Origin: Blastococcus sp.
GTDB lineage: Bacteria; Actinomycetota; Actinomycetes; Mycobacteriales; Geodermatophilaceae
DNA length: 39,795 nucleotides
Direction of reading: 5' to 3'
NCBI GenBank assembly: GCA_025465355.1
Contig: JAODNN010000065.1
Coordinates: forward strand, 1-39,795
Positions 1 to 39,795 of this stretch are shown piece by piece. The notes beneath the pieces were generated by a model, which had not been told where the DNA came from, made no database searches, and was given only the letters and a program-made list of their open reading frames with translations. How positions within the stretch are numbered: the first letter of the stretch is position 1; the number at the start of each line of letters is the position of its first letter. The position numbers were made by a program, and so were the translations under genes.

Positions 1-98
1 CAGGCGATCAGGTCACCAGGGAGCGGATCGCGGAGCAGTGCTACCGCGTCGCCGAGAGCCACTCCGGTAGTCATCTCGACGCGGGAGGGGATGCGTAA
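1..98 (+). CDS. C-terminal end of an upstream gene, possibly the ABC transporter ATPase
   Basis: Reading frame 3 is open from the window edge to a TAA at 96-98 and encodes about 31 residues, beginning GDQVTRERIAEQCYRVAES. Frame 1 closes at 106-108 and frame 2 at 68-70, so three short tails compete. Frame 3 is preferred because its acidic, helical composition resembles the end of RbsA-type sugar ABC ATPases and because a permease and a binding protein follow 44 bases later. The family assignment is inferred from the neighbours, since no diagnostic motif lies inside the window. Confidence 0.4.
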   Translation, partial: GDQVTRERIAEQCYRVAESHSGSHLDAGGDA

Positions 99-142
99 CG
101 AGGGCTGAGACCACTTCACGCGCCCAACGACTGCGCAGAGGG

Positions 143-1111
143 ATGAGCGTCGGCGAGTTCGTCGAGCGATTCGCGCTCGTCGGCGCATGGATCGCCGTGG
201 TCGTCGTCTTCAGCGTGCTCGAGCCGGACACGTTCGCCACGTCGTCCAACTTCGCCGCGATCCTCGGTTCGCAGGCTGTCCTCGTCGTCCTCACCTGTGC
301 GCTACTGATCCCGCTGACCGCGGGCGACTACGACCTGTCGATCACTGGAGTGCTCACCCTCTCGCAGATGATCATCGGGATCCTGAACACGAAGTACGGC
401 ATCTCCGTATACGCCTGCATCGTCGTCGCGCTCCTGGTGGGAGCGCTCGTGGGTCTGATCAACGGCGCGTTCGTAGTCATCTTCGGCATCGACTCGTTCA
501 TCGTCACGCTCGGCACGGGAACATTCCTCGGCGGCGTCGTCCTGTGGATCAGTAACTCGGAGACGTTCGCCGGGATCTCCTCCCAGCTCACCGGGCCGGT
601 CGTCGTCGAACGATTTCTCGGTGTCCCACTCGCTTTCTACTACGGCCTGGCACTTGTCATCGTGCTCTGGTACTTCCTCGAATACACCTCGCTCGGCCGA
701 CAACTGCTGTTCGTCGGTCGAAGTCGGAGCGTCGCCCGGCTCAGCGGTCTGAATGTGGGACGCCTCCGGTGGGGGGCACTGGTGGCCTCCGGCGTCATTG
801 CGGCCGCCGCCGGCGTCCTCTACGCAGGAATCACGGGCGCGGCGGACCCGGTGTCGGGCGCGGAGTTCTTGTTGCCTGCGTTCGCGGCGGCGTTCCTCGG
901 AGCGACCAGCATCGTGCCCGGCCGGTTCAACCCATGGGGATCGTTCGTCGCCGTCTACTTCCTCGTCACGGGGATCACCGGGCTCGCCCTCTTCGGGATC
1001 CAGTCGTGGTTCCAGGACATGTTCTACGGCGGTGCGCTCGTGCTGGCAGTCACGTTCTCGCAGCTTGCCCGGCGGCGCGAGGAGCACGAGAGCGGCGGGC
1101 CGGAGAACTAG
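143..1111 (+). CDS. RbsC-type ABC transporter permease
   Basis: This 322-residue polytopic membrane protein has the length and hydrophobic pattern of BPD_transp_2 permeases (RbsC/XylH class), with about 8-10 membrane segments. The family-typical periplasmic-loop/TM stretch LTAGDYDLSITGVLTL lies near residues 57-72, and IDSFIVTLGTGTF lies near 114-126. The C-terminal part includes ARLSGLNVGRLRW and a PAFAAAFLGATSI segment typical of this family. It should form the transmembrane channel for the substrate delivered by the lipoprotein encoded 14 bases downstream. ATG 143 is the only plausible start after the in-frame stop at 68-70. Local GC is low for the window: bases 361-420 contain 32 G+C of 60. 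The substrate cannot be read from the sequence. Confidence 0.88.
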   Translation: MSVGEFVERFALVGAWIAVVVVFSVLEPDTFATSSNFAAILGSQAVLVVLTCALLIPLTAGDYDLSITGVLTLSQMIIGILNTKYGISVYACIVVALLVGALVGLINGAFVVIFGIDSFIVTLGTGTFLGGVVLWISNSETFAGISSQLTGPVVVERFLGVPLAFYYGLALVIVLWYFLEYTSLGRQLLFVGRSRSVARLSGLNVGRLRWGALVASGVIAAAAGVLYAGITGAADPVSGAEFLLPAFAAAFLGATSIVPGRFNPWGSFVAVYFLVTGITGLALFGIQSWFQDMFYGGALVLAVTFSQLARRREEHESGGPEN

Positions 1112-1125
1112 CGAACGGAGGCGAG

Positions 1126-2310
1126 ATGAGGGGCGAGACCCGAAAGCCGGTGCCAGGCCGGCGCGGAACGGCCGTCCTCGCTGTGGTGATTCTCGTCGCC
1201 GTGCTCGCTGTGGGCTGCAGAGGAGCCGATGAGAAGAGGGCGGACGACGGTTCGTCCTCGGGTGCGTGCGATCTCCACCACGTGACCGAGCAGATCGACG
1301 ACCACAGGGGGATCGCCGACTGGGCGTACCCCGGCGAGCCCTTCGATGCGAAGAAGGCGGCTGGGAAAACGATCTTCACCATCCAGGAGAACTCCACCAA
1401 CCCGTTCACGAGCACGATCGTCGCCGGGATGAAGGACGTGGCCGGCTTGATCGGGATCCAGCTCGTGGACTATCCGAACCAAGGCCAACGCACGCAGTGG
1501 ATCCAGGGAATCCAGCAGGCGATCTCCCAGAAGGTCGGCGTGATCGTCCTCTTGGGCGGCACGATCGGCCCGATCTATTTCCGGGAACAGGCGGCCGCTG
1601 CCAATCGCGCAGGCATCCCGATCGTCACGGTCGTCGATCGTGATCTGACCCAGGAGGCCGAGCAGGGCACCGCCGCACGGGTCGGCCAGCCGTACGCCGA
1701 GGCTGCGAGGCTCGACGCGGATTGGATCATCAAGCAGACACAGTGCCGCGCGAACGTGCTCGTCCTCACCAGTAACGAGCTGATCGCGGGCGACATCAAC
1801 AGCAAGGCCGCGCAGAATGAGTTCGACAGATACTGCGGTGAGGGCTGCACGACGAGGTTCGTGAACATCCCGCTCTCCGAGTGGGCGACGAAGATCGGGA
1901 CGACGACGCAGACGGAGGTCACGTCGAACCCCGCCCTCAACTACGTGTTCCCGCTGTACGACGCCATGGCGCAGTTCGCGGTCCCGGCAATCCAGCTCGG
2001 TGGCGGGATCACGAGGGTCAAGGTCGCGACCTTCAACGGCACACCGGGGATCCTTCGCATGATCCAGACCGGTGACACGGTCGAGATGATCGTCGGTGAG
2101 AACGAGGCGCACCTCGGCTACGCGGCGATGGACCAGGCCATGCGCCTGATGAGCGGCGTCGACCCGCTCGGCAGCGGGGACTACGGCATCCCGCTGCGCA
2201 TCTTCGACGACTCGAACGTCGCCGAGACGGGGATTCCGCCTGAATACGGTGTCGGCTACGGCCGCCAATGGCGAGACGGCTTCCTCAAGGCCTGGGGCCT
2301 GTCTGGCTAG
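1126..2310 (+). CDS. RbsB-type substrate-binding lipoprotein
   Basis: This 394-residue protein starts at ATG 1126, preceded by an AACGGAGG Shine-Dalgarno. The lysine/arginine-rich N-terminus, the hydrophobic core and the lipobox LAVGC with Cys31 mark it as a secreted lipoprotein anchored to the outer face of the membrane. The mature part follows the periplasmic-binding-protein type I (Peripla_BP_4) plan. FTIQENSTNPFTSTIVAGM begins the first lobe, GVIVLLGG and IPIVTVVDRD form core strands, and later NPALNYVFPLYDAMAQF and KVATFNGTPGILRMIQTG match the second lobe. It follows the permease by 14 bases, so the two are one transcription unit. The family usually binds pentoses or other small sugars, but the adjacent PuuE-like hydrolase makes a nitrogenous ring compound an alternative. 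Longer open sequence upstream of 1126 is out-of-frame overlap with the permease. Confidence 0.88.
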   Translation: MRGETRKPVPGRRGTAVLAVVILVAVLAVGCRGADEKRADDGSSSGACDLHHVTEQIDDHRGIADWAYPGEPFDAKKAAGKTIFTIQENSTNPFTSTIVAGMKDVAGLIGIQLVDYPNQGQRTQWIQGIQQAISQKVGVIVLLGGTIGPIYFREQAAAANRAGIPIVTVVDRDLTQEAEQGTAARVGQPYAEAARLDADWIIKQTQCRANVLVLTSNELIAGDINSKAAQNEFDRYCGEGCTTRFVNIPLSEWATKIGTTTQTEVTSNPALNYVFPLYDAMAQFAVPAIQLGGGITRVKVATFNGTPGILRMIQTGDTVEMIVGENEAHLGYAAMDQAMRLMSGVDPLGSGDYGIPLRIFDDSNVAETGIPPEYGVGYGRQWRDGFLKAWGLSG

Positions 2311-2382
2311 ATCCCAGCCCACAGGAGCGGCGGACCTGATCTCGGCCGTCTTCCTGCGTAGCGCGATGGAGGAGCGGGAACG

Positions 2383-3303
2383 ATGAGTGAACCCGGACGC
2401 GACCTGGTCGGCTACGGGGCGAATCGGCCCACGACCGGCTTCCCTGCCGGCAAAAGGCTGGCCATCTCGCTCGTCGTCAATTACGAGGAGGGATCGGAGC
2501 GGTCCTTTGCCATGGGCGATCCTGACCAGGAATCACTCACGGAGTGGGGGCAGTATCCGTTCCGGCCCGACGTCCGGAATCTCGCGATGGAGAGCATGCA
2601 CGAGTACGGCTCCCGGGTCGGCGTCTGGCGCATCCTCGACATTCTCGAGCGCCACGACGTCAAGAGCACCTTCTTCGCTTGCGCGGTCGCGTTCGAGCAG
2701 GCCCCGGACGTCGCCCGTGCGGCGGTGGAGCACGGGCACGAGATCTGCAGCCACGGCTACCGGTGGGAGGAAGTCTTCCGTCTGAGCGAAGACGAGGAAC
2801 GCGAGCACATCCGACTCGCGGTCGACTCGTTCCAGCGGGTGTGCGGGAAGCGGCCCGTGGGCTGGTACTGCCGCTACGGACCGAGCATCCGGACGCGCAG
2901 GCTGCTTGTAGAAGAGGGCGGGTTCGTCTACGACTCGGACTCGTACAACGACGAGGTTCCCTATTTCACGCAGGTCGAGGGCCATCAGCACCTGGTCGTG
3001 CCTTACTCACCAGATGCGAACGACATTGCTTTCTGGCTGGGCAACGGCATGGCCACGGCCAGGGACTTCGAGACCTACCTGCGCGACTCATTCGACGTGC
3101 TGTACGCCGAGTCCGAACACTATCCCCGCATGATGTCGATCGGGCTGCACTGCCGGGTCATCGGAAGGCCGGGACGATCGCCCTCGCTCGACCGGTTCAT
3201 CGATTATGCAAAGGGATTCGACGGCGTCTGGTTCGCCACTCGAGAAGAAATAGCAGGGTCATGGCTCGGGGTGCACGGCAGAAACGCGCCGTCGGTGGCT
3301 TGA
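2383..3303 (+). CDS. PuuE-like polysaccharide-deacetylase-fold amidohydrolase
   Basis: This 306-residue NodB-fold protein belongs to the PuuE/allantoinase-like branch of polysaccharide deacetylases rather than the chitin deacetylases. Signature stretches are DLVGYGANRP (residues 6-15), SLVVNYEEGSE (residues 29-39), MESMHEYGSRVGVWRIL near 67-83, EICSHGYRW near 124-132, WYCRYGPS, YDSDSYNDEVPYF and MMSIGLHCRVIGRPGR. Length and motif order match bacterial PuuE (about 300-320 residues), which opens the allantoin ring. Related proteins act on other cyclic ureides or imides, so the substrate is not assigned. GGAGGAG at 2368-2374 supports the start. It lies 72 bases after the lipoprotein gene on the same strand, suggesting the transporter imports its substrate or a precursor. 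It shares the lower GC of 1-3300. Confidence 0.8.
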   Translation: MSEPGRDLVGYGANRPTTGFPAGKRLAISLVVNYEEGSERSFAMGDPDQESLTEWGQYPFRPDVRNLAMESMHEYGSRVGVWRILDILERHDVKSTFFACAVAFEQAPDVARAAVEHGHEICSHGYRWEEVFRLSEDEEREHIRLAVDSFQRVCGKRPVGWYCRYGPSIRTRRLLVEEGGFVYDSDSYNDEVPYFTQVEGHQHLVVPYSPDANDIAFWLGNGMATARDFETYLRDSFDVLYAESEHYPRMMSIGLHCRVIGRPGRSPSLDRFIDYAKGFDGVWFATREEIAGSWLGVHGRNAPSVA

Positions 3304-3358
3304 CCGGAGGGGAGGATCGGCGGCGCTTCGAGTGGGCGGTCGCGTCGATGAGCAGACG

Positions 3359-3754
3359 CCGCTGATGCTCAAGACCGACGCCAACCCCGAGGGGCTGCCG
3401 AGGTCCGCGTTCGACGAGTTGCGCGCCGGCCTCACCGCCGACCGGTCGCAGGTCTACAAGGACTCGTTCGCCCCGTTCTACGGCGCCAACGGCCCTGGGC
3501 CGAAGGTCTCGCAGGGCAAGCGGGACGAGTTCTGGCTGCAGAGCATGACCGTAGGAGTCAAGGGGGCGCTGGACTGCATCACGGCGTTTTCCGAGACCGA
3601 CACGACGGAGGATCTGAAGCTCATCGACGTCCCGACGCTGATCCTGCACGGGGACGACAACCAGATCGTCCCGTATGCCGACGCGTCGCTGAAGTCGGTG
3701 AAGCTGGTCAGCACCGCGACGCTGAAGATCTACCCCGGGGCGCGGCACGGGCTA
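3359..3754 (+). pseudogene. Internal and C-terminal fragment of an alpha/beta-hydrolase (non-heme chloroperoxidase-like)
   Basis: The frame reads PLMLKTDANPEGLP, then FYGANGPGPKVSQGKRDEFW, AFSETDTTEDLKLIDVPTLI, LHGDDNQIVP and YPGARHGL. These match the second half of alpha/beta-hydrolases annotated as non-heme chloroperoxidases, including the acid (LHGDDNQIVP) and the catalytic His (ARHGL). The N-terminal half with the oxyanion loop and GxSxG serine is missing. Upstream is only 55 bases of unrelated sequence after the deacetylase stop. After ARHGL the frame runs into sequence that reads on the other strand as a recombinase fragment, so the final helix is also lost. It is almost certainly a broken gene. 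Confidence 0.75.
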
Positions 3755-3780
3755 GCGAACGTCCCCGGACGGCTCCGGCC

Positions 3781-4017
3781 GACGGCGCACGTCTTCAGCA
3801 GCGCGGTGATCTCGGCATCGCTGAGGATCGGCACGGGCTTGTCCGGCGCCACCGAGATCTCGATGCCCTCGGTCGGCGCCCTGTCCAGCTCTCCTTCGAC
3901 GACCAGCCACCGGCAGAACCGCCGCATCCCGCGCAGCCGGGTGGTCACCGTGCTGGGCTCGCAGTTCTCGGCGAGCTCGGCCAGCCAGGCGATGATCGCG
4001 TGATCGATCCGGGAGGG
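3781..4017 (-). pseudogene. N-terminal fragment of a tyrosine recombinase / phage integrase
   Basis: Read on minus from 4017, the frame gives IDHAIIAWLAELAENCEPST, then TTRLRGMRRFCRWLVVEGEL, DRAPTEGIEI, KPVPILSDAEITALLKTC. This is the SAM-like core-binding domain of XerC/phage-type tyrosine recombinases running into the first helix of the catalytic domain. The whole catalytic domain (R, HxxR and Y residues) is absent because the sequence changes at about 3755-3781 into the hydrolase fragment. It also has no start codon of its own: it continues in the same frame directly after the TGA of the polymerase gene at 4018-4020. It is a relic marking a past integration or deletion at this border. Confidence 0.72.
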
Positions 4018-5091
4018 TCAGTCAGTGGCATCTTCGCTGGTAGAGCGCTTGGCTCGACTCGGCTGTACTCGCATCGGCTCGCCAGGCTGCTTCGGGTAGT
4101 CGGGCGGCCAGGGCATCTCGCCGAGCCCGAGGTCGCGCTCCTGCCGCTCGGCCAGCTCCAGCAGCGGCTCGATGCCGAACGAGTGACCGGCCATCCCGGC
4201 GTGCCTGTCGCCGACCGCCCGGAAGCGGGCCGGCATGGTCAGGACGTCGAAGTCGAACGGCGAGACGTCGCCCAGCTCGTCCCAGTCCAGCGGCGCGGAG
4301 ACGGGGGCGTGCGGCTTGGGCCGGATCGAGTACGCCGAGGCGATCGTGCGGTCCCGGGCCATCTGGTTGTAGTCGATGAAGATCTTCTCGCCGCGCTCCT
4401 CCTTCCACCAGGACATGGTCACGCGGTCGGGCAGCCGGCGCTCCAGTTCCCGGCCGAATGCGATCACCGACCGGCGCACCTCCTGGAAGGTCCAGCGCGG
4501 CTGGATGGGCACGTAGATGTGCAGCCCGCGGCCGCCGGAGGTCTTCGGCCAGCCCTCCATGCCGAACTCGGCCAGCAGCTCGCGGACATGCGGGGCCACC
4601 CACACCGCGTCGGAGAAGTCCGTGCCCGGCTGCGGGTCCAGGTCGATACGGATCTGGTCAGGTGACTCGACGTCGGCCTTGTTCACCGGCCACGGGTGGA
4701 AGGTCAGCGTCCCGAGGTTGGCCGCCCATGCCACGACGGCCACCGAGTCCGGCGCAACCTCGTCGGCCGTCCGTCCGCTGGGGAAGGTGATGTGCGCCGT
4801 CGGCACCCACTCGGGGGCGTTCTTGGGCACTCGCTTCTGGTAGAACGCGTCGCCGGTGTTGTCCACCCGGGTCGAGATCCGGGCGCCCTCGAACACCCCG
4901 CCCGGCCAGCGCTCCAGCGTCGTCGGCCGGTCCTTCAGGGCGAACAGGATGCCCTCGCCGACGGCGACGAAGTACTCGACGACGTCGATCTTGCGGATGC
5001 CGCGCTCGGGGAAGTACGGCTTCTCCGGGTTGGAGACCCGCACCTCGTGCCCATCGATCTCCAGGACGACGGCGTCCTTGCTGCTGGCCAT
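4018..5091 (-). CDS. LigD-type polymerase/primase domain protein (PolDom)
   Basis: This 357-residue stand-alone archaeo-eukaryotic primase-like polymerase resembles the POL domain of LigD and mycobacterial Prim-PolC/PolD1. The divalent-metal residues are visible: D150 and D152 in RIDLDPQPG, and D240 in IFIDYNQMARDRT. The nucleotide-binding stretch KTSGGRGLHIYVP is at 183-195. The N-terminal SNPEKPYFPERGIRKIDVVEY is a family signature. There is no ligase or nuclease domain, so it would act in trans. Such enzymes fill short gaps with ribo- or deoxynucleotides during end joining or excision repair. It begins 34 bases after the TAP-like hydrolase stop, and LigC lies farther upstream on the same strand. 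The start ATG 5091 has a weak GGAG eight bases upstream. No Ku gene is in the window. Confidence 0.9.
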   Translation of the reverse strand: MASSKDAVVLEIDGHEVRVSNPEKPYFPERGIRKIDVVEYFVAVGEGILFALKDRPTTLERWPGGVFEGARISTRVDNTGDAFYQKRVPKNAPEWVPTAHITFPSGRTADEVAPDSVAVVAWAANLGTLTFHPWPVNKADVESPDQIRIDLDPQPGTDFSDAVWVAPHVRELLAEFGMEGWPKTSGGRGLHIYVPIQPRWTFQEVRRSVIAFGRELERRLPDRVTMSWWKEERGEKIFIDYNQMARDRTIASAYSIRPKPHAPVSAPLDWDELGDVSPFDFDVLTMPARFRAVGDRHAGMAGHSFGIEPLLELAERQERDLGLGEMPWPPDYPKQPGEPMRVQPSRAKRSTSEDATD

Positions 5092-5125
5092 TCAGGGGCT
5101 CCGATCGGCTCGGGGGCGCCGAGTC

Positions 5126-6694
5126 TCACGCAGGGCAGGTCAGCCCGTCCAGCGGCTTGGTCAAGTTCACCAGGTAGGAGTCCACGGCCCGCCTCACGCA
5201 GTCGGTCTTCGGATAGGACGTGTGCCCCTGTCCCTGCCAGACCAGCAGGACGCCGGACTTGAGGTCGCGCGCCATGTCCTGGGCGCCGGGTAGCGGCGTC
5301 ACGGGGTCACCGGAGTTGCCCACGACGAGGATCGGGGCGCTTCCCGCGGCGTCCCGCTTCGGCAGCGGTGTCCGGTGGGCTCGCCAGACCGAGCAGGTGT
5401 AGAGGCTGGCCGCCGCCCCGGCACCGAACAGCGGGTACTTGTGGTTCCAGTCCGCTGCCAGCACGCGGATCCGGTCCTGGGTGAACGTCTCCTCGGTGTC
5501 GGCGCAGTTCACCGCCAGGTTGGCGTCGAGCAGGTTGGAGTAGGTGGCGTCCGGGAGCCGGCCGGAGTAGCTGTCGGCCAGCGAGAACAGGCCCTTGCTG
5601 TCACCGTTCTGCGCGGCCGCCAGCGCCTGGGCGAGCTGCGGCCAGGTGCCGCTGTCGTAGAGCCCGGCCTGCACCGCCGTGAGGACCACCCCGTCGGTGG
5701 CCTGCCGCTTCTCACCCGTCGCGCTGCTCGCGATCGGCGTCTTCGCGGCCCGGGTGAGCAGGTCCATCACGAACTTCCGGGGGGTGGCGCCGATGGGGCA
5801 ACCGGCGATGAGCTTGGTGCAGTTGCCGGCGAAGGCGTCGAAGCCCCCTTCCAGGCCCTTGGCGCCGGACTCGGCGTCGCGCTGCACGTTGAGATCGGGG
5901 TCGACCGCCCCGTCGAGCACCAGCGCGCGCACCCGCTCGGGGAAGAGCTCGGCGTAGGTCGAGCCGAGGGTCGTGCCGTACGAGTAGCCGAGGTAGGTGA
6001 GCTTCTCGTCGCCCAGGGCCTGGCGCAGCCGGTCCATGTCGCGGGCGGTGTCAACGGTGTTGAACGTGCCGAGGGCGTCGCCGTACTGCTTGGCGCAGCC
6101 GTCGGCCACCTTGCGCTGGAGGGCGAACGTGTCGTCGAGCTGCGCCTTCGTGACCGGCCGGGGGTTCGCGGCGATCACCTGTTCCTTGAGGTCGTCGGGG
6201 ATGCACCTGACCGGCGTGGACAGGCCCACTCCCCGGGGGTCGAAGCCGACCAGGTCGAAGCGCTTCAGGACGTCGTCCGGCAACGTGAGCGCCAGGCTGA
6301 TCGCGGCGTCGGCACCGGAAGCGCCCGGCCCTCCGGGGTTGACCACGAGCGAGCCGATCTTGCCGGTCTGCCCGGCCAGCTTGGCCCGGACGAGGAACAG
6401 CGGCAGCGTGGCTCCGGCGGGCTCCGCGTAGCTGATCGGGACCTCGGTCCGGCCGCACTCGAAGGCGAGGTTGCGGTTGCTACCGGGCTGCTTGGCGATG
6501 AGCGGCTGGATCTGCTTGTTGCAGTCGGTCCACTTGATCGGCGCCGCCGTGGGCTGCGCGGTCGTCGTGGTGGCGGTGCCAGAGGACGCCGGGTCGGCCA
6601 GAGTGTGCGAGAACGAGGTGCAGCCGGCCACGATCAGAGCCAGGGCCAGCAGCAGGCTCGCGGCGACGGCCAGCCGGCCGCGGTGCGGGAACAT
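5126..6694 (-). CDS. Exported TAP-like alpha/beta-hydrolase (tripeptidyl aminopeptidase family)
   Basis: This is an exported lipoprotein-like hydrolase of 522 residues if started at ATG 6694. An N-terminal arginine, a hydrophobic segment and a lipobox-like LIVAGC suggest membrane anchoring. The fold signatures of the SlpD/SlpE/TAP family are present: VVNPGGPGASGAD (oxyanion loop), GYSYGTTLG with nucleophile S238, GNSGDPVTP with D463 and GQGHTSYP with H491. C-terminal cysteines around KTDCVRR fit a disulfide-containing TAP_C domain. The family cleaves short N-terminal peptides outside the cell. A GTG at 6700 would add two residues, but the -10 box TACGCT at 6702-6707 sits seven bases before ATG 6694, favouring a leaderless message from that ATG. 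It separates the ligase and polymerase genes but has its own promoter. Confidence 0.88.
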   Translation of the reverse strand: MFPHRGRLAVAASLLLALALIVAGCTSFSHTLADPASSGTATTTTAQPTAAPIKWTDCNKQIQPLIAKQPGSNRNLAFECGRTEVPISYAEPAGATLPLFLVRAKLAGQTGKIGSLVVNPGGPGASGADAAISLALTLPDDVLKRFDLVGFDPRGVGLSTPVRCIPDDLKEQVIAANPRPVTKAQLDDTFALQRKVADGCAKQYGDALGTFNTVDTARDMDRLRQALGDEKLTYLGYSYGTTLGSTYAELFPERVRALVLDGAVDPDLNVQRDAESGAKGLEGGFDAFAGNCTKLIAGCPIGATPRKFVMDLLTRAAKTPIASSATGEKRQATDGVVLTAVQAGLYDSGTWPQLAQALAAAQNGDSKGLFSLADSYSGRLPDATYSNLLDANLAVNCADTEETFTQDRIRVLAADWNHKYPLFGAGAAASLYTCSVWRAHRTPLPKRDAAGSAPILVVGNSGDPVTPLPGAQDMARDLKSGVLLVWQGQGHTSYPKTDCVRRAVDSYLVNLTKPLDGLTCPA

Positions 6695-6701
6695 GATCAC
6701 G

Positions 6702-6707
6702 AGCGTA
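6702..6707 (-). promoter_or_regulatory. -10 box TACGCT of a leaderless promoter for the TAP-like hydrolase
   Basis: On minus the hexamer TACGCT fits the actinobacterial TANNNT -10 consensus and lies seven bases before ATG 6694, so transcription would begin at or next to the start codon. No Shine-Dalgarno is present upstream of that ATG. No clear -35 was identified. Confidence 0.5.
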
Positions 6708-6755
6708 AGAGGCGGGCGCTCGCGTCGCAGTTGAGCACCCCGGTCGGGGGACGGC

Positions 6756-7844
6756 TCAGCCGTCCAGAACCTCGTTCAGGTCGTATCGCACGGGCACCTC
6801 CAACTGGTCGTACGTGCAGCTACGCGCGTCGCGATCGGGGCGCCAGCGCAGGAACTGGCCGGTGTGACGAAGTCGACGTCCCTCGAGCTGGTCGTACTTG
6901 ATCTCCACGACCAGCTCGGGCCGTAGCGGCACCCAGGAGAGGTCCTTCTTCGCGTTCCACCGGCTGACCGCGCCCGGCATCCGGTTCTCCGCGCCGTCGG
7001 CATCGGTGTGGTTGCCCGGCTGGGCGTCGGCCCAGTCCTCCCAGGGGTGGCCCTCCAGCGCGTTCTCCCGGTAGGGCGCCAGCTCCTCCACGAGCTCGGC
7101 CCGCCGGGCCATCGGGAAGGACGCCGCCACACCGATGTGCTGGAGGTCGCCGGCGTCGTTGTAGAGGCCGAGCAGCAGCGAGCCGACGATCGGGCCCGAC
7201 TTGTGCCACCGGAATCCGGCGACCACGCAGTCGGCGGTCCGCACGTGCTTGATCTTGGTCATCAGCCGCTGGTCGGGGCCGTACGGAAGGTCGGCCTTCT
7301 TGGCGAGGACGCCGTCCAGGCCCGCGCCCTCGAACGTCTCGAACCAGCGCTTCGCCGTCTCGGCGTCCTGGGTGATGGCGGTGACGTAGACCGGGGGGCG
7401 GGCCCCGGCCAGCGCCGTCCGCAGGCGCTTCTGCCGGTCGCCGAACGGGACGTCGAGCAGCGACTCCTCGCCGAGCGCCAGCAGGTCGAAGGCGACGAAG
7501 GACGCCGGCGTCTGCTCGGCCAGCAGGTTCACTCGTGAGGCAGCGGGATGGATCCGCTGCAGCAGGTCCTCGAAGTGCAGCCGGTCGCCGCGGGGGACGA
7601 CGATCTCACCGTCGACCACGCACTTCTCGGGCAGGTTTGCCTTCACCGCCGCCACGACCTCGGGGAAGTAGCGGGTCAGTGGCCGCTCGTTGCGGCTGCC
7701 GAGCTCCACCTCGTCGCCGTCCCGGAAGACGATGCAACGGAAGCCGTCCCATTTGGGCTCGTAGAACACGTCGTCGCCGGTGGGGAGCGTGGACGCGGCC
7801 TTCGCCAGCATCGGCTTGACCGGCGGCAGCAGGGGGAGATCCAT
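6756..7844 (-). CDS. ligC: ATP-dependent DNA ligase LigC
   Basis: This 362-residue minimal ATP-dependent ligase consists of a nucleotidyltransferase domain and an OB-fold. Motif I is EPKWDGFR with adenylated K31. Further motifs are LGSRNERPLTRYFPE (near motif III), VDGEIVV, FVAFDLL (IIIa), LDGVLAKK (IV) and MTKIKHVRTADCVV (V). The C-terminal OB part contains LVVEIKYDQ and LRHTGQFLRWRPD, characteristic of mycobacterial LigC. The length matches LigC (about 350-360) and no nuclease or polymerase domain is fused. In mycobacteria LigC works with Prim-PolC in gap-filling excision repair. Here the polymerase gene lies on the same strand two genes downstream. The start is 69 bases from the divergent maltokinase-cap gene, so the two share a short promoter region. 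Confidence 0.93.
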   Translation of the reverse strand: MDLPLLPPVKPMLAKAASTLPTGDDVFYEPKWDGFRCIVFRDGDEVELGSRNERPLTRYFPEVVAAVKANLPEKCVVDGEIVVPRGDRLHFEDLLQRIHPAASRVNLLAEQTPASFVAFDLLALGEESLLDVPFGDRQKRLRTALAGARPPVYVTAITQDAETAKRWFETFEGAGLDGVLAKKADLPYGPDQRLMTKIKHVRTADCVVAGFRWHKSGPIVGSLLLGLYNDAGDLQHIGVAASFPMARRAELVEELAPYRENALEGHPWEDWADAQPGNHTDADGAENRMPGAVSRWNAKKDLSWVPLRPELVVEIKYDQLEGRRLRHTGQFLRWRPDRDARSCTYDQLEVPVRYDLNEVLDG

Positions 7845-7913
7845 GCCGGTCAGTCAAGCAGTCGCTGCCGACGTCCCGGTGTCCGCCGATTCGACCGCGT
7901 GGGAAGGTCGGGC

Positions 7914-8597
7914 ATGGCGACGATTCACCGGACGACGATGGAGCCGACCAAGCTGGAGCTGATTGCCGACTGGCTCCCGCGGCAGGCCTGGTACGCCGAC
8001 AGCGGCCGGCCGCCGGCGCTGACACGCGCCGGTGGCTTCCGCCTCGACGATCCCGCCGGTGAGGTCGGGCTCGAGTTCGTTCTCGTCGCCGACGGGGCTG
8101 CGGGTGCAGACACCACGTACTTCGTCCCGCTGACCTATCGCGGTGCTCCGCTTGCCGCGGCGGAGGAGGGACTCCTCGGCACCTCGGAGCACGGGGTGCT
8201 GGGCCGGCGGTGGATCTACGACGGGGCACACGACCCGGTCGCCGTCACTCAACTGCTCGAGTTCCTCCGCGGCGGTACCGAGGCGCAGCACCAGAGCCGG
8301 AGCGACACCCCCGATCCGTCCGTGGGCCGCTCCTGGAGCTCCGCGGCCCGGCTCGTCGTCCCCGACCGGCTGCGGGTCTCGCAGGCCGAGCCCGGACGCA
8401 CGACCATCGCCGTCGAGTCGACCGATGACTCGTCGTCGGACCGGGAGGAGCGCGCCGTCGATCTCGTCCGGGCTCTGCAGCCTGGACCTGCGGCTGACGC
8501 CGCCGGCGCGGCTCCGACGGGGCTCGGCCACGTCGACGCCGAGTGGACGCGGCCCGACGGCACGACCTCCCGCGGAATCGTGGTGGTCGTCCGGTAG
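7914..8597 (+). CDS. Stand-alone maltokinase N-terminal cap domain protein
   Basis: This 227-residue protein starts at ATG 7914, with GGAAGG eight bases upstream. It begins MATIHRTTMEPTKLELIADW, then LTRAGGFRLDDPAGEVGLEF, YFVPLTYRGAPL, GTSEHGVLGRRWIYDGAHDP and VAVTQLLEFLRGGTEAQHQS. This is the cap domain that precedes the kinase domain of actinobacterial maltokinase (Mak/Pep2), which phosphorylates maltose for the GlgE alpha-glucan pathway. No kinase domain follows: the protein ends after a short beta-rich tail containing VVPDRLRVSQAEPGRTTI. Such orphan cap proteins occur in actinobacteria and their function is unknown. Placement beside the trehalose genes supports a link to alpha-glucan metabolism. 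It converges with the reductase gene with a 21-base gap. Confidence 0.82.
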   Translation: MATIHRTTMEPTKLELIADWLPRQAWYADSGRPPALTRAGGFRLDDPAGEVGLEFVLVADGAAGADTTYFVPLTYRGAPLAAAEEGLLGTSEHGVLGRRWIYDGAHDPVAVTQLLEFLRGGTEAQHQSRSDTPDPSVGRSWSSAARLVVPDRLRVSQAEPGRTTIAVESTDDSSSDREERAVDLVRALQPGPAADAAGAAPTGLGHVDAEWTRPDGTTSRGIVVVVR

Positions 8598-8618
8598 CGG
8601 CGCTGCACCGCGGCGGAG

Positions 8619-9371
8619 TCAGTCCAGCAGGGAGCGGCGGACGCCGTAGCGGGTGAAGAGCACGCCGTCCTCCTCCAGCACCTGGCGCAGCCCGAGCACG
8701 GCCATGTCCGGCAGCGCCGCACGCAGCAACGGTGTCTCGCCACCGCCGACGAGCGCCGGTGCCAGGGAGAGGTCCAGCTCGTCCACCACGCCGGCGGTCA
8801 GCGCCGCGTGGAACAGGGTCGGGCCGCCTTCGCAGAGCACCTGCTCGTGCCCGAGCTCGGCCAGCCGGTCCAGCGCCAGCGGCAGGTCGACGTCGTCATC
8901 GCCGCACACCAGGACGATGACGCCGGCATCGGCCAGGGCGGCGCGGCGGCCGGTATCGGCGGCCGCGCAGGTCACCAACACGGTGGGGGAGACCGCCGCG
9001 GTGACCAGGGCGCTCCCCGGGTCCAGCGAGGCCTGCCGGGAGACGACGGCGATCGGCAGGGTCGGCGGGCGGCCGATCGACGCCCGGATCCGCCCGACCG
9101 GCGAGTCGGCCGTGACCGGGCGGTAGCCCTCGGCGGCCGCCGTCCCGTGCCCGACGAGCACCACGTCGGCGAGCGCCCGCAGCACCCGGAACACCCGCCG
9201 GTCACCTGACGAGCCCAGCCCTTCGCTGACCCCGTCGACGGTCGCCATGCCATCGAGGGAGGTGATGAAGTTGACCCGCAGCGAGCGCCCCTCCGGCAGC
9301 CGGTAGCCATCGAGCAGCCCCGCGTCGTCCAGCGTGGTGTCGGCGGACGCGCTCGGGTGCAGCCGGCGCAT
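8619..9371 (-). CDS. RibD C-terminal-type pyrimidine reductase family protein
   Basis: This 250-residue protein has the dihydrofolate-reductase-like fold of RibD_C. Signatures are LRVNFITSLDGMATVDG near the N-terminus, SSGDRRVFRVLRALADVVLV, GHGTAAAEGYRP, VLCEGGPTLFHAALTAGVVD and ELDLSLAPALVGGGETPLL. In riboflavin synthesis the family reduces the pyrimidine intermediate with NADPH, but this is the stand-alone actinobacterial subgroup without the deaminase domain, so its substrate is not certain. Its ATG overlaps the TreZ stop by one base (TGATG at 9373-9369), implying translational coupling in one mRNA with treZ. No other riboflavin gene is present, so the link to trehalose may be positional only. 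Confidence 0.82.
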   Translation of the reverse strand: MRRLHPSASADTTLDDAGLLDGYRLPEGRSLRVNFITSLDGMATVDGVSEGLGSSGDRRVFRVLRALADVVLVGHGTAAAEGYRPVTADSPVGRIRASIGRPPTLPIAVVSRQASLDPGSALVTAAVSPTVLVTCAAADTGRRAALADAGVIVLVCGDDDVDLPLALDRLAELGHEQVLCEGGPTLFHAALTAGVVDELDLSLAPALVGGGETPLLRAALPDMAVLGLRQVLEEDGVLFTRYGVRRSLLD

Positions 9372-11125
9372 CAGCGGGTGGCGAGCACGGCGGCGCTCTC
9401 GGCGGGGAGGGTCACCGTCTCCCCGTCCAGGGCGGGCAGCTCTCCCGTCGCGAACAGGACATCGGTCACCGCGGTGTCCAGGTCGATCTCCCGCGGTTCT
9501 TCGGCAAGGTTGACCACGACCCGCAGACTGCCACGCCGCACCACCATCCAGCGGTCGGCGTCGTCCCAGCTGACGGCCATGGAGGACAGGTCGGGGTCGA
9601 CGAGGTCGGGATGCGCCCGGCGCAGCGCCAGCAGGGCCCGGTGCACGGCCAGGATCCGCTCGTGCGGCTCCTGGGAGAGCTCGGACCAGTCGAGCTTCGA
9701 GCGGGTGAAGGTCTCCGGGTCCTGCGGATCGGGGACGACGTCAGCGTCCCAGCCGTGCTCGGCGAACTCACCGATGCGCCCTTCGGCGGTCGCCTTCCCC
9801 AGCTCGGGCTCGGGATGGCTGGTGAAGAACTGCCACGGGGTGCTCGCGCCCCACTCCTCGCCCATGAACAGCATCGGCGTGAACGGGCTGGTGAGCACCA
9901 GCGTCGCGGCGACCGCGAGCATGCCGGGGGAGAGGGTCGCGGCGATCCGGTCGCCGACGGCGCGGTTGCCGATCTGGTCGTGGTCCTGGACGTAGCCGAG
10001 GAACTTCCAGCCGGGCACGGTGGCGGTGTCGACCGGCCGACCGTGGTGCCGACGGCGGAAGCTCGACCAGGTGCCGTCGTGGAAGAACGCGCCGGTCAGC
10101 GTCTTGGCCACGCCCGCGAATCCGGCCTCGGCGAAGTCGGCGTAGTAACCCTGTCCCTCGCCGGTGAGGGTCGCGTGCAGCGCGTGGTGGAAGTCGTCGC
10201 TCCACTGTGCGGTGAGGCCCAGGCCGCCGGCGACCCGCGGGCTGACCGTCCGAGGGTCGTTCAGGTCGCTCTCCGCGATCAGCGTGAGCGGCCGGCCGAC
10301 GGCGACCGACAGCCTGTCCACCTCCTGGGCCATCTCCTCGAGTACGTGGGTGGCCCGCTCGTCGACCAGCGCGTGCACCGCGTCCAGCCGGAGCCCGTCG
10401 ACGTGCATGTCCCGCAGCCACATCAGCGCGTTGTCGAGGATGTAGCGCCGCACCTCGTCGGAGTCACGCCCCGACAGGTTGATCGAGTTGCCCCACGTGT
10501 TGGCGCCGCCTTCGGCGAAGATCGGGAAGAACTCGGGCAGGTAGTTCCCCGACGGACCGAGGTGGTTGTAGACGACGTCCTGGATGACGCCGAGGCCCTG
10601 CTGGTGGCACGCGTCGACGAAGCGCTGGTAAGCCGCCGGACCGCCGTAGGTCTCCTGGACGGCGTACCAGGCGACGCCGTCGTAGCCCCAGTTGTGGGTG
10701 CCGTTGAACGCGTTGACGGGCAGCAGCTCGACAAAGTCGACGCCCAGCCGGACGAGGTGGCCCAGTCGGCCGATCGCGGCGTCCAGGGTGCCCTCGGGTG
10801 TGAAGGTGCCGACGTGCAGCTCGTAGACGACCCCACCGGCCAGCGGGCGGCCCGTCCACGAGCCGTCACCCCACTCGTGCGCGTAGGGGTCGAACCGCCG
10901 CGACAGCCCGTGGACCCCATCGGGTTGGCGGCGGGAGCGTGGGTCCGGGCAGGGAGTCTCGGTGTCATCGAGCAGGAATCCGTAGTCGGCCTCGGGCCCT
11001 GCCTCGACCTCGGCCCGCCACCAGCCGTCGTCATCCCGCCGCATGTCGTGCACGGCTCCGTCGAGCTGGAGCCTCACCCGCTTGGGGAGGGGCGCCCAGA
11101 CGGCGAACTCGACGGGCTCGGACAT
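9371..11125 (-). CDS. treZ: Malto-oligosyltrehalose trehalohydrolase TreZ
   Basis: This 584-residue GH13 enzyme hydrolyses the alpha-1,4 bond next to the terminal trehalosyl unit made by TreY and releases trehalose in the cytoplasm. An N-terminal E-set/CBM48-like domain ([17 protein letters not shown]) precedes the barrel. Catalytic motifs are visible: [16 protein letters not shown] with nucleophile D248, LIAESDLND with acid/base E285, and VQDHDQIGN with D383. [18 protein letters not shown] is typical of TreZ. The start ATG 11125 is chosen over upstream codons because GGAGG lies nine bases before it and the homology begins with [11 protein letters not shown]. It is separated from treXY by the rpf gene and overlaps the downstream reductase by one base. 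Confidence 0.95.
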
Positions 11126-11210
11126 GCGGGTGCCTCCAGGAGCAGCGGGCGGGGGAGCGTTCGGATCATGCCCGCACACGGCCCCGCCAATCGCCGCTGC
11201 CCTGCGCGAT

Positions 11211-11247
11211 CCGGGGGCTCACCCGACATCATCGACTGAGCCCCCGG
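11211..11247 (-). terminator. Hairpin terminator after rpf
   Basis: Perfect 11-base arms, CCGGGGGCTCA (11211-11221) and TGAGCCCCCGG (11237-11247), flank a 15-base loop, starting 12 bases beyond the rpf stop. There is no U-tract, as is usual in high-GC actinobacteria. It would separate rpf from treZ, leaving about 85 bases for a treZ promoter, or act as an attenuator of read-through. Confidence 0.7.
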
Positions 11248-11258
11248 ACCACGATCCG

Positions 11259-12026
<768 letters not shown>

Positions 12027-12080
12027 ACGGGGTTGGGCGGGACGGCGCTGTGCCCGACCGGACGGCCGCGGCACCGGATC

Positions 12081-12096
12081 GACCGTAATGACGGTC
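12081..12096 (-). promoter_or_regulatory. Candidate rpf promoter with overlapping inverted repeat
   Basis: GACCGT-AATG-ACGGTC is a perfect 6-base inverted repeat lying about 55 bases upstream of the riboswitch aptamer. Read on minus it contains TACGGT (12087-12082), a TANNNT -10 match whose start site would leave a short leader before the aptamer. The overlap of palindrome and -10 box suggests a repressor operator, but this is inference. The rest of the non-coding stretch 12027-12197 holds only a weak hairpin after treY. Confidence 0.35.
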
Positions 12097-12138
12097 CGGC
12101 GGTCCCGCTGGGCGAGCGCCGGGGCTTCGCGCCTGTTG

Positions 12139-12165
12139 CCCCGGGGTTTCCGCGCCATGCCGGGG
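12139..12165 (-). terminator. Weak hairpin after treY
   Basis: Inverted arms CCCCGG (12139-12144) and CCGGGG (12160-12165) with a 15-base loop lie about 33 bases beyond the treY stop, upstream of the rpf promoter region. The stem is short and lacks a U-tract, so function as a terminator is uncertain. Confidence 0.35.
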
Positions 12166-12197
12166 AATCCCCCCGCTCCGCTCCTGGCGCGCCACGG

Positions 12198-14582
12198 TCA
12201 GTCGCGGACCAGCAGCGCCACCGGCAGCCGGGCGAGCAGGACGTCGACGGCGATCCCGGCGACGTCCGACACGAACCGCTCGCCGGTCAGCAGGTCGCGC
12301 CAGGCGCCGGTCGGCAGGTGCACCGCCGTGTCGCCCCAGCCGCTCGCCGCCAGCGCCGCCGGGAACCGCGTCGCCACGGCGACGACGCCGGGGGCGTCGG
12401 GGGCGCCCCGGTCGAACGCGACGACATGGTCGGCTGCCGAGCCGGTGACCTCGACCGGCGTGTACCCGCCGAACCACTCGGGATGGTCCCGCCGGGCGCG
12501 CAGCACCCGCACCACGACGAGCAGCTTGGCCGCACCGGACTCGTCGACCGCAGGCACCTCCCCGGCGTCGATCCGGGCGAGCAGCCTGCGACGCGCGGCG
12601 TAGTCGACCGGACGACGGTTGTCGGGGTCGACCAGCGAGAAGTCCCAGAGCTCGCTGCCCTGGTAGACGTCCGGCACCCCGGGCATGGTCAGCTGGAGCA
12701 GCTTCTGCGACAGCGAGTTCGACCACCCCAGCGGGGCGATGCGGGCGACGAAGGCCTCGATGTCCGCCGTCGTCGCCGGGTCGTCGTACGCGGCGTCGAC
12801 CAGCGCATGCAGCTGCAACTCGAACGGCTCGTCCGGGTCGGTCCAGGTGGTCGACGTCCCGGCCTCGCGGGCGGCCTTCTCCGCGTAGGCATGCGCCCGC
12901 TCCCGCGAGAGCGGCCACGCGCCGACCAGGTTCTGCCACACCAGGTGCGCGAGCGGCCGGTCGGGCAGCGGGTGGCGGGCGAGCAGCGTGCGGACCAGCT
13001 GGGCCCACTCGGTGGGCAGCTCGGCCAGCACCGCCAGCCGCGCGCGGACGTCCTCGCTGCGCTTCGTGTCGTGCGTGGACAGCGTGGTCATCGACCGCGC
13101 CCGCCGACCGACGCGGCGGGCCTGCGCCTCGTGGAACTCCTCGACGCTGCTGCCGAACCGCGTGGGATCGCCGCCCACCTCGTTGAGCGCGACGAACCGG
13201 GCCCACCGGTAGTAGGCGCTGTCCTCGACGCCCTTGGCCATGACCGGGCCGCTGGTCTGCTCGAAACGGGTCGCCACCTCGGTGGCCGCCTGGGCCAGGA
13301 GGGGGTGCAGCGCGTCGACGGCCGCCACCAGGTCGGGACGACGGCCCCGGACCGCACCGACCGTGGCGTCCAGGTGCTCGCGGCCGTCGGGCAGGTAGCT
13401 CCGGTAGACGGGGAAGGAGGCGAGCAGCTCGGCGAGGGCCTCGGTCTGCTGCTGGCCGTCGACTGCGCCACGGCCCGCCCCTCCAAGCTCGCTGATGACG
13501 CGGACCAGCCGGGCGACCTCCGACCCGAGGGCGCCGTCGGTGACCTCACGCTTGGAGTCGTGCACCAGCTGGGCATAGTCGACCGTTCCGCCCGACAGCT
13601 CGGTGTCCAGGGCCGTCAGCGCCGCCTCACCGGCCGGATCGACCAGAACCTGGTCCACCTCGCTCAGGGCGTCGTAGCCGGTGGTCCCTGCGGTGGCCCA
13701 GCCCTCCGGCAGGTCCTCGCCGGGCTCGAGGATCTTCTCGACGACCGTCCAGCGGTGCCCCGAGGCCTCGGCCAGCCGGTCGAGATAGCCCTTCGGGTCG
13801 GCGAGGCCGTCGGGATGGTCGATCCGCAGCCCGTCGACCGATCCGTCGTCCACCAGCCGCAGGACCAGCTCGTGGGTGGCGTCGAAGACGGCCGGGTCTT
13901 CGACCCGCAGCCCGGCGAGGGTGTTGATCGCGAAGAAGCGCCGGTAGTTGAGGTCGGTGTCGGCGCGGCGCCAGTCGACCAGCTCGTAGTGCTGCCGGTC
14001 GTGCACCTCCTGCGGCGTACCGCTCTCCGTGCCGGGCGCGACGGGGAAGCGGTTGTCGTAGTAGCGCAGCTCCGGGCCTTCCGCACCGTCGACCCCGCCG
14101 TCCACGAGCTCGAGCTTCTGGACGTCGTCGGCCGAGCCGAGCACCGGCAGGCGCACCTTGCCTTCGCCTGCGTCCCAGTCGATGTCGAAGGCATCGGCGT
14201 GGGCGCTGGCGCGGCCGTGCTTCAGCACGTCCCACCACCACGGCGCGGCCGCCGCGTCGGCCACGCCCATGTGGTTGGGCACGATGTCGAGCACCAGGCC
14301 GAGGCCGTGATCATGCAGGGCCGCGACGAAGCGGTCGAACCCGTCCTTCCCGCCGCGGGCCTCGTCGATGTGCGCGTGGTCGACCGTGTCGTAGCCGTGG
14401 GTGCTGCCCTCGGCGGACCGCAGCAGCGGCGACGAGTAGGCGTGGCTGACGCCGAGGTCGGCAAGGTAGCCGGCCACCTCGGCGGCGTCCTCCAGCCGGA
14501 AGCCGGCGTGCACCTGCAGCCGGTAGGTCGCCGTGGGCACCCCCCGGTGGCGGTTGCCGCCGGGGGCGTCGGGCCCGGTCAT
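12198..14582 (-). CDS. treY: Malto-oligosyltrehalose synthase TreY
   Basis: This 794-residue GH13 enzyme converts the reducing-end alpha-1,4 linkage of maltodextrins to alpha,alpha-1,1, giving the trehalosyl end that TreZ removes. It begins with the family signature [20 protein letters not shown]. It then shows [41 protein letters not shown] with nucleophile D255, WTVVEKIL with E282 and [14 protein letters not shown] with D505. The C-terminal part includes [20 protein letters not shown]. The length is normal for actinobacterial TreY (about 750-830). Its ATG overlaps the TreX stop in an ATGA at 14582-14579, so treX and treY are translationally coupled. A TreXYZ route makes trehalose from glycogen, chiefly as a stress and osmotic protectant. 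Confidence 0.95.
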
Positions 14583-16687
14583 GCCGCCGCGCGCAGGACG
14601 ACCATGGCGCGGGCGGCGACGGTGAGCGTCGCCCCCGGCTTGATATCGACCGGCTCCACCTCGCCGAGCTCCGCGGTGTCCACCACCACGGTCCAGCCCT
14701 CGGCGTAGTCACTGCCGGGCACGGTGAAGTCGATCGGCTCCGCCCCGGCGTTGAAGGCCAGGTAGAAGCAGTCGTCGACGACGTCCTCGCCTCGCTCGTC
14801 GGTCTCCCGGATGCCGTGCCCGTTGAGGTACATGGCCAGCGACTTGGCGAAGCCGGCGTCCCAGTCCTCGTCGGTCATGATGTCGCCGTCGGGGGTGAGC
14901 CAGGCGATGTCCTGGACCGGGTCGCCCTCCTCCCGGCGCACCGGGCGGCCGTGGAAGAACCGGCGGCGGCGGAAGGTCGGGTGGTCCTTGCGGAGCTTGG
15001 TCACCATCTTGGTGAACTCGAGCAGGCCCTCGTCCACCTGGTCCCAGTCGATCCAGGTCAGCTCGGAGTCCTGGGCGTAGCCGTTGTTGTTGCCCTTCTG
15101 CGTGCGGCCGATCTCGTCGCCGTGCAGCAGCATCGGCACGCCCTGCGACAGCATGAGCGTGGCGATGAAGTTCCGTCGCTGCTGGGCGCGCACGGCCAGC
15201 ACGTCGGGGTCGTCGGTCTCGCCCTCGACCCCGCAGTTCCAGCTGCGGTTGTGGCTCTCGCCGTCGTTGTTGTCCTCGCCGTTGGCCTCGTTGTGCTTCT
15301 CGTTGTAGGAGACGAGGTCGTTGAGGGTGAAGCCGTCGTGCGCGGTCACGAAGTTGATGCTGGCGACCGGGCGCCGTCCCGAGTGCTGGTAGAGGTCGGA
15401 CGACCCGGTGATCCGGCTGGCGAACTCGCCGATGGTGGCGGGCTCGCCGCGCCAGAAGTCGCGGACGGTGTCGCGGTACTTGCCGTTCCACTCGGTCCAC
15501 AACGCCGGGAAGTTGCCGACCTGGTAGCCGCCCTCGCCGACGTCCCATGGCTCGGCGATCAGCTTGACCTGGCTGACGACCGGGTCCTGGTGGACCAGGT
15601 CGAAGAAGGCGGACAGCCGGTCGACGTCGTGCAGCTCGCGGGCCAGCGTGGAGGCAAGGTCGAAGCGGAAGCCGTCGACGTGCATGTCGGTGACCCAGTA
15701 ACGCAGCGAGTCCATGATCAGCTGCAGCGACTGCGGCTGCCGGGCGTTGAGCGAGTTCCCGGTGCCGGTGTAGTCCATGTAGAACTGCTTGTCGTCCTCG
15801 ACCAGCCGGTAGTAGGCCTGGTTGTCGATGCCCTTGAACGACAGCGTCGGGCCCAGGTGGTTGCCCTCGGCCGTGTGGTTGTAGACGACGTCGAGGATGA
15901 CCTCGATGCCAGCCTCGTGCAGCGTGCGCACCATGCCCTTGAACTCCTGGACCTGCTGGCCCGCGGTCTTGTCGCTGGCGTACTCGTTGTGCGGGGCGAA
16001 GAAGCCGATGGTGTTGTAGCCCCAGTAGTTGCGCAGGCCCTTCTGCTGCAAGGTGTCGTCCTGCACGAACTGGTGCACCGGCATGAGCTCGATGGCGGTG
16101 ATGCCGAGCTCGGTGAGGTACTCCACCACCGCCGGGTGGGCGATGCCGGCGTAGGTGCCCCGCAGCTCGTCCGGCACGCGGGGGTGGGTCATCGTCAGGC
16201 CCTTGACGTGGGCCTCGTAGATGACCGACTGGGCGTACGGGGTCCTCGGCGGCCGGTCGACGCCCCAGTCGAAGAACGGGCTGACGACGACGGACTTGGG
16301 CATGTGCGCCGCCGAGTCGTCGTCGTTGCGCTCCTGGGTCTCGAAGTCGTACCCGAAGACCGACTGATCCCAGTCGACGGCGCCGTCGATGGCCTTGGCG
16401 TAGGGGTCGAGCAGCAGCTTGTTGGGGTTGCAGCGCAGCCCCTGAGCCGGGTCGTAGGGCCCGTGGACACGGAAGCCGTAGCGCTGACCGGGATGGATGC
16501 CGGGCAGGAAGGCATGCCAGACGAAGCCGTCCATCTCCGGGAGGACGATGCGCTCCTCTTTGCCGGCGTCGTCGAAGAGGCACAGCTCGACCTTCTCGGC
16601 CACCTCGCTGAAGATCGCGAAGTTCGTGCCGGTGCCGTCGTACGTGGCACCCAGCGGATAGGCGGCGCCGGGCCATACCTGGGTCAT
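14579..16687 (-). CDS. treX: Glycogen debranching enzyme GlgX/TreX
   Basis: This 702-residue isoamylase-type GH13 enzyme cleaves alpha-1,6 branches of glycogen and supplies linear maltodextrins to TreY. An N-terminal CBM48-like domain ([20 protein letters not shown]) precedes the barrel with [22 protein letters not shown] (nucleophile D343), [19 protein letters not shown] (acid/base E379) and [16 protein letters not shown] (D451). The last is diagnostic of the GlgX/TreX group. [16 protein letters not shown] is another family signature. ATG 16687 was chosen because AGGAGG lies eight bases upstream and homology begins at [13 protein letters not shown]. The open frame beyond it is spurious. It heads the treX-treY unit. 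The upstream gap to uvrB is 470 bases. Confidence 0.95.
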
Positions 16688-16885
16688 TCGGTGTTCCTCC
16701 TGCGCAAACGCCCCGGTGGGCACGGGGCAGTGGCCTCCCTGTCCGCAATCGGCAGGGAGGTCGGTACGGGTAGAGCAATGTCGTGGCGGACGTGCGGTGC
16801 CCGCGACCAGCGTCCCGCAACCCTGAATCCCGTGTGGGAGACGTCGCTCACTCCGAGGGTCGGCCCCGGGGAGCCGGCGCGGACG

Positions 16886-16922
16886 ACGACGCCCTCCGCG
16901 GCGGGGCCGCGGAGGGCGTCGT
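16886..16922. repeat. Perfect 16-bp-arm hairpin
   Basis: The arms ACGACGCCCTCCGCGG (16886-16901) and CCGCGGAGGGCGTCGT (16907-16922) are exact reverse complements around a 5-base loop CGGGG. The stem is symmetric, so it could terminate transcription from either side or form the body of a small RNA. No adjacent coding gene ends here. Confidence 0.85.
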
Positions 16923-17145
16923 GCGCAGGTCCGATCCCGGAAGGTGGGCCCGGGATCCGTGCACGCCGGGACCGACCTCGCCCGGCGAGCCGGGTGGCGC
17001 TGGTCCACGGCCTGAACCACTCCTGCGATCAGGCACGCTAGGGGGCCTCCGGTGGCGAGACAAGTGATCGGTCCGCCACACCGTTCCCGAGTGCACCAAC
17101 CGGCGCACGAACGCGCACGGGACGCGTTCTGTCACACCTGCGACG

Positions 17146-17151
17146 TACCGT
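17146..17151 (+). promoter_or_regulatory. -10 box TACCGT of the uvrB promoter, leaderless
   Basis: TACCGT fits TANNNT and ends six bases before the GTG start at 17158. No Shine-Dalgarno precedes that GTG, which supports both a leaderless transcript and the choice of this start. No convincing LexA/SOS box was seen upstream. Confidence 0.5.
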
Positions 17152-17157
17152 CGTTCT

Positions 17158-19278
17158 GTGCGCACGACCACCGACATCAGGCCCACCCGGGGGAAATTCC
17201 GCGTCGTCAGCGACTTCGAGCCCTCGGGTGACCAGCCGGCGGCGATCAAGGCGCTGGCTGAGCGGGTGAACGCGGGGGAGCAGGACGTCGTCCTGCTCGG
17301 CGCCACCGGTACCGGCAAGTCGGCGACGACGGCGTGGCTGATCGAGCAGGTGCAGCGCCCGACGCTGATCATGGCGCCGAACAAGACGCTGGCCGCGCAG
17401 CTGGCCAACGAGTTCCGGGAGCTGCTGCCCGACAACGCCGTCGAGTACTTCGTCTCCTACTACGACTACTACCAGCCTGAGGCGTACGTCCCGCAGACGG
17501 ACACCTACATCGAGAAGGACTCCTCGATCAACGAGGAGGTCGAGCGGCTGCGCCACTCGGCGACGCAGAGCCTGCTCACCCGGCGGGACGTCGTGGTGGT
17601 CGCGACCGTGTCGTGCATCTACGGCCTGGGGACGCCGGAGGAGTACGTCGATCGCGCGCTCAAGGTCAAGGTGGGCGAGACCCGCGACCGTGACGATCTG
17701 CTGCGCACGCTGGTCACCGAGCAGTACACCCGCAACGACCTGTCCTTCACCCGGGGCACCTTCCGCGTGCGGGGCGACACCATCGAGGTGTTCCCGGTGT
17801 ACGAGGAGCTCGCCTGCCGGATCGAGATGTTCGGCGACGAGGTCGAGCGCCTGTACTACCTGCACCCGCTCACCGGTGAGGTGATCCGCGAGGTCGACGA
17901 GCTCTTCGTCTTCCCCGCCACTCACTATGTCGCCGGGCCGGAGCGGATGGAGGGGGCGATCCGCGGCATCGAGGCCGAGCTCGAGCAGCGCCTCGCGGAG
18001 CTGGAGAAGCAGGGCAAGCTGCTGGAGGCGCAGCGGCTGCGCATGCGCACCACGTACGACATCGAGATGATGCGCCAGGTCGGGTTCTGCTCCGGGATCG
18101 AGAACTACTCGCGGCACATCGACGGCCGCGCCCCCGGCTCCGCCGGATCGTGTCTCATCGACTACTTCCCGGACGACTTCCTGCTGGTCATCGACGAGTC
18201 CCACGTCACCGTGCCGCAGATCGGCGGCATGTACGAGGGCGACATGAGCCGCAAGCGGACCCTCGTCGAGCACGGATTCCGGCTGCCGTCGGCGATGGAC
18301 AACCGCCCGCTGAAGTGGGAGGAGTTCACCGACCGGATCAAGCAGACCGTCTACCTCTCGGCCACGCCCGGCCACTACGAGCTCGGCCGCACCGCTGGTG
18401 AGTTCGTCGAGCAGGTCATCCGGCCCACCGGCCTGATCGACCCGGAAGTCGTCGTCAAGCCGACCAAGGGCCAGATCGACGACCTGGTGCACGAGATCCG
18501 GCTGCGCACCGAGAAGGACGAGCGGGTACTGGTCACCACGCTGACCAAGAAGATGGCCGAGGATCTCACCGACTACCTGCTCGAGCTCGGCATCAAGGTG
18601 CGCTACCTGCATTCCGAGGTCGACACCCTGCGCCGGGTCGAGCTGCTCCGCGAGCTCCGGCAGGGCGAGTACGACGTGCTGGTCGGGATCAACCTGCTGC
18701 GGGAGGGCCTCGACCTGCCGGAGGTGTCGCTGGTCGCGATCCTCGATGCGGACAAGGAGGGCTTCCTCCGGTCGGGCACCTCGCTGATCCAGACCATCGG
18801 CCGGGCCGCGCGCAACGTGTCCGGCGAGGTGCACATGTACGCGGACAAGATCACGCCGTCCATGGCGCTGGCGATCGACGAGACCAACCGGCGTCGCGAG
18901 AAGCAGCGGGCCTACAACACCGAGCGGGGGATCGACCCCCAGCCGCTGCGGAAGAAGATCGTCGACATCCTGGACGGCATCTACCGCGAGGCGGAGGACT
19001 CCGAGGCCACGGAGCTGCTCGGCGGATCCGGCCGGCAGCAGTCCCGCGGCAAGTCGCCGGTTCCGGGGCTGTCGTCGAAGAGCGCGGCGAGGGGCAAGGC
19101 CGGTGCCATCGACGTGCAGGGGCTGCCGCGCAACGAGCTCGCCGACATGATCACGCAGATGAACGAGCAGATGCTGGCCGCCGCACGCGAGCTGCAGTTC
19201 GAGGTGGCCGCACGGCTGCGCGACGAGCTGTCGGAGCTCAAGAAGGAGCTCCGCCAGTTGGACGCGGCGCACGCCTGA
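17158..19278 (+). CDS. uvrB: Excinuclease ABC subunit UvrB
   Basis: UvrB (706 residues) is the damage-verification helicase of nucleotide excision repair. It receives DNA from UvrA and recruits UvrC to cut. Visible elements are Walker A GATGTGKS (48-55), the beta-hairpin [20 protein letters not shown] near 101-121 that inserts between the strands, the DEAD-like [20 protein letters not shown], helicase motifs [20 protein letters not shown] and QTIGRAARN. The C-terminal UVR/UvrC-binding segment is [20 protein letters not shown]. The length is typical for an actinobacterial UvrB. GTG 17158 is supported by the -10 box six bases upstream. A Q/S/R-rich stretch around residues 622-648 before the UVR domain is linker. 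It converges on the NarL-type regulator gene across a hairpin. Confidence 0.98.
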
Positions 19279-19279
19279 A

Positions 19280-19324
19280 GGCCCCCGAGCCCTTCGCAGG
19301 CTCAGGGCACGCCCGGAGGGGGCC
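19280..19324. terminator. Nested bidirectional terminator between uvrB and the response regulator
   Basis: The outer arms GGCCCCC (19280-19286) and GGGGGCC (19318-19324) enclose an inner hairpin GAGCC-CTTCGCA-GGCTC (19287-19303). It fills the gap between two convergent genes and so can serve both. The inner motif CCCTTCGCAGGCTCAGGG resembles a short dispersed hairpin repeat that is common in high-GC actinobacterial genomes. Confidence 0.65.
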
Positions 19325-19327
19325 GGC

Positions 19328-19987
19328 TCACCCGGGTTCAGCCCGGCCGAGCCCGGCGGCGCGGGCGCGCGCGCCTGCCTCTCCGCGGTCGGTGGCCTGG
19401 AGCTTGGCCAGGATCGTCGACACGTGGTTGCGCACCGTCTTGTCGCTGAGGAACAGCCGGGAGGCGATCCATGCGTTGCCGCGTCCCTCGGCCACGAACT
19501 GGAGCACCTCGAGCTCGCGGTCGGTGAGCTCCGGGAAGGGGCGCGCGGCCCGGCTGGAGGCAGGTGCGGCGGAGAAGTAGCCGAGCGCCCGCCGTGCGAT
19601 GCCCGCGCCGAAGGTGACGTCCCCGGCGGCGACCGCCCGGATGGACCGCTCGATCTGCTCCTGGTCGGCGCCCTTGACCAGGTAGCCCCGGGCGCCGGCG
19701 CGCATCGCGGTGAACAGCGACTCGTCGTTGTCGAACATGCTCAGCACCAGTGTCGCGACGTGCGGCGCGGTGGTGGCCAGCTCGCGGATCGCCTGCAGCC
19801 CGCCGGTGCCCGGCATGTGCAGGTCCATGAGCACGACGTCCACGCCGTGCTCGACCGCGGCTGCCACGGCGGCGGCGCCGTCGGCCGCCTCGGCCACCAC
19901 CTCGATGTCCGCGGACCCGGCGAGCGCGGCGCGCAGCCCGTGCCGGTAGACGGGGTGGTCGTCGGCGATCAGCACCCGGATCGTCAT
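19328..19987 (-). CDS. NarL/LuxR-family response regulator
   Basis: This 219-residue regulator has a receiver domain (acidic D9-D10, phosphoacceptor D55 in VVLMDLHMPGTGG, switch Ser in LVLSMFD, Lys in YLVKG). A linker containing Ser/Ala/Pro leads to a LuxR-type helix-turn-helix, LTDRELEVLQFVAEGRGNAW to SDKTVRNHVSTILAKLQATD. It binds DNA as a phosphorylated dimer. Its ATG overlaps the kinase stop as ATGA (19987-19984), so it is the cognate partner of that kinase. The promoter must lie upstream of the membrane-protein gene at about 22740-22911. Regulated genes are unknown, and autoregulation of the operon is likely but not shown. Confidence 0.92.
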   Translation of the reverse strand: MTIRVLIADDHPVYRHGLRAALAGSADIEVVAEAADGAAAVAAAVEHGVDVVLMDLHMPGTGGLQAIRELATTAPHVATLVLSMFDNDESLFTAMRAGARGYLVKGADQEQIERSIRAVAAGDVTFGAGIARRALGYFSAAPASSRAARPFPELTDRELEVLQFVAEGRGNAWIASRLFLSDKTVRNHVSTILAKLQATDRGEAGARARAAGLGRAEPG

Positions 19988-22041
19988 GCGGTGCCTCCCC
20001 GCGGGATGGTCACGTGCACGGTCGTGCCGCCGGCCGCGCCCGGCGTGATCACGCAGGTGCCGCCGAGCTCGGTGGCGCGCTCGGTCATCGACCGCAGCCC
20101 CAGGCCGCCGGGCCCCGGGGGCCGCACGTGGCGCGCTGCGGCCAGGCCGACCCCGTCGTCCTCGACGGTCAGGGTCAGCGGGTCGGTGGTGTCGTCCAGC
20201 CGGACCACGCAGGAGGACGCCGTCGCGTGCCGGGCCACGTTGGTCACCGCCTCCAGCACGATCCGGTAGATCGCCACCTCGGTCTCCGCCGGGAGCGGGC
20301 CGAGCGGGCGCGCAGTCTCCACCCGCACCACCAGGGCGCCCTCGCTGCGCACGGTCACCGTCTCCGCGTACTGCAGCAGCGCCTCCTGCAGCCCGAGCTG
20401 TTCGAGTGTGGTCGGCCGCAGGTCGGCCACCAGCCGCTTCACGTCGGCCAGGCTGTCGTCGACCTCCCGCTGCAGGTGCTCGAGCAGCTCCGCGCCGTTC
20501 CCGGTCGCCGACCGGCGGGCCGCCCCGAGCCCCAGGGCGACGCCGGCGAGGGTCGGGCCCAGCCCGTCGTGCAGGTCCCTCCGGATCCGGTGTCGCTCCT
20601 CCTCGCGCGCCAACGCGAGCTGGTCGCGGGAGCGGCGCAGTTGGTGGGTCAGCCGCACGGCGTCCGTCGCGACCGCGACCTGCCGGGCGAAGCCTTCGAG
20701 CAGCCGCTGGTCGCCCGGGTCCAGGAACCGGCGGGTACCCGGCAATCCGACGGTGAGGATCCCGACCTCGCTACCCGCGTGCCACAGCGGCAGGTGCACC
20801 GTGCCGGCCGTCGGCGTCCCGTGCTCGGCGGCCGGCAGCGGCTCCCCGACCAGGGTGACCGCTGCGTAGGGCAGCCGCAGCGACGTCGCAACCGTGGAGA
20901 CCACGGCCGGGAGCACCTCGTCCGGTGCCATCGTCGCCTCCAGCCGCTCGCCCAGGCCCAGCACCGCGCCGTACGGGTCCCGGCGCTCGCCGTACAGCAG
21001 CCGGTCCACCCTCCGCTGCACGGAGTGGCGCACCGGGGCCAGCCCGAGGGCGACGACCACCGCGGCGATGACCGCTCCGGAGGTCGGGCCACCGATCGCC
21101 CGCGACGCCAGCCCGGCGATCAGCCCGAAGACCGCCGCGACCAGCGTGGTGAGGACGCCATAGACGAGGGTCCGGTTGAGCAGTCGGTCGCCGTCGAACA
21201 GCCCCTCGCGCACCATCGCCACCCCGAGCGCGACGGGGAACAGCCCGGTGGCGATGGTCGGGATCACCACGTTCACCGGCAGGGCCTGGCAGACGAAGAC
21301 GACGACGAAGGCGACGAAGAACCAGGCCAGCCGACGGCGCTCGGGACCGCTCGTGCGGGCCATCCGCACCGCGATGCCGACCGCCCCGGCCACCCCGCAG
21401 GCCGCCGCCACACCGGCCGAGGTGAGCAGCGCCGTCCGCAGCACGTCCTGCACCGGTGGCCCCGGAGCCAGCGGGCTGCGCTGGCCGGTGGCGAGGTCAC
21501 CCGGATCGAGGAACGGCAGGGCAACGGTCACCAGCGCCGCCACCGCGGCGCCGACCCAGACGACCGGCCGCCATCGCGGTGACGCGGGGCGGCCGTCGGG
21601 GAAGAGCGGCGAGATGAGCCCCGCGGCCAGGACGAAGCCGGGCATCCAGACGACGTCGGCGACGACCGCCGCCGCGCCCGCTGCGGGGAGGGGCGGCTGG
21701 CGTACCGACCAGGCGGTCCCCAGCAGTCCCACGGCCTGGGTCAGTCCGATGGCGACGAAGATCCAGGCCAGCGCGTGCCGTGGTTCCCGCGTCAGGACGA
21801 ACGCCCCGACGGCGGGAAACGTGACCCCGATGACCGCGCCGATGATCGAATGCCCGTCGACCAGCTCGCGCCACGACTGGTTCCCGGCGGCGACGAGCAG
21901 CGCCACCACGACCGTGACGGCGCACCCGATGGCGAGGGCTACGGCGAGGCGGGGCAGGCCACGCGGTCGCGCCGGCACGCCGGACGGCGCGGCCGGGGAC
22001 ACCCCCACGGTCGCGCCGTCCGGATGCGTGTTGGCGCTCAC
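19984..22041 (-). CDS. NarL-type sensor histidine kinase with multi-pass N-terminus and GAF-like domain
   Basis: This 685-residue kinase starts at GTG 22041, forming a GTGA overlap with the upstream gene. About seven to nine hydrophobic segments fill residues 20-320 and form a membrane sensor without a large external loop. A GAF-like region follows (LGERLEATMAPDEVLPAVVS to RRFLDPGDQRLLEGFARQVA). The HisKA_3 domain EEERHRIRRDLHDGLGPTLA supplies the phosphoaccepting His. The HATPase_c domain shows AVTNVARHA (N box), VEDDGVGLA and PGGLGLRSMTERATELGG. It should phosphorylate the overlapping NarL-type regulator. The long extension of the open frame upstream of 22041 lies inside the preceding gene and is spurious. 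The signal sensed is unknown. Confidence 0.88.
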   Translation of the reverse strand: MSANTHPDGATVGVSPAAPSGVPARPRGLPRLAVALAIGCAVTVVVALLVAAGNQSWRELVDGHSIIGAVIGVTFPAVGAFVLTREPRHALAWIFVAIGLTQAVGLLGTAWSVRQPPLPAAGAAAVVADVVWMPGFVLAAGLISPLFPDGRPASPRWRPVVWVGAAVAALVTVALPFLDPGDLATGQRSPLAPGPPVQDVLRTALLTSAGVAAACGVAGAVGIAVRMARTSGPERRRLAWFFVAFVVVFVCQALPVNVVIPTIATGLFPVALGVAMVREGLFDGDRLLNRTLVYGVLTTLVAAVFGLIAGLASRAIGGPTSGAVIAAVVVALGLAPVRHSVQRRVDRLLYGERRDPYGAVLGLGERLEATMAPDEVLPAVVSTVATSLRLPYAAVTLVGEPLPAAEHGTPTAGTVHLPLWHAGSEVGILTVGLPGTRRFLDPGDQRLLEGFARQVAVATDAVRLTHQLRRSRDQLALAREEERHRIRRDLHDGLGPTLAGVALGLGAARRSATGNGAELLEHLQREVDDSLADVKRLVADLRPTTLEQLGLQEALLQYAETVTVRSEGALVVRVETARPLGPLPAETEVAIYRIVLEAVTNVARHATASSCVVRLDDTTDPLTLTVEDDGVGLAAARHVRPPGPGGLGLRSMTERATELGGTCVITPGAAGGTTVHVTIPRGGTA

Positions 22042-22739
22042 CGCACCACCGGGGCGGCGTGCGGGTCCGGGGCCGGAGCCGAACGCAGCACGTCGACCGC
22101 CATCCACAGCAGCCCGACGAACAGGAACGGGCTCCCCGGGACGACGCCGATCAGCTGGGCGAGCTGGAACAGCAGGACGAGGACGATCGCCGTCCGCGAG
22201 ACGGATCCGGACCGCCAGAGCGCGATCATCGCGACCACGATGCCGAGGAACGCCCCGATCATGAACATCGGCATGAACAGGTAGCCGGGCAGTCCCATGG
22301 CGGTAGGCGAGCTCAACGAGTCGGCGACCCGGTCGACCGGGAAAGCACCCTGGCGCACCAGCGCGAACTGCGTCAGCTCGACGCCTTCGAGCACCCACTG
22401 CATGGCGAGGCCGATGGCGAGCAGCACGGCGCCGGCCACCGCCAGCCTGGGCGAGCGGCGCCGGGAGAGCAGGAACCACGCGAGCGCCGTCCCGGCGATG
22501 AACAGGGTGCCCAGCACGTCGGCGGTGATGCCGATGCCGGCGGCACCGGGGTGGTCGTGCATGTAGGCGACGTGGTCACTCCCGTCCTTGCCGAAGCCGA
22601 TCAGGTCGCCGACGGTCCACAGCGCACCGCCGACCGCCAAGGTTGTGGCAGCGGCAACACGTCCTGCGGGGCTCCAGCCCGTGGCCGGACTGCGCGGGGG
22701 CGCGGCGGCGGGCCGCGTGCTGTCGGTGGTCGTGCTCAT
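22038..22739 (-). CDS. Membrane protein of unknown function, first gene of the sensor operon
   Basis: This is a 233-residue protein with a Thr/Pro/Ala-rich N-terminus and about six transmembrane segments (for example GRVAAATTLAVGGALWTVGD, TADVLGTLFIAGTALAWFLL, LAVAGAVLLAIGLAMQWVL, LPGYLFMPMFMIGAFLGIVV and TAIVLVLLFQLAQLIGVVPG). No catalytic motif was recognised. GGAGGAG just upstream of ATG 22739 fixes the start. Its stop overlaps the kinase start by four bases, so it is translationally coupled to the NarL-type two-component pair and may be an accessory sensor or a target of the system. That role is inference from position. Confidence 0.75.
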   Translation of the reverse strand: MSTTTDSTRPAAAPPRSPATGWSPAGRVAAATTLAVGGALWTVGDLIGFGKDGSDHVAYMHDHPGAAGIGITADVLGTLFIAGTALAWFLLSRRRSPRLAVAGAVLLAIGLAMQWVLEGVELTQFALVRQGAFPVDRVADSLSSPTAMGLPGYLFMPMFMIGAFLGIVVAMIALWRSGSVSRTAIVLVLLFQLAQLIGVVPGSPFLFVGLLWMAVDVLRSAPAPDPHAAPVVR

Positions 22740-22911
22740 GATGTCTCCTCCGTTCCGGAAGCCACCCGGATGTGGCTCACCGGGACGGTGCGCCGCCGCG
22801 CGTCCCGAAGTCATGGGAACGTCGTCCTGACCTCATCCGGGACGGCGGGATCATGACCTGTGCCCCCGGCCGGGCGGAAGCGTTCGGGCTGCGAGCTGGA
22901 ACGGAGGAACC

Positions 22912-23265
22912 GTGGAGCGGGATGAGCTGGTCGGCTACTGCCTGGCCAAGCCAGGGGCGGAGGAGACCTACCCGTGGGGCGAGGCCGAGCTGGTCGCGAA
23001 GGTGGGCGGCAAGGCCTTCGCGTTCATCGGCCTCGAGGGCGGCACTGTCGGCGTCAAGTGCGGGCGGGACAGCACCGAGGCGGCGGAGTGGCGGGAGCGC
23101 TACCCCGGTGCCATCACCCGCAGCGCCTATGTCGGGAGGTACGGCTGGAACTCCGTCGACTGGACCGGCCCGGTGCCCGAGGACGACGTCCGCGAGCTGG
23201 TCGACGCGTCCTACGAGGCGGCGGTCGCGGCCCTGCCCAAGCGGAGCCGCCCGGTCGCCGGATGA
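22912..23265 (+). CDS. MmcQ/YjbR family protein
   Basis: This 117-residue protein has the CyaY-like fold of the MmcQ/YjbR family: an N-terminal helix ending LAKPGAEETYPWGE, strands AELVAKVGGKAFAFIG and TVGVKC, then AYVGRYGWNSVDW and a C-terminal helix DDVRELVDASYEAAVAALPK. The length is normal. The family is often annotated as DNA-binding, but direct function is poorly established. GTG 22912 is preceded by CGGAGG six bases upstream. It is divergent from the membrane-protein/kinase operon across a 172-base gap, and a histidine kinase follows 20 bases later with its own -10 box. Confidence 0.87.
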   Translation: MERDELVGYCLAKPGAEETYPWGEAELVAKVGGKAFAFIGLEGGTVGVKCGRDSTEAAEWRERYPGAITRSAYVGRYGWNSVDWTGPVPEDDVRELVDASYEAAVAALPKRSRPVAG

Positions 23266-23273
23266 TCGCGGCC

Positions 23274-23279
23274 TAGAGT
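23274..23279 (+). promoter_or_regulatory. -10 box TAGAGT, leaderless promoter for the histidine kinase
   Basis: TAGAGT ends six bases before GTG 23286 and lies within the 20-base gap after the YjbR gene. The absence of a Shine-Dalgarno before this GTG supports leaderless initiation and independent transcription of the kinase. Confidence 0.48.
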
Positions 23280-23285
23280 GCGCCG

Positions 23286-24716
23286 GTGGACGCTGGGCCT
23301 CTCGAGGAACGCCCACGCAGGCGGCGTGGTGGCCGGCCTCGTGGTGTGGGTGCGCTCCCCGGCCGGCTCGGGGTGCGGCTCCGGGCGACCGTCGCCGCTG
23401 TCGCGGTCGTCGCGATCGCGCTCATCCTGTCGGCGGTGACGCTCGTCATCCTCGTCGGGCGGACGGTGGGGGACTCGATCACCGCGACCGTGCTCACCCA
23501 GGCGGAGGACGCCGCCGCCGAGATGCAGAACGGGGTCGCCGGCGTGGCGGTCGCCGGCGCCGAGAACGGCGTCCGCGTCCAGGTGGTGCGGGGCAACGGG
23601 GTGCTCGCCGCCAGCCGCTCGCTGGTCGGGCGCCCGCCGCTGAGCTCGGCGAAGCCGGCTCCCGGCGAAACGGTCGTCCAGACGCTCGACGGGGCGCGGC
23701 TGGGTCGGCCGGGCGTCATGTACCGGGTGGCGGTGGTCGGTCTCCAGCCCCGGATCGGCGCCGACCGCGTCATCGCGCTGCAGTCGCTCACCGTCGCCCG
23801 CGACGCCCAGGACGTGGTCGTCAGGCTCGCGTCCATCGGCGTCCCTTTCCTGCTGCTCGTCGTGGGCGCGGCCACCTATGTCTCGGTCGGGCGCGCCCTG
23901 CGGCCGGTGGAGGCGATCCGTGCTCGCACCGCCGAGATCGGTGCCGCCGACCTCTCGGCGCGGGTGCCCGTTCCGTCGTCCGACGACGAGGTGTCGGCGC
24001 TGGCCCTCACCATGAACGGCATGCTCGGGCGGCTGGAGGCGGCCGTGGCGACGCAGCGGGCGTTCGTCTCCGATGCCGGGCACGAGATGCGGAGTCCGCT
24101 GGCCGCCATCCGCACCGAGGTGGAGGTGGCCCAGCGAGCCGGGCTGAGCGACCGCACGCTGGCGGACCTGCTCGGCGAGACGGGGCGCCTGGAGCGGCTG
24201 GTAGCCGACCTCCTGCTGCTCGCCCGGGCCGACGAGGGGGCGATGACCCTGCACCGCGCCGACGTCGACCTCGATGACCTGCTGGACGACGAACGCGCGC
24301 GGCTGCGGAACCAGCCTGACCTCACCGTCACCGCGTCGGTCGCTCCCGCTCGGGTCGTCGGCGACCGGTCGGCGCTGGCGCGGGTCGTCCGCAACCTGGT
24401 TGACAACGCCGCCCGGCACGCGGCCGGACGGATCCACCTGGCCAGCGGCACCGACGGGGGACGGGCCTGGGTCGAGGTCACCGACGACGGCCCCGGCATC
24501 CCGATGGAGGACCGGGCGCGGGTGTTCGAGCGGTTCGTCCGGCTCGATGACGCGCGGGCGCGGGAAGACGGCGGCAGTGGACTCGGTCTCGCGATCGTCC
24601 GCGAGCTGGTCCGGGCCTCGGGTGGTTCAGTCCGGCTCGACGGGGCGGGCCCCCTTCCTGGTGCCCACGTGCGGGTCGAGCTGCCGGCTCAGCCCTCGTC
24701 GGGGGCGAATACGTAG
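23286..24716 (+). CDS. OmpR-type sensor histidine kinase
   Basis: This 476-residue kinase has an Arg-rich N-terminus, TM1 at about 34-58 (VAAVAVVAIALILSAVTLVI), an extracytoplasmic sensor of about 120 residues and TM2 near 178-200 (IGVPFLLLVVGAATYV). A HAMP domain follows (RALRPVEAIRARTAEIGAAD). The HisKA domain contains SDAGHEMRSPLAAIRTE with phosphoaccepting H266. HATPase_c motifs are RNLVDNAARHA, VTDDGPGIP and GSGLGLAIVREL. GTG 23286 follows a -10 box directly. Its last 28 bases overlap the 3' end of the convergent response-regulator gene, which is the nearest OmpR-type partner. Antiparallel placement of a cognate kinase and regulator is uncommon. The pairing is inferred from adjacency. 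Confidence 0.9.
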   Translation: MDAGPLEERPRRRRGGRPRGVGALPGRLGVRLRATVAAVAVVAIALILSAVTLVILVGRTVGDSITATVLTQAEDAAAEMQNGVAGVAVAGAENGVRVQVVRGNGVLAASRSLVGRPPLSSAKPAPGETVVQTLDGARLGRPGVMYRVAVVGLQPRIGADRVIALQSLTVARDAQDVVVRLASIGVPFLLLVVGAATYVSVGRALRPVEAIRARTAEIGAADLSARVPVPSSDDEVSALALTMNGMLGRLEAAVATQRAFVSDAGHEMRSPLAAIRTEVEVAQRAGLSDRTLADLLGETGRLERLVADLLLLARADEGAMTLHRADVDLDDLLDDERARLRNQPDLTVTASVAPARVVGDRSALARVVRNLVDNAARHAAGRIHLASGTDGGRAWVEVTDDGPGIPMEDRARVFERFVRLDDARAREDGGSGLGLAIVRELVRASGGSVRLDGAGPLPGAHVRVELPAQPSSGANT

Positions 24717-25381
24717 CCCGCACCGCGAACGGTCTGGATGCTCGACCGCCCGAACGGGGTGTCGATCTTGCGGCGCAGGTAGCTGATGTAGATCTCGACG
24801 ATGTTGACGTCACCGTCGAACGCGGTGTCCCAGACGGCGTGCAGGATCGCGGTCTTGCTCAGCACCATGTCGCGATTGCGCACCAGGTGCTCCAGGACGG
24901 CGAACTCGCGCGGGGTGAGCGAGATGTCGGTTCCCGCCCGAGAGACCCGGTGGCGCGCAGGGTCGATCTCGAGATCCCCGGCCCGCAGGATCGAGGGACG
25001 CGTCGCGGCGCCGCGGCGGGCCAGCGCGCGCAATCTGGCCACGAGGACGACGAACGAGAACGGCTTGGTGAGGTAGTCGTCGGCGCCCAGGTCGAAGGCA
25101 TCGGCCTCGTCGTACTCGCCGTCCTTCGCGGTGAGCATCAGGACCGGGGTGCCGAGGTCGGCCTCGCGGAGCTGCTCGAGCACCCGATAGCCGTGCAGCC
25201 CCGGCAGCATGATGTCCAGCACGACGACGTCGTAGTGGCCACGCATCGCGGCGTCCCGGCCGGTCAGGCCGTCGTGGGCCAGGTCCGCAGCGATGCCCTC
25301 GGAGCGCAGCCCCCGGGCGAGGGACTGCGCCAGTCGCACCTCGTCATCAACGATCAGCACCCGCACGCTGTCGATCGTCAC
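24689..25381 (-). CDS. OmpR/PhoB-family response regulator
   Basis: This is a 230-residue regulator if started at GTG 25381. The receiver has D12-D13, phosphoacceptor D56 (VVVLDIMLPGLHG), Thr in VLMLTAKD and Lys in DYLTKPFSF. The C-terminal winged helix includes LTPREFAVLEHLVRNRDMVL, VWDTAFDGDVNIVEIYISYL and TVRGAGYVFAPDEG. GGAGG lies almost against GTG 25381, which is too close for ideal spacing. GTG 25366 would give a 225-residue protein but places the Shine-Dalgarno too far away, so the start is uncertain by five residues. It lies 89 bases downstream of the COG4705-type membrane protein on the same strand and meets the histidine kinase tail-to-tail with a 28-base overlap. Confidence 0.9.
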   Translation of the reverse strand: MTIDSVRVLIVDDEVRLAQSLARGLRSEGIAADLAHDGLTGRDAAMRGHYDVVVLDIMLPGLHGYRVLEQLREADLGTPVLMLTAKDGEYDEADAFDLGADDYLTKPFSFVVLVARLRALARRGAATRPSILRAGDLEIDPARHRVSRAGTDISLTPREFAVLEHLVRNRDMVLSKTAILHAVWDTAFDGDVNIVEIYISYLRRKIDTPFGRSSIQTVRGAGYVFAPDEG

Positions 25382-25470
25382 ACCTCCGGGACCCCTCGGG
25401 GCCGGTTCGCCGCGGCCCAACCTGCTGCCCACGGCGTCCCGGCCCCGTTCAGTGAAGAAGATCGTCCTGC

Positions 25471-26286
25471 TCAGCGGGTGAGGACGTCCTCGCCGTGCGC
25501 GGCCACGACGGGCGGCGTCTGGTCGCGACGGCTCACGGCAAGGTAGGCGACGACGGCCAGGATCACGACGAGGAAGCCCACGCTGGTGACGGTGGTACCG
25601 AGGCCGAGACCGCCGTCGGCCTTCGCCTGGGAGAAGCCGTCCCCGAGCGAGGCGCCGAGCGGACGGGTCAGGATGTAGGCGATCCAGAAGCACAGCACCG
25701 GGCCGGCGCGGAAGACCAGGTGGCTGACGGTGACCGCAGCGATGAGCGCCGCGACGAGCAGCGCCGTGGCCCAGTAGCCGAGGCCGAACTTCTCGTCCAC
25801 GAGGTCGCCGGCAGCGGTGCCCAGGGCGAACGTGAACAGGATCGCCAGCCAGTAGAAGGCCTCGCGGCGCGCGGTGACGATGGTGTGGATGGAGAGCGTC
25901 CGCTCCCGGGCCCACCAGGCCGCGAAGGTGAGGGCCAGGGCCAGGGCGAAGACGACGGTGCTGGTGACCAGGGAGACCCCGAGCCCGTCGGTGAGGTTGT
26001 CGGTCACCAGGGTCCCGACCACGCTGATCAGCACGACGGTGAGCCAGTAGATGCCGGGTACGTAGCGCCGGGTCCGGAACTGGATCAGGAGCACGATCAG
26101 GAAGACGGCACCCATGACCAGGGTCGTGCCGCGCAGGCCCAGGCCCATGTTCGTGGCCAGGAAATCAGCGGCGGTCTCTCCGACGGTCGTCGCGAGGATC
26201 TTGATGACCCAGAAGAAGAGAGTGACCTCGGGAACCTTGTTGAGGAGCGTGCGCGCGTTCCGCGCGGCGGCAGAGGTGTCGGTCAT
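25471..26286 (-). CDS. COG4705-type membrane protein with four W-x9-G-x4-D repeats
   Basis: This is a 271-residue multi-pass membrane protein. Four segments begin with Trp and carry Gly at +10 and Asp at +15: W26/G36/D41 (GETAADFL), W81/G91/D96 (GTLVTDNL), W146/G156/D161 (GTAAGDLV), W201/G211/D216 (GASLGDGF). Each is followed after a few residues by a GLG. Asp-to-Asp distances are 55, 65 and 55, as expected if a two-segment unit was duplicated and the pair duplicated again. NKVPEVTLFFWVIKILATT marks the COG4705 family, which to my knowledge has no assigned function. An acidic ring in a membrane protein suggests ion or metal passage, but that is inference. ATG 26286 has GAGGAGC-like purines only on the opposite side, so the ribosome site is weak. 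It is divergent from one OmpR-type pair and upstream of another regulator. Confidence 0.85.
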   Translation of the reverse strand: MTDTSAAARNARTLLNKVPEVTLFFWVIKILATTVGETAADFLATNMGLGLRGTTLVMGAVFLIVLLIQFRTRRYVPGIYWLTVVLISVVGTLVTDNLTDGLGVSLVTSTVVFALALALTFAAWWARERTLSIHTIVTARREAFYWLAILFTFALGTAAGDLVDEKFGLGYWATALLVAALIAAVTVSHLVFRAGPVLCFWIAYILTRPLGASLGDGFSQAKADGGLGLGTTVTSVGFLVVILAVVAYLAVSRRDQTPPVVAAHGEDVLTR

Positions 26287-26309
26287 GAGGAGCACCGTGC
26301 GGCGCGCCT

Positions 26310-26327
26310 CCTGAACACCGCCTGAAC
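26310..26327 (-). promoter_or_regulatory. Direct repeat GTTCAGG, 11-base period, probable OmpR-type operator
   Basis: On minus the sequence reads GTTCAGGCGGTGTTCAGG: two identical heptamers 11 bases apart (26321-26327 and 26310-26316). Direct repeats with one helical turn spacing are the usual binding site of head-to-tail OmpR/PhoB dimers. It lies in the 85-base gap between the divergent COG4705-type gene and the response regulator at 26372. Either flanking OmpR-type regulator could bind it. Confidence 0.55.
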
Positions 26328-26371
26328 GCGTCTGCGCACGTTGCGTGCGTAGACACGGCACCATCGGCGAT

Positions 26372-27052
26372 ATGGACGACGCCGCGGTACTGCTCGTCGA
26401 GGACGACGCGACCCTGCGCACCTCGGTGGCCAGGGGGCTGCGCGACCACGGATTGCAGGTCACGACGGCCGCGGACGGCACAGCGGCCCTCGCGGCGGCG
26501 GGGCCCGGGCCGGACACCCGGTTCTCGGCGGTGGTCCTGGACATCGGGCTGCCCGACTCCGACGGGCGTGATGTATGTCATGCCCTGCGGGCACGCGGCA
26601 TCCACGTCCCCGTGTTGTTCCTCACCGCCCGCGACCAGTTGCACGACGTGCTCTCGGGGTTCGCCGCCGGTGGCGACGACCATGTGGCCAAGCCGGTCCA
26701 CGTGAGCGAGTTGGTGGCGCGGCTCCGGGCCCTGATCCGGCGCAACGCGGCCCGGCCGGCCGTGGTGCCGACCGGTCTGCGCCTGGACCCGTCCGGTCAC
26801 GGGCTCGCCGGTCCGGCTGGGCACCAGGACCTCACCCCCACCGAGTACCGCTTGCTGGCCGCGCTGATGGGCGCGCCGGGTGAGGTGGTGCGGCGGCGGG
26901 CCCTCGCGCAGGCCGGCTGGCCGGACGGCGCGATCGTCGCCGACAACACCCTGGACCAGTACCTGGCGCGGCTGCGCCGCAAGCTCGCCGCGGCGGGGGA
27001 GGAGGGCCGGTCCATCGTCACGGTCCACGGCGTCGGCTACCGGTTCACATGA
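26372..27052 (+). CDS. OmpR/PhoB-family response regulator
   Basis: This 226-residue regulator starts at ATG 26372. The receiver domain has acidic residues in LLVEDDATLR, phosphoacceptor D57 in AVVLDIGLPDSDG, Thr in VLFLTARD and the conserved Lys in DDHVAKPVHVSEL. The winged-helix domain shows LTPTEYRLLAALMGAPGEVV, ADNTLDQYLARLRRKL and TVHGVGYRFT. It is 28 bases upstream of a histidine kinase on the same strand, giving a standard two-component operon. The promoter region is shared with the divergent COG4705-type gene and contains an 11-base-period direct repeat likely bound by this or the neighbouring regulator. No clear Shine-Dalgarno was seen. Confidence 0.92.
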   Translation: MDDAAVLLVEDDATLRTSVARGLRDHGLQVTTAADGTAALAAAGPGPDTRFSAVVLDIGLPDSDGRDVCHALRARGIHVPVLFLTARDQLHDVLSGFAAGGDDHVAKPVHVSELVARLRALIRRNAARPAVVPTGLRLDPSGHGLAGPAGHQDLTPTEYRLLAALMGAPGEVVRRRALAQAGWPDGAIVADNTLDQYLARLRRKLAAAGEEGRSIVTVHGVGYRFT

Positions 27053-27080
27053 TCGGACACCTCATCGGGCAAGTGGCGCC

Positions 27081-28418
27081 GTGAGCTCCGGGAGCCTGCG
27101 CAGCCGGCTGTCGTGGTCGGCCTCGCTCGTCGTCGCGCTGTGGGTACTCGTCGTGTCGATCGCCGCCAACCTGCTGCTCTCCGCCGTGCTGGCGCGGCAG
27201 GCCGACAGCGTGCTCCAGGCGCGCGCCGAGGCGACCGCTGCCACCCTCCAGGTGGCGTCCGACGGCCGGGTGACCGTGGACGACTCCCGCAGCGACCGCG
27301 CCCTCGACGTCGGCACCTGGATCCTCTCCGGAGACAGCACGGTGGTGGAGCGGCCGACCGGCAGTTCCCCGGCTCTCGACCGGCGGGCGACCGCGTTGGC
27401 AGGGAACGGCCTGCGAGCTGTCGACAGCGGCCTCGCCGACCCCGTCCGGTTGCTTGCGTTGCCGGTCCTCGATCACGGCCGGCAGGTGGCCACAGTTGTC
27501 ACCAGCACGTCGCTCGCCCCGTACCGGCAGGTCGAGCGACTGACGCTGTTCGGGACGATCGTCGCGGCGATGCTGCTCCTGGTCGTCGTCCATCTGGTGC
27601 TGCGGGTCAACGTGTCGCGGGCGCTGCGGCCGGTGCAGCAGATGAGTGCCCAGGCCGCCCGGTGGAGCGCCGACGAGATCGACCGCCGGTTCGGGCACCG
27701 CCGACGGCCTGCGGAGCTGGCGGAGCTGGCCGAGACCCTGGACGGCGTCCTGAACCGGCTCTCGGCGGTCGTCCGGCACGAGCAGCACCTCTCGGCCGAA
27801 CTGTCCCACGAGCTGCGGACGCCACTGGCCCGGCTCCAGGCCGAGCTCGACTGGCTCGCCGACCGACCCAGGAACGCCGCTGAGGTCACCCGCTCGCACG
27901 CCGCCATGGGCGAGGCCACGGGCGCCATGGGGGAGATCCTCGAGACGCTCATGACCACTGCCCGTTCCGGCGTCGCCGTCGCTCCGGGCCGCTGCGCGCC
28001 GGCAACCGTCGTCGCCCGGGCGGTGGAGCGGTTGGGCCCCGCGCACGCCGACCTGGATGTCACCGTCGACATCCCCTCGGATCTCGTCGCCGGGGTCGAC
28101 GCCCCCGTGCTCGACCGGCTGCTGGGTCCACTCCTGGACAACGCCGTCCGGTACGCCTCGCGGGGGGTGACCATCACGGCTCGGTCCTGCGAGGCGGGCG
28201 TGGAACTGGAGGTCGCGGACGACGGCCCGGGGGTGCCGGCGGAGCTGGCCGACCATGTGTTCGAGGCCGGCCGGCGGGGAGACCCCGCCGACGGCCACGA
28301 CGGCGCCGGGCTGGGCCTCGCGCTGGCCGCGCGGCTGGCGACGGCGGCTCGCGGTTCTCTCACGCTGCGGCCGGGTGGCCCGGGGGCGTCCTTCGTCGTC
28401 CGGCTCCCGGCCGGCTGA
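27081..28418 (+). CDS. OmpR-type sensor histidine kinase
   Basis: This is a 445-residue kinase with GTG 27081 as start. TM1 is at about 14-36 (LVVALWVLVVSIAANLLLSA) and an external sensor of about 100 residues follows. TM2 is near 156-175 (FGTIVAAMLLLVVVHLVL), followed by HAMP (VSRALRPVQQMSAQAARWSA). The phosphoaccepting H243 is in LSAELSHELRTPLARLQAEL. The ATP domain has LLDNAVRYA, VADDGPGVP and DGAGLGLALAARLA. The dimer/acceptor helix and all ATP-binding boxes are intact. It is the partner of the regulator 28 bases upstream. It ends 11 bases before the convergent TerC gene. The sensed signal is unknown, but location beside TerC genes and a COG4705-type protein suggests membrane or metal stress. 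Confidence 0.9.
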   Translation: MSSGSLRSRLSWSASLVVALWVLVVSIAANLLLSAVLARQADSVLQARAEATAATLQVASDGRVTVDDSRSDRALDVGTWILSGDSTVVERPTGSSPALDRRATALAGNGLRAVDSGLADPVRLLALPVLDHGRQVATVVTSTSLAPYRQVERLTLFGTIVAAMLLLVVVHLVLRVNVSRALRPVQQMSAQAARWSADEIDRRFGHRRRPAELAELAETLDGVLNRLSAVVRHEQHLSAELSHELRTPLARLQAELDWLADRPRNAAEVTRSHAAMGEATGAMGEILETLMTTARSGVAVAPGRCAPATVVARAVERLGPAHADLDVTVDIPSDLVAGVDAPVLDRLLGPLLDNAVRYASRGVTITARSCEAGVELEVADDGPGVPAELADHVFEAGRRGDPADGHDGAGLGLALAARLATAARGSLTLRPGGPGASFVVRLPAG

Positions 28419-28429
28419 ACCCGGAGCGG

Positions 28430-29407
28430 TCACTGGCTCCGGCGGAGGTCCAGCCGGGTCTTGCCCAGGCTCGCGGCGGTCGTGAGGCTCAGCGTGCCGA
28501 GGATGAAGGCCAGAGACGTCACGATCCCGATCTGGGGGAGAGGCATCGGGCCCAGCGTGTCGATGTGCGAGCCGTGCAGGGCCTCGATGAGCAGCTTGAC
28601 GCCGATGAAGGCGAGGATCACCGACAAGCCGATGTTGAGGTAGATGATCCGCTCCAGCAGCCCGCCGATGAGGAAGTAGAGCTGGCGGAGTCCGAGCAGG
28701 GCGAAGGCGTTCGCCGTCAGGACGATGTACGGGTCCTGGGTCAGGCCGAAGATTGCGGGGATCGAGTCGAGGGCGAACACGACGTTGGCGATGCCGATCG
28801 CGCTGATGACGATGACGAGGGGCGTGACCATTCGCCGCCCGGCCACGCGCGCGGTCAGGGCGGTTCCGGCGTAGCCGTCGGTGAGCGGCAGGACGCGCCG
28901 CAGCCCCCGCAGCAGCCTGCCCTCCTGGAAGTCGTCCTCGTCGTTCGTGCCCTCGAGCGCCAGGCGGATGGCGGTGTACACCAGGAACGCGCCGAAGATG
29001 TAGAACACCCAGCTCGCCGCCGCGATGGCGGCGGCGCCGGCGGCGATGAACGCCCCGCGCAGGAACATCGACACGACGATGCCGATGTAGAGCACCTTGT
29101 CGACGGCCAGCGAGGGCACCGCGAACCGCGACATGATGATGATGAAGACGAAGAGGTTGTCGACGCTCAGGCTGTATTCGGTGATGTAGCCGGCGACGAA
29201 TTCGCCGCCCGTGGTGCCCGCCCTGAACACGAAAAGGCCGATCGCGAACAGGGCCGCCAGACCGACGTAGAAGATCACCCATGACGTGGCCTGCCGGATG
29301 GACACGGCGGTGTCGCGGCGGGCGATCACGACCAGGTCGAGCACCACGATGGCCAGGAAACCGATCGCCGTCAGGGCCCAGACCAGGGGCGAGACGGCAG
29401 TGAACAC
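28430..29407 (-). CDS. TerC-family integral membrane protein, copy 1
   Basis: This is a 325-residue protein with about nine membrane segments. TerC signatures are YITEYSLSVDNLFVFIIIM with D83, FLRGAFIAAGAAAI, VFYIFGAFLVYTAIRLALEG and NVVFALDSIPAIFGLTQDPY. The family includes manganese exporters and tellurium-resistance proteins, and the acidic residues in the two DN/DS motifs are thought to line the metal path. GTG 29407 is chosen over the ATG eight codons upstream because CGGAGG lies eight bases before it. The leader carries a yybP-ykoY riboswitch and a hairpin between aptamer and Shine-Dalgarno. It is divergent from a second TerC gene with the same type of switch. Confidence 0.92.
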   Translation of the reverse strand: MFTAVSPLVWALTAIGFLAIVVLDLVVIARRDTAVSIRQATSWVIFYVGLAALFAIGLFVFRAGTTGGEFVAGYITEYSLSVDNLFVFIIIMSRFAVPSLAVDKVLYIGIVVSMFLRGAFIAAGAAAIAAASWVFYIFGAFLVYTAIRLALEGTNDEDDFQEGRLLRGLRRVLPLTDGYAGTALTARVAGRRMVTPLVIVISAIGIANVVFALDSIPAIFGLTQDPYIVLTANAFALLGLRQLYFLIGGLLERIIYLNIGLSVILAFIGVKLLIEALHGSHIDTLGPMPLPQIGIVTSLAFILGTLSLTTAASLGKTRLDLRRSQ

Positions 29408-29422
29408 GGGGAGCCTCCGAAC

Positions 29423-29438
29423 GCCGTCCATCGACGGC
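29423..29438 (-). repeat. Expression-platform hairpin in the TerC copy 1 leader
   Basis: A perfect 6-bp stem GCCGTC-GATG-GACGGC lies between the aptamer (ends 29443) and the Shine-Dalgarno (29414-29418). It brings the P1 3' strand CCUUCGGA (29449-29442) next to the ribosome site UUCGGAGG (29421-29414). These can pair over eight positions including two G-U pairs. Confidence 0.6.
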
Positions 29439-29442
29439 AGGT

Positions 29443-29545
29443 CCGAAGGTCTCTTCCGCCCACTGTCGTGGACCAGCAGAACCGGGACCGCCGACGAGGC
29501 GTTCCGTGATGACGACGCTGCTGCGAAGGAATACTCCCCTTCCGC
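29443..29545 (-). ncRNA. yybP-ykoY (Mn2+) riboswitch for TerC copy 1
   Basis: On minus the aptamer opens with CGGAAGGGGAGTATTCC (GGGGAGTA at 29539-29532) and contains CGTCATCACG. It closes with AAGAGACCTTCGG (29455-29443), the layout of the yybP-ykoY family: P1, invariant GGGGAGUA loop, long arms, GAGACC return. P1 pairs GAAGG with CCTTC. Members bind Mn2+ and control metal exporters. The TerC gene begins 35 bases after the aptamer. The TAAGTT -10 box at 29556-29551 places transcription start at the aptamer's first base. Confidence 0.85.
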
Positions 29546-29550
29546 CGATG

Positions 29551-29556
29551 AACTTA
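29551..29556 (-). promoter_or_regulatory. -10 box TAAGTT for TerC copy 1
   Basis: TAAGTT on minus matches TANNNT and ends about six bases before the 5' strand of aptamer helix P1, which is the expected position of the transcription start of a riboswitch leader. No confident -35 hexamer was identified. Confidence 0.5.
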
Positions 29557-29666
29557 ACGCATCCGTTTCGCGGGCTCGGGAACCATCCGGTTCGCCGGTG
29601 CGTTGGGGCAGGCGGACTCCAGGAGTGGTGCGTGGTTGACGCCTGTCCCGTTCCGGGGTCCGACGT

Positions 29667-29765
29667 GGAGGGGAGTATCCCTACGCGGCGGTGTCGTCAT
29701 CACGAGGTCCATGACCTCCGGCGCCGTCGGTCGTCGGCACCGAGCCTGCGGCGGGAGAGACCTCC
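29667..29765 (+). ncRNA. yybP-ykoY (Mn2+) riboswitch for TerC copy 2
   Basis: The plus-strand leader reads GGAGGGGAGTATCCCTACG (GGGGAGTA at 29670-29677), has the shared CGTCATCACGAGG core and ends GGCGGGAGAGACCTCC. P1 pairs GGAGG (29667-29671) with CCTCC (29761-29765). The 3' strand ACCTCCGG (29760-29767) is also an exact 8-base complement of CCGGAGGT (29787-29794), which holds the TerC Shine-Dalgarno. P1 and ribosome-site sequestration are therefore mutually exclusive, predicting that Mn2+ binding exposes the site and turns translation on. The ATG is 40 bases after the aptamer. Confidence 0.87.
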
Positions 29766-29804
29766 GGTACTGACTCATGCCAGTTGCCGGAGGTATATCG
29801 CCGT

Positions 29805-30821
29805 ATGGACGTCCCGTTCTTCGTCTGGGCTCTCACGATCGCCGCGATCGTCGGGATGCTGATCTTCGATTTCGTCGGGCACGCGCGCACGCCGCACGCG
29901 CCGACGCTGCGTGAGTCCGCGATCTGGTCGGCGGTCTACGTCGGACTCGCGATCGTCTTCGGCCTCCTCGTCCTGTGGTTCTCCGGGGCCGGCTACGCAG
30001 GCGAGTACTTCGCGGGCTACGTGACCGAGAAGAGTCTCTCGGTCGACAACCTCTTCGTCTTCGTGCTGATCTTTGCGGCCTTCGCCGTGCCGCGGCAGGT
30101 GCAGCAGAAGGTGCTGCTGTTCGGCATCACGTTCGCGCTCGGGCTGCGGACGGTCTTCATCCTGGTCGGCGCGGCCGCCATCGAGAACTTCAGCTGGGTC
30201 TTCTACCTGTTCGGCGCGATCCTCATCTACACGGCATGGGCCCAGGCGCGCAGCGGCGGGCACAGCGGCGGCGACGACTACCAGGAGAACGCCGTCCTGC
30301 GGTTCACCCGGAAGGTCCTGCCGACGACGCCGGAGTACCACTCCGACCGGATGACGGTGAAGGTCGACGGGAAGCGCTTCATCACGCCGCTGGCCATCGC
30401 GCTGATCGCGATCGGTGTCGCGGACGTCATCTTCGCCGTCGACTCCATACCGGCGATCTTCGGGCTCACCCAGGAGACCTACCTGGTGTTCGCGGCCAAC
30501 GCGTTCTCCCTGCTCGGCCTGCGGCAGCTGTTCTTCCTCATCGACGGGCTGCTCGACCGGCTGGTCTACCTGGCCTACGGGCTGGCCGTGATCCTCGGCT
30601 TCATCGGCGCCAAGCTCGTGATCCACGCCCTGCACACCAACGAGCTGCCCTTCATCAACGGTGGCGAGCACGTCACGGCGATCCCCGAGATCTCGACCGC
30701 GCTCTCCCTCGCCGTGATCGTCGGAACCCTGGTCGTGACGACCGTGGCCAGCCTGGCCAAGGGCCGCGCCGACCGCGGCGCCGCCGTCGACGAACCCCGC
30801 GACGTGACGCCTCGCGCCTGA
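29805..30821 (+). CDS. TerC-family integral membrane protein, copy 2
   Basis: This 338-residue protein starts at ATG 29805 with GGAGG 11 bases upstream. It shows the TerC plan: an N-terminal segment MDVPFFVWALTIAAIVGML, then VTEKSLSVDNLFVFVLIFAA with D81, TFALGLRTVFILVGAAAIEN, VFYLFGAILIYTAW and DVIFAVDSIPAIFGLTQETY, and a C-terminal motif LPFINGGEHVTAIPEI. About nine transmembrane segments are present. A role in manganese or other metal export is likely from the family and from the riboswitch in its leader. The protein is closer in layout to copy 3 (shared FINGGEH motif) than to the divergent copy 1. A terminator-like hairpin and a 9-base tandem repeat follow before copy 3. Confidence 0.93.
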   Translation: MDVPFFVWALTIAAIVGMLIFDFVGHARTPHAPTLRESAIWSAVYVGLAIVFGLLVLWFSGAGYAGEYFAGYVTEKSLSVDNLFVFVLIFAAFAVPRQVQQKVLLFGITFALGLRTVFILVGAAAIENFSWVFYLFGAILIYTAWAQARSGGHSGGDDYQENAVLRFTRKVLPTTPEYHSDRMTVKVDGKRFITPLAIALIAIGVADVIFAVDSIPAIFGLTQETYLVFAANAFSLLGLRQLFFLIDGLLDRLVYLAYGLAVILGFIGAKLVIHALHTNELPFINGGEHVTAIPEISTALSLAVIVGTLVVTTVASLAKGRADRGAAVDEPRDVTPRA

Positions 30822-30827
30822 CCCGTC

Positions 30828-30860
30828 CGGGAGGGGCGGACAGCCCGCCGGACCCTCCCG
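30828..30860 (+). terminator. Hairpin after TerC copy 2
   Basis: The arms CGGGAGGG (30828-30835) and CCCTCCCG (30853-30860) are exact reverse complements, with an inner GGGC/GCCC pairing, beginning seven bases after the TerC stop. It may terminate or attenuate transcription before the third TerC gene, which lacks its own riboswitch. Confidence 0.55.
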
Positions 30861-30892
30861 ACCGACCCGACCGACCCGACCGACCCGACCGA
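30857..30892 (+). repeat. Four tandem copies of a 9-base unit CCCGACCGA
   Basis: Four exact head-to-tail copies of CCCGACCGA occupy 30857-30892 between TerC copies 2 and 3, overlapping the last bases of the hairpin. Copy number in such perfect short arrays usually varies between strains. No reading frame uses it. Confidence 0.9.
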
Positions 30893-30938
30893 CCGCAGCC
30901 GCCAGCCGCTGCTCGAACCCGTCCGTGAGGTGGAAACC

Positions 30939-31955
30939 GTGGACCTGCCCGCGTGGTTCGCGATCGCGACCTTCGTGGGGCTCACCGCCCTGCTGCTCGC
31001 CGACCTCGCGCTCGTCGCCCGCCGCCCGCACGAGCCCTCGGTCAAGGAGTCCGCCCTCTGGGTGAGCTTCTACGTGGCCCTTGCCCTGATCTTCGGCCTC
31101 GTCCTGCTCGTCGTGGCGAACAGGACGTCCGCGACGGAGTTCTATGCGGGGTGGCTGACCGAGTACAGCCTGTCGGTCGACAACCTGTTCGTCTTCGTGA
31201 TCATCATGGCCCGCTTCCGGGTGCCGCGGCACCTGCAGCAGCACGCGCTGATGGTGGGCATCCTCATCGCACTGGTTCTCCGCGGCATGTTCATCCTTGC
31301 CGGAGCCACGCTGATCGAACGGTTCACCTGGCTCTTCTACTTCTTCGGCGCCTTCCTGATCTACACGGCGATCAACCTGGTCCGTTCCCGCGGGGAGGAC
31401 GAGGACTACGAGGAGAACGCCTTCATCCGGCGGATGCGCTCGGTGCTGCCGATCAGCTCGGAATTCCAGGGCAGCCGGATGCGGCTGGTCGAGAACGGCA
31501 GGAAGATCTGGACGCCGCTGATCGTCGTCTTCCTCGCCCTGGGGACGACGGACCTCATCTTCGCGCTCGACAGCATCCCGGCGATCTTCGGGCTCACGCG
31601 GGAGCCGTTCATCGTCTTCACCGCGAACGTGTTCGCGCTGATGGGCCTGCGCCAGCTCTACTTCCTGCTGGGCGGGCTCCTCGAGCGGCTGGTCTACCTC
31701 TCGCTGGGCCTGGCGGTGATCCTCGGGTTCATCGGCGGAAAGCTCGTGATGGAGGCGCTGCACGAGAACTCGCTGCCGTTCATCAACGGCGGGGAGCACA
31801 TCACCGCGGTGCCCGGCATTCCGATCTGGCTGTCGCTGACGATCATCCTGGGGGTGCTGATCGTCGCCACCGTCGCGAGCCTGGTGAAGACGCGCGGCGG
31901 CACGACGCCGGCGGCCGAGGCCACCGACACTGCCCCACGGCGGGCCGACGGCTGA
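30939..31955 (+). CDS. TerC-family integral membrane protein, copy 3
   Basis: This is a 338-residue protein if GTG 30939 is used. GAGGTGG seven bases upstream favours it over GTG 30930. Signatures are WLTEYSLSVDNLFVFVIIMA with D81, VLRGMFILAGATLIERF, LFYFFGAFLIYTAINLV and DLIFALDSIPAIFGLTREPF, ending SLPFINGGEHITAVPGI. About nine membrane segments are present. It follows copy 2 by 117 bases holding a hairpin and tandem repeat. I see no yybP-ykoY element there, so its expression depends on read-through or on a separate promoter. Three TerC paralogues within 3.5 kb suggest specialised or additive metal export. Confidence 0.92.
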   Translation: MDLPAWFAIATFVGLTALLLADLALVARRPHEPSVKESALWVSFYVALALIFGLVLLVVANRTSATEFYAGWLTEYSLSVDNLFVFVIIMARFRVPRHLQQHALMVGILIALVLRGMFILAGATLIERFTWLFYFFGAFLIYTAINLVRSRGEDEDYEENAFIRRMRSVLPISSEFQGSRMRLVENGRKIWTPLIVVFLALGTTDLIFALDSIPAIFGLTREPFIVFTANVFALMGLRQLYFLLGGLLERLVYLSLGLAVILGFIGGKLVMEALHENSLPFINGGEHITAVPGIPIWLSLTIILGVLIVATVASLVKTRGGTTPAAEATDTAPRRADG

Positions 31956-31966
31956 GGCCGCTCGGC

Positions 31967-31972
31967 TAGCGT
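31967..31972 (+). promoter_or_regulatory. -10 box TAGCGT, leaderless promoter of the S9 peptidase gene
   Basis: TAGCGT ends eight bases before ATG 31981 and no Shine-Dalgarno precedes that ATG, matching the leaderless pattern seen elsewhere in the window. Confidence 0.45.
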
Positions 31973-31980
31973 CGCGGAAC

Positions 31981-34047
31981 ATGCGGCCGACCGAGCTTGC
32001 CCTCCTCCGGACCCCGGGCGTCCCGACCGTGTCCCCGGACGGCCGGATCGCCGTCGTCGCCGTGAGCCGGCCCGACCTGGACGCCGACGAGTACCGCAGC
32101 CAGCTGTGGGCCGTGCCCACGGACGGCTCGGCGCCGGCCCGGCCGCTCACCTCCGGTCACCGCGACAGCGACCCTGCCTTCTCTCCCGACGGCCGCTGGC
32201 TGGCCTATCTCAGCGCCGAGCCGGCCGGGCGGCCGCAGGTGTGGGTGCTGCCGACCGCGGGCGGTACCGCCCGCCGGCTGACCGGCCACCACCTGGGGGC
32301 AGGCGCGCCGGTCTGGTCGCCGGATTCCCGGCGGCTGGCCTACACCGCGCGGGTGCCGGAGCCCGGCCGGTACGGCACGGTCGAGGGGGTCGCCCCGGCG
32401 GCCGAGCCGCCGCGCCTGATCACCACGCTGCAGTACCGGCGGGACGACGTCGGGTTCCTGGGTGACCGGCGCAGCCAGGTCTTCGTGCTCGACCTGCCTG
32501 CCGACTACGAGGACGACGCCGCGACACCGGGCGAGGCGGTGCAGGTCACGACAGGTGACGCCGACTGCGTCGACGTCACCTGGCGGCCGGACGGCGCGGA
32601 GCTGGCGTTCGTCTCGGCCCGGCACGAGCGCGCCGACCGCGACCTGGTCCGTGACGTCTATGCCATCGCCCCGGACGGCACCGGACTGCGGCGGGTGACG
32701 GATTCGCGGGGGGACTGCGGGCTCCCGGCGTACTCGGCCGACGGCCGCACCATCTACCTGACCGCCGTGCCCGACCTCGGCCCGGACGGGGTCGATTTCG
32801 TCGCCCGGCAGGCGGTGCCGTGCCGGGTGGATGCCGCCGGCGGTGGGTTGGAGCCGTTGCTGGACCCCGAGACGCACCACGTCGCAGGCGAGACGCCGAC
32901 CACGGTGGTCACCGCGGGGGGCGTGCTGGTCGGTGTCGAACGGCGGGGGACCGTGGAACTGCTCCGCGTGCCGCTGGAGGGCGGGGAGCCCGAGACGCTG
33001 GTCGACGGCCCGTTCACCGTGCGGAGCGTCGCTGCCGGGGGCGGGGTCGTGGTCGCGACGGTGGCGCACGACCGGTCCGCCGGGGAGCTGATCGCGATCA
33101 CGCCGGGACGGCGCCGGCTGCTCACCGAGTTCGGCCGCCGGCTGGGCGAGACGGGCCGTATGCACCGCATGGCCGAACGGACGGCGACCGCGCCCGACGG
33201 CTACCCGGTGCACGGCTGGGTGACCACCCCACCGGGGCCGGGCCCGCACCCGGTGCTGCTGATGATCCACGGCGGTCCGTTCGCGCAGTACGGCTGGAAC
33301 CTGTTCGACGAGACGCAGACCTACGTCTCCGCCGGCTACGCCGTCGTCCAGTGCAATCCGCGCGGCTCGTCGGGCTACGGGCAGGCGCACGGGCGGGCGA
33401 TCCAGGGGGAGTGGGGAGAGAAGGACGCCGCCGACGTCCTGGCCTTCCTCGACGCCGCCCTGGAGGACCCCGCGCTCGACGCCGACCGGGTCGGGGTCAT
33501 GGGCGGCTCCTACGGCGGGTATCTGACGACGTTGCTTCTCGGGCGCACCTCGCGGTTCGCCGCCGCGATCAGCGAGCGCGCCTTCACCGACCCGGTGAGC
33601 TTCGCCGGGTCGTCGGACATCGGCTGGGTCTTTCCGGACCAGTACCTGGGCACGGACCCGGCCCGTGTCGCCGCGCAGAGCGCCCTGGCCTCCGCCGCGG
33701 CGATCACGACGCCGACGCTGGTGATCCACTCCGAGGAGGATTGGCGCTGCCCGGTCGAGCAGGGGGCGCGGCTGTACGTCGAGCTCAAGCGGCGCGGCGT
33801 CCCGTCCGAGCTGTTGCTGTTCCCGGGGGAGGGGCACGAGCTGTCCCGCTCCGGGCGGCCGCGGCACCGGCTGGCGCGGCTGGAGCATGTGTTGCGGTGG
33901 TGGGCGCGCTGGCTGCCCAACCCGTCCAATCCGGGCGAGGGACCGGCGGAGCTGCCGGAGGTGTCTCCCGCTCCGCTGACCGAAGCCGTCGGGGACGGAT
34001 CGATGGATGGCGAGCCGCTGACCGTGCGCGCCACGCGGGTGGACTGA
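31981..34047 (+). CDS. S9-family prolyl oligopeptidase / acylaminoacyl peptidase
   Basis: This 688-residue cytoplasmic serine peptidase has an N-terminal WD40-like beta-propeller of TolB type (repeated DPAFSPDGRWLAYLS, PVWSPDSRRLAYTA, VTWRPDGAELAFVS) in roughly residues 10-390. A C-terminal alpha/beta-hydrolase domain follows. The catalytic triad is S510 in GVMGGSYGGYLTT, D587 in HSEEDWRCPVEQG and H619 in PGEGHELSRSG. The oxyanion region is MIHGGPFAQYGWN. Family members remove acylated or prolyl residues from short peptides. The tail after about 640 is poorly conserved. A flavoprotein gene follows at 36 bases, so the two may be co-transcribed. The start is supported by the -10 box eight bases upstream. 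Confidence 0.92.
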   Translation: MRPTELALLRTPGVPTVSPDGRIAVVAVSRPDLDADEYRSQLWAVPTDGSAPARPLTSGHRDSDPAFSPDGRWLAYLSAEPAGRPQVWVLPTAGGTARRLTGHHLGAGAPVWSPDSRRLAYTARVPEPGRYGTVEGVAPAAEPPRLITTLQYRRDDVGFLGDRRSQVFVLDLPADYEDDAATPGEAVQVTTGDADCVDVTWRPDGAELAFVSARHERADRDLVRDVYAIAPDGTGLRRVTDSRGDCGLPAYSADGRTIYLTAVPDLGPDGVDFVARQAVPCRVDAAGGGLEPLLDPETHHVAGETPTTVVTAGGVLVGVERRGTVELLRVPLEGGEPETLVDGPFTVRSVAAGGGVVVATVAHDRSAGELIAITPGRRRLLTEFGRRLGETGRMHRMAERTATAPDGYPVHGWVTTPPGPGPHPVLLMIHGGPFAQYGWNLFDETQTYVSAGYAVVQCNPRGSSGYGQAHGRAIQGEWGEKDAADVLAFLDAALEDPALDADRVGVMGGSYGGYLTTLLLGRTSRFAAAISERAFTDPVSFAGSSDIGWVFPDQYLGTDPARVAAQSALASAAAITTPTLVIHSEEDWRCPVEQGARLYVELKRRGVPSELLLFPGEGHELSRSGRPRHRLARLEHVLRWWARWLPNPSNPGEGPAELPEVSPAPLTEAVGDGSMDGEPLTVRATRVD

Positions 34048-34083
34048 CAGGCTGGCACGGGGCAGGGAGTGAGAGGAGCCGCC

Positions 34084-35298
34084 GTGGTCGCGCGCCGGAT
34101 GCCGCGTTGGTCGGAGTTCTCCGAGCTGATCCGCCCGCGCTCCCTGCCGGGTGACGCCACCGACCGCAGGCTCGCCCGCGCCGCGACCGTGGGTGACCTC
34201 CGGGAGATGGCCCGGATGCGGGTGCCGCGGGCCGTCTTCGACTACACCGACGGTGCCGCCGGCGCCGAGATCAGCCTCCGCCGGTCGCGTGCGGCCTTCG
34301 AGCGGATCGAGTTCCGACCGAGCGTGCTGCGGGACGTCTCCGCCGTCGACACGACGACGACCGTGCTCGGGAAGCCCGCGACGCTGCCGCTCGCGTTCGC
34401 GCCCACCGGCTTCACCCGGCTGATGCACACCGAGGGGGAGACCGCCGTCGGCCGGGTGGCCGAGCGGGTCGGGGTGCCGTACGCCCTGTCCACCATGGGC
34501 ACCACCTCGATGGAGGCGCTGGCCGCGGCGGCGCCGGGTGCCCGCCGGTGGTTCCAGCTGTACCTGTGGCGGGACCGCGACGCGAGCCGTGCGATGGTCG
34601 AGCGGGCGGTGGCGGCGGGCTACGAGGCGCTGGTGCTCACGGTGGACACCCCCGTCGCCGGGCCGCGGCTGCGCGACGTCCGCAACGGCTTCACCATCCC
34701 GCCGGCACTGTCGCTGCGGACCGTGGCCAACGCCGCCGTCCATCCGCGGTGGTGGATCGACCTGCTGACGACCGAGCCGCTGGAATTCGCCTCGCTGCGA
34801 TCGTGGGGCGGCACGGTCGCCGAGCTGGTGGACCGGGTGTTCGAGCCGGCGGCCACCCTCGCCGACGTGCGGGCGCTGCGCGACGCATGGCCCGGTGCGC
34901 TCGTCGTCAAGGGCGTGCAGGGCGCCGACGACGCCCGGGCGGTCGTGGACGCCGGCGCCGACGCGGTCGTCGTCTCCAATCACGGCGGCCGCCAGCTGGA
35001 CCGCGCCCCGACGCCGCTCGAGCAGCTTCCGGACGTGGTCCGCGCAGTAGGGGACCGGGCGGAGGTGTACCTGGACGGCGGCATCCTCGACGGCGCCGAC
35101 ATCGTGGCCGCCGTCGCCTTCGGCGCCCGCGCCTGCCTGGTGGGCCGCGCCTATCTGTACGGGCTGATGGCCGGCGGCGAGCGCGGTGTCCAGCGCACCG
35201 CCGACATCCTGGCCAAGGAGATCGCCCGAACGTTGCAGCTGCTCGGTGTGGCGTCGATCGCCGAGCTGACCCCCGACCGGGTGAGACTGCGCCCCTGA
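34084..35298 (+). CDS. FMN-dependent alpha-hydroxyacid dehydrogenase/oxidase
   Basis: This 404-residue TIM-barrel flavoprotein belongs to the lactate dehydrogenase (LldD)/glycolate oxidase family. It begins with VGDLREMARMRVPRAVFDYT, followed by LPLAFAPTGFTRLMHTEGE, STMGTTSMEA, RRWFQLYLWRDRD and LVLTVDTPVAGPRLRDVRNG. The catalytic His300 is in VVVSNHGGRQLDRAPTPLEQ, and the FMN-phosphate site is VYLDGGILDGADIVAAVAFG with ACLVGRAYLYGL. GTG 34084, with GAGAGGAG just upstream, is preferred to GTG 34069. The true substrate (lactate, mandelate or another 2-hydroxyacid) is not predictable. The related mycofactocin-system enzyme MftD is an alternative, but no mycofactocin genes are visible here. Confidence 0.9.
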   Translation: MVARRMPRWSEFSELIRPRSLPGDATDRRLARAATVGDLREMARMRVPRAVFDYTDGAAGAEISLRRSRAAFERIEFRPSVLRDVSAVDTTTTVLGKPATLPLAFAPTGFTRLMHTEGETAVGRVAERVGVPYALSTMGTTSMEALAAAAPGARRWFQLYLWRDRDASRAMVERAVAAGYEALVLTVDTPVAGPRLRDVRNGFTIPPALSLRTVANAAVHPRWWIDLLTTEPLEFASLRSWGGTVAELVDRVFEPAATLADVRALRDAWPGALVVKGVQGADDARAVVDAGADAVVVSNHGGRQLDRAPTPLEQLPDVVRAVGDRAEVYLDGGILDGADIVAAVAFGARACLVGRAYLYGLMAGGERGVQRTADILAKEIARTLQLLGVASIAELTPDRVRLRP

Positions 35299-35304
35299 CG
35301 CCCG

Positions 35305-35334
35305 TTGCCCCGGAGAGCTGCGAGTTCCTAGGGT
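35305..35334 (+). promoter_or_regulatory. -35/-10 promoter (TTGCCC, 18 bases, TAGGGT) of the acetamidase gene, leaderless
   Basis: TTGCCC at 35305-35310 and TAGGGT at 35329-35334 are separated by 18 bases, and the -10 ends five bases before ATG 35340. No Shine-Dalgarno is present. It starts a new transcript 41 bases after the flavoprotein gene. Confidence 0.55.
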
Positions 35335-35339
35335 GCCCC

Positions 35340-36341
35340 ATGGACGTCGTCGAGGTCGTGCCCACGTTCGAGCAGTACGCGTTCACCTTCGGCGGCGTCG
35401 CCCCGCTGCGGCGGATCACCCCCGGGACGGCGCTGCGGCTGTGGTCCGACGACGCGTTCGGCGGCGCGCTGCGCGCGGCCACCGACCTCTCGAGCGAGAA
35501 GGTCGACCTGCGCTTCGTGAACCCCCAGACGGGGCCGTTCTACGTCGAGGGCGCGGAGCCGGGGGACACCCTGGCGCTGCATGTCGTGTCGCTGGAGCCG
35601 GCTCGGGATTGGGGCGCCTCCGCGGCGATCCCGTTCTTCGGTGGCCTGACGAGCACCGACCGCGTCGCCACCCTGCAGGATCCGCTGCCGGACACCACCT
35701 GGATCTACGAGCTGGACCGGGCACGGAACACGGTGACGTTCGCCGCCCGGCACAGCGACCTCCGGATCGACCTGCCGGTCGAACCGATGCTCGGGACCGT
35801 CGGCGTCGCGCCCGCTGGGGGCGAGGTGCGCAGCTCGCTGGTGCCGGACCGCTTCGGCGGGAACATGGACACCCCGCAGATGAAGGCCGGAGCCACGTGC
35901 TTCCTGGGCGTCAACGTCGAGGGCGCACTGTTCTCGATCGGCGACGGCCATTACCGCCAGGGGGAGGGCGAGGCCTGCGGCACCGCCGTCGAGGGCGCGA
36001 TGACGACGACGCTGATCGTCGAGCTGATCAAGGGCGGCGCCCCGCTGTGGCCGCGGATCGAGGACGACACCCACTGGATGACCGTGGGCTCGAGCCGGCC
36101 GCTGGAGGACGCGTGGCGGATCGGCCAGACCGAGCTCGTGCACTGGTTCCGCGAGCTCTACGGCCTGCATGCGATGGACGCCTACCAGCTGCTGTCGCAG
36201 ATCACCGAGGCGCCGATCGCCAATGTCGTCGACGCCAACTACAGCGCCGTCGTGAAGGCACGGAAGGCCCTGCTGCCGGCCGCGACGGCCTTCGGCGGGA
36301 TGCACGACGAGCTGCGCAGCCGCGCAGCGACCCTGTTCTGA
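35340..36341 (+). CDS. Acetamidase/formamidase family protein
   Basis: This 333-residue FmdA_AmdA family amidohydrolase releases ammonia from short amides. Recognisable stretches are TGPFYVEGAEPGDTLALHVV near residues 64-83, LPVEPMLGTVGVAPAGGEVR, PDRFGGNMDTPQMKAGATCF and VEGALFSIGDGHYRQGEGEA, then CGTAVEGAMTTTLIVELIKG. The Asp/His-rich segments bind catalytic zinc in the family. The length is typical. ATG 35340 was chosen from the -10 box five bases upstream, and the longer open frame upstream overlaps the flavoprotein gene out of frame. An SDR gene follows 45 bases downstream and may be co-transcribed. The natural amide substrate is unknown. Confidence 0.9.
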   Translation: MDVVEVVPTFEQYAFTFGGVAPLRRITPGTALRLWSDDAFGGALRAATDLSSEKVDLRFVNPQTGPFYVEGAEPGDTLALHVVSLEPARDWGASAAIPFFGGLTSTDRVATLQDPLPDTTWIYELDRARNTVTFAARHSDLRIDLPVEPMLGTVGVAPAGGEVRSSLVPDRFGGNMDTPQMKAGATCFLGVNVEGALFSIGDGHYRQGEGEACGTAVEGAMTTTLIVELIKGGAPLWPRIEDDTHWMTVGSSRPLEDAWRIGQTELVHWFRELYGLHAMDAYQLLSQITEAPIANVVDANYSAVVKARKALLPAATAFGGMHDELRSRAATLF

Positions 36342-36386
36342 CCGGTTTTCGCTTCCCCCGCCCGTCCCACCTACTGGAGGATCCGC

Positions 36387-37148
36387 ATGGACCTGCAACT
36401 CACCGGCTCCCGCGTGCTCGTCACCGGCGGCACCCGGGGCATCGGACGGGCGATCGTCGAGGCCTTCGTGGACGAGGGCGCCGTCGTGGAGTTCTGCGCC
36501 CGCGACGCCGCGGAGCTCGAGGCCACCGAGAAGGCGCTGACCGGCCGCGCCGGCCGGGCCACCGGCGTCCAGGTCGACGTGGGGGACGGCCCGGCGCTCA
36601 CCGGGTGGGTCGAGGACGCCGCCGGACGGATGGGCGGTCTCGACGCCGTCGTCGCCAATGTCAGCGCACTGGCGGTTCCGGACACCGAGGAGAACTGGCG
36701 GCTCTCCTTCGAGGTGGACCTGATGGGAACGGTGCGGCTGGCGAAGGCCGCGCTGCCGCACCTGGAGGCCAGCGGGAGGGGCTCGATCGTGGCGCTGTCC
36801 AGCGTGACGGGCCGGGAGGCCGACTTCGCGTCCGGGCCCTACGGGACGATGAAGACCGCGATCGTCGGCTACATCGCGGGGTTGGCGTTCCAGCTGGCCG
36901 GTCGCGGCGTCCGGGCGAACACCGTCTCGCCCGGCAACACCTTCTTCACGGGCGGCATCTGGGACGGGATCAAGCAGGGCAACGCGCAGCTCTACGCGGA
37001 CTCGCTCGCGCTGAACCCGACCGGGCGGATGGGCCTGCCCGAGGAGATGGCCAGGGCGGTCGTCTTCCTCTCCAGCCCGGTCTCCAGCTTCACCACCGGC
37101 ACCAACCTCGTCGTCGACGGTGCGCTCACCCGCGGGATCCAGCTCTGA
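36387..37148 (+). CDS. Short-chain dehydrogenase/reductase
   Basis: This 253-residue classical SDR starts with the Rossmann motif VTGGTRGIGRAIV (residues 13-25). The structural VVANVSALA replaces the usual NNAG motif. The catalytic residues are S139 in ALSSVTGRE, Y152 and K156 in GPYGTMKTAIVGY. The C-terminal VVFLSSPVSSFTTGTNLVVD is typical. Substitution of the NAG motif by NVS is a small deviation but occurs in this subgroup. GGAGG nine bases before ATG 36387 fixes the start. It lies 45 bases after the acetamidase gene. The N-terminal Arg after TGGT suggests an NADP preference, but the substrate cannot be read. Confidence 0.92.
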   Translation: MDLQLTGSRVLVTGGTRGIGRAIVEAFVDEGAVVEFCARDAAELEATEKALTGRAGRATGVQVDVGDGPALTGWVEDAAGRMGGLDAVVANVSALAVPDTEENWRLSFEVDLMGTVRLAKAALPHLEASGRGSIVALSSVTGREADFASGPYGTMKTAIVGYIAGLAFQLAGRGVRANTVSPGNTFFTGGIWDGIKQGNAQLYADSLALNPTGRMGLPEEMARAVVFLSSPVSSFTTGTNLVVDGALTRGIQL

Positions 37149-37181
37149 TCTCGGGCTCAGCGGGGGAATGCCACGTCAGGC

Positions 37182-37195
37182 GTTCCCGCGGGAAC
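37182..37195. promoter_or_regulatory. 14-base perfect palindrome GTTCCCGCGGGAAC
   Basis: GTTCCCGCGGGAAC is fully self-complementary and covers the -35 position of the leaderless promoter of the small acidic gene (its -10 is at 37206-37211). It is a good candidate operator for a dimeric repressor. It could also be part of the SDR terminator, though it has no loop. Confidence 0.5.
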
Positions 37196-37205
37196 CCGAT
37201 GCCCC

Positions 37206-37211
37206 TACGGT
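37206..37211 (+). promoter_or_regulatory. -10 box TACGGT of the small acidic gene, leaderless
   Basis: TACGGT ends seven bases before ATG 37219, and no Shine-Dalgarno is present before that ATG. Confidence 0.5.
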
Positions 37212-37218
37212 TCGCGGC

Positions 37219-37500
37219 ATGGCGCTCATCTACCCGGTCCAGGCCGACCTTCCGGAGCCGGACGACGACTCGGAGCCCGATTTCGCCGAGCTCGCCGCGG
37301 ATCTCTCCGATCAGTGGCTCGTCGAGGTGGCCATCAGCGAGGACGGGGAGGACGGCTGCTTCGGTCCGCTGTCCGCCCGCGCGGCGTGGGAACTGGCGGT
37401 CGAGATCGATGACCGACGGCCCGAATGGGCGGTGTCGGTCGTTCCGCTGTACGCCCCGGAGCCGCCCGACCGGCTGGTCGCGCTGTTCGACGAGGAGTAG
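37219..37500 (+). CDS. Small acidic hypothetical protein
   Basis: This 93-residue soluble, strongly acidic protein begins MALIYPVQADLPEPDDDSEP and contains WLVEVAISEDGEDGCFGPLS and PEWAVSVVPLYAPEPPDRLV. No signal peptide, membrane segment or catalytic motif is seen. The alternating beta and helix pattern suggests a small alpha/beta fold. ATG 37219 is supported by the -10 box seven bases upstream. The longer open frame starting inside the SDR gene is discarded. I do not recognise the family. Codon use, with GC-rich third positions, matches the neighbours, so it is probably a real gene. Confidence 0.7.
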   Translation: MALIYPVQADLPEPDDDSEPDFAELAADLSDQWLVEVAISEDGEDGCFGPLSARAAWELAVEIDDRRPEWAVSVVPLYAPEPPDRLVALFDEE

Positions 37501-37537
37501 AGCGCCGGCGTGCGCCGGCGTCTGGCCCGGGCGCGCT

Positions 37538-37543
37538 TAGGCT
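37538..37543 (+). promoter_or_regulatory. -10 box TAGGCT of the methyltransferase gene, leaderless
   Basis: TAGGCT ends seven bases before GTG 37551 and no Shine-Dalgarno precedes the GTG. Two CGCCGGCG palindromes lie just upstream (about 37504-37521) and may terminate the preceding small gene. Confidence 0.45.
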
Positions 37544-37550
37544 CGAACGG

Positions 37551-38279
37551 GTGAGCGGTGAGGGACCGCGCGGTTGGGGAATGCCGCTGTACGCGGCCGT
37601 GCTCGACGCGACCGCGGTCGGACCCGGCTCGAGCGTGCTCGACCTCGGGTGCGGGACGGGACTGTTCGCCCGCGCGGCGGCCGATCGGGGGGCCTCGGTG
37701 ACCGGGATCGACACCGACCCGGTGGCCGTCGCGCTCGCCGCCGCCGAAGTGCCCGAGGGGACGTTCGCCGTCCGGAACGCGCAGGACCCGCCGCTCGGTC
37801 CGTTCGACGTGGTGGCCGCGGTGCAGGTGCTCATGCACGTCGCCGACCCGGGCGCGGTGCTGGCCGCCGCGACGCGGTCGGGGGCGGCCGTGGCGGTGAC
37901 GGTGTGGGGTCGCGAGCGCGAGTGCGACGTCCGCGCGTTCGGTGAGGCGCTCGCTCCCTGGTTGGGTCCGCGCCGGCCCCCCTCAGAGCCGCCGCAGGTC
38001 ACCGAGCCCGACCGGCTGCGCACTCTCGCCGAGCGCGCCGGCCTGGTGGTCGAGCGCCTCGACGAGGTCCTCTGTCCGTTCGACTACGCCGACGAGGACG
38101 AGGTCCTGGGGTCGCTGTTCGAGTCCGCTCTGGGCCGAGCGGTCGGGCGTCGGGCCGGACCCGCCGCCGTGCGCTCGGCCGTGCTGCAGCGTCTCGCGCC
38201 GTACCGCACCCCCACGGGGGGCTACCGGTTGCAGAACCTGTTCCGGGTGCTCGTGGCGCGGCCCGAGGAACCGGGGTAA
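37551..38279 (+). CDS. Class I SAM-dependent methyltransferase
   Basis: This 242-residue Rossmann-fold methyltransferase has SAM-binding motif I, SVLDLGCGTGLFARAAADRG, near residues 29-48, and an acidic motif II, VTGIDTDPVAVALAA. FDVVAAVQVLMHVADPGAVL is the motif IV region. The C-terminal half, with FDYADEDEVLGSLFESALGR, is a substrate cap that gives no clear assignment. GTG 37551 is chosen because of the -10 box seven bases upstream. Longer versions would extend into the preceding small gene. It converges on the Fe-S protein gene with only four bases between stops. The acceptor is unknown. Confidence 0.87.
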   Translation: MSGEGPRGWGMPLYAAVLDATAVGPGSSVLDLGCGTGLFARAAADRGASVTGIDTDPVAVALAAAEVPEGTFAVRNAQDPPLGPFDVVAAVQVLMHVADPGAVLAAATRSGAAVAVTVWGRERECDVRAFGEALAPWLGPRRPPSEPPQVTEPDRLRTLAERAGLVVERLDEVLCPFDYADEDEVLGSLFESALGRAVGRRAGPAAVRSAVLQRLAPYRTPTGGYRLQNLFRVLVARPEEPG

Positions 38280-38283
38280 CGGC

Positions 38284-38985
38284 TCACCTGGGTCCTGCGG
38301 TGCCCGCATACCTGGTCTTGAGGAAGCTCTTGCAGAGCTCTCCATTGGTCTCGATGCCGAGCCGGGTGAGCCTGGCCCGCCGGAGGTGCAGGGGAACCTG
38401 CGCGGCGGTGACGCGGCCGCCGTCGGCGTGGATGAGCAGGGGTGCGTCGTCGTCGTCCGGGAGCCCGAGTGCGGTCCGCCGCTGGCGGAGCCGGTCGAGG
38501 TCCGGCGAGCCCGGGGCCGACCCGAGGGTCAGCTCGGCGAGCTCGTCGGGGCCGACGCCGGCATCGACCAGGGGCCGGGCCACGCGATCCTGCCCCGCGA
38601 CGACGGCCTTCTCGAGGAAGTACCGGCGCAGCTCATCCAGCTCGGCATCGGCCTCGCCCGCGAACGTCTGCACGAAGCCGGCGTGCGCGGCGACCCCTCG
38701 GTTGATCTCCTCCGAGGCGTGGTGATCCTCCAGGGCGATCTCCGCGCGCGTCACCCCGTCGATCGCCGACACCGCGTCGTAGGCGTCGGCGACCATGAGG
38801 AAGGAGAAGTTCGGCGCGCAGAAGAATGTCGGCAGCCGCAGGCGGACGGCGGCGACGCCGGCGTCGGAGACGGTGCACGAGGCCACGAAGTCGAGATCCG
38901 TGATCGGCTCGTCGAGCTCCGGGTCGAGCACCGTCCCCAGGGCCTGCCAGACGGCCGTGCGCACGTCGTCGTGGCGCACGGTCAC
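38284..38985 (-). CDS. MIP18/DUF59-type iron-sulfur assembly protein of monooxygenase clusters
   Basis: This 233-residue protein starts at GTG 38985. The N-terminal DUF59/MIP18 domain reads AVWQALGTVLDPELDEPITD, then LRLPTFFCAPNFSFLMVADA with C56 in the conserved position, and TRAEIALEDHHASEEINRGV. The C-terminal 100 residues are specific to a subgroup found beside propane and related soluble di-iron monooxygenase genes, where it probably helps metal-cluster loading. Its GTG overlaps the stop of the amidohydrolase gene as GTGA (38985-38982), so the two are translationally coupled. The assignment to a monooxygenase cluster relies on this gene pair, and the hydroxylase genes would lie beyond the right edge. 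Confidence 0.8.
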   Translation of the reverse strand: MTVRHDDVRTAVWQALGTVLDPELDEPITDLDFVASCTVSDAGVAAVRLRLPTFFCAPNFSFLMVADAYDAVSAIDGVTRAEIALEDHHASEEINRGVAAHAGFVQTFAGEADAELDELRRYFLEKAVVAGQDRVARPLVDAGVGPDELAELTLGSAPGSPDLDRLRQRRTALGLPDDDDAPLLIHADGGRVTAAQVPLHLRRARLTRLGIETNGELCKSFLKTRYAGTAGPR

Positions 38986-39795
38986 GCCTGCGCCCCCGCG
39001 ATGTCCTTGACCAGCTCCTCCCCGGGTTCCAGCTTCTCGCCCGCCGTGGTGGGCAGCTGGCACTCGACCGGCACCTCGAGGCCGTAGAGCTTGGCCGCGT
39101 TGATGCCCAGGATCTTCTTCTTGGCGGCCGTCGTGAGCCGTGGATAGTCGGTGAACGCCTCGTCGTCGGGCATCTGCCAGTCCACGAAGCCCTCGACCTG
39201 CCACTTCGGCACCCAGATGTTGTAGTCGCTGCCGAAGGTCATCCGGTCCTCGCCGACCCAGAACAGCAGTTCACCCATGAGCCTGGCGAAGAACTTCGGG
39301 CGGGCGTACATGTGCGCGCCGATGACGACCGAGAGGCCCGCGTAGACGTTGGGTTCCTGCACGGCCATGTACGCGAAGTCGTCGATGCGCGGGATACCGG
39401 CGTGCTCGATGATGAAGTTCAGGCCCTGGAAATCGGTGGCCGCCTGGTCGACGTCCTCGGCCGAGAAGGCGTCCTTGTTCAACGGCCAGATCGTCGGGCC
39501 CTTGTGCGCGTGGATGTTCCTGATGCCCAGTTCCTGGCACTTCTCCAGGAACCGGTAGGAGTCCTTGTCGGTGAGCTTCCAGCCGCGCGAGCCGTTCTCG
39601 TGCCATTCCGCTGTGTAGACCTTGACACCCCTGAGGTTCCAGCGCCGGGCGTCCTCTTCGAGCTGCTCGAGGCCGGCGTCGCCGTCCCGCGGGTCGAACC
39701 GGCCGTTGACGATGAACTTGTCGGGATGCTTCTCGACCAGCGAGCCGTTCTGCTCGACGGTGTTGAACCCGTTCTTGTACCAGTACTTCAGATAC
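38982..39795 (-). CDS. Amidohydrolase (Amidohydro_2) family protein, N-terminus beyond the window
   Basis: The frame is open from the right edge to 38982 and gives about 270 residues of a metal-dependent TIM-barrel hydrolase. It reads HPDKFIVNGRFDPRDGDAGL, LRGVKVYTAEW, LGIRNIHAHKGPTIWPLNKD, DFQGLNFIIEHAGIPRIDDF, RMTFGSDYNIWVPKWQVEGF and ILGINAAKLYGLEVP. His residues in HAHKG and EHAG and Asp in FGSDY are the usual metal and acid ligands. The N-terminal HxH is outside the window. This subfamily recurs in propane-monooxygenase operons next to the Fe-S protein and GroEL. A possible internal TTG start at 39482 is not the true start because homology continues to the edge. Confidence 0.88.
   Translation of the reverse strand, partial: YLKYWYKNGFNTVEQNGSLVEKHPDKFIVNGRFDPRDGDAGLEQLEEDARRWNLRGVKVYTAEWHENGSRGWKLTDKDSYRFLEKCQELGIRNIHAHKGPTIWPLNKDAFSAEDVDQAATDFQGLNFIIEHAGIPRIDDFAYMAVQEPNVYAGLSVVIGAHMYARPKFFARLMGELLFWVGEDRMTFGSDYNIWVPKWQVEGFVDWQMPDDEAFTDYPRLTTAAKKKILGINAAKLYGLEVPVECQLPTTAGEKLEPGEELVKDIAGAQA

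Follow-up and report, generated by a model that had tools for sequence, protein, structure and literature searches.

Membrane proteins of the DUF347 family are recognised by the Pfam profile PF03988, labelled 'Repeat of Unknown Function', in which each repeat has a conserved tryptophan and two membrane helices. No measured activity of a DUF347 protein was found in the literature on the family and on the mmf cluster, in the part of it that was surveyed, and in this respect the original prediction's statement that the family has no described function holds for biochemistry. It goes too far in that a link to metals is already in print in the portions of the sources covered here. Work on Frankia put DUF347 forward as a potential new transporter of metals (PMC4531530), and a later review restates its link to lead (PMC11534348). 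In Cupriavidus metallidurans, Pb and Zn upregulate the mmf cluster, which includes mmfC1 and mmfC2 (PMC12029693), and likewise Tn6048, the transposon that carries the cluster (PMC2864759); mmfC1 and mmfC2 have been named as DUF347 proteins (PMC4914505).

Judged by the names of the records, DUF347 is spread over many bacterial phyla and an archaeon. It occurs in 254 plasmid records, sometimes adjoining metal genes; its plasmid neighbours include rcnR, rcnA and pcoS, and a plasmid-borne gene order resembling the mmf cluster was seen around DUF347. The distribution is patchy, with matches in 13 of 198 genomes of the phylum, 59 of 197 genomes of the class (the source genome being in both sets) and none of 14 controls. 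In some genomes the repeat matches number as many as 16, corresponding to about four genes.

The window analysed here is the whole of a 39,795-nucleotide stretch of Blastococcus sp. DNA, and its DUF347 gene occupies 25471-26286 on the minus strand. The open reading frame of 271 codons is read from 26286 to 25471, and reading the same interval on the plus strand gives a frame unrelated to the DUF347 protein. The PF03988 profile matches the product over four stretches with 206.7 bits (cut-off 28.2, E 4.1e-62), each single repeat scoring above the curated cut-off, and weak matches to NicO and Kup fell under their cut-offs. On the minus strand the Pfam matches lie at 26062-26217 (repeat 1; W26/G36/D41), 25897-26052 (repeat 2; W81/G91/D96), 25711-25857 (repeat 3; W146/G156/D161) and 25525-25689 (repeat 4; W201/G211/D216). 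As predicted originally, these are four W-x9-G-x4-D units with all twelve residues in place, and the Asp to Asp steps are 55, 65 and 55. Comparison of the window protein with the family revealed no difference, a conserved Trp and Asp and two membrane helices being found in every repeat. The protein is a typical, if strikingly regular, representative of a family of membrane proteins that is known yet uncharacterised. Because PF03988 matches it four times, the fourfold repeat is already a defining trait of the DUF347 family.

Two lesser regularities had been put forward alongside the main pattern. A GLG does follow each repeat (at 48, 101, 168 and 226/228) but the registers differ, and in repeats 1-3 it is the last Gly alone that is well kept in the 128-row alignment described below (G50 in 113, G103 in 117 and G170 in 124 of the 128 rows). 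The F-R pairs said to match between the linkers of the two halves start at 70 and 192, 11 and 9 residues ahead of the Trp that follows, and just 30 of the 128 rows have Arg at residue 193. With the pair poorly kept and its distance to the next Trp unequal, the linker argument was dropped.

The likeness to MmfC1 and MmfC2 of Tn6048 extends to an adjoining two-component pair, as far as the covered portions of the published descriptions go. The mmf cluster differs in having a PepSY protein, an undecaprenyl-diphosphatase, a second DUF347 protein and EamA; the 12 neighbouring window ORFs scanned gave no match to PepSY, undecaprenyl-diphosphatase or EamA, and the window has a single DUF347 gene. The source genome does have a second DUF347 gene, on a different contig. 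A second DUF347 ORF was present in 20 of the 80 relative loci (the best 80 of 594), including L055, L061, L069, L072, L092 and L105; in these six it follows the first in the same orientation, an arrangement shared with mmfC1 and mmfC2.

Conservation was counted in 126 relatives, made up of 79 proteins from a pattern scan (at least 50% identity; best 80 of 594 kept), 19 second ORFs from the same loci, 22 proteins found with the Pfam profile, which came solely from the loci of the best profile matches, and 6 ORFs on plasmids (four records). The 128 rows are completed by the window protein and by a row more than 97% identical to it, taken as its own copy. The patterns of the scan themselves contained W201, G156 and D161 and for this reason conservation was recounted on the differently collected sets. 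Open frames of less than 200 residues, matches of less than 180 residues and ORFs with X were excluded, which removed a broken copy in genome G076 as well as the weak matches of G163 and G044. All four Trp and all four Asp were present in 126 of 126 relatives, whose identity to the window protein ranged from 78% down to 33%, so that the family alignment bears out their conservation. The Trp-Asp distance was 15 residues in 512 of 512 repeat instances in the 128 rows. K29, E37, T92, T157 and R208 were kept as fully as the Trp and Asp residues in the 126 relatives, and residue 91 was Ser once, within the 22 profile-found relatives. The Asp-Asp steps were 55/65/55 in 83 of the 128 rows and variable in the others, therefore the linker lengths are not strict.

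An earlier count on 102 rows had given one exception each at W26 and D41 (a gap), K29 (Q), E37 (D) and W81 (G). The DUF347 gene of locus L091 has its match split across two frames and may account for these exceptions. Within the helices, none of the columns with at least 90% conservation is a His, Cys or Met. Histidine is a common zinc ligand; the only conserved one, H134, is in a loop (90 of 102 rows). In genome G076 the DUF347 gene (contig C1, 2577649-2578304; loci L018 and L030) is spread across three frames and one of its matches contains a TGA; from its sequence it is apparently a broken copy.

Judged by their sequences, the four repeats are homologous and their regularity is far past chance. 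Profile-profile comparison gave scores of 45.4 for repeats 1 and 2, 41.2 for 1 and 3, 38.0 for 1 and 4, 53.1 for 2 and 3, 22.4 for 2 and 4, and 40.2 for 3 and 4. Five of the six pairs thus fall at 38.0-53.1, against 19.1 for the best of 96 decoys (6 reversed and 90 column shuffles preserving hydropathy class). The two halves of the protein also align over 100 columns (E 2.3e-10), W26 falling onto W146 and W81 onto W201. Along with the eight modelled helices described below, these results support internal repeats of a two-helix unit. In a tree built with the 68 repeats of 17 proteins every repeat forms its own clade (support 93, 95, 79 and 100), therefore the duplications predate the divergence of those 17 proteins. 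The best tree joins repeat 1 with repeat 4 (support 70). The two rounds of duplication had been proposed in a particular order, and this is unsupported because repeats 2 and 4 are the weakest pair and the three possible orders fit the tree alike (AU p 0.45, 0.45 and 0.50).

The AlphaFold2 model, made with 75 sequences (pLDDT 92.5, pTM 0.89), has eight helices, two per repeat, at 23-46, 50-71, 77-101, 106-128, 139-167, 171-192, 196-219 and 231-252, and an extra short helix at 6-15. The covered part of the Frankia paper gives six membrane segments (PMC4531530) as against these eight. In the model the first helix of each repeat continues for 3 to 6 residues beyond the Asp. Lys and Arg average 1.1 to 3.2 in the inter-repeat stretches and ends versus 0.2 to 0.6 within the repeats, the stretches compared being of different lengths. 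Under the positive-inside rule, positively charged stretches face the cytoplasm. The Lys and Arg between the repeats would thus place both termini in the cytoplasm and all four Asp in the outer, non-cytoplasmic half of parallel helices. The idea that the Asp residues occupy equivalent places is upheld by the four modelled helices, whose common orientation is deduced from the loop charges. The first helices of the repeats (A helices) have a mean conservation of 0.60-0.66 versus 0.43-0.49 for the second (B helices); in the A helices the conserved face lies 19-36 degrees from Trp and 79-96 degrees from Asp, and the moments are small.

A PDB fold search with the model found nothing at E of 0.001 or below, the best match being an iron transporter with E 0.36 and an rmsd of 10.8, and the query TM was at most 0.34 among the best 50 of 234 matches. 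A fold search of viral models likewise gave none at E of 0.001 or below (best E 0.81), and a PDB sequence search gave no match at E up to 1. It is conceivable, though doubtful, that a single chain with four parallel two-helix repeats round one axis, a cation ring of the four invariant Asp and its own two-component pair acting via a dedicated box would constitute a new membrane-transport fold.

The genes on either side of DUF347 encode two-component systems. An OmpR-type response regulator (26345-27052, plus strand; Pfam) is divergent to DUF347, and a sensor histidine kinase (26880-28418, plus strand, as the ORF is listed, with the true start inside) is its likely partner. The closest counterparts of this pair, also divergent to DUF347, are in the Modestobacter and Blastococcus loci L036-L038, where the regulator scores 328-340 bits and the kinase 465-493 bits. 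Downstream of DUF347 on the same strand, the C-terminal ~230 codons of the ORF at 24689-25915 (minus) encode a second OmpR-type response regulator, with which a second histidine kinase (23286-24716, plus; Pfam) is convergent. Within 3 kb of DUF347, kinase matches and regulator matches were each found in 54 of the 80 relative loci (best 80 of 594). Both were found in 52 and neither in 24 of the 80, some of the contigs being short. In the 59 loci with full flanks the pair was centred within 2.5 kb in 38, as compared to 3 at 2.5-5 kb. With both partners this close in 52 of the 80 loci, the two-component genes can be regarded as real context.

DUF347 and the divergent pair are separated by an interval that contains GTTCAGGCGGTGTTCAGG at 26310-26327 (minus), a tandem box GTTCAGG-N4-GTTCAGG with 23 bases from it to the DUF347 start codon. 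An 11-base tandem is usual for the sites of OmpR-type regulators, and on pattern the box is a possible candidate for the binding site of the divergent response regulator. It is the sole exact copy in the 4.9 Mb genome assembly (195 contigs, 95% complete). Allowing one mismatch gave 2 sites in the assembly versus 1 for a backward control pattern; allowing two gave 1 site in the window with 0.16 expected, and 14 of 100 shuffles had at least 1 site. A CAGG-N7-CAGG core is found upstream of DUF347 in 11 of the 80 relative loci (best 80 of 594), L070 being a poor likeness, a count made without a chance control and with a core picked after some loci were seen. Of the 81 upstream stretches, 13 contain tandem repeats of at least 7 bases, of several differing sequences, versus 4.7 expected. 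The nearby regulator is closer to the 24689 regulator of the window in 41 of 54 loci and to the divergent 26345 one in 13, therefore the box and the divergent pair belong to a subset of loci.

The likeliest reading, put forward tentatively and at rather less than an even chance, is that metal stress would induce the protein, which would serve as an inner-membrane transporter or channel carrying a divalent cation. The kinase and regulator encoded divergently from it would turn the DUF347 gene on by binding the tandem GTTCAGG box, and the protein would then move metal, most likely outwards. The four A helices, which would all run from the cytoplasm to the outside because every repeat has two helices, may build an inner core. 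In its outer half a ring of oxygen ligands would be formed by the four Asp together with E37 and the Thr residues found at the corresponding +11 places, and the four Trp would make up a belt close to the cytoplasmic end. This reading is favoured because of the invariance of Trp and Asp, the conservation of the A helices, the kinase, regulator and box, the metal genes among the plasmid neighbours and, in the portions of the literature covered, the induction by Pb and Zn. Against it, the helices have no conserved His, Cys or Met, K29 and R208 are no less invariant than the Asp residues, and the conserved A-helix face is nearer Trp than Asp, with small moments. In addition, 24 of the 80 loci (best 80 of 594) lack both a kinase and a regulator match within 3 kb, and the periplasmic part of the window kinase shows no evident metal-binding cluster when inspected by eye. 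Cation-efflux proteins account for at least 2 of 109 scanned neighbours (among the best 25 of 90 families), and some neighbours are phosphatases or lipid genes.

This neighbour tally covers the nearest neighbours alone, other than kinases and regulators, 109 of 114 being scanned for families and five long ones (L039, L078, L068, L049 and L054) left out. It is a rough tally as the composition-based gene caller misses GC-rich genes, including the window's own kinases and regulators. Given the invariant Trp and Asp, a confident model with no solved relative found and a box next to what is probably a dedicated regulator, the family is directly testable.

Transport of some other substrate (proton, alkali metal, small solute or metabolite), by a transporter or channel whose gene would be induced by envelope stress in general, is unlikely. 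The conserved acidic and basic residues would suit proton-coupled transport equally well, and the family is enriched in cold-adapted dinoflagellates and polar algae, which in the covered portions of those reports have no evident metal setting (PMC6249206, PMC9756366), but the reported inducers, in the literature as surveyed, are all metals.

Quite unlikely is a lipid-linked role, in which the protein would act on undecaprenyl phosphate or phospholipid, as a flippase or an accessory, and would restore the envelope after metal damage. Undecaprenyl-diphosphatase and PepSY genes adjoin DUF347 on a Rhodoferax plasmid, a PAP2 phosphatase is near it in Rhizobium and a histidine phosphatase adjoins it in Cronobacter. 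VTT-domain proteins make up at least 5, PEMT at least 3 and MGDG synthase at least 3 of the 109 scanned neighbours (best 25 of 90 families), and the invariant Arg and Lys could hold a phosphate. Such lipid genes are nevertheless a small share of the scanned neighbours, and four invariant helix Asp point to a cation more than to a phosphate.

It is very unlikely that the protein transports nothing and assists the two-component system in the membrane as a co-sensor or kinase regulator: the kinase and regulator are within 3 kb in 52 of the 80 loci (best 80 of 594) and concentrated within 2.5 kb (38 versus 3 of 59), and PepSY accounts for at least 9 of the 109 scanned neighbours (best 25 of 90 families), but a docking partner needs less than eight helices with invariant charges, neither partner is within 3 kb in 24 of the 80 loci, and some genomes have the up to 16 repeat matches noted above.

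The neighbouring TerC genes had been invoked as further evidence of a cation or metal role. They were ruled out as such, TerC being absent within 3 kb of DUF347 in all 80 relative loci (best 80 of 594), where one TerC query gave no match anywhere at E up to 1e-12. Proteins of the TerC/Alx family are multi-helix membrane proteins like DUF347 and three Alx-type genes share its window, but the DUF347 protein gave no match to TerC PF03741 at E up to 1 and is not a TerC member. The three genes are clustered at 28430-29431 (minus), 29784-30821 (plus) and 30930-31955 (plus), and a search of the genome for TerC found no match beyond them. On the other side of the DUF347 gene, the second kinase (23286-24716, plus) and second regulator (24689-25915, minus) overlap at their ends in a tail-to-tail arrangement that is unusual for a two-component pair. 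A third two-component pair, of the LuxR/HisKA_3 type, is present in the window at 19331-19987 (minus) and 19984-22479 (minus).
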